64,000 nt of DNA from assembly GCA_902826695.1 (NCBI GenBank), contig CADEFU010000008.1, forward strand, positions 1-64,000, in the 5' to 3' direction. The notes under the pieces are model-generated. The model worked only from the letters and a program-made list of their open reading frames with translations. It had not been told where the DNA came from and did not search any database. Below, one piece after another: positions 1-64,000 of the stretch. How positions within the stretch are numbered: position 1 is the first letter of the stretch; each line of letters opens with the position of its first letter. This DNA comes from an uncultured Alphaproteobacteria bacterium. GTDB taxonomy: Bacteria; Pseudomonadota; Alphaproteobacteria; Micropepsales; Micropepsaceae. The position numbers and the translations under genes were made by a program.

Positions 1-1420
1 TCTCGAACACGGGTACGATCGCCGGCGGGTCGAACGGGGCGATCCTGGCGCTCGGCACGATGACCGGGGACTTTACGAATTCCGGCCAGATCTCGGGTGA
101 GACGGGCAACGGCGTTACGATCGAACTCGTCACGTGGGGTAGCGCGGAGGATGTGGCTGCCATCCTGAATACCATCGACGGCGTCATCTCCGGCGGTTCG
201 ACCGGATTCGAGCTTGAAGGCGATACGATCGTCGCTTCGTTCACGAACAACGGCACGATCACCGGCGGCAGCGGCGGCGTGGCCTTCGAAGTGGACGAGT
301 TCAACGCGCCGGTCGAAAACAACGGCACGATCACCGGCGGCGTCAATGGCCTGGCGATGTTGCTTGGCCAGGCAAACGGCGGGCTCACGAACACGGGCTT
401 GATCGCGGGCGAGACCGGTAACGGCGTCACGATCACGGTGACGGATTGGGGTTCGTCGGAGGCGCGGGCCGACATTACCAACACTGTTGATGGTGTGATC
501 ACGGGCGGGGCGACGGGCTTTGCGCTGAACGCCACGAATGTCTACGGCGACTTCCTGAACGACGGGTCGATCAGCGGCGACGGCGAGAACACCGGCGTGC
601 ACCTGACGGCCAATCTGTTCGACGGCGATTTCACGAACAACGGCCAGATCGAAAGCGCGTACAATGCGCTGAGATTGGACTTCGGCACGTTCGACGGTGC
701 TTTCTCGAACACGGGTACGATCGCCGGCGGGTCGAACGGGGCGATCCTGGCGCTCGGTACGATGACCGGTAGCTTCACGAACTCCGGCCTGATCTCGGGC
801 GAAGCCGGTAACGGCGTCACGATCACCGCGACGGATTGGGGTTCATCGGAGGCGCGCGCCGACATTACCAACACTGTTGATGGTGTGGTCACCGGTGGGG
901 CGACGGGTTTTGCGCTGAATGCCACGAACGTCTACGGCGACTTCCTGAACGACGGGTCGATCAGCGGCGACGGCGAGAACACCGGCGTGCACCTGACGGC
1001 CAATCTGTTCGACGGCGATTTCACGAACAACGGCCAGATCGAAAGCGCGTACAATGCGCTGAGATTGGACTTCGGCACGTTCGACGGTGCGTTCTCGAAC
1101 ACAGGCACGATCGCCGGCGGCGCGAATGGGGCGATCCTCGCGCTCGGCACGATGACCGGGGACTTCACGAATTCCGGCCAGATCTCGGGCGAAACCGGCA
1201 ACGGCGTTGCGATCGAACTCGTCACGTGGGGTAGCGCGGAGGACGTGGCTGCCATCCTAAATACCATCGACGGCGTCATCTCCGGCGGTTCGACCGGATT
1301 CGAGCTTGAAGGCGATACGATCGTCGCTTCGTTCACGAACAACGGCACGATCACCGGCGGCAGCGGCGGCGTGGCATTCGAAGTGGACGACTTCAACATG
1401 CCGGTTGAGAACACCGGCAC
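1..1420 (+). repeat. Long near-identical tandem blocks inside the autotransporter passenger
   Basis: Bases 541-700 are identical to 931-1090, an offset of exactly 390 bp (130 codons). Bases 60 to about 330 recur at 1152 to about 1420 with few changes, an offset of 1092 bp (364 codons), and the first 55 bases recur from 703. All offsets are multiples of three, so block gain or loss keeps the frame. Such identity at synonymous positions indicates recent duplication or gene conversion. Confidence 0.9.
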
Positions 1421-3614
1421 GATCGAGGGCGGGGCCAACGGTATCGTCATGCTGCTGGCGCAAGCGCGTGGCGGCTTCACGAATTCGGGCGAGATCACGG
1501 GCGAAAGCGGTACCGGCGTTTCGATCGCGGCGACGAATTGGGGCGCAGCCGATGCGCGCGCCGACATCGTCAACACGTCGAGCGGCGTGATCACGGGCGG
1601 CGAGACCGGGTTCTACCTGAACGCCACGAACGTCTTTGGCGATTTCAAGAACGAAGGCTCGATCATCGGCGGCGGGAGCGAGACGGGCACGCATTTGATC
1701 GCGGGCACGTTCAACGGCGACGTGATCAACGAGGGTCTGACGCAAGCGGCGTCCAATGCCCTGCATCTGGAGTTCGGCATACTGAACGGCGTGGTGCGCA
1801 ACACGGGCACAATCGAAGCGACGGATCTGCCGGGAACGGCGGTGTTGCTCGAGATCGGCAACGGCGCGGAATTCACGAACACGGGCGGCGGTTTGATCCG
1901 GGGCGACGTGCACCTTGCCGGTGCTGCGGCCTATGCGTTCATTGGCGGCGACGGCGGCGTCGAGGGCAGCCTGATCGGCGAGAGCGGCGAAGGCAACGAC
2001 GACACGATCACCGTCACCGGCGAGCATTATTTCGTGGGCGGCACGGCGAGCAATTTTGCAAGCTTCACGGTGGCAGGCGGCGGCGCGGCGCTGATGGGCG
2101 CGCGCAGCGAAGGCGGCAGCAGCGCCGGCGGCTATGCGTTTGCGAATGTCGACCAGCTGACGGTCGCGAACGGCGGCTTGCTGTATATCGACCGGTCGGC
2201 CGTGCTTGAGGTCGGGAGCTACACACAGGAAGCGGGCGGCATCCTTGAGTTTTTCTTAGGTGCGCCGGAGGACTTTTCGGAGCTCACCGGCGACGTGACG
2301 GCAGGGGAGGGCGACTACGGCCGTCTCGTCGTGAACGGGGTTGCAAACTTGAACGGCACGGTGACGGGCTTCCTCGATCCGCTGTTCGACGCGGCGAACG
2401 GGGACCTGACGTCGGTGCGCTATGAAGACGTGATCGTGGCCGAAGGCGGTATCAACGGCGACTTCACGTCGGTGGCGCTGATTGCGAATTCGTCGTTGTT
2501 CGAGATGAATTCGACCGTCGACGGCAACACGATCGATGTGACGGTGGCGCGAACATCGCTTGGCGACATCAGCGATGTGCCCGGCGTGATCGTGAGCCTG
2601 GGCGGACCGTTCGACGCGATGGTGAGCGACCGGTCGAACGGCGTGGGCTCGTCGTCGTGCGGCCTGGCCAGCGCGAGCGGCGGGTCGTGCCTCAACCGCT
2701 TCGCGCAGAACGACGCAACGCAGGTCATGACCGACGCGTCGCCGGAAGATCCGTTCGATTGGTTGCGCACCGGGGTGCGCGCCGTGGGCGAGCTGGCGGT
2801 CTGGGGCCGGGGTATCGGCGCCTGGGGCGAGAGCGACGGTTGGGCGGGCAGCAAAGGCAGCAAGTTCGATCTGGCCGGCGCGATCGTCGGCGTCGACTAT
2901 GTGTTCGACCGCGACCTGATGGCGGGTGTGGCCGCGCAGTGGACGACGACCAACGTCGACTTCAAAGGCCGGCCCGACAACGCCGACGTCGACAACTTCG
3001 AGTTCGGCGCCTATGCGTCTCTCGGCGATGCGCGGCTTTACTTGAACGCGAATGCGAGTGCGATCTGGCACAATGTCAGGGTGCACCGGTTCACGAACGG
3101 CGGCGGTCAGGCGCTGGGCGACTATGCCGGCACGACGCTGTCGGTGTTTGCGGAAGCCGGCAAGATTTTCGAGACCGACGAGGGCTTGCGCATTGGGCCG
3201 TTCATGGCGCTGAGCCTGACCCATCTTGAAACCGATCCCTATCGCGAGAAAGGGACGGGGCCGTTGTTGTTCGTGCGCGGCGCCGAGCTCGACTCGCTCA
3301 AGAGCGCGATCGGGGCGCGGTTCGGTTATCCGATCGAGCTGGAGTCGGGACGCAAGGTGGTGCCGGAGCTGCGGCTTGCCTGGGGGCATGAGTTCATGGA
3401 CAACCAGGCGTCGTTTAACGCCAGCGTGATCGGGCAGAACGGGGCACCCAGCGTCATCCTGGGCGAGAAGTTCGCGCGCGACACGATCATGGTGGGAACG
3501 GGCGTGACCGTGCCGGTGTCGGATTCGACGAACATCTATGTCGACTACGACGCGGGACTGAACCCGGATATCACGACCCACACGGTGTCGTTGGGTTTCA
3601 GGACGCGCTGGTAG
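1..3614 (+). CDS. Autotransporter with beta-helix repeat passenger (5' end outside window)
   Basis: The frame is open from the first base, so the gene begins upstream; the first in-frame ATG at 60 lies inside a repeat and is not the start. Roughly the first 630 visible residues are imperfect repeats of about 20 residues of the form F-x-N-x-G-x-I-x-G, rich in Gly, Asn and Thr, as in right-handed beta-helix passengers of type V secretion. From about 2760 the sequence changes to alternating aromatic and polar strands and ends in FRTRW, as expected for a 12-stranded outer-membrane autotransporter barrel of about 280 residues. The protein is therefore probably a surface adhesin; its ligand cannot be inferred. 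The passenger DNA contains near-identical long blocks described separately. Family assignment is strong; specific function is unknown. Confidence 0.9.
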   Translation, partial: SNTGTIAGGSNGAILALGTMTGDFTNSGQISGETGNGVTIELVTWGSAEDVAAILNTIDGVISGGSTGFELEGDTIVASFTNNGTITGGSGGVAFEVDEFNAPVENNGTITGGVNGLAMLLGQANGGLTNTGLIAGETGNGVTITVTDWGSSEARADITNTVDGVITGGATGFALNATNVYGDFLNDGSISGDGENTGVHLTANLFDGDFTNNGQIESAYNALRLDFGTFDGAFSNTGTIAGGSNGAILALGTMTGSFTNSGLISGEAGNGVTITATDWGSSEARADITNTVDGVVTGGATGFALNATNVYGDFLNDGSISGDGENTGVHLTANLFDGDFTNNGQIESAYNALRLDFGTFDGAFSNTGTIAGGANGAILALGTMTGDFTNSGQISGETGNGVAIELVTWGSAEDVAAILNTIDGVISGGSTGFELEGDTIVASFTNNGTITGGSGGVAFEVDDFNMPVENTGTIEGGANGIVMLLAQARGGFTNSGEITGESGTGVSIAATNWGAADARADIVNTSSGVITGGETGFYLNATNVFGDFKNEGSIIGGGSETGTHLIAGTFNGDVINEGLTQAASNALHLEFGILNGVVRNTGTIEATDLPGTAVLLEIGNGAEFTNTGGGLIRGDVHLAGAAAYAFIGGDGGVEGSLIGESGEGNDDTITVTGEHYFVGGTASNFASFTVAGGGAALMGARSEGGSSAGGYAFANVDQLTVANGGLLYIDRSAVLEVGSYTQEAGGILEFFLGAPEDFSELTGDVTAGEGDYGRLVVNGVANLNGTVTGFLDPLFDAANGDLTSVRYEDVIVAEGGINGDFTSVALIANSSLFEMNSTVDGNTIDVTVARTSLGDISDVPGVIVSLGGPFDAMVSDRSNGVGSSSCGLASASGGSCLNRFAQNDATQVMTDASPEDPFDWLRTGVRAVGELAVWGRGIGAWGESDGWAGSKGSKFDLAGAIVGVDYVFDRDLMAGVAAQWTTTNVDFKGRPDNADVDNFEFGAYASLGDARLYLNANASAIWHNVRVHRFTNGGGQALGDYAGTTLSVFAEAGKIFETDEGLRIGPFMALSLTHLETDPYREKGTGPLLFVRGAELDSLKSAIGARFGYPIELESGRKVVPELRLAWGHEFMDNQASFNASVIGQNGAPSVILGEKFARDTIMVGTGVTVPVSDSTNIYVDYDAGLNPDITTHTVSLGFRTRW

Positions 3615-3710
3615 GCGCAAGGGCGCTTCGAACGCTCTTGCCGGCGGCGGCGCCGGCCTCGTTGCGCAGGTGACGGCGCACGGAGCCGCGCAGGGCGTGA
3701 CCGTCGCCCG

Positions 3711-4604
3711 TTAGCGTTCGCCGGTGGCGAGCCAGCGGGCGCAGGCGGGACCGAGTTCGCTGAGCGCGCGGGCTTCGTAGGCGGCGCTGTCTGCGGCCGA
3801 CAGCGTCTCGTGCCAGCGGCCGTTGACGCCTTTGTTGATGAAGACTTGCGCGCCCGCGTCCCAGAAGGCGCCGCCCAGCGGCACGCTTTTGGTCGCGTTC
3901 GCTTTCATCCAATCGAACGAGCAGTACTCGAGAATTTTCGGCCAGTCCGCTTCTTTGACGTCGATGTCGAGGAACGTCGCCATCTTGCGCATCTCGCCCG
4001 GCAGATCGCGCTTGAGATCGGCGAAGTGCACGAGCATGAGGTTCGGCAGATCGCGGATCGCCCACCAGCTGCGCACGTTGTCCCAGAACGGCCAGAACGG
4101 ATGACCGTCGCGCGTGAGCCAATCGCGGAAGTACTGTTTGATGTCGGCGGGCGGCGGTTCGATCGGCGGGCCCACGCGTCCCGGCGTGTCGTTCAGCGCC
4201 TGGTACCACAGCGCGTTCGCGTTGACGTGATGGTTGTACATGCTCCACACGACGTCGCGCCCGTCGCGGCCGATATAGAGGTATTTCGCGCGGGGGCTAT
4301 AGACGAGCGCGTCCACCGGCAGATGCGTTTTGAGAAAGCGGCGGTGCGTTTGGGCCTCGACGAGCGGCAGCTTCACCGCCTTGGGCGGCACCCGCAGATC
4401 GAGCCAGGGCGACATCTCCGCGACGGCGAGATCGGGATTGGGCCCGAACAGCATCTGGGCCAGGATTTGCTGCATCCAGGTCGTGCCCGACTTTGCGTAG
4501 GTGGACACGACGATGTCGTCGTCGCGGAAGGCGAGGTCGTTCCAGATCGTCGAGTCGAAATGATGGTTGTGAAACTCGCGGGTCTTTTTCGGAAAGCTGG
4601 GCAT
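3711..4604 (-). CDS. Sulfotransferase family protein (PAPS-dependent)
   Basis: Cytosolic-type sulfotransferase of 297 residues, expected to move a sulfuryl group from PAPS to a hydroxyl or amine acceptor. The 5'-phosphosulfate loop KSGTTW is at residues 38-43, the 3'-phosphate motif RDGRDVVWSMY is near 113-123, and a KGVNGRW motif near the C-terminus matches the family KGxxGxW loop. An upstream in-frame ATG at 4631 exists, but the ATG at 4604 has GGAG six bases before it, so I chose 4604. There is no signal peptide. It faces the autotransporter gene convergently and has no obvious operon partner, so the acceptor is unknown. Confidence 0.85.
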   Translation of the reverse strand: MPSFPKKTREFHNHHFDSTIWNDLAFRDDDIVVSTYAKSGTTWMQQILAQMLFGPNPDLAVAEMSPWLDLRVPPKAVKLPLVEAQTHRRFLKTHLPVDALVYSPRAKYLYIGRDGRDVVWSMYNHHVNANALWYQALNDTPGRVGPPIEPPPADIKQYFRDWLTRDGHPFWPFWDNVRSWWAIRDLPNLMLVHFADLKRDLPGEMRKMATFLDIDVKEADWPKILEYCSFDWMKANATKSVPLGGAFWDAGAQVFINKGVNGRWHETLSAADSAAYEARALSELGPACARWLATGER

Positions 4605-4660
4605 GGGTGGCTCCGGTGGTGACGCGAGCATAGGCTGAGACGCGGGTGGTGGCGAGCGGG

Positions 4661-4741
4661 CCTGGGACCGCCGGCTTCCAGCCGGCTCTTCTTGAGCGTC
4701 TGAGAGTCCGCAAGAGCCGGCTGGACGCCGGCGGTCCCAGG
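4661..4741. repeat. Palindromic intergenic repeat, 30-bp arms, copy 1
   Basis: The left arm at 4661-4690 and the right arm at 4712-4741 are reverse complements with one mismatch, separated by a 21-bp spacer (4691-4711). The arms begin CCTGGGACCGCCGGC and end GCCGGCGGTCCCAGG. A related copy lies at 5395-5544, on the other side of the small gene between them. The layout suggests a dispersed REP-like or MITE-like element able to form a long hairpin. Confidence 0.85.
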
Positions 4742-4745
4742 AAGC

Positions 4746-5303
4746 TCACCCCGCCGCGCAGGGCCAGTGGCCCGGCGCGATGACGGCGGCGGGCCAGGAA
4801 GTGTGGAACCGGCCGGACTGGCCCCAGAGGTGTGCGCTTGTCTTGCGGCGGAACGGGCCCATGGGCGTGGCGACGCGCCGCTTTGTCGTTCGGACGACGT
4901 GGCCGTTGCGGAGCAGTTCCCCGCGCAAGCCTTCGCTGCGTGTGCAGCGGGCGGTGACGGTGAGCCGATAGACCCAAGTGTCGCGCCCCATAATGAAATT
5001 GCCGCCGTTCGTTTGCATCCAGCGCAGCTGATCCGCGTGGATGAAGCCGCACGGCACCCAGGGCCGGTCGCAGGCGACGCTGACGAAGGGGCCGGCGTTC
5101 GTTCCGACGACGCTGCCCGCCGGGCGCGCGAGCGGCGCGCCGCTCGGATCGTAGAGCACGCCGCGCCAACCTTGGCTGCGCGTGCCGGGCGCGGTGACTG
5201 TGATTTCATAGAACAGGCGCGCCTCGGCGGCGGAGGCGGGTGGGGTGAGGGTGAAGTTGAAGGCCAGGGTGAGCGTGAGCAGAAGGGACAAAATGATGCG
5301 CAC
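4746..5303 (-). CDS. Small secreted protein with two internal repeats, function unknown
   Basis: A 185-residue protein with a clear Sec signal peptide: MRII, a hydrophobic core rich in Leu, then PPASAAEA as a likely signal peptidase I site near residue 26. The mature part holds two similar units, one with ITVTAPGTRSQGWRGVLYD and one with LTVTARCTRSEGLRGELLR, each followed by a Thr/Gly/Pro-rich stretch and a Trp/His segment. This suggests a duplicated beta-rich domain, probably periplasmic. I do not recognise the family. The gene stands alone between two palindromic repeats; its stop lies only a few bases beyond copy 1. Confidence 0.65.
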   Translation of the reverse strand: MRIILSLLLTLTLAFNFTLTPPASAAEARLFYEITVTAPGTRSQGWRGVLYDPSGAPLARPAGSVVGTNAGPFVSVACDRPWVPCGFIHADQLRWMQTNGGNFIMGRDTWVYRLTVTARCTRSEGLRGELLRNGHVVRTTKRRVATPMGPFRRKTSAHLWGQSGRFHTSWPAAVIAPGHWPCAAG

Positions 5304-5394
5304 GGGGCGGGCCTCTACGTGTTCGACGTGTCGACGCTAAGGCAACAGTGCGGCCCCGCGCGTTGATGCGGGTCAAGGAAGCAGCATGCGGCGC

Positions 5395-5544
5395 CCTGGG
5401 ACCGCCGACCCACTTCGCTAAAGCTTCGAGGGCCGAGTGTGCCCAAATTTGTCCGCCGTAGCTTTAGCGTAGGCGGGCTTCCAGCCGGCTCTTCTTGAGC
5501 GTTTGAGAGTCGGCAAGTGCCGGCAGGATGCCGGCGGTCCCAGG
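5395..5544. repeat. Palindromic repeat copy 2, interrupted by a second palindrome
   Basis: The outer parts (5395-5407 and about 5477-5544) match copy 1 at 4661-4741, including its spacer. The left arm is interrupted by about 69 bp (5408-5476) that carry their own inverted repeat: CGCTAAAGCT at 5416-5425 pairs with AGCTTTAGCG at 5460-5469. This looks like one repeat family inserted in another. The rest of the 5304-5609 interval holds nothing I can identify. Confidence 0.75.
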
Positions 5545-5609
5545 AAGATTGAGGCGGTTGATAGTGACGCCGCGCGAACGAGTCTCGCGCGGCGTTGGTT
5601 GGGTTGCGA

Positions 5610-6011
5610 TCAGGCGATCGGGATGCGGCGGGGGCGGGCGTCTTCGATTTTCGGCAGGGTCAGCGTCAGGACGCCGTCTTCGAGTGCCGCGCTGATGCGT
5701 TTGGCGTCGATCTGGCTCGACAGGCTGAACGAGCGGGCGAAGTGGCCCACGTTGTATTCGCTGTAGAGGGGATCGAGCCCGTCATATTTCGAAAAGTCGA
5801 TCCGGCCTTCGATGCGCAGCAGATCGTTTTCGAGGTTGAGGTCCAGATCCTTCTTTTCGACGCCCGGAAGCTCCAGCACGACGGTCAGCGCTTCTTCGGT
5901 TTCGAAGATGTCGGCGACCGGCGTGAAGCTGCGCGCCGGGATCGTGCGTTCGCCGGTGGTTGCGACTTCCTTCTTTTCTTGCACGGTCAGGGGTTGAGAG
6001 GACTTGCTCAT
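5610..6011 (-). CDS. Hsp20/alpha-crystallin small heat-shock protein (distal gene)
   Basis: A 133-residue small heat-shock protein, an ATP-independent holdase. The alpha-crystallin domain runs from about residue 30 to 130: FTPVADIFET opens it, VLELPGVEKKDLDL is the typical beta3-beta4 region, and GVLTLTLPKIE is the family G-V-L-x-L-x-L-P signature. The N-terminal region is short and the usual C-terminal I-x-I is present as IPI. A GAGGAG ribosome site lies about 10 bases before the ATG. It is the last gene of the heat-shock operon, 24 bp after its Hsp20 paralogue. Two dissimilar Hsp20 proteins in one operon suggest hetero-oligomers, as is known for rhizobial class A and B proteins. Confidence 0.93.
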   Translation of the reverse strand: MSKSSQPLTVQEKKEVATTGERTIPARSFTPVADIFETEEALTVVLELPGVEKKDLDLNLENDLLRIEGRIDFSKYDGLDPLYSEYNVGHFARSFSLSSQIDAKRISAALEDGVLTLTLPKIEDARPRRIPIA

Positions 6012-6035
6012 GATCGTTCGTCTCCTCGCGTCGCG

Positions 6036-6461
6036 TTAGTTGATGGCAATGGTGCGCGGCTTGGCGCTTTCCGCACGCGGCAGATAGAGCGCAAGAACGC
6101 CGTCGCGGAACTCGGCTTTGATCCGGTCGGGGTCGACTTCGACGGGCAGTGTGATCGTGCGATCGAAGCGGCCCTCCGCGCGCTCGCGCCGGTGCAGGCT
6201 TGCGCGTTCGCCATAGGCGATCGTCTTGGTGCCCGAGACGCGCACGGTGTTGCCCTTGGCCTCGACCTTGAGGTCCGCCTTGTGCACGCCGGGCGCTTCG
6301 GCGATGACGACGATGTCGTCGCCTTTGGCGAAGACATTCAGCGGCGGGAAGGCGCCGCGGCCGGATGGCGACAGGTCGAACCAGCCGCTGTCGCGCAGGC
6401 TGTCGAGCGAGCGCTGGAAGTTGAGCATCGCCTCGAACGGATTGATGGAAAATAGAGCCAT
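6036..6461 (-). CDS. Hsp20/alpha-crystallin small heat-shock protein (proximal gene)
   Basis: A 141-residue small heat-shock protein. It opens MALFSINPFEAML, an N-terminal arm with hydrophobic side chains typical of IbpA-like proteins. The alpha-crystallin domain starts near PPLNVFAKGDD, includes VIAEAPGVHKADLKV, and ends with GVLALYLPRAESAKPRTIAIN, where IAI is the C-terminal anchoring motif. The frame stays open well upstream, but AAGGAG lies 10 bases before the ATG at 6461 and the extra upstream residues are Arg/Pro-rich and non-homologous, so I start here. It is preceded by two small coupled frames and followed by a second Hsp20. Confidence 0.93.
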   Translation of the reverse strand: MALFSINPFEAMLNFQRSLDSLRDSGWFDLSPSGRGAFPPLNVFAKGDDIVVIAEAPGVHKADLKVEAKGNTVRVSGTKTIAYGERASLHRRERAEGRFDRTITLPVEVDPDRIKAEFRDGVLALYLPRAESAKPRTIAIN

Positions 6462-6522
6462 GGGGTTGTTTCTCCTTATCTGCGATGTTTGTTGAACCGG
6501 CGCGCGTGCTTGCCCTTTGCGA

Positions 6523-6717
6523 TCAAAGCCCGGGGAAGACGCGCGGCCAACGCGGCGGCACCTCGGCCGTGACGGGCGGTTCGCCGGCCGTCCACCGCGA
6601 AGGGCCGGCTTGCGGCGGGGTTTCCTTCGCGGCGTCGCGCGTGCGGGCGGCAAGGCGCGCCCGCGGGAGAGGCGGAAGCGGGGCGGCTTCCGCCGTCGAT
6701 GCGGTCACGTCGATCAT
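6523..6717 (-). CDS. Small Pro/Arg-rich protein coupled to upstream membrane protein
   Basis: A 64-codon frame with a GGAG ribosome site nine bases before its ATG. The ATG overlaps the stop of the preceding gene (ATGA at 6714-6717), which argues for translational coupling and for reality of the frame. The product is rich in Ala, Pro and Arg, has no membrane segment and ends WPRVFPGL. I know no family. It sits in the heat-shock operon 61 bp upstream of the first Hsp20 gene. It could be a non-conserved spacer frame; conservation would decide. Confidence 0.45.
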   Translation of the reverse strand: MIDVTASTAEAAPLPPLPRARLAARTRDAAKETPPQAGPSRWTAGEPPVTAEVPPRWPRVFPGL

Positions 6718-6989
6718 GGCCGCGTTCTCCGCGCGCGCGACAGGGACGACGAACGAACCGGACGCCAGGTGAGGGGCCCGGCGGCGCCGATGTGGGAGCG
6801 GTTCGCCGGCGCTTCAAGACCCCGCCCGGGTGTTGCGAGCGCGTCGCGCGTGCGCTCCATGTGGATGACGGCGGCGACGATGGCGGCGGTGACGAGACCG
6901 GCCACGGGCCCGGCCGTCATCCAGGCGCAGGTGGTGAAGGCGGCGATGGTCGTCGAGATTTCGATCGCGTTTCGAAGACCGTTGAACAT
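6714..6989 (-). CDS. Small membrane protein, first main gene of the heat-shock operon
   Basis: A 91-residue protein. The ATG at 6989 has a strong AGGAGG seven bases upstream, so I prefer it to a longer upstream start. Residues 12-44 are hydrophobic (TTIAAFTTCAWM, then AGPVAGLVTAAIVAAVI), compatible with one long or two short membrane spans; the rest is polar and Arg-rich. Position behind the RpoH-like promoter and tight coupling to the next frame suggest heat induction. I do not recognise a family and infer no activity. Confidence 0.6.
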   Translation of the reverse strand: MFNGLRNAIEISTTIAAFTTCAWMTAGPVAGLVTAAIVAAVIHMERTRDALATPGRGLEAPANRSHIGAAGPLTWRPVRSSSLSRARRTRP

Positions 6990-7021
6990 GGGATGTCCTC
7001 CTGTCGTCGAATGTTTTGGCT

Positions 7022-7072
7022 TTAGTGCCGCCGGCGTGTTGCCGGACGGTTTTGCAGCGGGCGGAAATTCAT
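7022..7072 (-). CDS. 16-codon leader frame resembling the GroES N-terminus
   Basis: The frame encodes MNFRPLQNRPATRRRH and ends in TAA. AAGGAGG lies about seven bases before the ATG, one of the best ribosome sites in this operon. The product matches the start of alphaproteobacterial GroES (family form M-N/K-F-R-P-L-H-D-R-V-V-V-R/K-R) at most of the first nine positions and in the later Arg pair, then stops. It lies between the RpoH-like promoter and the first main gene. It may be a groES remnant from which the leader was recruited, or a regulatory leader peptide. A chance match is possible for so short a frame. Confidence 0.4.
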   Translation of the reverse strand: MNFRPLQNRPATRRRH

Positions 7073-7152
7073 AAGGATCCTCCTTTTGCAGACTGACGAT
7101 GTGAAAAATTTGCGGCCGGCGGCGCATGATGCGGCCGTCCGACGGCCAGCCG

Positions 7153-7181
7153 ATTTGGGAATTGGGTTTTTCGGTTTCAAG
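7153..7181 (-). promoter_or_regulatory. Candidate RpoH (sigma-32) heat-shock promoter
   Basis: On the minus strand CTTGAAA (7181-7175) is followed by 14 bases and then TCCCAAAT (7160-7153). The known heat-shock consensus is CTTGAAA, 13-15 bases, CCCCATNT. The -35 box is perfect and the -10 box differs at two defined positions. It points to the small-protein and Hsp20 operon and would give an untranslated leader of about 150 bases that contains the GroES-like frame. Confidence 0.65.
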
Positions 7182-7343
7182 ACCCGTTTACCGTGGCGCG
7201 CGCCGTGTTCGGCGCGGGGTCCTTTAAGGCGTTGGTCATGAACGAAATTTCATCGCCGCGGCCGGGCCCAAGGGCCTTGAAGACGGACGGGCCCAAGCCA
7301 AAAATTTCCGGCGGTCTTCAGTGAGACAATTGTGGAGACAGCC

Positions 7344-7925
7344 ATGACCAAACTCAGATCTCTTTTGCTTGTGGGTGCCGCGGTGGTGGCGTTGGGCGGT
7401 GTGGCCGCGGTGGCGGGCGACAAGCTTGCCTCGACCGGAAGCCGCCCGCAGACCATGACGGTGGCGTTGCCCGGCGGCGGCGTTGCGCACATCGCCTATA
7501 GCGAGCCGGTGCAACCGCGCGTGACGTTCGAGGAAGCCCCGTTCGCGCCGTTCGCCGATGTGCCGCGCGTTCGCTTTGACGAGGCGTTCGACGCGTTCGA
7601 TCCGTTCGCGTTTTGGCGGGACGAGTTCGGCCACGAGATGCAGCGTGTGCGCGCGATGATGGATCGCATGTCGGCGCTTGCGCTTCAGCCTTTGCCGGAC
7701 GGCGGCGGTGCGTTGCTGCAGGCGGGCGACGGCACGGCGGTGCCGGGCAGCTATAGCTATTCGTTCACGTCGACCACGACGGGCGGCAAGACCTGCGCCC
7801 GATCGGTGCAGGTGACGGCGCCGGCGGCGGGCGGTAAGCCCGAGGTGGTCGAGCGGACGAGCGGCGATTGCGAAGGCGCGGCGGCGACAGCGGCGCCGCA
7901 GCCGGGTGAGGCGACGGCGCTCTAG
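7344..7925 (+). CDS. Secreted or membrane-anchored protein divergent from heat-shock operon
   Basis: A 193-residue protein. The ATG at 7344 has GGAG six bases upstream; an in-frame GTG at 7332 lies before it. Residues 5-24 (LRSLLLVGAAVVALGGVAAV) form a signal peptide or anchor. The middle is acidic and aromatic (FDAFDPFAFWRDEF) with a Met-rich amphipathic helix (MQRVRAMMDRM); the C-terminal half has a Ser/Thr-rich SYSYSFTSTTTGGKTC segment and two cysteines that could form a disulfide. I do not recognise the family. Divergence from the heat-shock operon makes an envelope-stress role possible but unproven. Confidence 0.65.
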   Translation: MTKLRSLLLVGAAVVALGGVAAVAGDKLASTGSRPQTMTVALPGGGVAHIAYSEPVQPRVTFEEAPFAPFADVPRVRFDEAFDAFDPFAFWRDEFGHEMQRVRAMMDRMSALALQPLPDGGGALLQAGDGTAVPGSYSYSFTSTTTGGKTCARSVQVTAPAAGGKPEVVERTSGDCEGAAATAAPQPGEATAL

Positions 7926-8039
7926 CGCAGCGCTCGACGGCCTCCTGCGACCCGCCGAGCGGTTCGGCGGGTCGTGCACGCACCGTATATTTCGGCGTGG
8001 GTGGCATCCGCGTTTGCGGGCGTCTGTTATGATCCGCGT

Positions 8040-9803
8040 ATGTCAGCGGACGCCGATCAACTGATCGACCTCATCGACGTGAAGGAGCGTTTGCGCCGAT
8101 TGTCCAAGGCGGAGCGGCAGGCGTTGGTGCTCGACCCGGCGGCGTTAGCGCGCGGCTATCACCGGCTGCGCGAGACGGCGCCGCGGCGGGCCCAAGGCTA
8201 TCTCTCGAAGAACCGCACCGGCGTGACGGCGAGTGGGGCTGCGAGCAATCGCATCGAGGAGCATTTGGCGGTGGCGCTGTTCAACCGCGGCGCGCTCATG
8301 CTGCCGGAAGAACCGCTGACGCTTCTCGACTATCAGTTCCCGTTGAAAGGGGTGCGGGCGGACAGCGGCGTCGGCAAGATCGATCTGTTGGGGCTTCGGC
8401 GCGACGGCTCGCTTGCGATTTTTGAGTTGAAGGTTGCGGACAATGCGGAAGACCGGCGCATCGCGTTGCTGGAAGGCTTGATCTATGCGGCGATTGTGGA
8501 GGCGAACATCGACGCGATCGCGGCGGAGTTTCGCGCGGGCTGCGGCCGGGAGATTGCGCGCGTCCGGCCGCATATCGTGATCGCGGCGCCGCCCGGTTAT
8601 TGGGCGAACGAAAAGCCGTTCCCCGATCTCGGCGCGTTTCACCGCTTGGTGCGCGAGACGGCGGTGGCCGTGGAGACGCCGATCCTCATCTGCCGCGTGG
8701 ACGATGCGGACGCTCTCGAGCTTGGGTTGAACGGGCGGCCGCCGCTGGTGCGGGGCCACGCGTACCTGTCGCCTGTCGCGGAACGCGCGCCGCATCGCGT
8801 GCCGCCGTCGTCGCCGGCGTACGACCTTTATCTGCAGGAGCAGGCGCGGCGCTTTTGGTCATACCGGCGCGCGGCGTTTGCGGGTGACGATTATCTCTTC
8901 GAGCCCGGCGCCGAAGGCGGCGTGCGGCCGCCCGTGTTTCGGCCCGAGCACGCCGCGCGCAATTTGATCGTGCCGCCAAGGGCGGACGACGTGGCGGCGT
9001 CGATCGTGTCTGCGATTCCGCCCGCGGCGCGGCATAGGCATTTTGCCTCGATGCGCAGTTCGCAAGCCCTGGCGCAATCCGTGTTTGGCGCGCTGTCCGC
9101 GCTCGGCCGATTGGACGTGCTGGCCGGGATCGAAGCGGAGGATGGCTATCCCGCGTTCTTCGCCGCAGCCGACGGCTTTGCCATGGCGTTCGAGCAGACC
9201 GTGGCGACGTTGGGCGAACTGCCCGGCCGGGAGACCTCTGTGGACGTGATGCTCTCCGGCCCTGCGCGCGTGGCCGTGGAAGTGAAGCTGGCGGAGAACG
9301 GGTTCGGCCGGTGTTCGCGGCCCGACATCAAGCCGGAGGCTGCGAATTTCACGCGCGACCATTGCGACGGCAGCTACACCCGGCAGCGCGAGCGCGCGAC
9401 GCGGTGCAGTTTGAGCGAGCGCGGGATCGGATACTGGCGGCATGTGCCGCAGCTGTTCGACTGGCCGGCGGAGGTGGACCACAGCCCCTGTCCGCTGGAC
9501 CTGACCTATCAGCTGGCGCGAAACGTGATGGCCGCTTGCGTGCGCGCGGATGGGGCGATCGAGACGCAGCGCGCGCACGCGCTTCTCGTCTATGACGCGC
9601 AAAACCCGGCGTTCCGGCCGGGCGGCGTGGCGGACGCGCAGTGGTGGGTGGCGGTACGCGCGCTGTGCCATCCGCGGCTGCTGCGCCGCGTGTCGTGGCA
9701 GCGGGTTGCGGCGCGGTTGGCGGAGGTTGGCGGGTTGCACTGGCAGGTTCGGGCGCTGGAGGAGAAGTATTCGATAGGGAAGTCTGCGGCTGCTTCCAGA
9801 TGA
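8040..9803 (+). CDS. Protein with two PD-(D/E)XK-like nuclease cores (PGN_0703-like)
   Basis: A 587-residue protein at the left edge of the defence island. Near the N-terminus, an acidic helix (RIEEHLAVAL, 71-80) is followed by GKIDLLG (D115) and LAIFELKVA (E129, K131), the D...E-x-K pattern of PD-(D/E)XK nucleases. A second core lies at 400-420: SVDVML (D402) then VAVEVKLAE (E414, K416). The C-terminal part, with RAHALLVYDAQNPAFRPGG, resembles as I recall it the PGN_0703-type putative restriction endonucleases. The start at 8040 was chosen over an upstream non-ATG start because the additional residues look non-coding. It is likely a restriction nuclease. Which core is active, or whether both are, is open. 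Confidence 0.7.
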   Translation: MSADADQLIDLIDVKERLRRLSKAERQALVLDPAALARGYHRLRETAPRRAQGYLSKNRTGVTASGAASNRIEEHLAVALFNRGALMLPEEPLTLLDYQFPLKGVRADSGVGKIDLLGLRRDGSLAIFELKVADNAEDRRIALLEGLIYAAIVEANIDAIAAEFRAGCGREIARVRPHIVIAAPPGYWANEKPFPDLGAFHRLVRETAVAVETPILICRVDDADALELGLNGRPPLVRGHAYLSPVAERAPHRVPPSSPAYDLYLQEQARRFWSYRRAAFAGDDYLFEPGAEGGVRPPVFRPEHAARNLIVPPRADDVAASIVSAIPPAARHRHFASMRSSQALAQSVFGALSALGRLDVLAGIEAEDGYPAFFAAADGFAMAFEQTVATLGELPGRETSVDVMLSGPARVAVEVKLAENGFGRCSRPDIKPEAANFTRDHCDGSYTRQRERATRCSLSERGIGYWRHVPQLFDWPAEVDHSPCPLDLTYQLARNVMAACVRADGAIETQRAHALLVYDAQNPAFRPGGVADAQWWVAVRALCHPRLLRRVSWQRVAARLAEVGGLHWQVRALEEKYSIGKSAAASR

Positions 9804-9901
9804 CGTCGCGGTGACGAGATGGGCAAAGAGGAGGGCATCTTTGAAAACCGAATGACGCGCGAGCGCAACTCATTGTCTTATGTGCGGAGGCCTAATCGTC
9901 G

Positions 9902-10348
9902 ATGGATCAGCTAAGCGCCGCCAAACGCTCGCGCCTTATGTCGAGAGTTCGCTCGCGCGATACAGAACCTGAGGTGGCGGTTCGGAAGACCGCGCATCGG
10001 CTTGGCTTGCGGTATTCGTTGCACCGTAGCGATCTGCCCGGCAAACCAGACATCGTCTTTAGTAGCCGAAATGTTGTCATCTTCGTTCATGGTTGTTTCT
10101 GGCACAAGCACTCCAAATGCAAGCGCGCAACCCTACCGAAGACCAGGCGAGCTTTCTGGAATGCGAAGCTCGCGCGCAACGTTGAGCGCGACGCGGCAAC
10201 AGTTCGCGCGCTGAGAGCGTTGGGTTGGAGGGTTTTCGTTGTCTGGTCCTGTCAGGTCAAGGAGCCTGCTTTGACGCGGCGACTTCGGCGCATTTTTGGT
10301 CTGCGAATCGGGAAAGCAACGCATTGCGCAAAGATAGCTAGTAGCTAA
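9902..10348 (+). CDS. vsr: Very short patch repair endonuclease Vsr
   Basis: A 148-residue Vsr-family endonuclease, which nicks 5' of the T in T:G mismatches produced by deamination of 5-methylcytosine. Diagnostic features are the opening R-S-R-L-M-S-R-V-R-S-R-D-T-E-P-E segment, GLRYSLHRSDLPGKPDIVF with the metal-binding Asp, VIFVHGCFWHKH with the zinc ligand residues, and WNAKLARNVERD. Vsr normally accompanies a cytosine-5 methyltransferase; here the methyltransferase is at 16508-17569, at the far end of the same island. The stop overlaps the stop of the convergent Z1 gene by four bases. Confidence 0.95.
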   Translation: MDQLSAAKRSRLMSRVRSRDTEPEVAVRKTAHRLGLRYSLHRSDLPGKPDIVFSSRNVVIFVHGCFWHKHSKCKRATLPKTRRAFWNAKLARNVERDAATVRALRALGWRVFVVWSCQVKEPALTRRLRRIFGLRIGKATHCAKIASS

Positions 10349-13185
10349 GCGTCAACTACGGCTTCTGGTGGTGCGTCTGCGCGGCGCACCGTGAAGGAAA
10401 GCGGTGTGCGGATATCATTATACGGAAACAGTAGCGTGAAGGCCATGGTCGGTACGTCGCGTGGGCCAAAGGCCTCCTGATCAGTTACCGCATAAAACAT
10501 CAATACACCACGACGGCGGCCGGTAAGCGTCGTCAGTTCCGGGTTCGCGGCAGCAAGGCTTTCTTGACCAGAGATGTGGCGCGCGAACTTTCGATGAATC
10601 GGATCATTGTATGTGTTGAAGCGATGCTCCTGCTCGACGTGGCGGGAGCGGTAGACGATGTCGAAGTCGGCGCCAGCGAGTTCGAACAAACCTTTGCGAC
10701 GCTCCGGTTTGATCCTCGGGCCAAGCAATAGCCAATCTGCTATTTGTGGATCGCCAGCATGCCCCTTCAAGAATTCGATCTGCAGCGCCATAGGATTGCC
10801 TAGTTTGCTCTCCTTCGTGTTGGGATTGAACCAGCGGTAGCGTTCAAGGAGCTTGATGATCTCCGCAGAACTGAGAGGCAAGGTAAGTGCGCGCATCGAA
10901 TGTTCGGCGGATTCAAGGTTGACGGCGGTTGCTGACTTGCCGGCGACGATGGAGCGCATCAGCATGATATTCTCATGCATGCGTTCAGAGCTAGTCGGCG
11001 CAAAGGTTGATTCAGCCAAGGTGCCGCCAAAATTACGCGAGATCAGCTTCGCGTTGCGCATCTTGTTGGCGGCGGTTGGTCGCAGCATGTGTTGGGGCAC
11101 GAGTGGCGCGATTTTGGCGGGCGTAATCTGCTGCCTCATGTCGGCATAGCGTTGCAGCTCTTGGCGAAAATACTCCTCGTCGCGGCAAATTGCGCCGAAT
11201 GCCTCATAGAGGTTGATACGTCGCTTACCTTTTCCGACAGGCTCGCTAGTGCCGATGAACAGTCGGACTAAATCACGATAGCCCCGACGAAAGCCAAACC
11301 AACGGCCCATCTGCATAAGCGTATCGCCCGCGCCTGCGCGGCGGCGATAATAACTAATGGTCAGTCCTTCCACCGTGTAGCCGCGCGAAAGTTTGGCGCC
11401 GCCGACAAGAATCTTCCATACTGAGCGCTTCTGGAAATCCGGTGTGTCTTTCTTGTTTTCGGTGTTCAAGACCAGAACCGCGTCGTGGGCTTCGCCAATC
11501 TTTTGTAGGCATTCGCCAAGGGCTTCTTCGAGCTCTTCGAAGTTTTTTGGGAAGGGAAGGCCGTCGCCGCGCTCGGCGTGAACACGCCGATAGTCATCTT
11601 CGAAGAGGCGATGAAGTCGGTCGAGTCCCTCACCACCGTCATAACCCGCGCGCGCGTAAGTTTCTCGTACCGTGCGTGCGAGAACTGTGTGATCGTCTTG
11701 GAACTGCGACAGGTGTGCGAGCATGGTGTGATGGCGGAACTTCAGTGCGGAATCGCTTGCCGCTCTGTAAAGCTTAAGCGCACCAGACAGGACGAAGGCA
11801 TCAATAGCCTTCGGCAAATTGTCTTGAACGTCATCGCCCCCTTCTACGCCACGGACGTAGTCGCGTTCGTTTGGGCCTGGTTCGCCAATTGGTGCTTCGA
11901 GATCGTAGAAGTCCGACACGCCCATATAATCTGCCGGACGTGGTAGCGAGATCAGAAAATCCTTCGGGAAAATGTCGGCATCGTCGGACGGGTCGATAAA
12001 GACGTTTGCGAAGGGCGTTGCGGTATAGCCGACATACTGTGCGCGCGGCAGCATGGCCAATAACTGGACGATTGCGTTGTTGGTGGCGGTGCGCTCGTCC
12101 GTGTCGAGCGGGCGAACATTTATTGAAGCTTGGTCGGATTCGTCGTCGATGATTAGTGAAGGAATATCCGAAAGTGGGACGCTTATTCCCTCACGCTCGA
12201 CATCGTGGAGGTCTTTTAAGAGCTTTTGTAGTACGCCGCTGTGTTTCTTTACGACTGCGATAAGGGTCTTGGTGCGCTGCAGGTTGCCGCGATCCCAGAA
12301 CGGCTTGGATGGATCGGGAGCCCTAAGCTCAAGCGCGGCTCGGCCGTACGCCAAGCTCTCATAGTCGTTTAGCGAGCCGGTTAGCCGATAGAAGTCAAAT
12401 GCACCTAGCTGACTGGGTCGTGCGCCATGCACGACGAATTCATCGTAGTCGGGATCAGTCTTGTATTCTACGCCAAGCAGTTCGCGCCCAATTAGCTCTT
12501 TGTCGAGTCGTCGTTGCGTTTGCGTGCGCAAAACATCCAACATGCCGCCCAGCACGATGATTAGTTTGTAACCGGCATCAGCTGCCTTAGCGATGACGCC
12601 GGTGAAGTTTGCCGTCTTACCGCTTTGAACATAGCCAACTACCAGGCCCTTCGATTGATAGGCTGCCTCTGCCGAGGGGTTGGCAAGCCTCTCAATGATG
12701 CTCTTGGTGCTTTCATCGAGTTCGATCAGGCTAGATTCGTGCCATCCTTGCTTGGCCAACTGTCGCCGATAACGCGACCAGTAGAAATTGTTAGCAGCAA
12801 TAATCTTTTCATCATACCACGGCGTATGTTCGTCTGCGATGACAGTGGCTCTGCCGACTTGATGAAACTGAAGTCTCTCGTCGCAGAAGTCGATCCAGTC
12901 TTGGTCGAAACCCAAACTCGCGTAGATCGCAGCGCGTCGCGCGGCTGTGTTGGGTGGGTTGACGGCCCATTCGGCGGTTTCATTATCCCACTGGGCAAGT
13001 TGGCGGCGCAGCAAACTCAAAGTGGGGTCGCCCGGATCGGCGGCTTTTAGGAAATTGAGTAGCAAACTGGGTGTGAACTCGCCGGGCCCCTGCCAATAGT
13101 CCTGCGCGTGGTAGGCAAGCGCTCGCGAAAGATTGCGTGGGCCTGCGACCATGCCAGAGAGGGCGGCATAGAGAAGTTCGAACAT
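10345..13185 (-). CDS. Z1 domain ATPase/helicase-like protein of restriction system
   Basis: A 946-residue Z1-family protein. Z1 proteins are superfamily-2-like ATPases found next to restriction-modification genes. The P-loop GYVQSGKT is at residues 184-191, a DEAD-box-like IIDDES at 345-350, YTATPFAN (motif III-like) at 387-394, and the conserved GGAKLSRGYTVEGLT and QMGRWFGFRRGY (motif VI-like arginines) near 595-636. It lies four bases after the DUF4420 gene, so these two and the GHKL ATPase form one operon. It probably remodels or translocates on DNA to bring the partner nuclease into action. Base composition is visibly less GC-rich than the flanking housekeeping genes, which suggests acquisition by transfer. 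Confidence 0.93.
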   Translation of the reverse strand: MFELLYAALSGMVAGPRNLSRALAYHAQDYWQGPGEFTPSLLLNFLKAADPGDPTLSLLRRQLAQWDNETAEWAVNPPNTAARRAAIYASLGFDQDWIDFCDERLQFHQVGRATVIADEHTPWYDEKIIAANNFYWSRYRRQLAKQGWHESSLIELDESTKSIIERLANPSAEAAYQSKGLVVGYVQSGKTANFTGVIAKAADAGYKLIIVLGGMLDVLRTQTQRRLDKELIGRELLGVEYKTDPDYDEFVVHGARPSQLGAFDFYRLTGSLNDYESLAYGRAALELRAPDPSKPFWDRGNLQRTKTLIAVVKKHSGVLQKLLKDLHDVEREGISVPLSDIPSLIIDDESDQASINVRPLDTDERTATNNAIVQLLAMLPRAQYVGYTATPFANVFIDPSDDADIFPKDFLISLPRPADYMGVSDFYDLEAPIGEPGPNERDYVRGVEGGDDVQDNLPKAIDAFVLSGALKLYRAASDSALKFRHHTMLAHLSQFQDDHTVLARTVRETYARAGYDGGEGLDRLHRLFEDDYRRVHAERGDGLPFPKNFEELEEALGECLQKIGEAHDAVLVLNTENKKDTPDFQKRSVWKILVGGAKLSRGYTVEGLTISYYRRRAGAGDTLMQMGRWFGFRRGYRDLVRLFIGTSEPVGKGKRRINLYEAFGAICRDEEYFRQELQRYADMRQQITPAKIAPLVPQHMLRPTAANKMRNAKLISRNFGGTLAESTFAPTSSERMHENIMLMRSIVAGKSATAVNLESAEHSMRALTLPLSSAEIIKLLERYRWFNPNTKESKLGNPMALQIEFLKGHAGDPQIADWLLLGPRIKPERRKGLFELAGADFDIVYRSRHVEQEHRFNTYNDPIHRKFARHISGQESLAAANPELTTLTGRRRGVLMFYAVTDQEAFGPRDVPTMAFTLLFPYNDIRTPLSFTVRRADAPPEAVVDA

Positions 13186-13189
13186 GATC

Positions 13190-14197
13190 CTAATCCTTGG
13201 GCAGGGTTACGACAAACATGTCCTCGAGCTGAGCACCGGTGCAGACTCGCCCTAAGCCTTCGACATCGATTGCATAAACAATGTGCCCCAAGCGCTCCGA
13301 TGGGAAGTCCGCGGCCAGCGTCGCAAGTGAGTTTCGGGTAATGCGTGGCACCCCAGGAGCGACTTCGATAAGCCTCGGCTCGGTTCTCAGCCGCCACCGC
13401 GTCGGATAAAGCTGAGCGTCGGCGCTTGACCATCCGACACGCTCGAGAAGGGAGTTTAACCTTTCGCGCGCACCTGCGACTGTCGCCATGAGTTGTTCCG
13501 AACGGGCAACTGTCTCACCGAGTGTTGAGCCGCCCGCACCCGCTGCAGCTAGTTGCAGCGACAGCAGGAAAAGCGTGCAGCCGGTGCTCGGCTCCAACTG
13601 CGTTGCACCGTTGATAAGATGGATACGGCGTGTGCCTCCGGTCGTCTTCACTTCAAGCTCGATGTTGCCAAAACGGAAGTCGTGAGCTTGTTGTGTTGGG
13701 CCGATCCATGCATCAAGCGCTTCAGCTGGCGCCCGTTGGGCAAGTTGTTCCAGGCACCAGAGCTCGCCAAAAAGACCGGCTTGGGTTTCGATAGACATGA
13801 GTGGTTTCCGGGACAGAAGCGATTGCCAGCGCGCTACCGCTTCGGCCAAGGCAATGCGCTCTTGACGCCCCTCACAGATCACTGCCGATACTACCTCAGC
13901 GACAAGGCCGAAAAAGTTCGCAAAAAGGGGGCGTGACGAAGTCGAAACTTCGATCATCCGCCTGCCTTCGATTATTCGCAGTGCCACGTCTATCTCGGCC
14001 GTTATCGGCGTGGGAACCGCGTCGCTTTCCGTGGCGAAACGTGCGCCTAGTTTTGTCGCACCAGACTCGACGAAGAGGCCGACAAAAGGTGCAGGTCGCA
14101 CCACGTAGGTGTGAGGCACGCCCCCTACTACATAATCGCGTTCGAACTCGGCCCAGTCTGGTAGAAGGAGGCGCGGTGTCTGTGAAGCACTGCTCAT
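13190..14197 (-). CDS. DUF4420 PD-(D/E)XK motif protein (putative restriction nuclease)
   Basis: A 335-residue DUF4420 protein. GLFGELWCLEQL at 141-152 supplies the leading Glu, HDFRFGNIELEVKTT supplies D173, E182 and K184, and GTRRIHLINGATQLEP follows as in this family. The catalytic residues are all present, so it is a good candidate for the cleaving subunit. Its ATG overlaps the stop of the upstream GHKL ATPase gene (14194-14197), and the Z1 gene starts four bases after its stop. The fixed order ATPase, DUF4420, Z1 indicates stoichiometric synthesis and probably a complex. Confidence 0.9.
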   Translation of the reverse strand: MSSASQTPRLLLPDWAEFERDYVVGGVPHTYVVRPAPFVGLFVESGATKLGARFATESDAVPTPITAEIDVALRIIEGRRMIEVSTSSRPLFANFFGLVAEVVSAVICEGRQERIALAEAVARWQSLLSRKPLMSIETQAGLFGELWCLEQLAQRAPAEALDAWIGPTQQAHDFRFGNIELEVKTTGGTRRIHLINGATQLEPSTGCTLFLLSLQLAAAGAGGSTLGETVARSEQLMATVAGARERLNSLLERVGWSSADAQLYPTRWRLRTEPRLIEVAPGVPRITRNSLATLAADFPSERLGHIVYAIDVEGLGRVCTGAQLEDMFVVTLPKD

Positions 14198-15690
14198 GGT
14201 TGTCGCCCTTTCACCACTTCGAGCAAAAGTGCGTTGATTTGGCGAATTTCCTCGCGCCTTTTAGGTGAGGTGCGGGTGCGCTCAAAATCGTTCTGTAGTA
14301 GTAGGAAAAGTAGCATCTTTACGATTGGAGCGTCTGCTCCTGACGCAGGATCTGCACCTAGGATCGCCTGGCGATGCAAGCGATTGAGGACGACTCGGCT
14401 TTGCGTCAAGTCAAGCTGGAAGACAAGTTCCTCATCGAGCGGCTCCCAGGCGAAGTTGATTTCTTCGGTTGGCTTATCCCCAGCCAGCTTTTGGGCAGCG
14501 AGCCGGCGCACGCGTGCGGGAACGCCCTCTCCTGGTACCGAGATAGTGCGTGATGTTTCCACGTCGCGTTTACGAACTGCCCGCAAGTAGTGGCGCGCAG
14601 CATCGAGATAACCTTCGAAGTTAAGTGTGCCGTCGCTGGCCTGCAAAAATGCCTGCGCTTGTGCTGCCGACACCTGGAGCGAAGATTTTTTGACGTCGAC
14701 GTTGAGTCCAGTGGCGGGTAATTCGACGCTTACACGTGCCAGCGCAAGTTCCGGATCGGGATCGTTGCGGACTACCCCATTCCAGTCACCGCCCTGAATG
14801 AGACGATCATTCCGGTAGAAATAGAACCCTTGAAACTCACTGCCGCGCTTGCCACCAAGTAGAAAGTTGTCCGAAGCAGCGCCATCCGGCCAAATATGAC
14901 AAACCAGGCTGAGGTCGCCGACATTCGGCAAATTTGTCCTCAGGATCTTTGGAAAACCATCGACTCCCGATTGGGCATAGCCGAACGGATCGAGCGCTCG
15001 CACCTTTCGCGGCATCGCCAAACTGCGTTGTTCATGGCGGACAATGAGTGAGATTGTGAGCGCGCCACTTTGTAAGAATCGATGGAAGGTTAGTCCCAGG
15101 TGTGCGTCGAGACGTGCCATAATCGCTTGCAGGAAGCGGTCTAGATCGTGCCCTTCTTCTCCGACGGCCAGACGTTCAAGCCGCTCCCACAGAACGAGTG
15201 TGCCCGAGGCGGGCGCGCCGCTTCGGAAGCACAATTTATCGAACGCGACATTGCATTGGTTTGGATCAAGTATGTCGCAGTTCCAATCGTTGTCGATTGA
15301 TTCCACCGACCATCGGCCTCCTACCGTTTGACCGTTGCGTCGGCTGATTACAGAAAGCGTTCGGCATTGGCTGAAGGACGCCGATTTCAATCCCGTTCCG
15401 TATGCGCCCAGTTCTTGCGGCGCGTGGTCGAGCCGTCCGGCAAATTGCATGCCTCGGCACAATGCGTCATAGTCCATGCCGCAGCCGTCGTCGGCGATCG
15501 TGACTGCGGTCAACACCGAGTTGTCGCGGTAAAATGCGACCTCGACGTGACGTGCGCCCGCATCGATGGAGTTGTCGATGATGTCGGCCAGCGCTTCGGG
15601 CAATTCATAGCCGATCCGCGACAAAGCGCGCACAGCGCCGCGGCCTTCAGGGGGAAGAGATCGCGAGGCAATTTTGGATAGAGTTAACAC
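14194..15690 (-). CDS. GHKL (MutL/MORC-type) ATPase of restriction system
   Basis: A 498-residue protein with a GHKL (HSP90/MutL/histidine-kinase fold) ATPase domain in the first 180 residues: N box EALADIIDNSIDA (33-44, with Asn40 for Mg), G1 box DDGCGM (67-72) and G2 box LGAYGTGLKSAS (94-105). A MutL S5-like middle region and an uncharacterised C-terminal part follow. The start is GTG at 15690 with GGAGG seven bases upstream. Comparative genomics by Iyer, Abhiman and Aravind described MutL/MORC-like ATPases in restriction-modification operons with Z1 and REase genes, which this arrangement matches. Nucleotide-dependent dimer clamping on DNA is the likely activity. It is first gene of the operon and is divergently arranged with the 235-residue protein gene. 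Confidence 0.92.
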   Translation of the reverse strand: MLTLSKIASRSLPPEGRGAVRALSRIGYELPEALADIIDNSIDAGARHVEVAFYRDNSVLTAVTIADDGCGMDYDALCRGMQFAGRLDHAPQELGAYGTGLKSASFSQCRTLSVISRRNGQTVGGRWSVESIDNDWNCDILDPNQCNVAFDKLCFRSGAPASGTLVLWERLERLAVGEEGHDLDRFLQAIMARLDAHLGLTFHRFLQSGALTISLIVRHEQRSLAMPRKVRALDPFGYAQSGVDGFPKILRTNLPNVGDLSLVCHIWPDGAASDNFLLGGKRGSEFQGFYFYRNDRLIQGGDWNGVVRNDPDPELALARVSVELPATGLNVDVKKSSLQVSAAQAQAFLQASDGTLNFEGYLDAARHYLRAVRKRDVETSRTISVPGEGVPARVRRLAAQKLAGDKPTEEINFAWEPLDEELVFQLDLTQSRVVLNRLHRQAILGADPASGADAPIVKMLLFLLLQNDFERTRTSPKRREEIRQINALLLEVVKGRQP

Positions 15691-15735
15691 GAAGAGCCCT
15701 CCGCAAATCGCCGACCACTTCGGATAAAATAGCGA

Positions 15736-16443
15736 ATGGCAAGACGATCACAACCTGCCGACCCCAAGGATCTCGCACGTACCCTTGAAGTGTTGGTGAA
15801 GCAATTGCACGCTCGTCTCGAAAATCCCGAGATAGGCGAGCGGGTTGCGCACTTGGTTGCCATACACCGGGTGCTCCGCGACCTTGGGGCAGGACTTGCA
15901 GTGGGCCTAAGTGCGGAGCCTTCGACATCGGGGCGCGCGCGTGTGCTGGCGTACCTTCGGCTTCAAGTCGGGCGCATCGTTCATACTGAGGAGTTGATGA
16001 TCGTTGCGGGCATTGGCGACTATGCCCGCCGCATTCGCGAACTCAGGACTCAAGAAGGCTGGCCGATCATTTCAGGAGCAGCGATGCGGGATGTTTCTAA
16101 AGATTTGGTCCGGCGAGGGCGGAGCGCCGAGGCGCCACCGCAAATGGTGGTTGAAGAGTACATACTTGTCGAGGACGCTCGCGACGAGGATGCGATCGCT
16201 CGTTGGCGCCGCGCAGGTGTGCTGCGCGGGCAAAGGCGACCAATCTTGGCTCGCATTACCGACTATCTCGAAGCTGCGGCCGGTAGACGTGTCACTGCTG
16301 AAGAGCTTCGCTATGTCGCCCACGATGAGAGCGACTGGATAGACGCTTTGGCTGCGCTCGCAGACCGGGGGTGTCAAATTCTTGGATACGCCGTCCCCGA
16401 TCCCTCATTGCCCTATGGGATATATGTATTGCCTGTGCGTTGA
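15736..16443 (+). CDS. Unknown protein with duplicated winged-helix-like unit in defence island
   Basis: A 235-residue protein I cannot assign. Residues 67-113 and 169-217 align: Y-L at the same place, then G-R with V soon after, E-E-L, V-A, a helix rich in Ile/Leu/Arg, and G-x-x-I. This looks like two copies of a small helix-turn-helix or winged-helix unit. From memory the first unit plus the VEEYILVEDARDEDAIARW stretch resembles the N-terminal region of some HNH restriction proteins, but no HNH motif is present. Its start is only 45 bp from the divergent ATPase start. A GATAAAAT -10-like box (15723-15730) lies just before the ATG with no Shine-Dalgarno, so a leaderless mRNA is possible. It could be a regulator or a specificity subunit. 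Confidence 0.7.
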   Translation: MARRSQPADPKDLARTLEVLVKQLHARLENPEIGERVAHLVAIHRVLRDLGAGLAVGLSAEPSTSGRARVLAYLRLQVGRIVHTEELMIVAGIGDYARRIRELRTQEGWPIISGAAMRDVSKDLVRRGRSAEAPPQMVVEEYILVEDARDEDAIARWRRAGVLRGQRRPILARITDYLEAAAGRRVTAEELRYVAHDESDWIDALAALADRGCQILGYAVPDPSLPYGIYVLPVR

Positions 16444-16507
16444 CAGTAACGCCGCCGTGGTCGCCCGCATGCGATGCCCCGTCGGCAGGGCTGGATACTC
16501 CTGCGTG

Positions 16508-17569
16508 TTACGCAGACCTTGCCAGTGGAATCATCGCTGCTCGCACTGATCGGGCAATGGCTCCGGCAAAAGGTGGTGGCACGGCGTTGCCAATTTGGCG
16601 GGCTATTTCGATCTTTGTACCATGGAACCGGAAGTCGTCTGGAAACGCCATTAATCGTGCCGCCTCCCTGTGCGTTATTGGTCGGTGCTGCACAGGGTGC
16701 AAGTAGCGGCCCTTTTCTGGCTTAAAGAACTCCGTTCTGATTGTTACCGACGGCCGGTCCCACCATAGCCGCCCAAAAAGATCCGTTCCCCCCGATGTTT
16801 TCCGAAGCCAACAGTCCGGTGTGATTTCTGGAGCCCGACGTTGGAGATCGAATCGGTTCCCTCCTGTCGGAACGGCTCGGTATCTCCTGGTGCTCAACTC
16901 TGTTGGTTTCCGTCCGAAATGGAGACCAAGAACCCTGTGAGTTCCTATCTCCGTGCCGATCGGTTCTGGAAGGTCCGAAATTGCGTCTCTAACTGTACGC
17001 CATCGGGGCAAGTTCGTCTTCAACTTAGGATCCGCGTGAGAAGGCTTAGGCATCTCCACCGGTCGGCGAAGTCCTCGCCAGCCGAGAACGATCGTTCTCT
17101 TTCGGGACTGTGGGACGCCATAGTCAGCCGCGTTCAAGATCGATGCTTCAGTCTCATATCCGAGCCTTTTGGCTCTCAATCTGATCGACTGAAGTTCGGG
17201 CGACCGATACAACTCCGCTACATTCTCCATGATGAATACGCGAGCGTTAGATCGGTCCGCGATTTCCAGGTAGGGTTCCCATAGAGCTCGGCGCGAGTCT
17301 CCCTTTCGCTGTCTATTAAGCAGACTGAACCCTTGGCACGGCGGTCCGCCGATCACCACGTCCGCATTGGGAACATCACCGGACTGGAGCCAATCCTCAA
17401 TGTCGGCACAGATTGCGCTCCCGCCCAGATTTGCTGCGTGCGTGGCTACTGACGCTTCGTCATTGTCCAAGGCAAGGACGGGCTGGAAGCCACCCCCGAA
17501 TTGCCGATCGACGAGGCCGAGCGACATGCCGCCCGCGCCGCAAAAGAGGTCAATAAATCGTAGCTTCAT
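16508..17569 (-). CDS. DNA (cytosine-5-)-methyltransferase
   Basis: A 353-residue C5-cytosine methyltransferase. Motif I is FIDLFCGAGGMSLG (5-18), motif IV GGPPCQGFS with catalytic Cys78, motif VI MENVAEL (114-120), motif VIII QSRKRT, and motif X near IGNAVPPPFA at the end. The region between motifs VIII and IX is the target-recognition domain; the target cannot be read from sequence. The ATG at 17569 follows a GGGA stretch; an in-frame GTG at 17584 is an alternative. It is the presumed protective enzyme of the island and the partner of Vsr. It is transcribed towards the 235-residue protein gene and is not in the ATPase operon. Confidence 0.95.
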   Translation of the reverse strand: MKLRFIDLFCGAGGMSLGLVDRQFGGGFQPVLALDNDEASVATHAANLGGSAICADIEDWLQSGDVPNADVVIGGPPCQGFSLLNRQRKGDSRRALWEPYLEIADRSNARVFIMENVAELYRSPELQSIRLRAKRLGYETEASILNAADYGVPQSRKRTIVLGWRGLRRPVEMPKPSHADPKLKTNLPRWRTVRDAISDLPEPIGTEIGTHRVLGLHFGRKPTELSTRRYRAVPTGGNRFDLQRRAPEITPDCWLRKTSGGTDLFGRLWWDRPSVTIRTEFFKPEKGRYLHPVQHRPITHREAARLMAFPDDFRFHGTKIEIARQIGNAVPPPFAGAIARSVRAAMIPLARSA

Positions 17570-17684
17570 TGTAGATCCCGTCACACGAATCTAAGTGTTC
17601 ACTTTTTGTACCGCGGAAGCAATCTCTCATTTGGCCCTCGTCCACAGGCAATGTTTCGCTATCCTGTCCAAGCAAGCCTCAGGT

Positions 17685-18003
17685 CTACCGCTGCGGCGCT
17701 GCTGCCACAAACAGCAACGCCGTCTCGATGTCGCCGTAACCGTAGATCTTCATCGCCCAGTACGACGGCGGGCGTTCGCTTTGGTAGGGCAGGCCCGCGC
17801 GCAGAAGGGCGTCTTCGTCCGTGCGCACCACGAGTTTGATCGCGACGGCGCGCGGTTGAATCTCCACGCTCCAGAAATTGTCCGGCGTCTCCACGAACAG
17901 GCGCGGGTTCGTCTGGCGCTTCAGCGCGCCGTCGTGCGTCGCGCGGATGCGGGCGATGAGGGCGCGGGCCACGCGCTCCATCTCGCTGCCCAGTTGCGCA
18001 CAC
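17685..18003 (-). pseudogene. Truncated copy of the gene at 18937-19644
   Basis: The minus-strand translation from the breakpoint near 18003 to 17685 (SEMERVARALIARIRAT onwards) matches the C-terminal half of the 235-residue protein encoded at 18937-19644, with scattered substitutions. The match ends abruptly inside the codons for the Gln-Leu-Gly-Ser-Glu stretch. The N-terminal half is absent, replaced by a palindromic repeat and the toxin-antitoxin genes. No start site of its own is evident, so I treat it as a remnant. Confidence 0.7.
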
Positions 18004-18008
18004 TTCCT

Positions 18009-18093
18009 GGACCGCGGGCGTGCTTACCCGCTCTTCTGGGGCGGACGAGGACCCGCCTTCGCCAAGGCTACGTCGGGCAGACGGTCCGCGGTC
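18009..18093. repeat. Palindromic element next to the truncated gene copy
   Basis: GACCGCGG at 18010-18017 and CCGCGGTC at 18086-18093 are inverted; the interior is rich in CCCGCC and GGCGG runs and contains a GCCTTCGCCAAGGC inner hairpin. The style resembles the palindromes at 4661 and 5395, including a possible nested insert, but the sequence is not the same copy. It marks the junction between the truncated gene and the toxin-antitoxin promoter region. Confidence 0.5.
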
Positions 18094-18157
18094 ACGGGGG
18101 AATTGCCCTGCCTTCAGATACGAGATTTGCGCGGTTAAGGGGCTAAAATTCGCTCTT

Positions 18158-18177
18158 GCTATTTTCGCCAAAATAGC
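18158..18177 (+). promoter_or_regulatory. Inverted repeat, likely operator of the toxin-antitoxin operon
   Basis: GCTATTTT and AAAATAGC are perfect 8-bp inverted arms around CGCC, 40 bp upstream of the antitoxin ATG, followed by AT-rich TAATATAGGAAATATAG that can hold a -10 box. Phd-type antitoxins with their toxins autorepress through such palindromes; binding here is inferred. Confidence 0.6.
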
Positions 18178-18216
18178 TAATATAGGAAATATAGCGACTT
18201 CCCGAAGAGAAAGCCC

Positions 18217-18480
18217 ATGCGCAAAGTTTCCGTGAGCGCCACCGAGTTTCAGACGCGGGCCGGCCTCTATATCGAACAGTCCGGCAAGGCGCCTGTCTTC
18301 ATCACGCGGCACAGCCGCCCGGCCCGCGTGCTCATCGACATCGAAGAATATCAGCGCCTAAAGGCCCGCGACACCCGCCGCGCCTATGCGACCGGGGACT
18401 TGCCGGACGAATGGGTCAAGGCCCTCAAGGCGGCGGACTACGGCAAGGCCGATCCAAAACTCGACAAGCTGATGAAATAA
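18217..18480 (+). CDS. Phd/YefM family antitoxin
   Basis: An 87-residue type II antitoxin. The N-terminal 50 residues (RKVSVSATEFQTRAGLYIEQ, then PVFITRHSRPARVLIDIEEYQRL) are the Phd/YefM DNA-binding and dimerisation fold; the C-terminal tail, DLPDEWVKALKAADYGKADP, is polar and probably unfolded until it binds and neutralises the toxin. The ATG follows AAGAGAAAGCCC. An 8-bp inverted repeat lies 40 bp upstream. The toxin starts ten bases after its stop. Confidence 0.85.
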   Translation: MRKVSVSATEFQTRAGLYIEQSGKAPVFITRHSRPARVLIDIEEYQRLKARDTRRAYATGDLPDEWVKALKAADYGKADPKLDKLMK

Positions 18481-18489
18481 GGCCGCTTC

Positions 18490-18924
18490 GTGAAAAAGCC
18501 GGCGCCGGAAATCGGCCTTGTCGTCAGATACGATTTCCTGTGGTCGCACGAGCGCGAGAAGGGTTTCGAAGACGGCGCGAAGGAGCGCCCTTGTGCGATC
18601 GTCACCGCCGTTACTCGCAAGGATGACGGCGTGATCGAGGTGCTGGTCGTGCCCGTTACCCATTCTCCGCCGGGCGACGACACGACTGCGATCGAGATAC
18701 CGCACAAGGTCGGGCAACATCTCGGCCTGGATCACGAGCGCAGCTATATCATTGCAAACGAGAGCAACACCGTCTCGTGGGACGACGCGGGGATCGTTCC
18801 CGCCATCCCCGGAAAGCAATGGGCTTACGGCCGGATTCCCAAACCCCTTTATGAGCGGCTTCGTTCCGCCATGCTCGAACTGCTAAAGGCGCGCAAGCTG
18901 AAGACTGCGAAACGCAAAACCTGA
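18490..18924 (+). CDS. Probable PemK/MazF-like toxin
   Basis: A 144-residue protein starting at GTG with TAAGG eight bases upstream. It begins with the MazF/PemK-type pattern GLVVRYDFLW, continues with ERPCAIVTAV and VLVVPVTHSPP, and has a later IVPAIPGKQWAYGRIPKPLYERL segment. This is the plasmid-maintenance-toxin family of rhizobia and relatives as I recall it, an SH3-like barrel ribonuclease. It is longer than classical MazF (about 110 residues). It follows a Phd-type antitoxin, a known mix-and-match pairing. mRNA cleavage is inferred from family only. Confidence 0.75.
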   Translation: MKKPAPEIGLVVRYDFLWSHEREKGFEDGAKERPCAIVTAVTRKDDGVIEVLVVPVTHSPPGDDTTAIEIPHKVGQHLGLDHERSYIIANESNTVSWDDAGIVPAIPGKQWAYGRIPKPLYERLRSAMLELLKARKLKTAKRKT

Positions 18925-18936
18925 TGCGCAAGGTGG

Positions 18937-19644
18937 CTACGCGTCCTTCTGCGGCGGTTTGCTTATCGCCAGAAACCGCAGCGCCTCCTCGATGTAGCCG
19001 TAACCGTAGACCTTCATCATCCAGTACGACGGCGGGCGTTCGCTGTGAACGGGCAGGCCCGCGCGCAGAAGGGCATATTCGTCCGTGCGCACCACCAGTT
19101 TGATCGCGCCGGCGCGCGGTTGAATCTCCACGCTCCAGAAATTGTCGGGCGTCTCCACGAACAGGCGCGGGTTCGTCTGGCGCTTCAGCCGGCCTTCGTA
19201 GGTCGCGCGGATGCGGGCGATGAGGGCGCGGGCCACGCGCTCCATCTCGCTGCCCAGTTGCGCGCACTCGGCCACGAACGCTGCGTCGTCGTTGGTCGCG
19301 GCGGCGTCGGTTGGCGTTTGATCGGCTGCGGGCGCGGTGTTGGGCGCGGCTGGCGCTGGGCCCGCGGGCGGGGTCTGCGCAGCGCTCGCGCGGGCCAAGG
19401 GTGCTGCCGCGGCCGTCACGCTGAGGAAGATCGCTCTCTCGCCTGCGCCCAACGCCACCACGCTCACGCCGTCGAACGGCGCCCGCAGCTCCGCCCCGTT
19501 CCACGCCGGGGCGGTGAGCATCACCACATGCGGCCCGCTACTCAGCAACGGCGCGCCGGGCAGGCGCCGCGCCTCTGCTTCCGACAGCGTGCCGGTCCAT
19601 ACGCCGTCGTCCAAGGCGCGCGCGGGGCCGAATGAGATTTGCAT
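18937..19644 (-). CDS. Uncharacterised protein, intact paralogue of truncated copy
   Basis: A 235-residue protein. Residues 1-80 form a compact mixed domain without signal peptide, residues 80-125 are an Ala/Pro/Thr-rich linker, and residues 125-232 form the conserved part with FVAECAQLGSEMERVARALI, NPRLFVETPDNFWSVEIQPR and PPSYWMMKVYGYG. That conserved part is what remains of the copy at 17685-18003. I do not recognise the family. It faces the toxin gene convergently 12 bp away. The direct repetition across the toxin-antitoxin genes suggests that tandem copies once existed and the module landed in one of them. Confidence 0.65.
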   Translation of the reverse strand: MQISFGPARALDDGVWTGTLSEAEARRLPGAPLLSSGPHVVMLTAPAWNGAELRAPFDGVSVVALGAGERAIFLSVTAAAAPLARASAAQTPPAGPAPAAPNTAPAADQTPTDAAATNDDAAFVAECAQLGSEMERVARALIARIRATYEGRLKRQTNPRLFVETPDNFWSVEIQPRAGAIKLVVRTDEYALLRAGLPVHSERPPSYWMMKVYGYGYIEEALRFLAISKPPQKDA

Positions 19645-19682
19645 GGGTGGGGCTCCTGGTGGGGGATGGGGGCTCTAAATTA

Positions 19683-19810
19683 TTCGTCATGGCCGGGCTT
19701 GACCCGGCCACCCAGGGGTGTTGCACGGGCGTCTCCGAGGCTTCTGTCACGCAGCTCGTGCGTTTGAGGCAGCGGCCCTGGGTGGCCGGGTCAAGCCCGG
19801 CCATGACGAA
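19683..19810. repeat. Perfect inverted repeat with 35-bp arms
   Basis: Arms 19683-19717 and 19776-19810 are exact reverse complements around a 58-bp spacer. The arm core TGGCCGGGCTTGACCCGGCC is a dispersed repeat I recall from many alphaproteobacterial genomes. The pair may act as a strong bidirectional hairpin. Confidence 0.9.
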
Positions 19811-19839
19811 CTTTTTTTGCATGCGGGCTTGCCGGTTCG

Positions 19840-20027
19840 GTCTTCGGCGTAAGTCTTGGGGCTTGGTCTTCGCATTCGGTCTTGGCGTTTGGCCTTCCGG
19901 TTTGGTCTTGGGCGTTAAGTCTTGGGTCTCGGTCTTCGGGGCCCGTCTTGGGATTTGGGCTTCGCGTTCAAGACCGCCGGCGAAGGCTGGGCGCCAAGAC
20001 TCACGCCCAAGACCAAACGCCAAGACC
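19840..20027. repeat. GTCTT-rich palindromic repeat cluster
   Basis: About eight GTCTT units in the left two thirds are answered by four AAGAC units on the right. GGTCTTGGCGTTTGG (19878-19892) pairs perfectly with 20013-20027, and 19904-19925 is nearly complementary to 19994-20014, so a nested hairpin can form. Spacing is irregular, unlike a CRISPR array. Confidence 0.75.
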
Positions 20028-20049
20028 ATTCCCCATCACCTATTCTCCA

Positions 20050-20146
20050 ATCATCCCATCTTATCATGCGACAATTTTGTTCGCAATTTGTTCTTTTATC
20101 TTTCGGCGCTTTCGGCTATATTCGGCGCTGTTGTTGGGTAGTTGGG
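20050..20146 (+). repeat. 97-bp duplicated segment with LexA-like box, copy 1
   Basis: Gap-free match to 21262-21358 (85 of 97 bases identical by hand count, the last 26 bases perfect). It contains GTTC, seven bases, GTTC at 20079-20093, the alphaproteobacterial LexA operator form. It lies about 190 bp upstream of the TPR protein gene. Confidence 0.8.
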
Positions 20147-20336
20147 AGAGCTGCGTATAAGTGCGCCGGTCTCCGCCGTGCTCGCTTGGGCCCAAGAGTG
20201 CCGCCACCGAATTGCTCTCTGACCCCAAATGCGCCGCACGGGCTGCACCGCGTCGCGCGCAACATTGCCTTAACCGCGTTGGCGCGACTTTCGTTGCGGG
20301 CCGGGCGATCGACGCACGGTGCGCTCGAAAGTCCCG

Positions 20337-21200
20337 ATGCTACGCCTCTTCTTCACGCTCGTGCGTTTGCCGCGGCTTCTGTTCGCCGCGGGCGGTGCAG
20401 CCGGATTCGCGGTCGCGCTGGTGCATGCGCCGGCGTCGGCGGAAGAGCCGCTGCCCACAGCCGCGCAACCGCTGTTCGAACGCGGTATCGCGGAACGGCG
20501 GGCCGGCCGGCCGGACGCTGCGGTCACGTTGCTCTCGCTCGCGGCCGCGCGCGACCCGGCCAACGCCGGCATTCGCCTGCAGCTCGCGCTGGCTTTGATG
20601 GTGGAACGGCGCCTCGACGCCGCCGCGCGCGAGCTTTCGCACGCGCTTCAGCTGGCGCCCGGCTATGTCGATGCCGACATCGCGCTCGCCTATATCGACC
20701 TGCATCGCGGCGACCGGCTCACCGCCACGACGCGCGCGCAGCGCCTCTTGGCGCGCCATCCCGACCGCGGCGATGTGCTGGAACTGGCCGCGCACATCGC
20801 GGCGCGCGCGTCGCGCGAAAGCCTCCCCGTGCCGGCCGTCACGGCGGGGCTCAGGCTGACGCGCTTCGACGGCAGCCTCTCGGACAAACCGGCGGAGACG
20901 GTCAGCCTCTTCGCGGCCGCGGCGGGTGAGGACTTGCAGGTGCCGCTCGCGCTCGCGGTCTGGTTCGGCGGCGATGCCACCGCTGTTGCCGTGGCCGGCG
21001 ACCTGCCCGGGCCAAGCGATCCGGGCGTCACCACTGCGCCCGTTGTTTCGCCGGACGCGCCGGCCGAACCCGCCGTCGCGTTCGCTGCGGACGGATGGGC
21101 CGCGCCGGCCCACGACGCACACGCGCCGGCGCCGCTGCAAGGCTTCGCCGCGCGCGAGACCGACCCCGCGGCCCCCGCCCACCGGCGAAGGCCGTCCTGA
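20337..21200 (+). CDS. Exported TPR-repeat protein
   Basis: A 287-residue protein. The first 36 residues form a long signal peptide or anchor ending APASAEE. Residues 40-160 contain three to four tetratricopeptide-like helix pairs (PLFERGIAERRAGRPDAAV, LQLALALMVERRLDAAARE, ALAYIDLHRGDRLTATTR). After them comes GLRLTRFDGSLSDKPAETV, which resembles the entry strand of a YaiO-like outer-membrane barrel, but the protein turns Ala/Pro-rich and ends without a barrel, so it may be a shortened relative of TPR-barrel secretion proteins. The ATG at 20337 is preferred to a GTG at 20319. It lies between the two copies of the 97-bp repeat, which suggests the gene and one repeat moved or were duplicated together. 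Confidence 0.65.
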   Translation: MLRLFFTLVRLPRLLFAAGGAAGFAVALVHAPASAEEPLPTAAQPLFERGIAERRAGRPDAAVTLLSLAAARDPANAGIRLQLALALMVERRLDAAARELSHALQLAPGYVDADIALAYIDLHRGDRLTATTRAQRLLARHPDRGDVLELAAHIAARASRESLPVPAVTAGLRLTRFDGSLSDKPAETVSLFAAAAGEDLQVPLALAVWFGGDATAVAVAGDLPGPSDPGVTTAPVVSPDAPAEPAVAFAADGWAAPAHDAHAPAPLQGFAARETDPAAPAHRRRPS

Positions 21201-21562
21201 TCGGCCTGTGACGGGGTGCGCGCGCGCGCCCTAAGCCTCCAGACCCATCACCCATAGCCGCATCATTCTACCTTATGGTGCGACAATATTGTTCGCATTT
21301 TGTTCTTGTATTTTTCGGCGATTTCGGCGACATTCGGCGCTGTTGTTGGGTAGTTGGGCGACGTGCGCAAGGGCGGCTGCGGCCGGCCTCACGGCCCACG
21401 CGCCGCGCGGCTTTCTTGCGGTGTGGTCCCAGCGTGGCTAGTCCGCGGACACTATAGCGGTACTTCTGACACCTGTATTTCGCCTAAGTTAATCATTCTA
21501 TTATAGTATTGTCGTCTTACGCACCGGACATTCCGGCGGACATTTTGGCGGACACCACTCCC
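21201..21562. other. Intergenic region upstream of the Fic gene
   Basis: It contains copy 2 of the 97-bp repeat and, from about 21440, an AT-rich stretch with TATAGT at 21502-21507 that can serve as a -10 box for the Fic gene. I see no gene in it. Confidence 0.55.
21262..21358 (+). repeat. 97-bp duplicated segment with LexA-like box, copy 2
   Basis: Gap-free partner of 20050-20146. GTTC, seven bases, GTTC is kept at 21291-21305 although one of the seven spacer bases differs from copy 1. It lies about 250 bp upstream of the Fic gene. Confidence 0.8.
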
Positions 21563-22750
21563 ATGGATCGCGGTGAACCCATCGGCTTGATGGAACCCCT
21601 CATCGTCGGCGAAAGCTCGCCGCGGCGCGGGGCGCTCACCGATCTTGCCGTCGAACTCGCGGCGAAATCCGCAGGCTTCCGACGCAGCCTGCCTGCGGGC
21701 GTGCAAGCGGCGCTCGCCGATCTCGTGCGGGCCATGAACTGCTACTATTCGAACCTGATCGAGGGACATAATACTCACCCGGTCGAGATCGAACGCGCGC
21801 TTGCGGGCGACTACAGTGCCGATCCGCGAAAACGCGACCTCCAGCTCGAGGCCAAAGCCCATATCGCCGTGCAGGCCTGGCTCGACGGCGGCGCGCTCGG
21901 CCGCACCGCGGCCACGGCGGAGGGCGTGTGCGCGATCCATCGTACGTTCTGCGCGCTGTTGCCGGACGCGTTGCTCTGGGTCGAAGATCCGGACAGCGGG
22001 CAGCGGTTGCGTGTCGTTCCCGGCGCATTTCGCGAAACGGACGTCAAGGTCGGCCTGCACGTGCCGGTCAGCGCCGGCGCCGTGCCGCGTTTCCTCCACC
22101 GCTTCGAACAGGCCTACGCCAATCTCGGCAAAACCGACGCCATTCTCGCCGCCGCAGCGGCGCATCACCGGTTGCTTTGGATTCATCCGTTTCTCGACGG
22201 CAACGGCCGCGTCGCACGCCTTCTGTCGCACGCCATGTTGCGCGACGCGCTCGACACCGGCGCTCTATGGTCGGCGGCGCGCGGTCTCGCGCGCAACGCC
22301 GCCACCTACAAAAGCCTGCTCGCGGCGGCAGACTTGCCGCGGCGGAACGACCTCGATGGCCGCGGCAGTTTGAGCGAAGAGGCTCTCACCGAGTTCACCC
22401 ACTTCTTCCTCACAACCTGTCTCGACCAGGTGACGTTCATGGAAAGCCTGGTGGAACCTGACCGCCTGCGCGCGCGCATTCTATTGTGGACGGCCGAAGA
22501 GGTGCACTTGGGTCACCTTCCGCAAAAGGCCTCGGCGGTGCTGGAGGCGGTGCTCTATCGCGGCGAACTTCCCCGCGGCGACGTCGCCGCTCTCATCGGC
22601 GCCAGCGATCGTCACGCGCGGCGGCTCACCGCCGCGCTGCTCGACAAAGGCATCCTCACGTCCACGGCTGCCGGTGCGCCGCTGCGCCTCGTCTTCCCCG
22701 CAACCCTCGCCGGGCGCTGGATGCCTGGCCTGTTTCCAGAGCAACCCTGA
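21563..22750 (+). CDS. Fic family protein (AMPylator-type) with N-terminal inhibitory motif
   Basis: A 395-residue Fic protein. The catalytic motif HPFLDGNGRVAR begins at His208; Fic enzymes transfer AMP from ATP to a hydroxyl side chain of a target protein. The self-inhibitory helix motif S-x-x-x-E-G is present N-terminally as SNLIEG (Ser63, Glu67), so this is a class II Fic protein with intramolecular control. The C-terminal 90 residues (AVLYRGELPRGDVAALIG and onward) form a winged helix. I start at the ATG at 21563; a longer frame from a TTG at 21509 would start next to the apparent -10 box and has no ribosome site. The target is unknown. It lies just outside the repeat-rich accessory region. 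Confidence 0.88.
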   Translation: MDRGEPIGLMEPLIVGESSPRRGALTDLAVELAAKSAGFRRSLPAGVQAALADLVRAMNCYYSNLIEGHNTHPVEIERALAGDYSADPRKRDLQLEAKAHIAVQAWLDGGALGRTAATAEGVCAIHRTFCALLPDALLWVEDPDSGQRLRVVPGAFRETDVKVGLHVPVSAGAVPRFLHRFEQAYANLGKTDAILAAAAAHHRLLWIHPFLDGNGRVARLLSHAMLRDALDTGALWSAARGLARNAATYKSLLAAADLPRRNDLDGRGSLSEEALTEFTHFFLTTCLDQVTFMESLVEPDRLRARILLWTAEEVHLGHLPQKASAVLEAVLYRGELPRGDVAALIGASDRHARRLTAALLDKGILTSTAAGAPLRLVFPATLAGRWMPGLFPEQP

Positions 22751-22859
22751 CGCCTGTACGACATCAACCCGGACAGCGACCCTTGTCCGAATTGTCCGGC
22801 TCCGTTCACCGTGTTTGAGCCCCCACTTTGCACTTTAAACGGGGTTGTGCGTCAATCCG

Positions 22860-23933
22860 ATGATGGCCCGCCCTTATCTCTGGATTGCCGTTGCCTTGGC
22901 CGCAGCCGGCGCGGCGGTGCTGGCCTATCGCGCGCTTGTACAAATGCCGGAGCTTCCGGTCGTTGTCGTCAAAGCCCAAGCCATCGAACGAATTCTGGCA
23001 GCGGTCGGCCGCGTGCGCTCCGACGAACGCGTTTCGGTCTATGCGCGAACGCCGGGCCAGATCATGTCGCTCGCAAAGGACGAAGGCGAACCGGTCGTCG
23101 CCGGCGAAATCTTGGGCAACATCGATGCGGGCCAAGCGCGCGCGGTTTTGGCGCAACGAAAGGCGGCCGTCGCGTCGCAGCAGCGGCAACTCGATCAATC
23201 GCGGCGGGACTTTGCGCGCTCGCAGGCCTTGCTGAAGAAAGGTTTCGTCACGCGCGCGGGCTTCGAGACGGCGCGCCTGGCCGTCGAACGCGACAGCGAA
23301 CGATTGTCCGAACTCATCTCCGCTGCCGGCGAGGCCCAAAGCCGCCTGGAAGATTTCGTCATCCGCTCGCCGATGAAGGGCAGCATTCTGCTGCGGCCGG
23401 TCGATCCCGGACAAGTCGTGGACGTGCGCACCGTGATCTTCGATCTCGCGTCCGGCGGCGCACCGGAAGTCGAAACCGATGTCGACGAGACGGTCGCCGG
23501 CGACTTGCGCGTCGGCATGACGGCCCGGCTTTCGCCGGCGGGCATGAACGGCGCCGTCTTCAAGGGCCGCGTCACGTTCGTTGCGCCGCGGATCGATCCG
23601 ACCACGGGTGGCCGAACGGTGCGCCTTTCGTTCGACGCTGCGCCGAAAGACACGCCGCCCGGACTGTCCGTCGATGTGAACATCGATGTCGAAAAGCGCG
23701 ATCGCGCGCTGACAGTGCCGCGCGGCGCAATCGGCGATCCGAACGGCGCGCCGTTCGTCTTGATCGTGCAAGCGGGCAAGACGGTCAAACGCCCCATCGC
23801 CTTCGTCGACTGGCCGGCCGAACGCGTGATCGTGACGTCGGGCGTTCAAGACGGAGACCAGGTGGCGCTCGACCCGCTCTCGAGTCCGGAGGGAAAAGAG
23901 GTCTCGCCCGTCGCCGCCCCGGATTCGCCGTGA
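22860..23933 (+). CDS. HlyD/RND-type periplasmic adaptor subunit of ABC exporter
   Basis: A 357-residue membrane-fusion protein. Residues 5-27 are a single N-terminal membrane anchor. The barrel-sandwich half-motifs flank a coiled-coil hairpin at about residues 85-160 (QARAVLAQRKAAVASQQRQL and LAVERDSERLSELI); FVIRSPMKGSILLRPVDPGQ is the classic lipoyl-like return. The beta-barrel follows. It starts the gene set with an FtsX-like permease and an ATPase, so this is a MacAB-type or devBCA-type exporter adaptor. The ATG at 22860 is followed directly by a second ATG; the upstream in-frame TTG is less likely. Confidence 0.88.
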   Translation: MMARPYLWIAVALAAAGAAVLAYRALVQMPELPVVVVKAQAIERILAAVGRVRSDERVSVYARTPGQIMSLAKDEGEPVVAGEILGNIDAGQARAVLAQRKAAVASQQRQLDQSRRDFARSQALLKKGFVTRAGFETARLAVERDSERLSELISAAGEAQSRLEDFVIRSPMKGSILLRPVDPGQVVDVRTVIFDLASGGAPEVETDVDETVAGDLRVGMTARLSPAGMNGAVFKGRVTFVAPRIDPTTGGRTVRLSFDAAPKDTPPGLSVDVNIDVEKRDRALTVPRGAIGDPNGAPFVLIVQAGKTVKRPIAFVDWPAERVIVTSGVQDGDQVALDPLSSPEGKEVSPVAAPDSP

Positions 23934-23949
23934 TGCGCCGGGACGTGCG

Positions 23950-25161
23950 ATGAGATTTGCGATCAAAGTGGCCTGGCGCTATTTGGCCAGCAATCGCACG
24001 CAGACGGCGCTGCTGCTGGGCGGCGTCGCCATCGGCGTTCTGGTGTTCGTCTTCATGACCGCGCTGATCGGGGGCTTGCGCGTCTTCTTGATCGTGCAAA
24101 CGACGGGAAACATCGCGCACGTCACGCTCGAACCGCCTGAACGTGTCGCCCGGCTGATCGCAACCGATGGAGGCTATACGCCGCTCGTCGCGACGGTCGC
24201 ATCGAACACGAAGCGCGCTCAAATTTTCGCCTGGCAAACGCTCTTGTATGCCGCAGAAACCACACCGGGCGTGAAGGTTGCCTCGCCCCAGATCAACGGC
24301 AACGCGTTTCTCGTCAAAGGCGAGGCCATTTCGCCGGTGCTGCTGAACGGCCTGCGCGCCGACCGTCTCGATGCCATCTCCGCCATCACGCCCAAGATCA
24401 TCGCGGGCAAAGCGCAGTTGGACATCGACGGGATACTGATCGGCGCCAAATTGGCGTCCAATCTGGGCTTGCGTATCGGCCAGCCCGTGGTCGTGCGCTC
24501 CGATCGCGGGCGCGTACGCACGCTGACGGTGCGTGCGGTCTATCGCACCGGCGTCGGCTCGCTCGACGAACGCGTCGCTTTTGTCAACATCCAACTCGCG
24601 CGTACGCTGCTCGACCTGCCGCAGGGGATCTCGCAGATCGAGTTGAAGCTCGACGATGTCAACGCCGCTCCCGGGATCGCCACGGCGTTGGGCCGGACGA
24701 CGGGGTTGAAGGCGACGAGCTGGGTCGATCGCAACGCGCAGCTTTTCGTCGCCTTGAACAGTCAGGCGCAGACCGGAAGCCTGATCCAGATTTTCAGCCT
24801 GATCACGATCGTCATCGGCGTGTCCAGCGCCCTTTTGCTCACCACCTACCGGCGGCGCGGCGAAATCGCGATCATGCGATCGATGGGCATTTCGCGCGTC
24901 TTCGTCGTGTCGGTGTTCATCTTGCAGGGACTGTTCATCGGCCTCCTCGGGGCCAGCATCGGCGCCGGCGCGGGCTACGGCTTTTGCATCCTGCTCGCCA
25001 ACCTGTCGCGCCGCCTCGACGGTTCGGCGTTTCCCATCGATCCGGCGCAGGGCGGCTATGTGGCGGTCATCGTGCTGACGACGCTGGGCAGCGTTCTTGC
25101 CGCAATCCTGCCGGCGCGTGCGGCGGCGCGTGTCGATCCGGTCGAGGTTTTGAACCAATGA
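23950..25161 (+). CDS. FtsX-like ABC transporter permease
   Basis: A 403-residue MacB/FtsX-type permease. One membrane segment lies near residues 19-42 (ALLLGGVAIGVLVFVFMTALIG), then a periplasmic domain of about 220 residues, then three segments near 280-305, 320-350 and 370-392, with the conserved cytoplasmic RRRGEIAIMRSMGIS loop between segments two and three. It ends ARAAARVDPVEVLNQ, the usual ending of the family. Its stop overlaps the ATPase start (ATGA). It probably forms a mechanotransmission-type exporter with its neighbours; the substrate is unknown. Confidence 0.9.
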   Translation: MRFAIKVAWRYLASNRTQTALLLGGVAIGVLVFVFMTALIGGLRVFLIVQTTGNIAHVTLEPPERVARLIATDGGYTPLVATVASNTKRAQIFAWQTLLYAAETTPGVKVASPQINGNAFLVKGEAISPVLLNGLRADRLDAISAITPKIIAGKAQLDIDGILIGAKLASNLGLRIGQPVVVRSDRGRVRTLTVRAVYRTGVGSLDERVAFVNIQLARTLLDLPQGISQIELKLDDVNAAPGIATALGRTTGLKATSWVDRNAQLFVALNSQAQTGSLIQIFSLITIVIGVSSALLLTTYRRRGEIAIMRSMGISRVFVVSVFILQGLFIGLLGASIGAGAGYGFCILLANLSRRLDGSAFPIDPAQGGYVAVIVLTTLGSVLAAILPARAAARVDPVEVLNQ

Positions 25162-25853
25162 GCGACGTGCTCTACAGCGTGCGCGATCTGGTGAAAGACT
25201 TCGGCACGGACGAATTGCGTACGCGCGTGCTGAAAGGCATGAGCTTCGAATTGGTGAAGGGCGAGTTCGTCGCTCTGTTGGGTCCAAGCGGATCCGGCAA
25301 GAGCACGCTTCTCACGATTCTCGGGACCTTGCTTGCGCCGACCAGCGGCGCGCTCGAAATGCTCGGCCAGAATCTTGTCCATCTGGACGAGCGCCGTCTG
25401 ACGGAGTTTCGCAATCGTCATATCGGCTTCGTTTTTCAGTTTCACCACCTTCTGCCGGATTTTACCGCGGTCGAAAACGTGCTGTTTCCCGCAGCTGCGA
25501 GCGCCGGTGTGGAAACCGCCGAGGCCCGAACGCGCGCGCGCGACTTGCTGAACCGTGTCGGACTTTCCGACCGGCAGGAATTTCGCACGCCCAAACTGTC
25601 GGGTGGACAGAAGCAACGCGTCGCCATCGCGCGCGCCTTGATGAACCACCCGGCCCTCGTGCTCGCCGACGAACCGACGGGCAATCTCGACCGCGAAACC
25701 GCCGATCAGGTCTTGGGATTGCTACGCGACATGAATCGAACGGAGCAGACAACGTTCTTGATCTCGACCCACGATCCGCATGTCGCTGCATTCTGCGATC
25801 GGCGCATCACGGTGATCGACGGCCGCTTCGCAACCGAGGCGGAATTGCGCTAG
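25158..25853 (+). CDS. ABC transporter ATP-binding protein, LolD/MacB-like
   Basis: A 231-residue ATPase: Walker A GPSGSGKST near 41-49, Q-loop in VFQFHHLLPDFTAVENV, signature LSGGQKQRVAIARAL, Walker B ALVLADEPTGNLD and the His switch STHDPHVA. The FHHLLP segment and length are those of the LolD/MacB subfamily that pairs with FtsX-like permeases. The ATG at 25158 overlaps the permease stop. The complete adaptor, permease and ATPase set is in this operon; an outer-membrane partner is not. Confidence 0.92.
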   Translation: MSDVLYSVRDLVKDFGTDELRTRVLKGMSFELVKGEFVALLGPSGSGKSTLLTILGTLLAPTSGALEMLGQNLVHLDERRLTEFRNRHIGFVFQFHHLLPDFTAVENVLFPAAASAGVETAEARTRARDLLNRVGLSDRQEFRTPKLSGGQKQRVAIARALMNHPALVLADEPTGNLDRETADQVLGLLRDMNRTEQTTFLISTHDPHVAAFCDRRITVIDGRFATEAELR

Positions 25854-25875
25854 GGGGCGCGACTTCGGCCGGGTC

Positions 25876-28206
25876 TCAGGCCGCGCGTTGTCTTGGAAAC
25901 ATGCGCTCGAGGATCACGGCCATCGCCGGCAGCACGGTCACGGCGGCGAGCGCATTGGCCAGCACCAGGAAGGCCAAGAGCCAGCCCATGTCGGCTTGGA
26001 ACTTCAGGCCCGAAAACGCCCAACAGCCGACGCCGAGTGCCAGCGTCAGCGCCGTGTAGACGATCGCCGCGCCTTCTTCGCGCAACGACAGCGCGAACGC
26101 CTCCTCCATCGGTGCGCCCTCGCGCAGATGCAGTTCGATCCGCTCATAGAGATAAAGCCCGAAGCCCACGCCAATGCCCGCCGCCAACACGAAGACCGGC
26201 AACGTCGTCACCGTCAGCCCGATGTCGAGCCACGCCAGCAGCGCCAGGCCCAACGCGTTCGCCAAGCCCAACGGCGCCAGACAGCACGGCACCGCGCGCC
26301 AGTCGCGATACGCAGCAAAGACCAAAATGCCGATAACACCGAACACCAGCAGCGGCGCCGTCACGCGCGCCTCGCGCACCGCGTCGTTGATCGCGGCCAA
26401 CACGCCGCCGTTGCCGGTCGCCAGGCGGAACGTCACCTTCGGCACCTTGTTTGCCGCGATGAACGCTTCCGCGGCGGCGGCCACGCGGCGCAGGGTCTCG
26501 TCGCGGTGATCGGTCAGATAGATCGCGATCGGCAGCAGCGAACAGTCGGCGTTCCTCAGGCCCGTCGTGTCGGCGATCGCGCCGGTCGCCACGGCCATCA
26601 CGTCGGGCGCCTTTGGCAGCACGCGCCATTTCAGATTGCCTTCCTGCACGATCGAATAGACGAAGCGCGACGCCTCGGGCAGCGACATCACGGATTTCAC
26701 GCCCTCAACCTTGCGCATGGCGACGCCGAAACGCTCGATCGCGGACATGACCGTGTAATCGACGCAGGCGTCGATGGGTGCCACCGCCACCACGACGAAG
26801 CTGTCGAGGTCCAGGTCGAAATTCCCGGCAATCGCCGTCGAATCCACGTTATAGCGCGCGCTCTCCCACAGTTCCTGCGCGCCGGGCCGGCTGTTGCCAA
26901 CGCCCACATCCGCCGCAACCCAGAGCGCGACCGCCGACAGGCCCACGGCCGCCAGCAGGATCAAGAACGCGGGCAGGGGCCTCGCGTCGCGTGCAAAGCC
27001 CAGCATGAATTTCTGCCGCGCCGCCAACAGCCGGCGCTGTTGCTCCACGGCCTTGGTGCTGAAGCCGACATAGCTGATCGCGAGCGGCAGCACGATCATG
27101 TTCGACATGAATTTGAGCGCGACGCCGACCAGCGCGATGATGGCCAGATCCGTCACGAACGGGATCGGCAGCAACAGAAGCGCGGCAAAGCTCGCCAGCA
27201 CCGTCACGGTGGAAAACACGCCCGGCACCCACAGGCGGCGGAACGTGCGGCGGGCCGCTTCGACCGGCGAATGCCCGCGCTTGGCGACGGCGGCCAGGAA
27301 GCGATTGATCTGCTGCACGCCGTGGCTGACGCCGATGACGTAAATCAAAAACGGAATGACGAGGCCCAACGGATGCAACCGCAGACCCGCCAGCTGAACG
27401 ATGGCCATCAACCAGGCAATCGACGCGACGGAGACAAGCACGGTGATCAGCGTCAGCGCCAGCGAGCGCGAATAGTACCAAAGCGCCAGCGCGCTCGCGG
27501 CAAATGCCAGCGCGAAGAACGCCAGCACGTCATAGGCCTCGTTCGCGATGTCGCCCACGAACTTCGTGAAGCCGATGATGCGGACGGTGATGCCGTCCTT
27601 TTCGAATTTTTCGCGGATATTGGTCTCAAGCTCGTTTGCGACCGCGATCAGGTCCGGCGCCTTGCCGTCGGGCATGAGCGTCAAGAGTGAGGCGTGGATC
27701 ATCGCCGCTTTGCCGTCCAGGCCGAACAACTTGCCCTGATAGCCGCCCTTGAACGCGTCGGCGCGGATGGCTTTCACATCGGCTGCGGTCAGGGCCTGCG
27801 GCGTCACGGTCGCGGGGATCAACTGGCGGCCCTCGACCGCGCCCTCGGTGGCCTCATACACAAACGTGTTCGGCGTCCACAGCGAGGTCACGGACTCGCG
27901 CAAGACACTCGGCATAAACGTCACCTCCTGGGTGACGTCGTTCAGGACCTTCAGAAACGCCGGCGTCCAGATATCGCCCTTCGCCGTCTCGACCACGATC
28001 TGAACGCTGTTCAACCCCGCGATCTTGTCCTTGTAATCGAGCGCGGTGCGCGCATACGGGTGGCCGCCCGGCAGTTGCCGCTCCAAGTCGGTATCGAATT
28101 TGAGGTCGCGCGCCACCCAAACCGAAGCGGCGGTCAGCGCGAGGACCAGCGCCAAGACAAGTGCGCGCCTGCCGAACAGAACGCTCTCCACCGCCGCCAG
28201 CATCAT
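25876..28206 (-). CDS. MMPL/RND-superfamily transporter
   Basis: A 776-residue RND-superfamily protein with duplicated architecture. Membrane segment 1 is at about 14-34, a periplasmic domain with [20 protein letters not shown] follows, then segments 2-6 at about 225-380; the second half repeats this with segment 7 near 410-430, a second periplasmic domain and segments 8-12 near 625-765. The MMPL pattern of GxxxD-like residues in segments 4 and 10 is only partly visible. It belongs to the predicted exporters of the RND superfamily that move hydrophobic lipids. It faces the ABC exporter convergently 22 bp away, so the two are neighbours but not co-transcribed. GGGGGGA lies just upstream of the tandem ATG ATG start. 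Confidence 0.88.
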
Positions 28207-28474
28207 GTCCCCCCGCTTCGCGCCGGGCTATCTTGTCACAAAGGCAGGCCCTTGCGCAGCCGTGGCGCGTGGGGGTGACAACCGGGCTCGCGCGCCTGTT
28301 TGCTCACGTTGCACACTGCGAACCTACGCGACCCTTGTGCCACATGTGCCACTTCGCGGGGGCGATTTCCGCAGATTGGCTTCAAAAACGCCGCCAGTGC
28401 GTGGGGTCAGGGCGTTATGCGAAGAGCGCTGGTTTCGTATAACAGCGACTCGACCACTCTCGAACGGTTTGTCC

Positions 28475-30082
<1,608 letters not shown>

Positions 30083-30087
30083 GTGTC

Positions 30088-30666
30088 ATGCGGGCCAACT
30101 CTACTCTCGCGTTTCCGATTGCCGTGCTTGTGCACTTGGTTTGGTCGTACTTTGTTTGGCTCGCGTTGATTTGGGTCCTCATACCGCTGCCGCAGGCGGT
30201 TTGGATGGCGGCCGCGGGACGGGTCGAGGATGCGCTGGCGATGTGGTTGCCGTCGTCGCCGTTCGCGCTGCAGTCAACGCTGACCTTTGTGCACCTTCTG
30301 GTGTTTGCGACGTTTCGCGGGTTTTTCGCGCCGCGTTTTGGCGATGTGTCCGCCTATTCGACGCTCGCCCTTGCCGCCGCAATCGGTGCGCTGTTGCTCA
30401 CGGCATCGTGGACACTCTCCGGCGGCTTTGGATGGCTCGAAGGTCAATTCTTCGAGGGGCTTGCAGGCGCGGGTGGAACGTTCGCACAGCGGTTCGTTTG
30501 GGCTGTGTTGGTGTCGGTGGGCGCTGCGCTTGCGGGCCGTGCGGTTCTGGGCGATGGGTTTTGGCGCGTCGGGCTTGTGGCGGCGCTTGGCCGGTTGCTT
30601 GCCGGGCGTGTCGGCTATGACGCGTTCCTGGCGCGGACGCGTGGCGCGGCCAAGAGTTTGAGATAG
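30088..30666 (+). CDS. Small integral membrane protein, function unknown
   Basis: A 192-residue hydrophobic protein. Segments at about 8-34 (FPIAVLVHLVWSYFVWLALIW), 62-80, 88-108 and 138-160 could span the membrane. No catalytic motif is visible and I know no family. It begins five bases after the mccB stop with an AGGTG-like ribosome site overlapping that stop, so it is likely co-transcribed. It has no evident link to leucine catabolism. Confidence 0.6.
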   Translation: MRANSTLAFPIAVLVHLVWSYFVWLALIWVLIPLPQAVWMAAAGRVEDALAMWLPSSPFALQSTLTFVHLLVFATFRGFFAPRFGDVSAYSTLALAAAIGALLLTASWTLSGGFGWLEGQFFEGLAGAGGTFAQRFVWAVLVSVGAALAGRAVLGDGFWRVGLVAALGRLLAGRVGYDAFLARTRGAAKSLR

Positions 30667-30675
30667 GCGAGACGA

Positions 30676-31494
30676 ATGCAATTCGATCAAAAGACGTTGG
30701 TGAAAATCGGGGCGGTGCTGGTTGGTGTCTTGCTGGCCGTGTTTTTCGGCACCGGTTCGAAAGACGTGCCGAAAGAGACGCCGAGCGTTGCGCTGAACGA
30801 GGCGGCGGCGGAGATCGCGCCGCAGCCAGCTGCGAAGGTTGAGGCAGAGGCGCCGGCGCTTTCGCCCTCGAAGCCGAAGGCTGCCGCCGTGCCGAAAGCC
30901 GAAGGCGACTTCGACTATTATCTGCTCGTGCTGTCGTGGTCGCCGACGCATTGTTCGTCGGATCGCGGGCGGGGGCAGGACGACGATTTGCAGTGCCGGT
31001 CGGGGCGGCCCTACGGGTTCGTGCTGCATGGGCTGTGGCCGCAGCACGAGCGCGGGTATCCGCAGGACTGTTCGACGAGCGAACGTGAGGTGTCGGATGC
31101 GAACATGCAGGCGGCGCTCAAACTGTCACCGTCGCGCCAACTCGTGCGGCACGAGTGGGAGAAGCACGGCACGTGCGCGGGGCTGTCACAAGACGACTAT
31201 TTCGCGGCCGCGGCGCTCGCGGTTGATTCGGTGAAAGTGCCCAAAGCTTATCGCTCGCCGGCAAAACCCTTGGTCACCACGCCGAACGAGGTGAAACGCG
31301 CATTTCTAGACGCCAATCGCAGTATTCCGAACGATGGCCTTTCGGCCACATGCAGCCGGAACGAGCTTGCCGAAGTGTGGGTGTGTCTCGACAAGGACCT
31401 TGCGCCCCGTACATGCTCGCCAGAGGTGCGGCGTAAACACTGCGGCGCACGCCAGGTACGTATGTTGTCGGTACGCGGAGACTGGCCGCGTTGA
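30676..31494 (+). CDS. RNase T2 family ribonuclease, membrane-anchored or exported
   Basis: A 272-residue T2-type ribonuclease. CAS1 is FVLHGLWPQH with the first catalytic His; CAS2 is LVRHEWEKHGTC with the second His and Glu/Lys. The enzyme cleaves single-stranded RNA through a 2',3'-cyclic phosphate, in the periplasm. Residues 8-25 form a hydrophobic segment, then about 50 residues of Ala/Pro/Glu-rich linker precede the domain, so it may stay anchored. Eight or more cysteines fit the family disulfide pattern. It sits nine bases after a membrane protein gene inside the leucine-catabolism gene group, which is an odd location. Confidence 0.9.
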   Translation: MQFDQKTLVKIGAVLVGVLLAVFFGTGSKDVPKETPSVALNEAAAEIAPQPAAKVEAEAPALSPSKPKAAAVPKAEGDFDYYLLVLSWSPTHCSSDRGRGQDDDLQCRSGRPYGFVLHGLWPQHERGYPQDCSTSEREVSDANMQAALKLSPSRQLVRHEWEKHGTCAGLSQDDYFAAAALAVDSVKVPKAYRSPAKPLVTTPNEVKRAFLDANRSIPNDGLSATCSRNELAEVWVCLDKDLAPRTCSPEVRRKHCGARQVRMLSVRGDWPR

Positions 31495-31516
31495 GTTTGT
31501 AAGGAGTCGGTTGCCC

Positions 31517-31834
31517 ATGGAAATCTTGAACCAGATCGTTTCGTTCTTTCAGACGGGCTTTTACGGGGTCAACGTCGCGCAGGGGCTGATCATCGCTGCT
31601 ATTGCAGCGTACCTGATGAGCGATTGGCGGCGCGTGCTCGTGGTGGCGCTCGGTTGCGTGTTCGTGCACTTGGCCGTGGACGTGATGCTGCCGGTGTTTC
31701 GCGGCGGCGCATTTCGCCTGCCGCCCCTGGTTGAGACAGGGTTCTGGATCAATTTCCTACGCCTCTATGCGGGTTATCTGATCGTCGTGAACGTGTTCTA
31801 CGCCGTGAAACGCGTGCTTGGCGTCGGCCACTGA
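31517..31834 (+). CDS. Small membrane protein, function unknown
   Basis: A 105-residue protein with AAGGAG ten bases before the ATG. Three hydrophobic stretches (about 19-34, 38-56 and 77-98) suggest three membrane spans joined by short loops. I do not recognise the family. It is 22 bp downstream of the RNase T2 gene and in the same direction. A longer upstream frame overlaps the RNase gene and is rejected. Confidence 0.6.
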   Translation: MEILNQIVSFFQTGFYGVNVAQGLIIAAIAAYLMSDWRRVLVVALGCVFVHLAVDVMLPVFRGGAFRLPPLVETGFWINFLRLYAGYLIVVNVFYAVKRVLGVGH

Positions 31835-31975
31835 CGCGGCTCTGTCAGGAGAGCCGACGAAGAGTCGCGATGAGCTTTGTGGAGGCGGCGGGGCTTGCAA
31901 CCTGCCGCCTTTGTCATTTCTGGGCCGGTGGTGTAGTGGCTGGATGCCGCGTCCGCGGTTGAGGCCAGGTGACCT

Positions 31976-32773
31976 ATGAGCGACGAACAAGACGTTGTCC
32001 TGTTGAACACCACGCGTGCCGGGGTTGCGGTTGTGACCTTGAACCGGCCGAAGGTGCACAACGCATTCAATCCGCAGGTTATCGAGAAGCTCTCGGACAT
32101 CTTCGAGACGCTGCGCACGGCGGACGGGGTGCGCGTGATCTTGCTTGACGGTGCAGGCCCCAGCTTTTCGGCAGGCGCCGATCTCGCCTGGATGCGGGCC
32201 GCTTCGGATTATTCGAAGGCCGACAACCGTGAAGATGCCGGCGCCATGGCGGAGATGCTGCATCGGCTTCACACGCTACCGCAGGTGACGATTGCACAAG
32301 TGCACGGTGCGGCGATGGCCGGCGGGTGCGGGTTGCTTTCGGCGTGCGATATCGCGATTGCGACAAGCACGGCGTCGTTTGCCCTTTCGGAGGTGAGGCT
32401 TGGGATCATTCCGGCGGTGATCTCGCCCTACGTGATTCAGGCGATCGGACCCCGGGCCGCGCATCGCTATTTCCTCACCGCCGAGCGCTTCGATGCGGCG
32501 ACGGCGCATGCGTTGGGGCTCATCCACATTCTGGTCGAGGACAACGATGCGCTCGCCAAGGAGTCCGAGCGACTCGTGCAGCAGGTGCTTACCTGTGCGC
32601 CAGGCGCCATTGCTGCGGCCAAGGACTTGATCGCGGCGGTCGCGGGGCATCCGATCGACAGCCATATTCGCGCGGACACATCGCGGCGCATCGCGGAACG
32701 GCGTGCGAGCGATGAAGCGAAGGAAGGGCTCTCGGCCTTCCTCGAGAAGCGTAAACCGAAGTGGGCGGAATAG
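31976..32773 (+). CDS. Enoyl-CoA hydratase/isomerase, probably methylglutaconyl-CoA hydratase
   Basis: A 265-residue crotonase-family protein. The oxyanion-hole motif GPSFSAGADLAWMR and the later HGAAMAGGCGLLSACDIAIA, with SEVRLGIIPAVIS after it, are typical of the LiuC/AuH-like group. Located eight bases before the biotin-carboxylase subunit gene, it most likely hydrates 3-methylglutaconyl-CoA to HMG-CoA, the step after methylcrotonyl-CoA carboxylase. The catalytic Glu expected in the crotonase fold is present in the second motif region. Substrate rests on context, so I leave the symbol empty. Confidence 0.85.
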   Translation: MSDEQDVVLLNTTRAGVAVVTLNRPKVHNAFNPQVIEKLSDIFETLRTADGVRVILLDGAGPSFSAGADLAWMRAASDYSKADNREDAGAMAEMLHRLHTLPQVTIAQVHGAAMAGGCGLLSACDIAIATSTASFALSEVRLGIIPAVISPYVIQAIGPRAAHRYFLTAERFDAATAHALGLIHILVEDNDALAKESERLVQQVLTCAPGAIAAAKDLIAAVAGHPIDSHIRADTSRRIAERRASDEAKEGLSAFLEKRKPKWAE

Positions 32774-32780
32774 CACGTTG

Positions 32781-34766
32781 ATGATTTCGACTTTGCTCAT
32801 TGCCAATCGCGGCGAGATTGCTTGCCGTGTGATCCGGACCGCGCGGCGGATGGGGATCAGGACCGTTGCCGTCTATTCCGACGCCGACGCCGGTGCGCCG
32901 CATGTCGCGATGGCAGATGCGGCGGTTCGCATTGGGCCTGCGCCCGCGAAGGAGAGCTATCTGAATGTGGCCGCGATCTTGGAGGCGGCACGCGCGACGG
33001 GCGCGAATGCCGTGCACCCGGGATATGGGTTTCTGTCGGAGAATGCCGAGTTCGCAGAAGCTTGCGCGAAGGCGGGGCTTGTCTTCGTGGGGCCACCGCC
33101 TGCCGCCATTCGGGCGATGGGGCTGAAGGACGCTGCGAAGGCATTAATGATCAAGGCGGGCGTGCCTGTTGTTCCAGGGTATCACGGGGACGAGCAGTCG
33201 CCGGCGCATCTTGCAAAAGAGGCGGAGCGCATCGGGTTTCCAGTGTTGATCAAGGCCGTTGCCGGTGGTGGCGGTAAGGGTATGCGGCGCGTCGATAAGG
33301 CTGCTGACTTTGCGAAGGCCCTGGAAGGGGCGCAGCGTGAGGGGCAGGCGGCGTTTGGCGATGCGCGCGTTCTCGTCGAGAAATACGTATCGGTGCCGCG
33401 GCATGTCGAAATTCAAGTGTTCGCGGACGGGCATGGGAATGCGGTCTCTTTGTTCGAGCGCGATTGTTCGCTGCAACGGCGGCACCAAAAGGTGATCGAA
33501 GAGGCGCCGGCGCCGGGGATGCCCGCGGACGTGCGGCGTGCGATGGGCGATGCCGCGGTCAAATGTGCAAAGGCGATCGGCTATCAAGGCGCGGGGACCG
33601 TCGAGTTCATTGTCGACGGGTCGAAGGGGCTGACGGCCGACGGCTTCTACTTCATGGAGATGAACACGCGGCTGCAGGTCGAGCATCCGGTGACGGAGAT
33701 GATCACCGGACTCGACCTCGTCGAGTGGCAGCTGCGTGTGGCGGCGGGCGAGAAACTGCCGCGCACCCAAGATCAGCTCGCGGTCAACGGGCATGCGGTC
33801 GAGGTGCGGCTCTATGCGGAGGATCCCGTCAAAGGGTTTTTGCCGTCGATCGGGCGGCTGGCGCGGCTGAAGCTGCCTCAAGCCGATGCACATGTGCGGG
33901 TCGACTCCGGCGTCGTCGAGGGCGGCGAGGTGTCGATGTTCTACGATCCCATGATCGCGAAGGTGATCGCGTGGGACCAGACGCGGACCGCGGCGCTCTC
34001 GCGGCTTGCGAATGCGCTCGAGACCGCGGAGGTCGCGGGGGTGAAAACGAACCTCGCGTTCCTGATCCAAGCTTTGCGGCATGATGCGTTTGTCGCCGGG
34101 CAGATCGATACCGGGTTCATCGACCGGCACAAGGAGCGCTTGGTCGGTGTGGCGTCACCGGCGCCGGCCGATGCCGTGTTGTTTGCAGCGCTGTTCGTGC
34201 TGCTGGAGCGACGCGCCAAGGTGGCGGGGCCGTCGCCGTGGCGACATCTCGACGGGTGGCGGATCGGCGGGGTGCGGCAAGAAGAGATGATGCGCTTGAC
34301 CGAGGGCGAGGCGGATCGCGTCGTGGGCGTGCTCTATCGCGACAAGGGCTGGCGGCTCACGCTCGACGGCAAGACGCTCGACGTGGAAGCTGTGTTCGAC
34401 ACGGATGGATCGATTTCGGCGAGTCTGAACGGGCGCCGCGCGCAGGCGCGGGTGTTGCGTGTTTCGGGCAATCTCGTCGTGCTGATGCAGGGCCGTAGTC
34501 ATGCGTTCGAACCGCACGATCCGCTCGAAGCTGCCGAGCACACGCATGACACCGGCAAAGAGCTTCGCGCGCCGATGCCTGGCAAGGTGGTGCAGCTGCT
34601 CGTGAAAGCGGGCGATCACGTGCGGCGGGGGCAGCCGGTTGCCATCATCGAGGCGATGAAGATGGAACACACGCTCGCCGCGCCGGGCGACCTCACCGTG
34701 AAGGACGCACCGTTCCGCGCGGGCGATCAGGTGGGGGAGGGGGCAGTGGTGGTGAGCTTCGCGTGA
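32781..34766 (+). CDS. mccA: Methylcrotonyl-CoA carboxylase biotin-containing (alpha) subunit
   Basis: A 661-residue fusion of biotin carboxylase and biotin carboxyl carrier domains. The biotin-carboxylase part begins LLIANRGEIACRVIRTARR, with the ATP-grasp Gly-rich loop AVAGGGGKGMRRV and the EMNTRLQVEHPVTE active-site segment. The biotinyl domain is at the end with EAMKMEHTL, biotinylated Lys627. The middle has the BT-like domain of acyl-CoA carboxylases. The enzyme makes carboxybiotin for the subunit at 28475-30082. The start at ATG 32781 gives the expected N-terminus. Propionyl-CoA carboxylase is a possible alternative, but the adjoining hydratase and the MCC-like beta subunit favour methylcrotonyl-CoA. 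Confidence 0.92.
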   Translation: MISTLLIANRGEIACRVIRTARRMGIRTVAVYSDADAGAPHVAMADAAVRIGPAPAKESYLNVAAILEAARATGANAVHPGYGFLSENAEFAEACAKAGLVFVGPPPAAIRAMGLKDAAKALMIKAGVPVVPGYHGDEQSPAHLAKEAERIGFPVLIKAVAGGGGKGMRRVDKAADFAKALEGAQREGQAAFGDARVLVEKYVSVPRHVEIQVFADGHGNAVSLFERDCSLQRRHQKVIEEAPAPGMPADVRRAMGDAAVKCAKAIGYQGAGTVEFIVDGSKGLTADGFYFMEMNTRLQVEHPVTEMITGLDLVEWQLRVAAGEKLPRTQDQLAVNGHAVEVRLYAEDPVKGFLPSIGRLARLKLPQADAHVRVDSGVVEGGEVSMFYDPMIAKVIAWDQTRTAALSRLANALETAEVAGVKTNLAFLIQALRHDAFVAGQIDTGFIDRHKERLVGVASPAPADAVLFAALFVLLERRAKVAGPSPWRHLDGWRIGGVRQEEMMRLTEGEADRVVGVLYRDKGWRLTLDGKTLDVEAVFDTDGSISASLNGRRAQARVLRVSGNLVVLMQGRSHAFEPHDPLEAAEHTHDTGKELRAPMPGKVVQLLVKAGDHVRRGQPVAIIEAMKMEHTLAAPGDLTVKDAPFRAGDQVGEGAVVVSFA

Positions 34767-34800
34767 AGCTCACCTCGTCTCTGCCGAACGAGTCGCGGGC

Positions 34801-35475
34801 TCAGTAAATCGCGAAGTCACCGCGGCAGCCGCTCTTCACCCAAATGCCCCGGCGGTCGTAGCCCCAGCTCTTGTTGAAGCGGCAGGCCGAACGGCTGCGC
34901 TGATGGACGAGCTGCGCGTAGTTTTGAATTGGAACGGCGCAGTGGCGGTATTTGTTTTTCTTCGAGTCGCAAGAGACGACGTACGTTTCGTCGTAATTGT
35001 CGTCCGGATAGCCGCCTTGATTTGGGTAACCACCCTGGTTCGGGTAGCCGCCGGGCGGTGGGTAGTTGGGATCGTAACCTTGCGGCGGGGGCGGTGGCGG
35101 GTTGTTGTAGCCGTCGTTGTCGTTGTTGTCGCTCGCAAGTGCGCCGATCACGCCGAGCGCGAGGATGCCGAGTCCCACCGCGGCTGCGGTGTCGCCATCG
35201 TCTTTGCGGCCGATGCGGAAGGTGGCGCTGCAGCCGTTCGCTACCCAGATGCCGCCATTGTCAAAGCCCCAGGTGTCGTTCTGATAGCAAGCGTGCGGCG
35301 AATGCTGAGTTTTCAAGACAACCCCGCCCGCCGTGCTTGTGCGGCAGTAGTTTGACCCACCGACGGGCGAGTTGCAGCGCAGGTCGGCGGCTGCGGCCGG
35401 TGCGGATGTGCCCAGCATGCACGCGCTCAATGCTGCGGTTGCAATAGTCGTCTTCACGACTGTCTTAAATGTCAT
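34801..35475 (-). CDS. Exported protein with two DUF3011-like domains
   Basis: A 224-residue protein. The N-terminal 30 residues (TVVKTTIATAALSACMLGTSAPAAAA) are a signal peptide. Two Cys-rich domains of about 50 residues (mature N-terminal and C-terminal) share C-x(n)-R-x-C, then Q-x-S-x-x-A/R-C, W-G-x-D-x-x-G-I-W-V and G-C-x-x-F, the DUF3011 signature. Between them are a short hydrophobic stretch and a Pro/Gly/Tyr/Asp-rich linker with PNQGGYPNQGGYP repeats. I choose ATG 35475 because GGAG lies eight bases upstream and the signal peptide begins there. Function is unknown; disulfide-stabilised sugar or cell-wall binding is only a guess. Confidence 0.75.
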   Translation of the reverse strand: MTFKTVVKTTIATAALSACMLGTSAPAAAADLRCNSPVGGSNYCRTSTAGGVVLKTQHSPHACYQNDTWGFDNGGIWVANGCSATFRIGRKDDGDTAAAVGLGILALGVIGALASDNNDNDGYNNPPPPPPQGYDPNYPPPGGYPNQGGYPNQGGYPDDNYDETYVVSCDSKKNKYRHCAVPIQNYAQLVHQRSRSACRFNKSWGYDRRGIWVKSGCRGDFAIY

Positions 35476-35584
35476 GGGTGCTTCTCCGGAGTTGTCACCT
35501 TGCGGATTAGACAGCGTTCGCGACTTGGATTGCAAGAGGTTCGCGGAGCGAGGTAGTTTCGCGCCTGCAACGGAGTACCCCAAG

Positions 35585-35923
35585 ATGCACAAGCGACTTC
35601 TTGTTTCTCTCGGCGTTCTGATCGCGGCCGGTTCGGCGGCATGGGCGGCGGGCGGCGGCGCGGACTATGACGGCGATGGCCGGATCAGCCGCGAGGAATT
35701 CCGCAACCAGGCCGCGCGTTCTGCGTTTGCTGCGGATAAGAACAGCAACGGCGTGGTCGAAGAGAGCGAGTTGAAGCTCTCGGCCGAACAGAAGAAAGCG
35801 CTCGATTCGAATGGCGACGGGAAGGTTTCGGTCGAAGAGCTGCAGGCAGGGCAGGTGTCGGGCTTCGGCGAACTCGACAAGAACGGCGACGGCTTCCTCG
35901 ACGCGGGTGAGATGAAGGGTTGA
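35585..35923 (+). CDS. Exported EF-hand protein
   Basis: A 112-residue protein with a signal peptide (residues 1-21, ending AWA). Four EF-hand-like loops follow: DYDGDGRISREEF, DKNSNGVVEESEL, DSNGDGKVSVEEL and DKNGDGFLDAGEM. All have the D-x-D/N-x-D/N-G pattern with a Glu at the twelfth position or nearby, so up to four Ca ions could bind. Probably periplasmic. The stop overlaps the TTG start of the next gene. The gene is divergent from the DUF3011 gene, about 110 bp apart. Confidence 0.85.
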   Translation: MHKRLLVSLGVLIAAGSAAWAAGGGADYDGDGRISREEFRNQAARSAFAADKNSNGVVEESELKLSAEQKKALDSNGDGKVSVEELQAGQVSGFGELDKNGDGFLDAGEMKG

Positions 35924-36348
35924 CGCTTCATCTGATCAAACTTTGTGTTGGCGTGGACTCGATCGAGGATTTGCGCGAGTGGCAGACGGAGCGGCTCGCG
36001 CAATTGAAGAAGCGCGGGCAGAAGCTTGAGCTGAAGCACACAACGCGGATGGTACCGAAGCGGCGGGAGGAGCTTCTCGACGGCGGATCGCTCTATTGGG
36101 TGATCAAAGGGTACATGTACGTTCGTCAGCCGTTGATCGACATTCGGCCGTTCGTGGACAAGGAAGGCGTCTCGCGGTGCCATCTCGTCTATGACAAGGA
36201 GATGGTTTTGGTCGCGCCACGTCCGCGGCGGGCATTCCAGGGATGGCGGTATCTTGTGGCCAAGGAGGCCCCGCCCGACGTGGGCAAGGCGGGTAAGGGC
36301 CTGCCCGAAAAGCTGCAGCGTGAGTTGGCGGAGTTGGGGTTGTTGTGA
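35920..36348 (+). CDS. DUF1489 family protein
   Basis: A 142-residue protein of the alphaproteobacterial DUF1489 family: LHLIKLCVGVDSIEDLREWQ at the start, a Lys/Arg-rich HTTRMVPKRREELLDGGS segment, and SLYWVIKGYMYVRQPLIDI, all characteristic. It is cytosolic and of unknown function. The start codon is TTG overlapping the EF-hand stop (TTGA at 35920-35923), which argues for coupling. Its own stop overlaps the GTG start of the next gene, so three genes are chained. Confidence 0.85.
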   Translation: MTLHLIKLCVGVDSIEDLREWQTERLAQLKKRGQKLELKHTTRMVPKRREELLDGGSLYWVIKGYMYVRQPLIDIRPFVDKEGVSRCHLVYDKEMVLVAPRPRRAFQGWRYLVAKEAPPDVGKAGKGLPEKLQRELAELGLL

Positions 36349-37091
36349 AAGCTCCGATTGCGGCTGCCTTGCTTTTGGCTTGCGCGGCCGTTGCTCAGGC
36401 CGACGCCAAGCGCTCGGTGTGCTTCATCGGCCCGGTGCTTCTCGAAGGCGTGAAGGATGGGGCTTGCGTTGCGGACGAACGCGAACGCAAACGGTGGCTG
36501 TCCAAGACCGTGGTCGACTTCGATCGTAAGGCCGTCCCCCTCGTCATGCGGGCGGAGCGCAACGCAAAAGACACGATCACGGTTTCAACATGCGGTAAGT
36601 GGCTCAAAGCGGAGGCGCGCAATCGTGTTGCGGTTAGCGCGCAGGATCGCGGGCGGGAGAAATACTATCAACGCGCGTGCCTCACACTCGATCGGATGAA
36701 GTTTGCAGGGCCGTCGCGCGGGACGCATTTGGCGGCCGGCGGCAAGGACTTGTTGAAGGTGGATCTTGTCCCGTCGCGCTTGCTGGAGCAGGCGGGAATC
36801 AAAGGGCCGTTGCCGTTGCCAGGGGCTACCGTCGGCGGCCTGTCGAAGGCAGGCGAGCTTGTGCTGCGCGACCGGAAGACGGGGATGATGGAGGTCACGT
36901 GGCGCAATGCCGACCTCGTGCTCAACCCGGCGGCGCGCGGCGACTTCGATCACGACGGAATCGAAGACCTCGCGGTCGCGATGGAGGTCGTCACGCGCGG
37001 TTCGAAGCGGCGCGGCACGATGATCGTGTTTCTGACGCGGCGCAAAGCGGGCGGCGATCTTGAGGTGATGTACCCAAAAGCGCGCAATTAG
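36345..37091 (+). CDS. Exported protein of unknown function
   Basis: A 248-residue protein starting at GTG (GTGA overlap with the DUF1489 stop). The first 20 residues, KAPIAAALLLACAAVAQADA, form a signal peptide. The rest is basic and contains a DFDHDGIEDLAVAM segment, an FG-GAP/dockerin-like Asp-rich loop that may bind calcium, as in the EF-hand neighbour two genes upstream. Two cysteine pairs may be disulfide-bonded. I do not recognise the family. It overlaps the convergent sulfatase gene by four bases. Confidence 0.65.
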   Translation: MKAPIAAALLLACAAVAQADAKRSVCFIGPVLLEGVKDGACVADERERKRWLSKTVVDFDRKAVPLVMRAERNAKDTITVSTCGKWLKAEARNRVAVSAQDRGREKYYQRACLTLDRMKFAGPSRGTHLAAGGKDLLKVDLVPSRLLEQAGIKGPLPLPGATVGGLSKAGELVLRDRKTGMMEVTWRNADLVLNPAARGDFDHDGIEDLAVAMEVVTRGSKRRGTMIVFLTRRKAGGDLEVMYPKARN

Positions 37092-38617
37092 CTCGCCGGT
37101 TGGCCCAACACTTTTTTCGGCGGGAAGCGTTTGAACGTACCGAGGTGGCTGCGGATGCCGCTTTGGAAGACGTCAACGTAGGTCAATTTTCGCGTCATAT
37201 AATTGTGCGTCTCTTTGGGGTCGAGCCAGAGATTGTAGAGGCGCGCATAGGGGTAGCGTTCGAGGGTGCCGGTGAAGCCGCCGGGACCGGCGTGGCCCGC
37301 GTCATCGTCGCTGGTCGCGGTCAGGACCATTTTGTATTCGCCGCAGCGCAAGGCCGAGAAATTCGTCGTCAGCCAATAGTAGTGGAACTTGCGGTTCGAA
37401 TGGCCGCCCGGCGCGAGCAGGAACGACGTCTGATCGACGCCGTCGATGTAGCGGTCGGTCGGCAGGCGTCCTGGTTCGCCGCACAGGCCCAAGGCGGTCG
37501 GCATGACGTCGTTGAAATCGAAGATGCCGTCGCTTTGCTGGCCGGGTTCGATCGTGCCTTGCCACATCATGAGGCCGGGGACACGAACGCCGCCTTCCCA
37601 AGTGGAGCCCTTCGCGCAGCGGAACGGCGTGAAGGCCGAGTCGGGCCACGTTTCCATGTGCGGACCGTTGTCGGAAGATATGAAGATCAGCGTGTCCTCG
37701 AGTTGTCCGGTCTCGCGCAGCGTTTCGACGAGCCGCCCGATGATGGCGTCCATCTCGAGGATCGTGTCCTTGTAGGGATGGCGGGCGGGCGATTGACCCA
37801 AGAACTTCTCGTGCGGGTAGTTGTCGAAGTGCGCGCCGCGGGTGCAGTGGTAGAGAAGCCAGGGCTCGTCCTTCTTTGCCATCCCCTTGATGAAGTCCGT
37901 CGAGTATTGGCACCATTTTTCGTCGAGCAGCGAAAGCACGGGGATCGTGACCTCCTCAACGTTCGTTGCCTCTTGCCCGCGCTTGGCGTGCACGAAGCAA
38001 CGGTTGAACGGCATGTTCTCGACCCACTTCGTGCGCGCTTCGGAGTAGACGATCTCCGGGAAGTAATGCGGGTCGCGCCATTCGGAGTACATGTCGGAGA
38101 CGGAGAGGAAGCCGTAGAAGTCGTCGAAGCCGACGTTCTGCGGTTGCGAGGCGGCGTTCTCGCCGACGTGCCATTTGCCGACGGCCTGTGTGACGTAACC
38201 GGCGGCCGAGAGCAACTGAGGCATCGTCACCTCGCCTTGCAGACCACCCGCTTCGCCGTACATCGGCGGGCGGTGCAGGCCGTGGCGATTCGGGACGCGG
38301 CCGGTCAAGAGCGTTGCGCGCGAGGGGGAACAGCTGGGCTCGGAATAGCATGAGGTGAGCTGCAGGCCGTTGCGCGCGATCTTGTCGAAGTTCGGTGTCG
38401 GCGCGCCGACGGCGACGCCGCCGCCGTAGCAGCCGAAGTCGCCCCAGCCGACATCGTCCATCAAGAAAACGAGGATGTTCGGGCGCTTCTTGCGGCGGTT
38501 TTTGTGGGCTGTCAGACGCGCGGCCGCTTCCTTGATTTGACCGGCGTGCTCGAAGGCGGGTTCGAGATTGGGCGCCTTGGCCACGGTTGCGGTTGCGATT
38601 GCATCGAAGCTTTGCAT
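37088..38617 (-). CDS. Arylsulfatase-type sulfatase
   Basis: A 509-residue type I sulfatase. After an N-terminal extension of about 45 residues comes RPNILVFLMDDVGWGDFG, the metal-binding Asp pair, and CSPSRATLLTGR with Cys96 as the residue to be converted to formylglycine (C-x-P-S-R). SSDNGPHMETWPDS and related His/Asp residues complete the Ca and sulfate site. It hydrolyses sulfate esters. Unlike most arylsulfatases it has no signal peptide at this start, so it may act in the cytoplasm or the start may be misjudged. It lies far from the sulfotransferase and is not linked to it by context. Confidence 0.88.
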   Translation of the reverse strand: MQSFDAIATATVAKAPNLEPAFEHAGQIKEAAARLTAHKNRRKKRPNILVFLMDDVGWGDFGCYGGGVAVGAPTPNFDKIARNGLQLTSCYSEPSCSPSRATLLTGRVPNRHGLHRPPMYGEAGGLQGEVTMPQLLSAAGYVTQAVGKWHVGENAASQPQNVGFDDFYGFLSVSDMYSEWRDPHYFPEIVYSEARTKWVENMPFNRCFVHAKRGQEATNVEEVTIPVLSLLDEKWCQYSTDFIKGMAKKDEPWLLYHCTRGAHFDNYPHEKFLGQSPARHPYKDTILEMDAIIGRLVETLRETGQLEDTLIFISSDNGPHMETWPDSAFTPFRCAKGSTWEGGVRVPGLMMWQGTIEPGQQSDGIFDFNDVMPTALGLCGEPGRLPTDRYIDGVDQTSFLLAPGGHSNRKFHYYWLTTNFSALRCGEYKMVLTATSDDDAGHAGPGGFTGTLERYPYARLYNLWLDPKETHNYMTRKLTYVDVFQSGIRSHLGTFKRFPPKKVLGQPAS

Positions 38618-38674
38618 TGTGTCTATCCTCAGCGCCTTGCGCTTTCGTTATGGCAGAGGATAGCGAGCTTGGCG

Positions 38675-39190
38675 ATGACCGTTCCCGTGATCGAAACCGC
38701 GCGATTGATCTTGCGAGGGCATAGGCTCGACGACTTCGAGAGTGTCGCCTCGATGTGGGCGGATCCGGGGGTGACGCGCTTCATTGGGGGCCGGACGTCG
38801 ACGCGCGAGGAAAGCTGGGCGCGGCTGATGCGTTACGCCGGGCATTGGGCTTTGCTCGGCTACGGTTATTGGGCGGTTGAGGTGAAGGGCGAGGGGCGGC
38901 ACATCGGCGACGTCGGCTTCGCCGATTGGAAACGCGAGATCACGCCGTCTCTCGACGGGATGCCGGAGAGCGGCTGGGCGTTCGTGCCCGCAGCGCATGG
39001 CCGGGGCATTGCGACGGAGGCGGTTGCGGCCGCGCTCGCCTGGGGTGACCTGCACTTTGGGGGCAAGACCACCACCTGCATCATCGGGCCGGACAACACC
39101 GCCTCGATTCGGGTTGCAGAGAAGTGCGGTTACCGCGAGTTCTGCCGGGGGGATTTCAAAGGGGCGCCGACCGTACAGTTTCGGCGCTAA
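38675..39190 (+). CDS. GNAT family N-acetyltransferase (RimJ/RimL-like)
   Basis: A 171-residue acetyl-CoA-dependent acetyltransferase. It begins PVIETARLILRGHRLDDFES, the RimJ/RimL opening, and has GWAFVPAAHGRGIATEAVAAAL, the acetyl-CoA pyrophosphate loop (R/Q-x-x-G-x-G/A), followed by NTASIRVAEKCGYRE, the usual C-terminal motif. The acceptor amine is unknown. I prefer ATG 38675 because the homologous part begins there. It is divergent from the sulfatase gene. Confidence 0.88.
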   Translation: MTVPVIETARLILRGHRLDDFESVASMWADPGVTRFIGGRTSTREESWARLMRYAGHWALLGYGYWAVEVKGEGRHIGDVGFADWKREITPSLDGMPESGWAFVPAAHGRGIATEAVAAALAWGDLHFGGKTTTCIIGPDNTASIRVAEKCGYREFCRGDFKGAPTVQFRR

Positions 39191-39235
39191 AGGCACCTTG
39201 CGCGGGCCCCCTCGGCCGTAGGATTGTCCGGCCCC

Positions 39236-42200
39236 ATGAGGGACCACCCGGCGCGCGCTGAGATGGCGCGGCTATTCTTGGCGGATGAGACTGACGTTGT
39301 GAACGCGCTATTGCCGCGGGCACGGCTCAGTGCGGCTGAGGCGCAAGCGACCGAGCAAATAGCCCGCGATCTGGTACAGCGCGTTAGGGCGCAGCGGCGG
39401 CGCGGCGGACTTGATGCCTTCCTGCAAGAGTATGCGCTCTCGACGGAAGAGGGCGTTGTTCTGATGTGTCTGGCGGAGGCTCTGCTTCGCGTGCCGGATG
39501 CGGAGACGCAGGACAAGCTTATCAAGGACAAGATCGGCTCGGCGAACTGGAATAAGCATCTGGGGCAGTCGTCGTCGCTGTTCGTGAACGCATCGACTTT
39601 CGCGTTGATGCTGACCGGGCATGTGGTGAAGCTCGATCGCGGGGCTCAGGATTGGACCTCGATCTTCGGGCGGCTCGTGCAGCGCTCGGGTGAACCCGTC
39701 ATCCGGCAGGCGACGTTGGCGTCGATGCGGATCATGGGCGGGCAATTCGTGCTCGGGCGCACGATCGGCGAGGCATTCGATCGCGGGGCGGAGGCGGCGC
39801 GTGCCGGCTATCGCTTTTCGTTCGACATGCTCGGCGAAGCGGCGATGACGCATGACGATGCCGAGCGATATGCGCGCGCCTATGCGGATGCGATTTCGGC
39901 GATCGCCGAGTACGAGAGCGGACGCGCGGGCAGCGTGTTCACGCGCAATTCGATTTCGGTAAAACTGTCGGCTATCCACCCGCGGCTCGAGTATGTGAAG
40001 CGCGAGCGGGTCATGGCCGAGCTTCTGCCGCGGTTGTTGCCACTCTGCCGGGCGGCGCGCGATGCGGGGATCGGGTTCACGATGGACGCCGAGGAGGCGG
40101 ACCGGCTCGATCTGCATCTGGACATCTTCGCGGCGGTCAGTGCGGACGCCTCACTCAAAGGGTGGAATGGGCTGGGCTTGGCGGTGCAGGCCTACCAGAA
40201 GCGTGCGCCGGCGGTGATCGATTGGCTGGCAGCACTTTCGCGCGAGCATCAGCGGCGAATTCCGGTGCGACTGGTCAAGGGCGCGTACTGGGACAGCGAG
40301 ATCAAGCGAGCGCAGGAGCTCGGCGTTGACGGCTATCCAGTCTTCACCCGCAAGGCTTCAACCGACGTGTCCTATCTCGCGTGCGCGCGGCAGTTGCTTG
40401 GCGATGCGCAGGCGTTTTTCCCGATGTTCGCGACCCACAACGCGCACACTCTGGCGGCGGTGAAGACGCTCGCCGGCAATCGCGACGACTATGAGTTTCA
40501 ACGGCTGCACGGGATGGGCGAGGAGCTGTACGACGAAGCGGTCGGCGGCGATAAGCTCGGTGTGCAGTGCCGCATCTATGCGCCGGTTGGAGCGCATGAG
40601 GATTTGCTCGCCTATCTCGTGCGGCGTTTGCTTGAGAACGGCGCGAATACGTCTTTCGTCAATCGTTTGGCCGATGATGAAGCGCCGATTGCGGCGATCA
40701 TCGCCGACCCCGTTATGCAGGTCGAAGCCATGACAACAAAATCGCATCCACGCATCCCGCTTCCCGCCGATCTGTTCGGCGACCGCAAGAACTCGCACGG
40801 CGTCCTTCTTGCCGATCCCGCAAGGGCCGAGCCATTGATGAAGGCGGTTGCCGCGGCCGTCGCGCAGCCGCTGGATGCGCGGCCGATCGTGAGCGGCGCG
40901 CCGAAGGACGGGAAGGTGCGAGACGTGTTCGATCCTTCGCTGCGGTCGCGGCGAATCGGGTCGGTCGTCGAGGCGTCGCAGATCTTGGCTGCGCAAGCCG
41001 CCGCTGCTGCACGGGCGGCGCAGTTCGATTGGGATGCGCTGGGTGGGGCGAAGCGAGCGGATATCTTGATGCGGGCAGCCGATCTGTTCGAGCGCGATGC
41101 GGCGCTGCTGATCGGTCTGTGCGTGCGCGAGGCCGGCAAGACGATCGCGAACGGGCTTGCCGATGTGCGCGAGGCAATCGACTTTCTGCGCTACTACGCC
41201 AATCTGGCGCGTGAGGATTTTGCGGCGCCGAAGGTTCTGCCTGGGCCGACAGGCGAGCGGAACGAGCTGTCGCTGCATGGGCGCGGCGTGTTTGCTTGCA
41301 TTTCGCCTTGGAACTTTCCGGTTGCGATTTTTGCGGGTCAGATCGCGGGTGCGCTGGCGGCAGGCAATGCCGTCGTTGCCAAGCCCGCTGAGCAGACGCC
41401 GCTGACGGCATTTGCGGCGACGCGGCTGTTCCACGAAGCGGGTGTGCCCGCGGATGTGCTGCATCTTTTGCCGGGCGACGGCGCGGAAGTTGGCGGCGCG
41501 CTGGTGCGCGATGCAAGCGTCACAGGTGTAGCGTTTACGGGCGGCACGGACACGGCACGGCTGATCAATCTGTCGCTCGCCGAACGGCGCGGACCTATTC
41601 CGCCGTTCATTGCGGAGACCGGTGGCCTCAACGCGATGATCGCGGATTCGACGGCGCTGCCCGAGCAGTTGGTGCGCGATGCGGTCATGTCGGCTTTCGA
41701 CAGCGCCGGCCAGCGGTGCTCTGCGTTGCGCGTGCTGTTCTTGCAGTCGGACATCGCGCCGAAGGTGTTGAAGTTGCTTGGCGGAGCAATGGCGGAGCTC
41801 AAAATCGGCGATCCGATGAAGCTCGACACCGACATCGGGCCGGTGATCGACGGTGACGCACTCGCGGTGCTTGAGGGTCATGCGAAGCATATGAGCCGCG
41901 ACGGGCGGCTGGTTGCGGAAGCCTCGCTGTCGGGTGAGACGAAGGACGGGTTCTTCTTCGCGCCGCGTGCGTTCGAGATCGACTCCATCTCGCAGCTTCA
42001 GCGCGAGGTGTTCGGACCGATCCTGCACGTCGTGCGGTTCGAGGCGAACGCGCTCGACAAGGTGTGCGATGCGATCAATGCGACAGGCTACGGGCTGACG
42101 CTCGGCGTACATACACGCATTCAGGACACCGCCGATTTAGTCCGTGCACGCGCACGGGTCGGCAATCTCTATGTGAACCGCAACCAGATCGGTGCGGTCG

Positions 42201-42364
42201 TCGGCGTGCAGCCCTTCGGCGGCGAGGGACTTTCGGGGACGGGACCAAAAGCGGGCGGACCGTATTATTTGCACCGCTTTGCCGTGGAGCGGACCGCCTG
42301 CACGAATACGACTGCGGCGGGAGGCAATGCTAGCCTGCTTTCGCTCGGCGAATCAGCGCCGTGA
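39236..42364 (+). CDS. putA: Bifunctional proline dehydrogenase / P5C dehydrogenase
   Basis: A 1042-residue PutA that oxidises proline to glutamate in two coupled steps with FAD and NAD. Residues to about 470 form the alpha-helical N-terminal region and the proline dehydrogenase barrel, with RIPVRLVKGAYWDSEIKRAQ and FTRKASTDVSYLACARQLL. The second half is an aldehyde dehydrogenase: ISPWNFPVAIFAGQIAGALA, ETGGLNAM with Glu794, and AGQRCSALRVL with nucleophile Cys828. The ribbon-helix-helix DNA-binding domain of the longer E. coli type is absent, so it should not repress its own gene. The ATG at 39236 is preferred to a TTG at 39224. The gene is followed closely by mipZ. Confidence 0.95.
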   Translation: MRDHPARAEMARLFLADETDVVNALLPRARLSAAEAQATEQIARDLVQRVRAQRRRGGLDAFLQEYALSTEEGVVLMCLAEALLRVPDAETQDKLIKDKIGSANWNKHLGQSSSLFVNASTFALMLTGHVVKLDRGAQDWTSIFGRLVQRSGEPVIRQATLASMRIMGGQFVLGRTIGEAFDRGAEAARAGYRFSFDMLGEAAMTHDDAERYARAYADAISAIAEYESGRAGSVFTRNSISVKLSAIHPRLEYVKRERVMAELLPRLLPLCRAARDAGIGFTMDAEEADRLDLHLDIFAAVSADASLKGWNGLGLAVQAYQKRAPAVIDWLAALSREHQRRIPVRLVKGAYWDSEIKRAQELGVDGYPVFTRKASTDVSYLACARQLLGDAQAFFPMFATHNAHTLAAVKTLAGNRDDYEFQRLHGMGEELYDEAVGGDKLGVQCRIYAPVGAHEDLLAYLVRRLLENGANTSFVNRLADDEAPIAAIIADPVMQVEAMTTKSHPRIPLPADLFGDRKNSHGVLLADPARAEPLMKAVAAAVAQPLDARPIVSGAPKDGKVRDVFDPSLRSRRIGSVVEASQILAAQAAAAARAAQFDWDALGGAKRADILMRAADLFERDAALLIGLCVREAGKTIANGLADVREAIDFLRYYANLAREDFAAPKVLPGPTGERNELSLHGRGVFACISPWNFPVAIFAGQIAGALAAGNAVVAKPAEQTPLTAFAATRLFHEAGVPADVLHLLPGDGAEVGGALVRDASVTGVAFTGGTDTARLINLSLAERRGPIPPFIAETGGLNAMIADSTALPEQLVRDAVMSAFDSAGQRCSALRVLFLQSDIAPKVLKLLGGAMAELKIGDPMKLDTDIGPVIDGDALAVLEGHAKHMSRDGRLVAEASLSGETKDGFFFAPRAFEIDSISQLQREVFGPILHVVRFEANALDKVCDAINATGYGLTLGVHTRIQDTADLVRARARVGNLYVNRNQIGAVVGVQPFGGEGLSGTGPKAGGPYYLHRFAVERTACTNTTAAGGNASLLSLGESAP

Positions 42365-42376
42365 GCGAGGGTGCGC

Positions 42377-43207
42377 ATGGCCGGAATTCCGGCACCGTTG
42401 GTCGTCGTCGGTAACGAGAAGGGCGGGTCGGGGAAGACGACCGTCGCCATACATCTCATTGCGGGCGCGATGAGTGCGGGCCTGCGTGTGGGCGGGATCG
42501 ACCTCGATCACCGGCAGAAGAGCTTTTCGCATTTCTTCGAGAACCGGGCGCGTTGGGCGGAGCGGGCGGGCAAAGACTATCCGCTACCGAGAATCGCGCC
42601 GGTTCACGCGTCGGAGCGCGAGACGAAGTCGCTGGCTGAGGGCGAGGATGCGCGGCGGCTCGCCTCGGCGGTGACCGAGCTTTCGGCGGAATGCGATCTC
42701 ATCGTGGTCGATTGTCCGGGTGCCGACACGGCTTTGGGCCGCGCAGCGCATGCGAGCGCTTCGATCATCGTGACGCCGATGAACGATAGTTTCGTCGATT
42801 TCGATTTGCTTGCCGGAGTCGATCCCGAGACCTATGAGGCGAAGGCGCCGTCGGTCTATGCCGAGTTCGTGTGGGAGAGCCGCAAGCGGCACATGATCGA
42901 GAGGCGAAAGACGATCGACTGGCTTGTCGTGCGCAATCGAATGGGGAACATCGAGACTCGCAATCAGCGGCGCGTTACGGAGGCGTTGACGAAGCTCTCG
43001 CAGAGGATCGGTTTCCGCCTAGCGCCGGGACTGAGCGAGCGGGTGATCTATCGCGAGCTGTTTCCCAAGGGCCTCACGGTGCTTGACCTCATCGAGGGCA
43101 AGACCAAGGGGATCACGATGGGGCAGATCGCGGCGCGCGCCGAGGTGCGGGCGCTGCTGGCGGCGCTGCGTTTGCCGCAATTCTCAAAAGTAGCTGTTGC
43201 GGTCTAG
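42377..43207 (+). CDS. mipZ: Division-plane positioning ATPase MipZ
   Basis: A 276-residue ParA/MinD-type ATPase of the MipZ group. The deviant Walker A is VVVGNEKGGSGKTT (15-21 for KGGSGKT), DLDHRQKSFSHFFENR follows, VDCPGADTALGR is Walker B-like, and TPMNDSFVDFDLLAGVDP and PGLSERVIYRELFPKGLTVLDL are conserved MipZ segments. In Caulobacter MipZ forms polar gradients through ParB and inhibits FtsZ polymerisation, so midcell division follows chromosome segregation. GAGGG lies five bases before the ATG at 42377. It overlaps the convergent D,D-carboxypeptidase gene by four bases. Confidence 0.95.
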   Translation: MAGIPAPLVVVGNEKGGSGKTTVAIHLIAGAMSAGLRVGGIDLDHRQKSFSHFFENRARWAERAGKDYPLPRIAPVHASERETKSLAEGEDARRLASAVTELSAECDLIVVDCPGADTALGRAAHASASIIVTPMNDSFVDFDLLAGVDPETYEAKAPSVYAEFVWESRKRHMIERRKTIDWLVVRNRMGNIETRNQRRVTEALTKLSQRIGFRLAPGLSERVIYRELFPKGLTVLDLIEGKTKGITMGQIAARAEVRALLAALRLPQFSKVAVAV

Positions 43208-44637
43208 CGAACGGCGATCGGCAAAGTGGCGCGAGACGCCGCTTGGTCCCAAGCACCGTCGGTGACGACGAGGCAGGACGTGCCGCGCTTTTGCAGTTGC
43301 TTGCAGAGCGACTCCGCTTTCGACGGCGTGAATGAGCCGAAGCGGACGCGGAAGAAGGTTTCCCCGCGCACGTCGAGTTGGACGATCGCGCTCTTGGCCG
43401 TGCCGACCAGGTCGCGCTGATGCGTCGAGACGTCTTGGAGCTGCATTTCGGCCTTCTCGCGGGTCGAGTGGGCACCAACTTGAATGCCCCACAGGCCGGA
43501 CTGCATGACGGGGGCCGAGCGCACCGCATCGGCCGTATCGCCTTGGCCGACCTCGCGCGGGCTCGACGGGATGGCGGCCATCACAGGGGCGCTACCGTTG
43601 TTTGCGGGTGCTGCGGGTTTCGGCGCTGCCGGTGGTGCGGCGGCCACCTGCGCGTCAGGGCGGAACGCTGCGGCGCTTTCCTCAGCGGCGGCAGCTGAGG
43701 CCTCTTCGTCGTCAAGCACGAGTGGCGACATTGCCATGATCACGGGCGCTGGGCGGCCCAGACCTAGTCTTGTAAATTCGCTCTCAAGCAGCTCGGCGGA
43801 TTGAATGTCGCGGTCGCGCGCAGAGCGGCCGCCCATGACGACGGCGATGATGCGCGTGCCTTGGCGTGTGGCGGAGCTTGCCAGGTTGAAACCGGACATG
43901 CGGGTGTAGCCGGTCTTCAAGCCATCGGCGCCGTCGAAGAACTTCATCAGGTTGTTGTGGCCCTCGAAACTGCGGCCGTTCCAGTAGAAGCTCTGCAGGC
44001 GGAAATACGGGTAGAATTGCGGGAAATCCGTGATGAGGCGGCGGCTTAAGATCGAGAGGTCGAATGCGGTCGAGCGTTGGTTCTCATCGGGCAGACCGGA
44101 GGCGTTGACGAACGTCGTGTGAGCCATGCCCATCTCGCGCGCCTTTTGCGTCATGCGCGAGGCGAACGCCCATTCGGTGCCGGCAAGATGTTCGGCAACC
44201 ACGACGGCGACATCGTTCGCGGAGCGTACGACCAGCGCCTTGATCGCGTCTTCGGCCGATATTTGTTCACCCGCGTCGAGACCGAGCTTCGTGGGGTCTT
44301 GCGTCGTCGCGTAGGACGACGCAGTCAGCGGCGTCGAGAGCGTCATGTTTCCGCGCTGAATCTGCTCGAACAGCAGATAGAGCGTCATCATCTTCGTCAG
44401 TGAAGCGGGATAGCGCGTCTCAGCGGACATGCGCTCGTAGAGGATCTTGCCGCTGTTTGCTTCGATGACGATCGCGGCGAATTTCTCGACGTAAGGTTGG
44501 GGTGCCGTTACCACATGGCGGCGGTGCGAGGATTTCTTGCGTTTTCGCGCGTCAGCAGTATCGGCCGCGAGCATGGCGACAATCGCCACCATCACTACCG
44601 TTAAGAAAAACTTCCAAAGCTGACCGCTCCGAACCAT
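43204..44637 (-). CDS. D-alanyl-D-alanine carboxypeptidase with SPOR domain
   Basis: A 477-residue low-molecular-weight penicillin-binding protein. A signal peptide or anchor lies at residues 10-30. The catalytic triad motifs are SLTK (Ser79, Lys82), SAN (139-141) and KTG (241-243), as in PBP5/6 enzymes that remove the terminal D-Ala of the peptidoglycan stem peptide. An Ala/Pro-rich linker (about 310-390) leads to a C-terminal SPOR-like domain (GLWGIQVGAHSTREKAEMQL and onward), which binds denuded glycans at the septum. It is probably recruited to division sites, fitting its location beside mipZ. Lys/Arg-rich residues follow the signal sequence. Confidence 0.92.
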   Translation of the reverse strand: MVRSGQLWKFFLTVVMVAIVAMLAADTADARKRKKSSHRRHVVTAPQPYVEKFAAIVIEANSGKILYERMSAETRYPASLTKMMTLYLLFEQIQRGNMTLSTPLTASSYATTQDPTKLGLDAGEQISAEDAIKALVVRSANDVAVVVAEHLAGTEWAFASRMTQKAREMGMAHTTFVNASGLPDENQRSTAFDLSILSRRLITDFPQFYPYFRLQSFYWNGRSFEGHNNLMKFFDGADGLKTGYTRMSGFNLASSATRQGTRIIAVVMGGRSARDRDIQSAELLESEFTRLGLGRPAPVIMAMSPLVLDDEEASAAAAEESAAAFRPDAQVAAAPPAAPKPAAPANNGSAPVMAAIPSSPREVGQGDTADAVRSAPVMQSGLWGIQVGAHSTREKAEMQLQDVSTHQRDLVGTAKSAIVQLDVRGETFFRVRFGSFTPSKAESLCKQLQKRGTSCLVVTDGAWDQAASRATLPIAVR

Positions 44638-44901
44638 GATTGAGCCCGTTACAAAAGGTCAAACGCCACGGCGGAAGCGCCAGCAAGAAGCAGACCATTC
44701 ATGGGACCGCTCCTCCCCCGACACGACACCAACATGCCGAGTCTGTCAGATTTTTCCGCGTTGGAAAGTGTAAACATCGACATTCACCGCCGAAAACTGG
44801 CGCGTGACGGCGCGGATCAAAAAGGGGCCGTACGGCCAGAATCTTAGCCAAAGCATCGGCCCAGCGCGTTTACTTTAAGTTAACGCTATGGGCCGCCGTC
44901 A

Positions 44902-44916
44902 TTGTGCACTGCACAA
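44902..44916. promoter_or_regulatory. 15-bp palindrome TTGTGCACTGCACAA, candidate operator
   Basis: A perfect palindrome around a central C ends eight bases before the -35-like box of the phasin gene. A related TTGCAGTGCAGCA stretch lies downstream of the -10 region near 44960. Phasin genes of alphaproteobacteria are commonly repressed by PhaR, whose sites are built from TGC/GCA elements, so PhaR is a reasonable candidate ligand. This is inference from motif and context. Confidence 0.45.
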
Positions 44917-44923
44917 ATTCACC

Positions 44924-44952
44924 TTGACATTCCGCTGGGTGTACCTCATATC
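44924..44952 (+). promoter_or_regulatory. Candidate sigma-70 promoter of the phasin gene
   Basis: TTGACA at 44924-44929 is followed by 17 bases and CATATC (or one base later ATATCT) near 44947-44953. The -35 box is perfect and the -10 box is weak, about 110 bp before the phasin ATG. Confidence 0.5.
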
Positions 44953-45059
44953 TGTCTTTGTTGCAGTGCAGCATTCTTCGGTCTCGACCGATGATGCTGT
45001 CAGTTTGGATGACGGTGCGGGCAGCAGTCGCTCGCCCAACCGGCGAAGGAATCAAAGCG

Positions 45060-45524
45060 ATGGCGAAGCAGAAGTTTGCCACTGAAACGGTGGAGCAGGT
45101 GATGCAAAACGGAAACGAAGCGATGAAGAGCGGGATCGAATCGATGACGAAGAACTACGAGCGATTCGCCGGTTTCGGCAAAGAAGGGTTCGAGGCTTGG
45201 ATGCAGTCGGCGACCGCAATGACCAAGGTGTTCGAGCGCATCAACGGCGATTGGTTCGCGTTCGGTAAGCAGCAAATGGAAGACAGCGTGGCGGCGTTCA
45301 AGGCCGTGGCCGGTTCCAAGAGCGTGCACGAAGCGTGGGAGGTCCAGACGGACTTCGCGAAGTCTTCGCTGGATGCGTTCATCGCGCAAGCGACGAAGGC
45401 GAACGACCTTTACATGGACGCAGCCAAGAAGGCGTTCGAGCCGCTGGGTTCGCAGTTCCAGGCGCTGAGCGAAGTGGTGCAAGACGCCCGCAAAGCCAGC
45501 CCGTTTGGGCGCGCAGCCGAGTAA
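45060..45524 (+). CDS. Phasin family protein
   Basis: A 154-residue amphipathic helical protein. The phasin domain covers most of it: AMKSGIESMTKNYERFAGFG, WMQSATAMTKVFERINGDWF, KQQMEDSVAAFKAVAGSKSV and LDAFIAQATKANDLYMDAAK. Phasins coat polyhydroxyalkanoate granules, and some act as general chaperone-like proteins. AAGGA lies ten bases before the ATG at 45060. It has its own promoter region and a terminator after it, so it is a single-gene unit. No PHA synthase is in the window. Confidence 0.92.
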   Translation: MAKQKFATETVEQVMQNGNEAMKSGIESMTKNYERFAGFGKEGFEAWMQSATAMTKVFERINGDWFAFGKQQMEDSVAAFKAVAGSKSVHEAWEVQTDFAKSSLDAFIAQATKANDLYMDAAKKAFEPLGSQFQALSEVVQDARKASPFGRAAE

Positions 45525-45547
45525 TCCCAGCATAGTTTGGTTACTGC

Positions 45548-45575
45548 AGGGCCGAAGGCGAGAGCCTTCGGCCCT
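45548..45575 (+). terminator. Rho-independent terminator of the phasin gene
   Basis: A 12-bp perfect stem (AGGGCCGAAGGC with GCCTTCGGCCCT) and a GAGA loop, followed by GTTTGCTTTT, begins 24 bp after the phasin stop. Confidence 0.85.
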
Positions 45576-45629
45576 GTTTGCTTTTGGAAATGCTTGCGTG
45601 GTGGCGGGTGGGCGTGCTGCCCTTGGCTC

Positions 45630-46040
45630 ATGACACTGCACCGCGTCGAATTTGCGACTTTGAAACGGCCGCGCACGCCGAACACGTTCTTGATGGCACC
45701 TGATGGGCTTTGCAAAGAAGCCAAGGTGGATATGGAGGCGCCGGTCTATGGCGTGTCGGCGGCGACGTTGCGCAATGAGATTTTGCGCGTGGTAATTGCC
45801 CAACCGCGCGTGTCGCATACGTTGAGTGATGAGCCGGAACTCTACGACGACTTTGTCGTGCGCTCGGCGTTGTTCGGGTTCCCCGACTTGGTTTCAGTGC
45901 AAGCGATCGCAATTGGTGCGAAGAAATCTACGCTCGCGCTGTATTCGCGCTCGGTCTATGGGCGGTCGGACTTGGGCGTGAACAAGCGACGGAGTCTGGC
46001 GTGGCTTGCGAAGGTCGCCGAGACGGTGAAGCCTGCCTAG
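45630..46040 (+). CDS. DUF1499 family protein
   Basis: A 136-residue DUF1499 protein. The family pattern is visible: RPRTPNTFLMAPDGLC near the start, APVYGVSAATLRNEILRVV, QPRVSHTLSDEPELYDDFVV and RSALFGFPDLVSVQAIAIG, ending with Lys/Arg-rich LGVNKRRSLAWLAKV. Function is unknown. I start at ATG 45630, where the conserved part begins, because the longer frame runs back through the phasin terminator. The next gene follows seven bases after its stop. Confidence 0.8.
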   Translation: MTLHRVEFATLKRPRTPNTFLMAPDGLCKEAKVDMEAPVYGVSAATLRNEILRVVIAQPRVSHTLSDEPELYDDFVVRSALFGFPDLVSVQAIAIGAKKSTLALYSRSVYGRSDLGVNKRRSLAWLAKVAETVKPA

Positions 46041-46047
46041 GGGACGA

Positions 46048-46779
46048 ATGTCCACGTCTTACGATACGATCGGCATCAACTATGCAAACCTGCGTAAGCC
46101 CGATCCACGTATCGGTTGCGTCATCGAGGCGGCGTTAGGGGCCGCGCGGAGGGTGTTGAACGTTGGTGCCGGCGCTGGGTCTTACGAGCCGGCAGGACGT
46201 GATGTGGTCGCGCTCGAACCTTCGATTGAGATGATCCGGCAGCGGCCGGCCGGTGCTGCGCCGGCTGTGTTGGGTCGGGCGGAAGCTTTGCCGTTTGCCG
46301 ACAGCAGTTTTGATGCAGTGATGGCCGTGCTGACCGTGCATCACTGGGCTGATCAGCCGCTGGGCATGCGGGAGATGCGCCGCGTGTCGCGCGGGCCGGT
46401 CGTGATCCTGACCTATGACCCTGCTTTTCGCGACTTCTGGCTGCTCGACTATGTTCCGGCATTGGCAGCGCTGGACGATGCGCAGATGCCCCGGATGGCC
46501 GACTACGCGTCGTGGCTGGGGCCGTGCCGAGTGTTGCCGGTTCCCATTCCCCACGATTGCAGCGATGGGTTCTTGTGTGCGTATTGGCGGCGGCCGACCG
46601 CGTATCTCGATCCGCATGTACGGGCGGCGATATCTTCGTTTTGGAAAGTTGGCGATGTGACGGGGTCGTTGGCCCGCTTGGAGGACGACCTCGCGAGCGG
46701 GGTTTGGGCCGAGCGTTACGGCACGCTGCTCGCGCGGGATGCCCAAGACTTTGGGTACCGGCTGGTGGTCGCGGGATAG
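46048..46779 (+). CDS. Class I SAM-dependent methyltransferase
   Basis: A 243-residue methyltransferase. RRVLNVGAGAGSYEPAG is motif I, VVALEPSIEMI is motif II with the acidic residue for the ribose hydroxyls, and GRAEALPFADSSFDAVMAVLTVHHW is the motif III/IV region of the type 11 methyltransferases. REMRRVSRGPVVILTYDP follows. The acceptor cannot be read from the sequence; several similar proteins are annotated as ubiquinone or tRNA methyltransferases without evidence. It is seven bases after the DUF1499 gene. Confidence 0.85.
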   Translation: MSTSYDTIGINYANLRKPDPRIGCVIEAALGAARRVLNVGAGAGSYEPAGRDVVALEPSIEMIRQRPAGAAPAVLGRAEALPFADSSFDAVMAVLTVHHWADQPLGMREMRRVSRGPVVILTYDPAFRDFWLLDYVPALAALDDAQMPRMADYASWLGPCRVLPVPIPHDCSDGFLCAYWRRPTAYLDPHVRAAISSFWKVGDVTGSLARLEDDLASGVWAERYGTLLARDAQDFGYRLVVAG

Positions 46780-46890
46780 CCTGTCCGCAGCGACAGCCGG
46801 GGGATGAGTGCTGTCAACCTCGTTTTTCGCGGGGATTGCCCCTTTTCGGGTGCTTTTCTTCGCCCCAGAACATCCTATCTAATAGCGCCT

Positions 46891-47220
46891 ATGACGAAAC
46901 AAAACGGCGACCGCGACGGACAAGGGCCATCGACCGGCCTTGTCACAAAAGTGCGGCCGAAAACAAAGAAGCCGAACCTCTATAAGGTTTTGATGCTGAA
47001 CGACGATTACACGCCGATGGAATTCGTCGTGCACGTGCTTGAGCGCTTTTTCAATAAGGGGCGGTCGGACGCCGAGCGCATCATGCTGCAGGTTCACCAA
47101 CAAGGTGTTGGGATTTGCGGGGTCTATACCTACGAAGTGGCGGAAACCAAGGTTGCACAAGTGATCGATTTCGCCAGGCGGCACCAGCACCCGTTGCAGT
47201 GTACACTGGAAAAAGAGTGA
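46891..47220 (+). CDS. clpS: ATP-dependent Clp protease adaptor ClpS
   Basis: A 109-residue ClpS. The N-terminal 30 residues are a flexible extension. The core begins [20 protein letters not shown], with NDDYTPM forming the pocket that binds the N-terminal residue of N-degron substrates, followed by [19 protein letters not shown] and [12 protein letters not shown]. It passes N-degron proteins to ClpAP. The gene is 46 bp before clpA, the usual arrangement. The ATG at 46891 is chosen because the start further upstream adds a Pro/Arg-rich, non-conserved segment. Confidence 0.95.
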
Positions 47221-47266
47221 TAGAATCTCGGGGCGCAGAGGGGTCTCACTAGAAAGGCGAACGTTA

Positions 47267-49624
47267 GTGGCGAGTTTTTCGAAGTCCCTGCAGAACACGC
47301 TTCACCGCGCGATGGCGTTGGCGAATGAGCGCAATCATGAGTACGCGACGCTTGAGCATTTGTTGTTCGCGCTGATCGACGATCAGGACGCCGCGGCTGT
47401 GATGCGGGCATGCAGCGTCGATGTCGAAGTGCTGCGGCGGACGCTTTCAACCTATATCGACACGGATCTGGCCACCCTCGTCGTCGATGACGGGGAAGAT
47501 GCGAAGCCGACCGCCGGGTTCCAGCGCGTCGTGCAGCGCGCCGTCATTCACGTGCAGTCGTCGGGGCGGGAAGAAGTTACGGGCGCGAATATCTTGGTCG
47601 CGATCTTTGCGGAGCGCGAGAGCCACGCCGCCTACTTCCTGCAAGAACAGAACATGTCGCGCTATGACGCGGTTAGCTACATCAGCCACGGCATTGCGAA
47701 GCGGCCGGGTGCAACGGAATCGCGGCCGGTGCGCGGCGCCGACGAAGAGGCCGAAGACGGCGAGAAGGCGGTCAAGCAAGGCACCGAGGCGCTGGAGGCC
47801 TATTGCGTCAATCTCAACAACAAGTCGCGGCTGGGCAAGATCGATCCCTTGATCGGACGCGAAGCGGAGGTTGAGCGCACGATTCAGATTCTTTGCCGAC
47901 GGCAGAAGAACAATCCGCTGCTCGTGGGCGACCCGGGTGTGGGCAAGACCGCGATTGCGGAAGGCCTGGCGCGGAAGATCGTGCAGGGCGAGGTGCCGGA
48001 GGTTCTGAAGGACTGCACGATATTTGCGCTCGACATGGGTGCGTTGATCGCGGGCACGCGCTATCGCGGCGACTTCGAAGAGCGGCTTAAGAACGTCGTA
48101 AAGGAGTTGGAGCACTTCAAAGGTGCGATTCTCTTTATCGACGAGATTCATACCGTCATCGGCGCGGGTGCGACGAGCGGCGGGGCTATGGACGCGTCGA
48201 ACCTGCTCAAGCCTGCTCTGCAGTCGGGAACGCTGCGCTGTATGGGCTCGACGACCTACAAGGAGTTTCGTCAGCACTTCGAGAAGGACCGGGCGCTGGC
48301 GCGGCGGTTCCAGAAGATCGACGTGGGTGAGCCTTCGATCCCGGATGCGATCAAGATCTTGAAGGGGCTGAAGCCGTACTTCGAAACGTATCACAAAGTC
48401 CGCTACACGGGCGATGCGATCAAGGCGGCGGTTGAGCTTTCGGCGAAGTACATCAACGATCGCAAACTGCCCGATAAAGCGATCGACGTGATCGACGAGA
48501 CTGGCGCTTCGCAAATGCTGCAGCCGGAGGCGAAGCGAAAGAAGGTCATCGGCATTACCGAGATCGAAGAGGTGATCTCGAAGATGGCGCGCATACCACC
48601 GAAGACCGTGTCCAAGAACGATGCGGAGTCGTTGCGCGATCTCGAAATGAACATGAAGCACGTCGTGTTCGGGCAAGACGAGGCGATCAAGCAGTTGTCG
48701 GCCGCGATCAAGATGGCGCGTGCGGGCTTGCGCGATCCGGAGAAGCCGATCGGGTCCTATCTGTTCTCCGGGCCGACGGGTGTCGGCAAAACGGAGGTGG
48801 CACGGCAGTTGTCGAAGATCATGGGTGTTGAGCTCCTGCGGTTCGACATGTCGGAGTACATGGAACGGCACTCGGTTAGCCGGCTGATCGGCGCACCGCC
48901 GGGGTATGTCGGCTTCGACCAGGGTGGGCTCTTAACCGACGGCGTGGATCAGCATCCACACTGCGTGTTGCTGCTCGATGAGATCGAGAAGGCGCACCCG
49001 GACTTGTTCAACATCCTGTTGCAGGTGATGGATCACGGGAAGCTGACCGATCACAACGGCAAGAAGATCGACTTCCGCAATGTCGTGCTCATTATGACGA
49101 CGAATGCGGGGGCGGCGGATGCCGCGAAGGACTCGATCGGCTTCGGGCGCGGCAAGCGCGACGGCGAAGATGCGGAAGCGATCAAGAAGCTCTTCACGCC
49201 GGAGTTCCGCAACCGGCTCGATGCCGTTATTCCGTTTTCGGCGCTTCCTCCGGCGGTTATCGGACGGGTGGTCGAGAAGTTCGTGCTGCAGCTTGAGGCG
49301 CAACTCAGCGACCGCAACGTGACGTTCGAGCTTTCGCCGGAGGCGACGGCTTGGATGGTCGAGCACGGCTACGACGAAGCGTTCGGCGCCAGACCGTTGG
49401 CACGGTTGATCCAGGATACGATCAAGAAGCCGCTCGCCGATGACATTCTGTTTGGGCGGCTTTCGCGCGGGGGCACGGTCAAGGTGCTCGTCAAAGGCGA
49501 CAGGTCCGGCCTCGCGTTCGAAATCATCGAAGCGCCACAATTGCCCGCAAAGGTTGGGGCGAATGGCGACGACCTCGACGGTGACGAAGAGACCGAGCCG
49601 AACGAACCCGAATTGGTGAAATGA
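47267..49624 (+). CDS. clpA: ATP-dependent Clp protease ATPase subunit ClpA
   Basis: A 785-residue AAA+ unfoldase. The N domain (1-150, with two Clp repeat motifs such as [16 protein letters not shown]) binds ClpS. D1 has Walker A GDPGVGKT, followed by [15 protein letters not shown] as Walker B. D2 has [14 protein letters not shown] and [11 protein letters not shown], with the C-terminal [11 protein letters not shown]. ClpA unfolds and threads substrates into ClpP; clpP is not in this window. The start is GTG at 47267. Length is close to the family size of about 760. The next gene overlaps the stop by four bases. Confidence 0.96.
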
Positions 49625-50259
49625 AGCGCGTCATCCTGGCCCTGACCGCCCTACTCAGTTTCGCTGCTGTGGTCAGGGCGGAGGAAGACGTCATTGTGCG
49701 CGGTCAGTTCCCGCAAATTCTGGCGCGGGGGGAGACCGTCGTGCAGATGGCGAACCGTATGGCCGCCGTTTTGATCAATCTCGATCGTTTCATCGCACCG
49801 CCGTGCGGAATGAGGCGCGTGTTCGAGTTTGCAGGCGCTGACTACTATGACGAGAGCGATCTAACGAAGCGTATCGAGCCGAGCCGGCGCGGCGTGTGGC
49901 GGATTGCGGTGGTGGGCAAAGGCTGTTGGGCAGCGCGAGCGCACAACGTGTTTCTCTATCCACGCGTCGGCGCGCCTGCGGGTTTACGGCTCGGCGTGCC
50001 GGGGCGGACAGTCGCAGGACCACGTCTTCAAGCGGAGGCGATCGGGCTCGTCTTGCGCGAAGCGAACGGGATCGCGATGCGCGGAAACTGCGAGGATCCA
50101 GCGTTTCTGGTGGACTCGGTTGTGACCAAGGTGCGCCTGCCCGGCAAGCCGTGGACCGAGGTGTGGTCGGCCAGCGCTTGCGAGATCACGCGCAAGTTTG
50201 CCGTGATGTTCACGCCGGAGGGTGCGAAGACGCGGATCGGCGTTGCGCTGACCGATTGA
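49621..50259 (+). CDS. Exported protein coupled to clpA, function unknown
   Basis: A 212-residue protein whose ATG overlaps the clpA stop (49621-49624). The first 20 residues ([20 protein letters not shown]) form a signal peptide. The mature part has a FIAPPCGMRRV and GKGCWAARAHNVFLYP pair of Cys-containing segments, which may form disulfides, and a beta-rich C-terminal half. I do not recognise the family. Coupling to clpA is probably for expression only, since the product is exported. It ends one base before the stop of the convergent gene. Confidence 0.7.
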   Translation: MKRVILALTALLSFAAVVRAEEDVIVRGQFPQILARGETVVQMANRMAAVLINLDRFIAPPCGMRRVFEFAGADYYDESDLTKRIEPSRRGVWRIAVVGKGCWAARAHNVFLYPRVGAPAGLRLGVPGRTVAGPRLQAEAIGLVLREANGIAMRGNCEDPAFLVDSVVTKVRLPGKPWTEVWSASACEITRKFAVMFTPEGAKTRIGVALTD

Positions 50260-51078
50260 TTACTGCGGCAGGTAATCGTTCGCTTCCAAGATTTTGAACC
50301 CCGGAATGCCGCCCAGACAGTGGCGCAGCAGATAGGCGTGGCCCGAGCCATAGACGACGAGGATTCGGTCGCCGGGTGCAGCGGCTTGGGCGATGCGCGC
50401 GCAGATTTGGAAGTTGCGCTTGTACCAACTGCTAACGAGGTCAGCGCCCGGTTGTTCGTCGATGGCGCCGTAGCGCAGCAAGTCGAGGTAGAATGCGTTG
50501 TCTTGTGCGATGGCTTCGGGCTCGTTGAAGTCACGCAGCACCCGTCCGATCGATTGGGTCTTCAATTGGTTCGACAGTTTCGCCGTCCAGCTTTGGATCA
50601 TTGCGATACTGGCGCCGAGCTTCGCTTCCCGCCCGCTACGTTTGGCGTACGCCATTACGGCTTCAAAAGGGAACTCCCCGCTGACATCGACCGAGTGGAT
50701 ATTTTCGTGGCCTAGCCGTTTTGCGAGGGCGAAGCCGATTTGCACGGTTTCGCTGCGGGATGGGTCAATCTTTCCAGCACGGTAGAGCGGGTAGCGTTCG
50801 CTGAGCGTCGTGCCGGGCTGGCGGCGTTGGCTTTCAACCGCGATTTTGGTGGGGTTGAAGCGCGCGAGGCCGTCGAGGACTTGGCCGATCTCTGTTTGTC
50901 GTTTCGGCGCGAGCACATCGTCAATCTGCATGTTCGCGACATCGAGGCCCGGGCTATCGAAATGGAACGTGCCAAGGATGACCACTTCGACCGGCGGACC
51001 CTCGGGTTTCGCGATCGGTTGAGCTAACGCCCATGTCGATGCCGCGAAAAGCGCGATCAGGCAGGTCAGTGCACGCAT
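50260..51078 (-). CDS. Exported DUF5694 family protein
   Basis: A 272-residue protein with a signal peptide (RALTCLIALFAASTWALAQP). The DUF5694 opening VEVVILGTFHFDSPGLDVAN, then DDVLAPKRQTEIGQVLDGLARF and PTKIAVE, is followed at the end by GDRILVVYGSGHAYLLRHC, with a conserved G-S-G-H reminiscent of TraB/ChaN-like EreA-type proteins. That fold relation is only my inference. Function is unknown. I choose ATG 51078 because GGGGGA lies six bases upstream; a longer frame to 51183 has no signal peptide start. Confidence 0.8.
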   Translation of the reverse strand: MRALTCLIALFAASTWALAQPIAKPEGPPVEVVILGTFHFDSPGLDVANMQIDDVLAPKRQTEIGQVLDGLARFNPTKIAVESQRRQPGTTLSERYPLYRAGKIDPSRSETVQIGFALAKRLGHENIHSVDVSGEFPFEAVMAYAKRSGREAKLGASIAMIQSWTAKLSNQLKTQSIGRVLRDFNEPEAIAQDNAFYLDLLRYGAIDEQPGADLVSSWYKRNFQICARIAQAAAPGDRILVVYGSGHAYLLRHCLGGIPGFKILEANDYLPQ

Positions 51079-51269
51079 ATGTTTCCCCCAAGGTCTGCCG
51101 TACGATAGTTTTGCGCGGTATGGGCGGGCAATCACGGTTCCGTGAAGTTGGCGGGCGCCGTAGCGATTGGTTTTGTGCGACATAGCAATGGCTATCGCAT
51201 CGATACGTTCCGGCGGCGTCGATTTTGCGCGAATGTCCGGGGTGTCGGTTGTTCAAGTTGAGGATGTCC

Positions 51270-51719
51270 ATGACGCCATTTGAAATCATTCGCGAACAGT
51301 TGGGTGGTGCCGTTCCGTTTGCGCGGCATGCCGGCGTGAAGCTCACGCATGTGGAAGAAGGTCTGGCGCGGGCGACGCTCGAGCAAACCTCGAGCAGCAT
51401 CAATCACATCGGCACGCAGCACGCGGGCGCGTTGTTCACGCTGGGCGAGACGGCATCAGGCGGTGCGATGGCGGGGGTGTTTGCCGATCGCATTCTCAGC
51501 GTGCGGCCGATCGCGGGTGAGGCGCAGGTTCGCTACACGCGGCTCGCCAAGGGGTTGATCGTGGCGGAGGCGCGCGTTGTCGGTGCGCGCGATGTGCTGA
51601 TCGCGACACTTGAGCGGGACAAGAAGGTGGCATTCGACGTCACGGTCGCAATGAGCGATACCGAGGGGAAAGAGGTCGCGACGATGCGTGTGTCTTGGAC
51701 GGTAAAGGCGGTTACTTGA
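51270..51719 (+). CDS. Hotdog-fold thioesterase-like protein (DUF4442/PaaI-like)
   Basis: A 149-residue hotdog-fold protein. VPFARHAGVKLTHVEEGLARA and SSSINHIGTQHAGALFTLGE correspond to the strand-helix core with the H-x-G-x-x-F-T-L-G-E motif of the DUF4442/PaaI group. It may hydrolyse an acyl-CoA; substrate is unknown. GAGG six bases before the ATG at 51270 supports this start; another ATG lies two codons upstream. Its stop overlaps the convergent HIT gene by eight bases. Confidence 0.8.
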   Translation: MTPFEIIREQLGGAVPFARHAGVKLTHVEEGLARATLEQTSSSINHIGTQHAGALFTLGETASGGAMAGVFADRILSVRPIAGEAQVRYTRLAKGLIVAEARVVGARDVLIATLERDKKVAFDVTVAMSDTEGKEVATMRVSWTVKAVT

Positions 51720-52131
51720 CGGCGGCGGCGATTTTGGCGGCGAGCGTCTTCAGCTGCTCGAAGTTCGCCGTCTCGCGCGCGTGGAGTTTGAGGTCGAGCC
51801 CGCTCGTGCGCGGAATGACGTGGAAGTGGATGTGGAATACGGTTTGACCCGCGGCCGCGCCGTTCAACTGCGCGAGTAGAATGCCTGGGGCGTTTGTGAC
51901 CCGTTTCACGGCGGCGGCGATTTTCTGTGTTGTTTTGATGAGAGCGGCGGCACCCTCGGGGCTGAGGTCCAGGATCGACTCAGCGCCTTCCTTTGTGATC
52001 ACAAGCGTGTGGCCTTCGGCTTGGGGCATGATGTCCATAAAGGCGAGCGTGTGTGCATCCTCGTAGACCTTGAAACATGGGGCTTCGCCACGCACGATTT
52101 TGGCAAAAATGTTGTTCGGGTCGTAGGTCAT
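51712..52131 (-). CDS. HIT family protein
   Basis: A 139-residue HIT protein of the HINT/PKCI group. The opening NNIFAKIVRGEAPCFKVYED, then DIMPQAEGHTLVITK, and the catalytic QTVFHIHFHVIPR (H-x-H-x-H) are typical. Such enzymes hydrolyse aminoacyl- or acyl-AMP or purine nucleoside phosphoramidates. It starts one base from the stop of the FemAB-like gene, so it is the last gene of a three-gene unit with that gene and the RidA-like gene. Confidence 0.93.
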   Translation of the reverse strand: MTYDPNNIFAKIVRGEAPCFKVYEDAHTLAFMDIMPQAEGHTLVITKEGAESILDLSPEGAAALIKTTQKIAAAVKRVTNAPGILLAQLNGAAAGQTVFHIHFHVIPRTSGLDLKLHARETANFEQLKTLAAKIAAAVK

Positions 52132-53307
52132 CTAGCAGTCCTTCTTGAAGGGGGCGTGCTCTGCAAGAGCTTCGATTTCGTCACCGACCGCGCGGCGTTC
52201 TTGGGTTAGGTAGTTCGCGACGGCCTGGCGCAAGCCCGCATGCGCGATCCAGTGGGCGGATCGTGTGCGCACGGGGAGGTAGCCGCGGGCGAGTTTGTGG
52301 GCGCCTTGGGCGCCGGCCTCGACAACTTTCAACCCCGTCGTTATCGCGTAATCTATGGCTTGATAGTAGCAAAGCTCGAAGTGCAGGAACGGGTGATGCT
52401 CGAGCGCACCCCAGTTTCGACCGTAGAGTGTGTCGGAGCCGATGAAGTTGAGGGCGCCTGCGATGTAGCGGCCGTCGCGCTTGGCCATGACCAGCAAGAT
52501 TCGCTCCGCCATGCTTTGGCCGACGAGGCTAAAGAATTCGCGCGTTAGGTACGGCGAACCCCATTTGCGGGCGCCGGTATCCATGTAGAACGCGAAGAAA
52601 GCATCCCAGTGATGCTCCTTAAGGTCACTGCCGGTCAGACATTCGATGTCGATGCCGGCGCTTACGGCCTCGGCGCGTTCGCGGCGGAGGTTCTTGCGTT
52701 TGATCGAGGAGAGGGCAGCGAGGAAGTCGGCAAAGCTTGCATAGCCTTCGTTGTGCCAGTGGAATTGGCGGTCGTGGCGTTGCAGGAAGTCGAGCTTCCC
52801 CAGCGTTTCGACTTCAGCTTCCTCGGCGAATGTGATGTGGAGTGACGAGACTTCGAGCTTTTGTGCGAACGCCATCATCGCGTGGGCAAGCGGCTCGCGT
52901 GCCGCCTCGTTGCCACCAGTTAGGAGCCGCGGCCCGGTCACGGGGGTGAACGGGACAGAGACTTGGAGTTTTGGGTAGTACTCGCCGCCGGCGCGCTCGA
53001 ACGCCTCGGCCCATCCTTGATCGAAGACGTACTCGCCGTAGGAGTGGTTCTTCACGTACATCGGCGCGGCTGCAATCGCTTGGCCGGCTTGCTCTACAAG
53101 GATGTGGGCGGGTTGCCAGCCTGAACGCGCGGAAGCGGAGCCGCTTTCCTCAAGCGCGCTCAGGAATGCGTGGCTGACGAAGGGGTTGAAGCGGGCGCCT
53201 GCGGGGTTTGCGAGCGCATCCCAAACCGCCGGCGGGACGGCGTTCATGCCGTCCAGGAGGCGGGCGGACGGCGGCGATGTCGTCGATGCCGTCCGGCGCG
53301 TCGTCAT
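52132..53307 (-). CDS. FemAB/GNAT-like protein of the DUF482 (PF04339) family
   Basis: A 391-residue protein. NPFVSHAFLSALEESGSA near the start, then HSYGEYVFDQGWAEAFERAG, YYPKLQVSVPFTPVTGPRLL and GSPYLTREFFSLVGQSMAER, NFIGSDTLYGRNWGALEHHP and the end segment GAQGAHKLARGYLPVRTRS are diagnostic for the family. The fold is a double GNAT domain like FemAB peptidyltransferases; the acyl donor and acceptor are unknown. The ATG at 53307 overlaps the RidA stop (ATGA), so translation is coupled. A longer frame adds only Arg-rich residues and is rejected. Confidence 0.88.
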   Translation of the reverse strand: MTTRRTASTTSPPSARLLDGMNAVPPAVWDALANPAGARFNPFVSHAFLSALEESGSASARSGWQPAHILVEQAGQAIAAAPMYVKNHSYGEYVFDQGWAEAFERAGGEYYPKLQVSVPFTPVTGPRLLTGGNEAAREPLAHAMMAFAQKLEVSSLHITFAEEAEVETLGKLDFLQRHDRQFHWHNEGYASFADFLAALSSIKRKNLRRERAEAVSAGIDIECLTGSDLKEHHWDAFFAFYMDTGARKWGSPYLTREFFSLVGQSMAERILLVMAKRDGRYIAGALNFIGSDTLYGRNWGALEHHPFLHFELCYYQAIDYAITTGLKVVEAGAQGAHKLARGYLPVRTRSAHWIAHAGLRQAVANYLTQERRAVGDEIEALAEHAPFKKDC

Positions 53308-53771
53308 GCGATTTCGAATACGGCTTCGACTTCGACGGCGACGTTGCGCGGGAGCGAGCCTGCGCCGACGGCTGCGCGCGCGTGTTTGCCGATGTCGCCG
53401 AAGATTTGCACGATCGTGTCGGAGGCGCCGTTGATGACCTCCGGGTGCTGGGCGAAGCCCGCAATCGCGTTGACGAAACCTGTCACCTTTACGCAGCGCT
53501 TCACACGGTCGAGGTTGCCGCCGCAAGCTTCGCGCAGTTGAGCGACGATGTTGATCGCGCAGAGGCGGGCGGCCGCTTGGCCTTGTTCGACGTTGAAGTC
53601 TTTGCCAACGATGCCGACATATTCGAGGCCGTTCGGGCCGAGCGTTACTTGGCCGGAAATGAAGACGAGGTTTCCTGTGACGACGTAGGGGACGTAGTTC
53701 GCGACGGGGGCGACGGGCTTTGGCAAGGTGATGTCAAGTTCTTTGAGGCGAGCTTCGACGCGTCCGGTCAT
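53304..53771 (-). CDS. RidA/YjgF family protein
   Basis: A 155-residue member of the RidA (YjgF/YER057c/UK114) superfamily. VEARLKELDITLPKPVAPVA opens it, NLVFISGQVTLGPNG and AARLCAINIVAQLREACGG are typical, and the ending GSLPRNVAVEVEAVFEIA carries the family R at the active site and E-x-x-A. Canonical RidA hydrolyses reactive enamines and imines such as 2-aminoacrylate. This is the longer subgroup, whose substrate is not clear. It is first in the unit with the FemAB-like and HIT genes. The ATG at 53771 is chosen because the upstream frame is antisense to the next gene. Confidence 0.9.
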   Translation of the reverse strand: MTGRVEARLKELDITLPKPVAPVANYVPYVVTGNLVFISGQVTLGPNGLEYVGIVGKDFNVEQGQAAARLCAINIVAQLREACGGNLDRVKRCVKVTGFVNAIAGFAQHPEVINGASDTIVQIFGDIGKHARAAVGAGSLPRNVAVEVEAVFEIA

Positions 53772-53862
53772 GTGTGTCCCTTTGCGAAAGGCGTGTGTCC
53801 ATGCGAGAAGGGGAACGTCGCAAATCGCGCACTTGGACGCAACTTCGGAACACGCGAAAATC

Positions 53863-54939
53863 ATGTCGAAACGCCTTGACGCCGACGATCGCTGCCCGGT
53901 TCGTGATGGGCTTTTCATGCCGGCCGAGTGGGAGCCGCACGCGCGCACGTGGATGGCGTGGCCGTGCCGGTTGGAGCCTTGGGGGTCGACCGAGGGGCTG
54001 CTGCGCGCGCGACTGGGGCACGCGAATGTGGCGCGCGCCATCTCGGGATTCGAGAAAGTCACAATGGCGGTGCATCCGCGCGATGCCGACGAGGCGCGAT
54101 TGATGATGGGGCGCGGGGTCGAGTTCTTCGAAGTGCCAATCGATGATTCTTGGGCGCGCGATAGCGGGCCGATCTTCGTGATCGACGGGAAGGATCAAGT
54201 CGCGGGCGTGCACTGGCGCTTCAACGCGTGGGGCAACAAGTATCACGGATTCGAAGATGACGCGGCGTTCGGCGGGCGCGTGATCGAGGCCTTGGATATG
54301 CGCCGCTACGATGGGCCGATGGTGCTCGAGGGCGGTTCGATCTGTGTGGACGGGCAGGGGACCTTGATCACGACAGAGCAGTGTCTGCTCAATCCGAACC
54401 GCAACCCGAATTTGGATCGGCAACAGATCGAGGAGCGGCTCGCGCTCTATTTCGGTGTGACGAAGGTGATCTGGCTGGGCGAGGGGCTTGAGGACGACGA
54501 GACCGATGGACACGTCGATAACATCGCGTGTTTCGCATCTCCCGGGCGCGTGATGGTCTATGGTGCGCGCGAGAAGGGTGGCCTCAACGATAGGGTCATG
54601 CGCGACAACATCGCGCGGCTGAAAGCGACCCGCGACGCGCGGGGGCGGGAGCTTGAGATCATCGAGTTGCCAGAGCCCACGCGGCGCGAGCGGCATGACG
54701 GTCGCCGGCTCGACATGAGCTACATCAACTTCTACTTCGCGAACTACGGCATCGTGATGCCATCGTTCGACGATCCGATGGACGCGGTGACGCTCGAGAT
54801 CATGGAAAAGGCGTTTCCAGACCGGCGCATCGTGCAGGTTGAGGCGCTCGACATCGTCGAGGGTGGCGGCGGCATTCACTGCATCACGCAACAGCAGCCG
54901 GCGGGGCACGCGCTTTCACCGGAAGGATATCGCAGATGA
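53863..54939 (+). CDS. aguA: Agmatine deiminase
   Basis: A 358-residue agmatine deiminase of the pentein fold. FMPAEWEPHARTWMAWPCRL opens it, DDSWARDSGPIFVID holds the substrate-binding Asp/Arg residues, and the active site comprises GHVDNIACF with His and Asp, and GGGGIHCITQQQP with the nucleophile Cys at the end. It converts agmatine to N-carbamoylputrescine and ammonia. The ATG at 53863 fits the family N-terminus. The next gene, overlapping by four bases, encodes the following enzyme. Confidence 0.95.
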   Translation: MSKRLDADDRCPVRDGLFMPAEWEPHARTWMAWPCRLEPWGSTEGLLRARLGHANVARAISGFEKVTMAVHPRDADEARLMMGRGVEFFEVPIDDSWARDSGPIFVIDGKDQVAGVHWRFNAWGNKYHGFEDDAAFGGRVIEALDMRRYDGPMVLEGGSICVDGQGTLITTEQCLLNPNRNPNLDRQQIEERLALYFGVTKVIWLGEGLEDDETDGHVDNIACFASPGRVMVYGAREKGGLNDRVMRDNIARLKATRDARGRELEIIELPEPTRRERHDGRRLDMSYINFYFANYGIVMPSFDDPMDAVTLEIMEKAFPDRRIVQVEALDIVEGGGGIHCITQQQPAGHALSPEGYRR

Positions 54940-55808
54940 GGCAAGTTACTCTCGCAGCGACGCAGATGGCGTGCGGTCCGGATCGGGCGGCGAATGTCGC
55001 GAACGCTAAGAAGCTGGTACGTCAGGCGAAGGCGCAAGGCGCGCAGGTGATCTTGATCCAGGAACTGTTCGAGACGCCGTATTTCTGCAAGGACCAGTTG
55101 GCGAAGCACTTTGCGCTGGCTGAGCCGTTCGAGAGGAACGCGTTGATCGGCGAGTTCTCGGCCCTGGCAAAAGAGCTTGGCGTCGTGTTGCCGCTCTCAT
55201 TCTTCGAGCGGGCTAACAATGCGCACTTTAATTCGTTGGCGATGATCGACGCGGATGGGGCGGTGCTTGGACTTTACCGGAAGTCGCACATTCCGGACGG
55301 GCCGGGTTACCAGGAGAAGTTTTACTTCAACCCCGGGGACACCGGCTTCAAGGTTTGGCCGACGCGGTTTGGGAAGATTGGGGCGGCAATTTGCTGGGAC
55401 CAGTGGTTTCCGGAAGGAGCGCGTGCGATGGCGTTGATGGGGGCAGAAATTCTTTGCTATCCGACCGCGATCGGAACCGAGCCACCGCCGGCGCCGCCGG
55501 TCGATTCCTCCGCGCATTGGCGGCGGGTGATGCAGGGGCACGCGGGCGCGAACTATCTGCCGCTGATTGCGTCGAACCGGATTGGGCGCGAGGTTGGCGA
55601 GACGTGCGAGATCACGTTCTACGGCACGTCGTTTATCGCCGGGCCGACGGGTGAAATCTTGGCGGATGCGGGGCGCGACAAGGAAGCGGTGATCACGGCG
55701 ACGGTCGATCTCGATGCGATTGCGGCGGCGCGCAACTCATGGGGGCTGTTCCGGGACCGGCGGCCGGATCTCTATGGAACGCTGCAGTCGCTCGACGGCA
55801 AGGGTTAG
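54936..55808 (+). CDS. aguB: N-carbamoylputrescine amidase
   Basis: A 290-residue carbon-nitrogen hydrolase. The Glu-Lys-Cys triad is visible in LIQELFETPYFC, GLYRKSHIPDG and AAICWDQWFPEGARAM. The length and these segments match N-carbamoylputrescine amidases, which release putrescine, CO2 and ammonia. Coupled to aguA by an ATGA overlap, it completes the agmatine route to putrescine. Its stop overlaps that of the convergent dinB by four bases. Confidence 0.94.
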   Translation: MRQVTLAATQMACGPDRAANVANAKKLVRQAKAQGAQVILIQELFETPYFCKDQLAKHFALAEPFERNALIGEFSALAKELGVVLPLSFFERANNAHFNSLAMIDADGAVLGLYRKSHIPDGPGYQEKFYFNPGDTGFKVWPTRFGKIGAAICWDQWFPEGARAMALMGAEILCYPTAIGTEPPPAPPVDSSAHWRRVMQGHAGANYLPLIASNRIGREVGETCEITFYGTSFIAGPTGEILADAGRDKEAVITATVDLDAIAAARNSWGLFRDRRPDLYGTLQSLDGKG

Positions 55809-57058
55809 AGCGAACGGCCCTTCTTGATCGCGCTTGAGCCGAACTTTTCGCGGACCTTGTCCATGGCGCGCTCGGCGGCGTCTTTGCGTGCGCCCTTTTG
55901 ATCGAAGAGGTCCGCTTCGTCCGTCTTTTCGGCAGGCACGAGGTCGGCGAGGCCGATGCCGATCAAGCGGAAGCGTTTGCCCTTTGCTTCGGCTTTCAGG
56001 AGGTCGCTGCCGGTTTCGAACAGGCGGCGGGCTAGCTGTGTCGGGCGATCGAGTGTGTGACGGCGGCTGACAATTTTGAAGTCAGTGGTCTTCAGTTTCA
56101 GCTGAACGACGTTGCCGCCGAGTTCGGCTGCTTTGGCGCGGGCGGAGACCTTTTCGCAGAGTGCCCAGAGGATGCGCGCGAGTTGTTCCTTGTCGGCGAT
56201 GTCGTGTTCGAACGTGGTTTCGGCGGAAATGCCCTTCGCGGGGGCGCGGGGTTCGACGACACGGGTGTCGTCGGCGTTCGAGAGACGCCAGAGCCAGAGG
56301 CCGCTGGAACCGAAGTGAGCGCCGAGTTCCTTCGGGTTGCGGCGGCGCACGTCGCCGACCGTGAAAATGCCGTCGCGAGCGAGCGCGGCTGCGAACGCTT
56401 TACCGACGCCGGGGAGGAGTGTGACCGGGCGCTTGTCAAGGAAGCCGACCGCTTCGGTGCGGCCGATGATCGAGAAGCCGCGGGGCTTATCGAGGTCGGA
56501 GGCAACTTTGGCGAGGAATTTGTTGAACGATAGGCCGATCGAGACCGTGATCGCGATTTCGTCTTCGATGCGGCGGGCGAGGCGGGCGAGCGTTTGCGCT
56601 GGCGTGCACTTGTGCAGCCGCTCGGTGCCGGCGAGGTCGAGGAAGGCTTCGTCGAGCGACAGCGGCTCGACCAGCGGGGTGGTTTCGAGCATCAGCTGCC
56701 GGACTTCGCGGCCGACGCTCACGTATTTTTGCATGTTCGGTCGAACGACGACGGCGTTGGGGCAGGCGGCCAGCGCTTTGAACATCGGCATTGCCGACTT
56801 CACGCCGAATGTTCGGGCGACGTAGCAGGCAGCCGAGACGACCCCGCGCTTGCCACCACCGACGATCACAGGCTTGTCGGCGATGGCTGGGTTGTCGCGC
56901 TTTTCAATCGTTGCGTAGAATGCGTCGCAGTCGATGTGGGCCATCGAAAGGGTGGCGACTTCGGCGTGTTGGATCAGGCGCGGGCTTTTGCAGGCGGGGC
57001 AGCGGCGGGCGGTGTCTGCACCTTCAAGATTGAAGCAGTCGCGGCAGAGCGTGCTCAT
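55805..57058 (-). CDS. dinB: DNA polymerase IV, Y-family, with zinc-finger-like extension
   Basis: A 417-residue Y-family polymerase. The N-terminal 40 residues contain LCRDC and RRCPAC, a four-Cys zinc-finger-like extension found in alphaproteobacterial homologues. The polymerase begins MAHIDCDAFYATIEKRDNP (metal Asp), and SLDEAFLDL supplies the next two acidic residues; SIGLSFNKFLAKVASDLDKP and LPGVGKAFAAALARDGI (helix-hairpin-helix) follow. It performs translesion synthesis. The C-terminus does not end in a clear beta-clamp motif. The ATG at 57058 overlaps the ROK kinase stop (ATGA), so the two are coupled. I see no GTTC-N7-GTTC site near it. Confidence 0.94.
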   Translation of the reverse strand: MSTLCRDCFNLEGADTARRCPACKSPRLIQHAEVATLSMAHIDCDAFYATIEKRDNPAIADKPVIVGGGKRGVVSAACYVARTFGVKSAMPMFKALAACPNAVVVRPNMQKYVSVGREVRQLMLETTPLVEPLSLDEAFLDLAGTERLHKCTPAQTLARLARRIEDEIAITVSIGLSFNKFLAKVASDLDKPRGFSIIGRTEAVGFLDKRPVTLLPGVGKAFAAALARDGIFTVGDVRRRNPKELGAHFGSSGLWLWRLSNADDTRVVEPRAPAKGISAETTFEHDIADKEQLARILWALCEKVSARAKAAELGGNVVQLKLKTTDFKIVSRRHTLDRPTQLARRLFETGSDLLKAEAKGKRFRLIGIGLADLVPAEKTDEADLFDQKGARKDAAERAMDKVREKFGSSAIKKGRSL

Positions 57059-57951
57059 GGGTCGGGCCAAAGCCAGGCAGCGCCGCGCACGCCGCCGGAA
57101 TCGCCCCATCGGTTCTTGACGATTGGTGTCGAGATAGCGTCGGAGAAGGCATACTTGGCGAGCAGCGAAGGGACGTTCGCGTAAAGGCGGTCGAGGTTTG
57201 AAAGGCCGCCACCCAGAACGACGATATTGGGGTCGAGGATATTGATGAGGTGCGCGAGGGCTTTTGCGAGCCGCTCCTCGTAGTCCATGAGCGCACTCTC
57301 AGCGGCGACGCTCGTAGGCGCCTGCGCCGCAATCGCCATCGGCGCTAGCGTTTGGCCTGTTGCCTGCTTGAAATGCCCCGTCATCGCGGGGCCGGAAAGC
57401 CAGGTTTCGATGCACCCGGACTTGCCGCAGTAGCAAGGCGGCCCGCTCCTCTCGCTGTCGCCGGGCCAGGGGAGCGGGTTGTGTCCCCATTCGCCGGCGA
57501 TCGCGTTTGGGCCCGTCAGGACTTTGCCGTCCACGACGATGCCGCCACCGACGCCGGTGCCCAAGATCACGCCGAAGACGACGCGGTGATCTTTGCCCGC
57601 GCCGTCTGCAGCCTCGGAGAGGGCGAAGCAATTGGCGTCGTTGGCGATGCGGACTTGGCGGCCGAGGGCCGCTTCAAGATCGCGATCGAGCGGGCGACCG
57701 TTCAGCCAGGTGGAGTTCGCGTTCTTCACGAGGCCTGTGGCAGGTGAGATCGTGCCGGGGATGCCGATGCCGACGGTACATCGGCGTGCGAGTTTCTGCT
57801 CGGCGGAATCAACAAGCGTCTTGATCGTGCCGACGGTTGCCTCGTAGTTGCCGACGGGCGAAGAGGCCCGCTCACGCAGAGCGAAAGCGCCAGCCTCGTC
57901 GAGCGCCGCCACTTCGATTTTCGTGCCGCCGAGGTCTACGCCGATGCGCAT
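57055..57951 (-). CDS. ROK family sugar kinase (fructokinase-like)
   Basis: A 298-residue ROK kinase. The N-terminal phosphate loop IGVDLGGTKIEVAAL, the ATP-binding region VFGVILGTGVGGGIVVDGK and GEWGHNPLPWPGD with the catalytic Asp nearby, and the zinc motif C-Y-C-G-K-S-G-C-I-E-T are all present. Length and motifs fit fructokinase or N-acetylglucosamine kinase of the ROK family; the sugar is uncertain. The following dinB is coupled to it, and the HAD gene precedes it by one base. Confidence 0.9.
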   Translation of the reverse strand: MRIGVDLGGTKIEVAALDEAGAFALRERASSPVGNYEATVGTIKTLVDSAEQKLARRCTVGIGIPGTISPATGLVKNANSTWLNGRPLDRDLEAALGRQVRIANDANCFALSEAADGAGKDHRVVFGVILGTGVGGGIVVDGKVLTGPNAIAGEWGHNPLPWPGDSERSGPPCYCGKSGCIETWLSGPAMTGHFKQATGQTLAPMAIAAQAPTSVAAESALMDYEERLAKALAHLINILDPNIVVLGGGLSNLDRLYANVPSLLAKYAFSDAISTPIVKNRWGDSGGVRGAAWLWPDP

Positions 57952-57952
57952 C

Positions 57953-58576
57953 TCAGGCGGCTCCGATGACGCTCGCGATCCAGGTGGATGCTTGCGGCCA
58001 GTCGTCGATGCGGCCGTGGGCGTCAGGGCTGGCCGGCATCAGGCGGGCGAGACGCGGGTCGGCGATGAAGTGTAGGCGGTGGACGTGTGGGGTTTCCTTA
58101 GCGACCGAGGAGATGTTGGGCGGAAGGTCGTCGATGAATACGACGGGGTGGCTATGCGTGCCGATGATGTTGCGCACGACCGGTCCCTTGAGGCCTTTGC
58201 CCGCGATGACGGGGTAGGGCATGCCGTGCTCGTGCAGGTTTTCAATGCGGGCGTCGCGCGAGGTTTCGGGGACGTTTGACAGGATTACGATTTGCGCGTG
58301 GTGGCTGAGGCTCTGGAGCGCCGCTGCAGCGCCGGGGACGGGTTCGAGGTGGCGCGTGTCGCTGGCGAAAAAGTCGGCGATGAGTTTGGTCACGGCTTCG
58401 TCGGCGACGGGTTGGTTGGTGTCTTGGTGCTTGATGTTGCCGTGGATGCGGAACGAGCCGAGGTCGAGATAGCAGCGTTGCCGCACAAGGAAGCGTTCGA
58501 GGCCTGCAAGGAATTGCAGCAGCACCTCGTCGGCGTCGCAGATGATCAGCGGGCGGGTGGGGTCCAGCGTCACCAT
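57953..58576 (-). CDS. HAD family hydrolase
   Basis: A 207-residue HAD hydrolase. LIICDADEVLLQFL near the start is motif I (D-x-D), IVILSNVPETSRDAR is motif II with the Ser/Thr and Asn, and VVFIDDLPPNISSVAK is motif IV with the Asp pair. It therefore belongs to the phosphatase-type HAD proteins; substrate unknown. It overlaps the upstream DUF3572 gene by seven bases and precedes the ROK kinase by one base, so these genes and dinB form an operon. Confidence 0.9.
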   Translation of the reverse strand: MVTLDPTRPLIICDADEVLLQFLAGLERFLVRQRCYLDLGSFRIHGNIKHQDTNQPVADEAVTKLIADFFASDTRHLEPVPGAAAALQSLSHHAQIVILSNVPETSRDARIENLHEHGMPYPVIAGKGLKGPVVRNIIGTHSHPVVFIDDLPPNISSVAKETPHVHRLHFIADPRLARLMPASPDAHGRIDDWPQASTWIASVIGAA

Positions 58577-58845
58577 GCGCTCGATCCGTGCGGGTCTATG
58601 GCGGCGCAGGCGGTGAGGAGTTGGCCGGGTTTCAGCTTCTCTTCCTTCGAAAAATCTGTGGCGAGTGATTCGTCGCCGGCTACGAATCCGATAACTGCGG
58701 CGAGAATCGATTCGTCGCCGTGGCGCTCAAGCAAATCGTCCACGCCCAGGCCGCTGGCGGTTAAGAATCGCTGAATGTCCGCCGGGCGCTCAGACAGAAA
58801 CGTTAAGGCCCGTTCAGCCATTTGGAAGGCTAGCTCGCGTTTCAT
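58570..58845 (-). CDS. DUF3572 family protein
   Basis: A 91-residue alphaproteobacterial DUF3572 protein: KRELAFQMAERALTFLSERP and DIQRFLTASGLGVDDLLER are typical, and the acidic helical remainder matches the family length. Function is unknown, and the gene often lies beside DivK/PleD genes, as here. The ATG at 58845 is the start of the conserved part. It is the first gene of the DUF3572-HAD-ROK-dinB unit and is divergent from divK, 192 bp away. Confidence 0.85.
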   Translation of the reverse strand: MKRELAFQMAERALTFLSERPADIQRFLTASGLGVDDLLERHGDESILAAVIGFVAGDESLATDFSKEEKLKPGQLLTACAAIDPHGSSAW

Positions 58846-59037
58846 CAGCTTTTCTGCGGTCCTTTGTGTGCGCCTAGGGGGTGATTTTGCAGTGATTTCT
58901 TGCGGTTGCGGGCAAACCTTATTTAACATTATTCAGGTCAAATGAGGCGCGAAAGAAAAGGCTGTTCGCGCACTCGCGCTGACGGCCGCAATAAGGCAAA
59001 AAACGTGGGGCGCAAGAGCCTTCGTTCGGAGACGGAC

Positions 59038-59412
59038 ATGGACGCCAGGGCGAAGACGGTTCTGATCGTGGAAGACAATGAGCTCAATATGAAGCTCTTC
59101 CACGACCTTTTGGACGCGCATGGGTACAAGACCATCCAAACACGCGATGGGCTTGAGGCGCTTGACCTCGCGCGCAAGCACGTGCCCGATCTCATTTTGA
59201 TGGACATCCAGTTGCCGGAAGTCTCGGGCCTTGAAGTCACGAAGTGGCTCAAGGAAGACGATGGCTTGAAGCGTATTCCGGTTATCGCGGTCACCGCGTT
59301 TGCGATGAAGGGCGACGAGGAGAAGATCCGTCAGGGTGGTTGCGAAGCCTATATCTCGAAACCAATCTCGGTGATGCACTTCCTCGAAACGGTCCGCCGG
59401 TTCCTGGCCTAA
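59038..59412 (+). CDS. divK: Single-domain response regulator DivK
   Basis: A 124-residue receiver domain: acidic pair E12-D13, phosphoacceptor Asp56 in [10 protein letters not shown], Thr86 in AVTAF and Lys108 in YISKPI. It has no output domain. Sequence and position before pleD identify DivK, which in Caulobacter links PleC and DivJ kinases to cell polarity and CtrA activity through DivL. The start ATG 59038 yields the family N-terminus; a longer upstream frame begins in non-conserved Arg-rich residues. pleD starts 11 bp downstream. Confidence 0.93.
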
Positions 59413-59423
59413 GGAATCGGATC

Positions 59424-60797
59424 ATGACCGCGCGTGTGCTCGTCGTTGACGATATTCCTGCGAACGTAAAGCTGCTTGAAGCAAAGTTGGGCGCCGAGTA
59501 TTTCGACGTCGTGACTGCGGGTTCAGGCCCCGAAGCGCTTTCGATCATAGAGAAAGAAAAGCCCGATATCGTCCTGCTCGACGTGATGATGCCGGGCATG
59601 GATGGGTTTGAGGTTTGCCGTCGGATCAAGACCAATCCGCTACTCTCGCATATTCCGGTTGTGATGGTGACCGCGCTCGACCAGGTGTCGGATCGCGTGC
59701 AAGGCCTGCAGGCCGGGGCCGATGATTTTCTGACGAAGCCGGTGAACGATATTGCGCTCTTTGCGCGCGTGCGCAGCCTTGTGCGTATCAAGACCATGGT
59801 GGACGAGCTTCGCCTGCGTCAGGCGACGGGCGAGAGCATGGGCTTGGTCGATGGAGGCATGAGCGTTCTCGACGAAGCGATCGCGCGTGGGCGCATTCTG
59901 ATCGTTGAGGATCGCGAGCAGAGCGCACAGCGGATGGCTGAGACGCTGGGGCAGGCGCACGATATCGAGATTGTGCCGCAGACGGTGGAAGCGGTCGTGC
60001 GCGCAAAGGGTGGCGACTTCGATCTCGTGATCAGTAGTCTGTCGCTCGACAAGCAAGACGGTTTGCGGTTCTGCGCAACGCTGCGCAGTCTGGATGCGAC
60101 GCGGCAGACGCCAATTCTTGCTATTGTGGACGAAGGCGACTTAAAGCGGTTGGTCCGGGCGCTTGACATCGGCGTGAACGACTATCTGATGCGCCCCGTT
60201 GAACGGCATGAGTTGGTCGCGCGCGTCAATACGCAACTGCGGCGCAAGCGTTTTACCGACAAGCTGAAGCACTCGCTGCAGCTGTCGCTTGAGATGGCGA
60301 TCACGGATCAGCTTACAGGGTTGTTCAATCGCCGTTACATGTCGCGCCATTTGGGCACGCTGATCGGCGATTCGACGGCGACGGGCAAGCCGGTGTCGTT
60401 CCTGATCATGGACATCGACTACTTCAAGCAGGTCAACGACACCTATGGCCACGACGTGGGCGACGAGGTGTTGCGCGAGTTTGCAAACCGAGTGTCGGCG
60501 AACGTGCGCGGGATCGACCTTGCATGTCGTTATGGCGGGGAAGAGTTCGTGGTCGTTATGCCGGACACGGATATGAACTTCGCCTACATGGTCGCCGAGC
60601 GTTTGCGTCAAGCGGTTGCCGACGCGCCGTTTCACATCTCGACCGAGCCGGGTCAGCTGCCGGTTACGATCTCGATCGGGGTCACGTGCTCGGAAGGGAC
60701 GAACGACACGGCTGAAGGCTTGCTCAAGCGTGCGGACAAGGCGCTCTACCGGGCAAAGCGCGACGGGCGCAATCGCGTCGTTGCGGACGCGGCTTAA
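59424..60797 (+). CDS. pleD: PleD-type response regulator diguanylate cyclase
   Basis: A 457-residue PleD. Receiver 1 has Asp53 in LLDVMMPGMD and Lys105 in FLTKPV. Receiver 2 (residues 156-275) is degenerate: the phosphoacceptor position reads DLVISSLSL, with no Asp. The GGDEF domain starts DQLTGLFNRRYM and has active-site GGEEF at 371-375. The product-inhibition site R-x-x-D is present as RGID (362-365). It makes c-di-GMP; in Caulobacter it is activated at the stalked pole by phosphorylation and dimerises through both receivers. Downstream is a bidirectional terminator. Confidence 0.95.
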   Translation: MTARVLVVDDIPANVKLLEAKLGAEYFDVVTAGSGPEALSIIEKEKPDIVLLDVMMPGMDGFEVCRRIKTNPLLSHIPVVMVTALDQVSDRVQGLQAGADDFLTKPVNDIALFARVRSLVRIKTMVDELRLRQATGESMGLVDGGMSVLDEAIARGRILIVEDREQSAQRMAETLGQAHDIEIVPQTVEAVVRAKGGDFDLVISSLSLDKQDGLRFCATLRSLDATRQTPILAIVDEGDLKRLVRALDIGVNDYLMRPVERHELVARVNTQLRRKRFTDKLKHSLQLSLEMAITDQLTGLFNRRYMSRHLGTLIGDSTATGKPVSFLIMDIDYFKQVNDTYGHDVGDEVLREFANRVSANVRGIDLACRYGGEEFVVVMPDTDMNFAYMVAERLRQAVADAPFHISTEPGQLPVTISIGVTCSEGTNDTAEGLLKRADKALYRAKRDGRNRVVADAA

Positions 60798-60806
60798 AAC
60801 GAAAAC

Positions 60807-60825
60807 GGGGCGCTCAAGGCGCCCC
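60807..60825. terminator. Bidirectional terminator between pleD and rpmG
   Basis: GGGGCGC TCAAG GCGCCCC forms a 7-bp stem with a five-base loop. Adenines precede it and ATTTC follows it, so it can serve pleD on the plus strand and rpmG on the minus strand. Confidence 0.75.
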
Positions 60826-60856
60826 ATTTCAAATCCCGATCAAAGGGTAAGAGTTC

Positions 60857-61024
60857 TTACTTGATCTTGCCTTCGACGTATTCGACGTGCTTGCGCACGA
60901 CGGGGTCGTACTTCTTGACCTTGAACTTGTCCGTCATGGTGCGCGAATTCTTCTTCGCGACGTAGAAGTGGCCGGTGCCGGCAGAGGAGTTCAGCCGGAT
61001 TTTGATCGTGGTGGGCTTCGCCAT
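60857..61024 (-). CDS. rpmG: 50S ribosomal protein L33
   Basis: A 55-residue protein, [20 protein letters not shown] at the start, then [20 protein letters not shown] and [14 protein letters not shown] at the end. This is the alphaproteobacterial L33 without the zinc-binding CxxC motifs, so it does not depend on zinc. It is part of the large ribosomal subunit near the E site. The gene is short and monocistronic, with the terminator at 60807-60825 after it. Confidence 0.96.
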
Positions 61025-61087
61025 GGGTCAGCTCGAAAAGGTCGGTGTTCGAAAGAGCGCGAGAAGCTACTGATCCCTGCCCTTAAG

Positions 61088-62275
61088 TCAACCCGGCGAA
61101 GGGCCGTTTCCAGGGCGTGGAAAGGTCGCGGTCCTAAAGGCGATGACCGCTACCAAAGCGGCGGAAATCAGCCCCAAAACGACGGGGAGCCCGTGCGGGT
61201 TCCAAAGGTCCATGCCAATGCCCCCAAGCGTGGGGCCTACAAGGACGCCTATGGCGTAGAGGATTGCGAAGGCGGCATTGGCGGCCGCCAGTTCGCCGCC
61301 CCTGAAGTTTGAGCCCAGGTGGGCAAGACCGACAGCATAGAGGCCGGCGATGAAGCCGCCCCACACGAAGATCAGCGCCAGCGCTGCCGGACCTGCAGCA
61401 TTTGTCGCCGGCAGCAGGGCGGAGCCGACGATGCCCACCGAGCCGCAGAGGATCAGCACCCACCGGCGATCGATCTTGTCGGCGAGCCAGCCCAGCAATG
61501 GCACGAGCAGCATGTTGCCGAGGCCCAGGGCCGCCACGAGTAAGGTCGCATCCGCTTCGGGCGAGCCCAAGCGCACCGCATAAACGGTCAGGAAGGCGCC
61601 GGCGCAGGCTTCGATGGCGCCGTAGCCTAGGCCCGCGGCCGCGGCAGACGGCGAGCGCAGGACGAAGCCAAACATCGCGCGGGCGGGGGCGTGATCGACG
61701 GGTGGCACGACGCGGCGGGCCGCGAGCAGCGGGGCCATGGCGAGAAGCATGGCGGCCGCGCCGGCGACGAAGGGCGCCCAGCCCTGTGTGCCGAGGCTTT
61801 GAATGATGAGCGGACCGAGGGCGAAACCGCCGGAGAAGATCGAGGCATAGATCGCAACCAAGCGACCTCTGTTGGTGTCGGTCGCGATCTGGTTGATCCA
61901 GACCTCGCTGACGATGAATAAACCCTGCAACGCGCTGTTCAGGACAAAGCGAAGGACGAACCAAAGCACGAGTGCGTTCGTGGCGCCGAAGCTGACCAGG
62001 GCGGCGGCGGCAACAACGTAGCAGGCGGCGAGAAACTTCACTGTGCCAATGCGTGCGGCGAGGGCTGGAATGAACGGCGAGGCGATAATCATTGCGAGAG
62101 CGCCGAACGTGGCGTTGGCGCCGTTTAGCGTCGCGGAGACGCCGTTGCGCTCCAAGATCAGCGACAGTAGCGGCAGTGATAGGCCCATACCGACGCCGTT
62201 CGCGAACACGCAGGCATAGATCGCCGAAAGGCTCAGCCGCCGATCGCGTGCGCTTAGGGCTGCAACGTCAGCCAT
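61088..62275 (-). CDS. MFS transporter, YfcJ/sugar-efflux-like
   Basis: A 395-residue MFS protein with 12 predicted hydrophobic segments starting at about 17-40 (AIYACVFANGVGMGLSLPLL). The A-like motif between segments 2 and 3 is weak, and GWLADKIDRRWV is the corresponding one between segments 8 and 9. QGLFIVSEVWINQIATDTNRGR between segments 4 and 5 is a marker of the YfkF/YcaD-like group. Substrate is unknown. Its start lies inside the last eight codons-plus of the Nudix gene (overlap 62268-62275), so they are probably co-transcribed. Confidence 0.88.
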   Translation of the reverse strand: MADVAALSARDRRLSLSAIYACVFANGVGMGLSLPLLSLILERNGVSATLNGANATFGALAMIIASPFIPALAARIGTVKFLAACYVVAAAALVSFGATNALVLWFVLRFVLNSALQGLFIVSEVWINQIATDTNRGRLVAIYASIFSGGFALGPLIIQSLGTQGWAPFVAGAAAMLLAMAPLLAARRVVPPVDHAPARAMFGFVLRSPSAAAAGLGYGAIEACAGAFLTVYAVRLGSPEADATLLVAALGLGNMLLVPLLGWLADKIDRRWVLILCGSVGIVGSALLPATNAAGPAALALIFVWGGFIAGLYAVGLAHLGSNFRGGELAAANAAFAILYAIGVLVGPTLGGIGMDLWNPHGLPVVLGLISAALVAVIAFRTATFPRPGNGPSPG

Positions 62276-62927
62276 GCGCCTTGGCGAGCGGCTTGTTGCG
62301 GCGGTAACGAAAGAACGGCGCCTCGCGGACCGTGCCGTTCTCGGTGGCGGCGAGCTCGCTCAATATGAACTTCGTGACGTCGATCGCGGGCAGCGTTTGG
62401 GCATGATCGAGGGGGTACCAATCGAGCGCCGTCAGCTCGCCGTTGCTTTTGATTTCGCCCTCGACCTCTTCGCCGTCGGCCATGAAGAAGCGCGCGTGGA
62501 AACGTACGGGCGCCGAGGCAGGCGTTATCGCGCGGCCCAGGAAGCGCAAACGGTCGTGCGCGGGTGCTATGCCGCGAGCGGCAAAGTCCGCCCACGTTCC
62601 ATCTCGCAGCCCCGCGTCGCCGCGACCGGCGAGGATGAGGCCGGTTTCCTCGAAGGTTTCACGGATCGCTGCGGTGGCCAATCCGCGCGCCAGTGCCGGC
62701 GTGCAGCCGCCGCGCTCGCAAAGTTCGTTCAAGACTTGCGCGGACAGGTGGGAACTCGGCGCGACGGTCACGTCGCTTTTGTCGAGGCGGCCGCCGGGGA
62801 AGACGTAGGCTTCCGGGAACACCGCTTTGGCTGAGCGGCGGCCCATCAGAATTTGCGTCACGCCTTTGCGTCGCCGCACGAGGACGAGCGAGGCGGCGTG
62901 GCGCGGCTTTACGGGACGGACGGACAT
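62268..62927 (-). CDS. Nudix hydrolase with interrupted Nudix box
   Basis: A 219-residue Nudix-fold hydrolase. The box is split: PEAYVFPGGRLDKSD supplies the first Gly-Gly, and after about 40 residues AIRETFEETGLIL supplies R-E-x-x-E-E-x-G. This long insert is known in the ADP-ribose/CoA-pyrophosphatase-like Nudix19 group as I recall it. It probably hydrolyses a nucleoside diphosphate derivative. It overlaps the MFS gene start by eight bases. Confidence 0.87.
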   Translation of the reverse strand: MSVRPVKPRHAASLVLVRRRKGVTQILMGRRSAKAVFPEAYVFPGGRLDKSDVTVAPSSHLSAQVLNELCERGGCTPALARGLATAAIRETFEETGLILAGRGDAGLRDGTWADFAARGIAPAHDRLRFLGRAITPASAPVRFHARFFMADGEEVEGEIKSNGELTALDWYPLDHAQTLPAIDVTKFILSELAATENGTVREAPFFRYRRNKPLAKAHG

Positions 62928-62983
62928 GCATTGAACCGATGGCTTTGTTGGCTCTTTGAAGCATGCAGGGCGCTACAACGCAA

Positions 62984-63008
62984 ACGACCCGGCGTTGGGC
63001 CGGGTCGT
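62984..63008 (-). terminator. Hairpin downstream of the band-7 gene
   Basis: A 10-bp perfect stem, ACGACCCGGC with GCCGGGTCGT around GTTGG, lies 17 bases after the band-7 stop. On the minus strand it is followed by GTTTGCGTTG, only a weak T-run, so termination may be partial. Confidence 0.55.
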
Positions 63009-63024
63009 GTGCCATTCGGCTTTC

Positions 63025-63888
63025 TCAGGCCGATGTTGCGGGAATCACAGGCTGGGCGCCTTCGTCGCTCAGGAGCACGAGCATCATGTTCGAGACGAGT
63101 GTCGCCTTTTGCGCGGAGGTCATGTCGGTGATGCCTTCGGTTTGGAATCGATCGAGTGCCATGCGGACCATGCCGATCGCGCCATCGACCATTTTTTCGC
63201 GGGCTTGAATCAGCGCCTCCGCCTGCTGGCGGCGAAGCATGATCGATGCAATCTCGGGCGCGTAGGCGAGGTGCGTGATGCGCATTTCAAGGATTTCGAT
63301 GCCGGCCACATTGACCGAACGTTGAAGCGATTCTTTCAAAAGATCGGACACTGCACCGGCGTTACCGCGCAGCGACACGTGCTCGTCCTTCTTTTCATCG
63401 TAGGGATGGGTCGAAACGACGTCACGCAGCGCCATCTCGCACTGTGTTTTGATGTAGGTCTCGAAGTCGTCTACGTCGAACACAGCCTGTGCCGTGTCCC
63501 TGATCAACCAGACAACGACGGCTGCCACGTCGATGGGGTTGCCGACCTTGTCGTTCACTTTCAGCGTCGGGGTCGTAAAGTTGCGCACGCGAAGCGACAG
63601 TTTTTGTTTCGCGTAGAATGGATTGACCCAGTGGAAGCCCTCGGCGCGTACCGTTCCGACGTAACGCCCGAAGAGCGTAAGCACGGCGGATTCGTTCGGC
63701 TTGAGGACCAAGAAGCCGCTCATGCAAAAGACAGTCAGCACGATGATCGGGACGCCTAGAAACGGGCGCACCGTCAGTGCGACGCCTGCCAACAGCAACA
63801 ACACGAGCACGCCCAGCATCAACCAGCCGGAGATGGCGTTCGTGATCAGGTTTTCCTTCGACGGTAGTGCGAGCTTGGAATCGGACAT
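63025..63888 (-). CDS. SPFH/band-7 domain membrane protein
   Basis: A 287-residue protein. Two hydrophobic segments lie at about residues 22-43 (GWLMLGVLVLLLLAGVALT) and 47-63; the SPFH domain starts with KPNESAVLTLFGRYVGTVRA and has FHWVNPFYAKQKLSLRVRN, then DVDDFETYIKTQCEMALRDV. The C-terminal helix has RQQAEALIQAREKMVDGA. Such proteins form large ring oligomers in the inner membrane and organise membrane or protease complexes. The GGAGGAGACAC stretch before the ATG is a good ribosome site. The gene stands apart from the Nudix gene. Nothing else is visible from 63889 to the end of the window. Confidence 0.9.
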   Translation of the reverse strand: MSDSKLALPSKENLITNAISGWLMLGVLVLLLLAGVALTVRPFLGVPIIVLTVFCMSGFLVLKPNESAVLTLFGRYVGTVRAEGFHWVNPFYAKQKLSLRVRNFTTPTLKVNDKVGNPIDVAAVVVWLIRDTAQAVFDVDDFETYIKTQCEMALRDVVSTHPYDEKKDEHVSLRGNAGAVSDLLKESLQRSVNVAGIEILEMRITHLAYAPEIASIMLRRQQAEALIQAREKMVDGAIGMVRMALDRFQTEGITDMTSAQKATLVSNMMLVLLSDEGAQPVIPATSA

Positions 63889-64000
63889 GTGTCTCCTCCG
63901 CGTGCAGAATCGGGCGATCCGCCGTGCCTAGTATATTGGGTGGTTGGGGCTTGTGCGGGAGGGGGCTGGCCCAATTCGGCCAGGCATGGCGGCTGCATCG

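What the first reader, a model, noticed from the sequence alone, without database searches (positions are those of the whole stretch)
8040..17569. Composite restriction-like island: GHKL ATPase, Z1, DUF4420, Vsr, C5-methyltransferase and a double-core nuclease
The sequence shows two independent PD-(D/E)XK candidates (a two-core protein at 8040-9803 and DUF4420 at 13190-14197), a Z1 ATPase, a GHKL ATPase, Vsr and a cytosine-5 methyltransferase within 9.5 kb, with no integrase. GHKL plus Z1 plus a REase plus a C5-methyltransferase is a described comparative-genomic association (MutL/MORC homologues in restriction-modification systems), and I do not claim the base module is new. What stands out is the combination with the double-core protein at the edge and the unknown 235-residue protein divergent from the operon. 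Whether all act as one system is inference.
Basis: partly seen in the sequence, partly recalled or inferred. Interest (0 to 1): 0.75.

Follow-up and report, generated by a model that had tools for sequence, protein, structure and literature searches.

The report
MORC restriction island with nuclease-less reader
This is a horizontally acquired bacterial restriction-modification island; its "unknown" 235-residue protein turns out to be the DNA-reading half of a known kind of restriction enzyme without its cutting half, and it recurs next to the same MORC-ATPase/nuclease/Z1-motor genes in three other genomes, so it is probably the part that tells that machine which DNA to attack.

Summary
The genes are real and intact, but the island is 9902-17584, not 8040-17569. 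The double-core nuclease at the edge is a bystander: GC3 is 0.83 against 0.57-0.61 inside, and an 82% identical homologue sits elsewhere in a congener with no Z1 gene found. The rest is a MORC (GHKL) - DUF4420 (PD-(D/E)XK) - Z1 operon with a C5-methyltransferase and Vsr: a relative of MZA and of the MORC restriction operons described in 2008, without AIPR and with its own gene order. The "unknown" 235-aa protein is the two-winged-helix DNA-binding part of a type II restriction enzyme (wHTH-wHTH-HNH, paired elsewhere with the same methyltransferase family), lacking the HNH nuclease. It is not a fresh truncation: three other genomes carry an HNH-less copy in the same divergent place beside GHKL-DUF4420-Z1. 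The four form one clade (100/100) and share a conserved first and a lost second recognition helix. None of about 26 loci with only the HNH form has the trio in the DNA held; two of the four genomes have no HNH form at all. Best reading (inferred): specificity subunit of an ATP-dependent restriction complex. A regulator is the main rival. New variant of a known kind.

The parts
9902..10348 (+). Vsr: very short patch repair endonuclease (corrects T:G at deaminated 5-methylcytosine)
   Evidence: TIGR00632 144.3 bits, cut-off 97.85; FVHGCFWH motif
10345..13185 (-). Z1 protein: SF2-type ATPase/motor with Z1 domain
   Evidence: PF10593 6e-53; Walker A GYVQSGKT, IIDDE, DTLMQMGRWFG, the DThhQXuRhFG motif of Iyer 2008
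13190..14197 (-). DUF4420: PD-(D/E)XK nuclease, candidate cutting subunit
   Evidence: PF14390 3.7e-42; GE - D - ExK motif intact and conserved in four loci
14194..15690 (-). GHKL ATPase of MORC type; first gene of the operon (overlaps DUF4420 by 4 bp)
   Evidence: PF13589 2.4e-24; MORC motif GFYFYRNDRLI at residue 288; best PDB sequence matches MORC2 and MutL
15691..15735 (.). 45-bp divergent intergenic region between GHKL and wHTH2 (77-105 bp in the sister loci)
   Evidence: no shared operator word found
15736..16443 (+). HNH-less double winged-helix protein (wHTH2): DNA-binding half of a type II restriction enzyme, candidate specificity subunit
   Evidence: 38% and 36% identical over 99% of its length to wHTH-wHTH-HNH enzymes; recurs in L111, L131, L132; trees; AF2 model pLDDT 89 with winged-helix matches
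15928..16077 (+). wHTH-1 of the above (aa 65-114), recognition helix ARRIRELR retained
   Evidence: 40 of 50 columns invariant in the four stand-alone copies
16246..16440 (+). wHTH-2 region of the above (aa 171-235), recognition helix lost (WIDALAAL instead of EWARRxRELRTEEGW)
   Evidence: 15 of 65 columns invariant; helix kept in the HNH copies, lost in the four stand-alones
16508..17584 (-). C5-cytosine DNA methyltransferase, convergent with wHTH2
   Evidence: TIGR00675 158.5 bits, cut-off 100.65; motifs I, IV, VI, VIII, X present; 63-71% identical to the methyltransferases beside wHTH2(-HNH) genes elsewhere

Best explanation
An ATP-dependent, MORC-type restriction-modification island. Shown: GHKL(MORC)-DUF4420-Z1 form a tight operon; a C5-methyltransferase and Vsr accompany it; divergent from the operon is a protein made of the two winged-helix domains of the type II restriction enzyme that elsewhere partners this same methyltransferase family, without the HNH nuclease domain. 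Inferred: the methyltransferase protects the host's sites; the wHTH2 protein reads the corresponding unmethylated sequence (first winged helix, perhaps as a dimer) and recruits or triggers the Z1 motor and the MORC clamp; DUF4420 cuts. Vsr repairs the mutations that 5-methylcytosine causes. So a type II enzyme's DNA reader, copied and stripped of its own nuclease, serves as a separate specificity subunit.
For: (1) Four loci in four genera have the HNH-less wHTH2 in the same divergent place beside GHKL-DUF4420-Z1 and a C5-methyltransferase; none has AIPR. (2) About 26 loci with only the HNH-fused form, from plasmids, genomes and viral contigs, show no trio in the DNA held. Fisher p is 0.029 on four against four complete loci and 0.0003 against 14, a rough dereplicated count that I chose by eye. 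(3) Stand-alone and HNH copies are each one side of a branch with 100/100 support (9 and 30 sequences), so the form is old, not a local deletion. (4) dN/dS is about 0.2 in the closest pairs (saturated dS in the others) and 40 of 50 columns of wHTH-1 are invariant. (5) L111 and L132 carry both forms, so the stand-alone is not simply the same gene decayed; L131 and the window genome show no HNH form anywhere, so any restriction there must come from the trio. (6) The trio's own trees put this subtype in one clade apart from the AIPR-type systems (Z1 and GHKL, SH-aLRT 100). (7) Mechanistic precedent: in CglI/NgoAVII a sequence-specific B3 protein triggers ATP hydrolysis by a Z1-containing SF2 ATPase, and cleavage needs both (PMC4267653).
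Against: No DNA binding, complex formation or restriction is shown. The loss of the second recognition helix means that the stand-alone cannot read DNA as the HNH enzyme does; it may read a half-site or something else. Its divergent position fits a regulator just as well. The distant trio in Arthrobacter p2MP (same gene order) has no wHTH2 annotated near it. Only four loci, three of them from one family that I sampled on purpose.
Confidence: 0.5

Rival explanations
1. The wHTH2 protein is a transcriptional regulator (controller-like) of the divergent GHKL-DUF4420-Z1 operon and perhaps of the methyltransferase, recruited from a restriction enzyme's DNA-binding domain.
For: Divergent from the operon in all four loci over a short shared intergenic region (45-105 bp). 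One winged helix kept, the second lost; most structural matches are winged-helix regulators such as BirA and PhoP. Restriction systems often have controllers (general knowledge).
Against: No sequence word of 6 bases or more is shared by the four intergenic regions (weak test, short regions). The domain is cognate to the same methyltransferase family's restriction enzyme, which a mere regulator would not need.
Confidence: 0.27
2. The wHTH2 protein is a decoy or sensor of the restriction enzyme: it mimics the HNH enzyme, and the MORC-Z1-DUF4420 trio acts when the partner restriction system is blocked (guard or back-up role).
For: L111 and L132 carry both the HNH enzyme and the HNH-less mimic beside the trio.
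Against: Window and L131 genomes show no HNH form at all, so nothing would be guarded there.
Confidence: 0.1
3. A decaying type II restriction system: the HNH nuclease was lost and the wHTH2 remainder is a passenger next to an unrelated trio.
For: Exact loss of the nuclease domain; degenerate second winged helix in the window copy.
Against: The same HNH-less form occurs in four genomes as one clade with a conserved first winged helix and dN/dS about 0.2 in the closest pairs; two loci hold both forms.
Confidence: 0.06
4. One reading: one composite system that includes the double-core nuclease at 8040-9803.
For: Adjacency; it is a predicted nuclease of a restriction-associated Pfam family.
Against: Host-like GC3 of 0.83 against 0.57-0.61; homologue in G005 in another context in a genome without a Z1 match; absent from the three sister loci.
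Confidence: 0.03

Closest known systems
MORC/paraMORC restriction-modification operons, third type (Iyer, Abhiman and Aravind 2008, PMC2292703)
   Same: GHKL ATPase with the MORC motif, SF2 helicase with DThhQXuRhFG, RE-fold protein with E-D-ExK, cytosine methylase and Vsr.
   Different: The parts of that paper I read do not describe a nuclease-less wHTH2 partner; they do mention VP1/RAV (B3) DNA-binding proteins in some operons of another type.
MZA system (MzaABCDE; PADLOC and NCBIfam models)
   Same: GHKL, Z1 and DUF4420 proteins match MzaB, MzaC and MzaD.
   Different: All far below the NCBIfam cut-offs (143.7 of 850, 276.7 of 1500, 81.5 of 420 bits); no AIPR (MzaE) and no sigma factor (MzaA) among the genes here; gene order GHKL-DUF4420-Z1 instead of GHKL-Z1-DUF4420-AIPR.
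Predicted Z1 + PD-(D/E)XK + C5-methyltransferase system, type I (Miller et al. 2022, PMC9523054)
   Same: The three core genes and the association with repair endonucleases.
   Different: Its three additional genes are named only in a figure and a table I could not read, so identity with this subtype cannot be decided.
wHTH-wHTH-HNH type II restriction-modification (Sphingomonas and Pandoraea plasmids, prophages; PHROG 119)
   Same: Same methyltransferase family (63-66% identity) and the same double winged-helix architecture.
   Different: Here the HNH nuclease domain is absent and the trio is present.
CglI / NgoAVII stress-sensitive restriction systems (PMC4267653)
   Same: C5-methyltransferase plus a DNA-reading protein plus a Z1-containing SF2 ATPase.

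Membership tests
MZA (MzaABCDE) | GHKL ATPase MzaB, Z1 protein MzaC, DUF4420 MzaD at equivalog level | tested here: not met
   Homologous, but 143.7, 276.7 and 81.5 bits against NCBIfam cut-offs of 850, 1500 and 420
MZA (MzaABCDE) | AIPR protein MzaE in the operon | tested here: not met
   No AIPR match among the island and neighbouring ORFs scanned; also absent from L111, L131 and L132
MZA (MzaABCDE) | Sigma-factor-like MzaA | tested here: not met
   No sigma-70 domain among the island and neighbouring ORFs scanned, whereas the Thalassospira system L119 has one
MORC restriction operons, third type (Iyer 2008) | GHKL ATPase with the MORC-specific motif GhXhhpXXRhl | tested here: met
   GFYFYRNDRLI at residue 288; 29 of 2000 shuffles carry such a motif by chance
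MORC restriction operons, third type (Iyer 2008) | SF2 helicase with DThhQXuRhFG motif | tested here: met
   DTLMQMGRWFG at residue 621
MORC restriction operons, third type (Iyer 2008) | RE-fold protein with E-D-ExK | tested here: met
   DUF4420, motif intact
MORC restriction operons, third type (Iyer 2008) | Cytosine methylase and/or Vsr nearby (frequent, not obligatory) | tested here: met
Type II wHTH-wHTH-HNH restriction-modification | Cognate C5-methyltransferase | tested here: met
   63-71% identity to those beside wHTH2(-HNH) genes; one side of a branch, SH-aLRT 92
Type II wHTH-wHTH-HNH restriction-modification | HNH nuclease domain on the wHTH2 protein | tested here: not met
   Window copy ends before the HNH; no second copy in the genome
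CglI/NgoAVII-type restriction | PLD-B3 R-protein | tested here: not met
   No such domain in the island proteins
Miller 2022 type I system | Three specific additional genes | not testable with these tools
   Listed only in a figure and a supplementary table
REase-ARP PF22558 (edge gene) | Match above gathering score | tested here: met
   66 bits against 27, residues 329-577

The most novel reading that the evidence does not exclude
Restriction by a MORC-Z1-DUF4420 machine is aimed by an interchangeable DNA-reading module taken from an ordinary type II restriction enzyme: gene duplication and loss of the nuclease turned a self-contained enzyme into a stand-alone specificity subunit. This would explain how at least one branch of the MORC/MZA-like systems chooses its targets and couples to a methyltransferase.
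Probability: 0.45. Interest if true: 0.72.

Novelty: new variant of a known kind. Interest (0 to 1): 0.58.

Why it matters
How MORC/MZA-like defence systems recognise foreign DNA is, as far as I could find, unsettled. Here the candidate reader is a small protein whose relatives include complete type II enzymes with the same methyltransferase family, so its target can be found simply (methylome of the host or of the cloned methyltransferase) and the aiming hypothesis tested with one purified protein. The case is also a clear example of a restriction enzyme's reading and cutting functions being separated in evolution, and it links prokaryotic MORC proteins directly to a sequence-specific DNA reader.

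Tried and rejected
Rejected: the edge gene as a part (GC3, independent homologue in G005, absence from sister loci). Rejected: fresh truncation of the 235-aa gene; at first I read the 16444-16508 stretch as a possible out-of-frame HNH remnant, but the same end point in four genomes makes that unnecessary. Led nowhere: the search for related loci of the window wHTH2 alone, or of the four stand-alone copies, in viral contigs, and tblastn against phages; only an alignment with HNH forms found the viral relatives. The GHKL scan of genome contigs gave only distant hits apart from Vibrio halioticoli. A structure of the single sequence was useless (pLDDT 37); with 17 HNH relatives it rose to 89. Foldseek gave no match at E <= 0.001; VIA-align 2 gave winged-helix matches at Z 6-7.5, in the range where only a common fold may be meant. 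Search for a shared operator in the four intergenic regions: nothing above chance. Analogy to L117 (stand-alone EcoRII-N beside a GHKL gene): real as a stand-alone reader, but it is not homologous to the N-domain of the EcoRII-C enzyme in that locus, so it is weak support only. Papers on an MZA mechanism or on REase-ARP: none found in the library.
Full report
WHAT IS THERE. The window is part of a 4.3-Mb genome (G000, 99.7% complete). GC falls from about 0.67 to 0.56 at about 9.8 kb and stays low to about 18 kb. Genes inside: Vsr 9902-10348 (+); Z1 protein 10345-13185 (-), DUF4420 13190-14197 (-) and GHKL 14194-15690 (-), which overlap by 4 bp or lie 4 bp apart and so look like one operon read GHKL-DUF4420-Z1; a 235-aa ORF 15736-16443 (+), divergent from GHKL; a C5-methyltransferase 16508-17584 (-). 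All catalytic motifs looked for are intact. The GHKL protein carries the motif that Iyer et al. gave as specific to the MORC family (GFYFYRNDRLI; definition), and its nearest PDB sequences are MORC2, MORC4 and MutL. It is therefore a prokaryotic MORC by that criterion; the motif has about a 1.5% chance of turning up in a shuffled copy.

THE EDGE GENE IS A BYSTANDER. The double-core protein at 8040-9803 has a restriction-associated C-terminal half (PF22558) and two plausible PD-(D/E)XK cores. Its GC3 is 0.83, like the genes around the island (0.73-0.86), against 0.57-0.61 for the six island genes. In 80 relatives it is found in one other genome, a congener (G005, 82% identity, dN/dS about 0.2), in a different neighbourhood (L018), in a genome with no match to the Z1 protein. 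A distant genome has only the C-terminal half. None of the three sister systems has it. It is a working gene by its dN/dS, but nothing ties it to this system.

THE 235-AA PROTEIN. tblastn against plasmids found two matches over its full length: Sphingomonas (P0001, 319 aa) and Pandoraea (in L051). Both have two winged-helix domains followed by an HNH nuclease, and both lie beside Vsr and a C5-methyltransferase 66% and 63% identical to that of the window: ordinary type II systems. The window protein aligns from its first residue through the second winged helix and stops there. A predicted structure built with 17 HNH relatives has mean pLDDT 89 and shows the helical N-terminus and winged helices; the first resembles the BirA and other winged-helix domains (Z 6-7.5), which supports the fold, not a function.

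IT RECURS, AND ONLY WITH THE TRIO. A scan for DUF4420 in 398 genomes of the phylum and a family-wide scan with the wHTH2 profile gave three more loci. L111 (G657): Z1, DUF4420 and GHKL on the minus strand, then the HNH-less wHTH2, the methyltransferase, a separate wHTH2-HNH and Vsr on the plus strand. L132 (G1072): the same; its Z1 gene is cut by the contig end. L131 (G879): the same without the wHTH2-HNH. Identity of the window to L111: Z1 59%, GHKL 58.5%, DUF4420 48%, wHTH2 51%, methyltransferase 71%, Vsr 51%. No AIPR gene is present in any of them. The loci with only the HNH-fused form are L050, L051, L144, L145, L133 (contig edge, so the trio could lie outside) and 22 viral-contig loci, several near-identical. 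None shows the trio or an HNH-less copy in the DNA held. The G879 and window genomes show no HNH form anywhere.

OLD AND UNDER SELECTION. With 9 and with 30 sequences, stand-alone and HNH copies are each one side of a branch, support 100/100. The helix EWARRxRELRTEEGW of the second winged helix is kept, with small variations, in the 26 HNH proteins aligned and lost in all four stand-alones (WIDALAAL, WTDAVTEL, WVAGVADL, WTAAMTGL), whereas the first (ARRIRELR or PRRIRELR) is kept in all. In the four stand-alones 40 of 50 columns of the first winged helix are invariant, against 15 of 65 for the second. dN/dS is 0.18-0.24 for the pairs in which dS is not fully saturated.

A SEPARATE SUBTYPE OF THE TRIO. 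In nearly all other DUF4420 loci examined the order is GHKL-Z1-DUF4420, mostly followed by AIPR (the MZA arrangement). The order GHKL-DUF4420-Z1 without AIPR occurs in the four wHTH2 loci and in Arthrobacter plasmid p2MP (L052). In quick trees of Z1 and of GHKL these loci form one clade (SH-aLRT 100); the p2MP branch is long, so its exact place is unsure. p2MP has a related methyltransferase (43%) but no wHTH2 annotated nearby.

HOW IT PROBABLY WORKS (inferred). The methyltransferase marks the host's sites and Vsr mends the mutations that follow. The wHTH2 protein, whose first winged helix is almost the same as that of the type II enzymes with this methyltransferase family, reads the unmethylated site. 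With its second reading helix lost and its nuclease absent, it must act through partners: the adjacent operon offers an ATP-driven motor (Z1 protein), a MORC-type clamp and a PD-(D/E)XK nuclease. The nearest biochemical precedent is CglI/NgoAVII, in which a DNA-reading protein triggers a Z1-containing ATPase and cleavage needs both (PMC4267653); Iyer et al. proposed that MORCs in such operons loop DNA between recognition and cleavage sites. The main rival is that wHTH2 regulates the divergent operon; the sequence evidence does not exclude it.

NOVELTY. The base module is described (PMC2292703, PMC9523054). I found no description of an HNH-less type II reader as a conserved member of it (the library misses most subscription journals). 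Hence: new variant of a known kind.

LIMITS. Four loci only, three from one family that was searched because the first was there. The Fisher value of 0.0003 uses an approximate count of 14 independent HNH-only loci that I set by eye; the strict version with four complete non-viral loci gives 0.029. Viral loci hold at most 8 kb of flank. Gene labels in the sister loci rest on phmmer against reference proteins, not on annotation. No experiment.

Noticed in passing
window 17704-18004 and 18968-19268: Direct repeat of 301 bp, 92% identical, at the right border of the island: a partial copy of the gene at 18937-19644. It may be connected with how the island arrived.
   Followed up: partly
L170 6729-8888 and L171 3-2192 (viral contigs): Single proteins of about 720-730 aa in which the C5-methyltransferase is fused to the wHTH2 (and, in L170 by profile match, HNH) part: a one-gene restriction-modification system in putative prophages.
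   Followed up: partly
L149-L173 (viral contigs): The wHTH2-HNH plus C5-methyltransferase pair is common in viral contigs (PHROG 119), so prophages are probable carriers of this type II system.
   Followed up: partly
L117 9576-10004: Agrobacterium plasmid locus with a stand-alone EcoRII-N domain beside a GHKL gene and a DEAD helicase, and a separate EcoRII-C enzyme with an unrelated N-domain: another nuclease-less reader next to a MORC-type ATPase.
   Followed up: partly
L052 6618-9908: Arthrobacter p2MP trio with the same gene order has an extra 1096-aa sacsin-like protein before the GHKL gene; it might take the place of the wHTH2 protein.
   Followed up: no
L053 7491-8072 and L107 7413-7961: A conserved protein of about 190 aa without a Pfam match lies between the methyltransferase and Vsr in GHKL-Z1-DUF4420 loci; a candidate for another specificity factor.
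   Followed up: partly
window 5610-6653 and 21509-22750: Two Hsp20 genes and a Fic-domain protein flank the island region.
   Followed up: no
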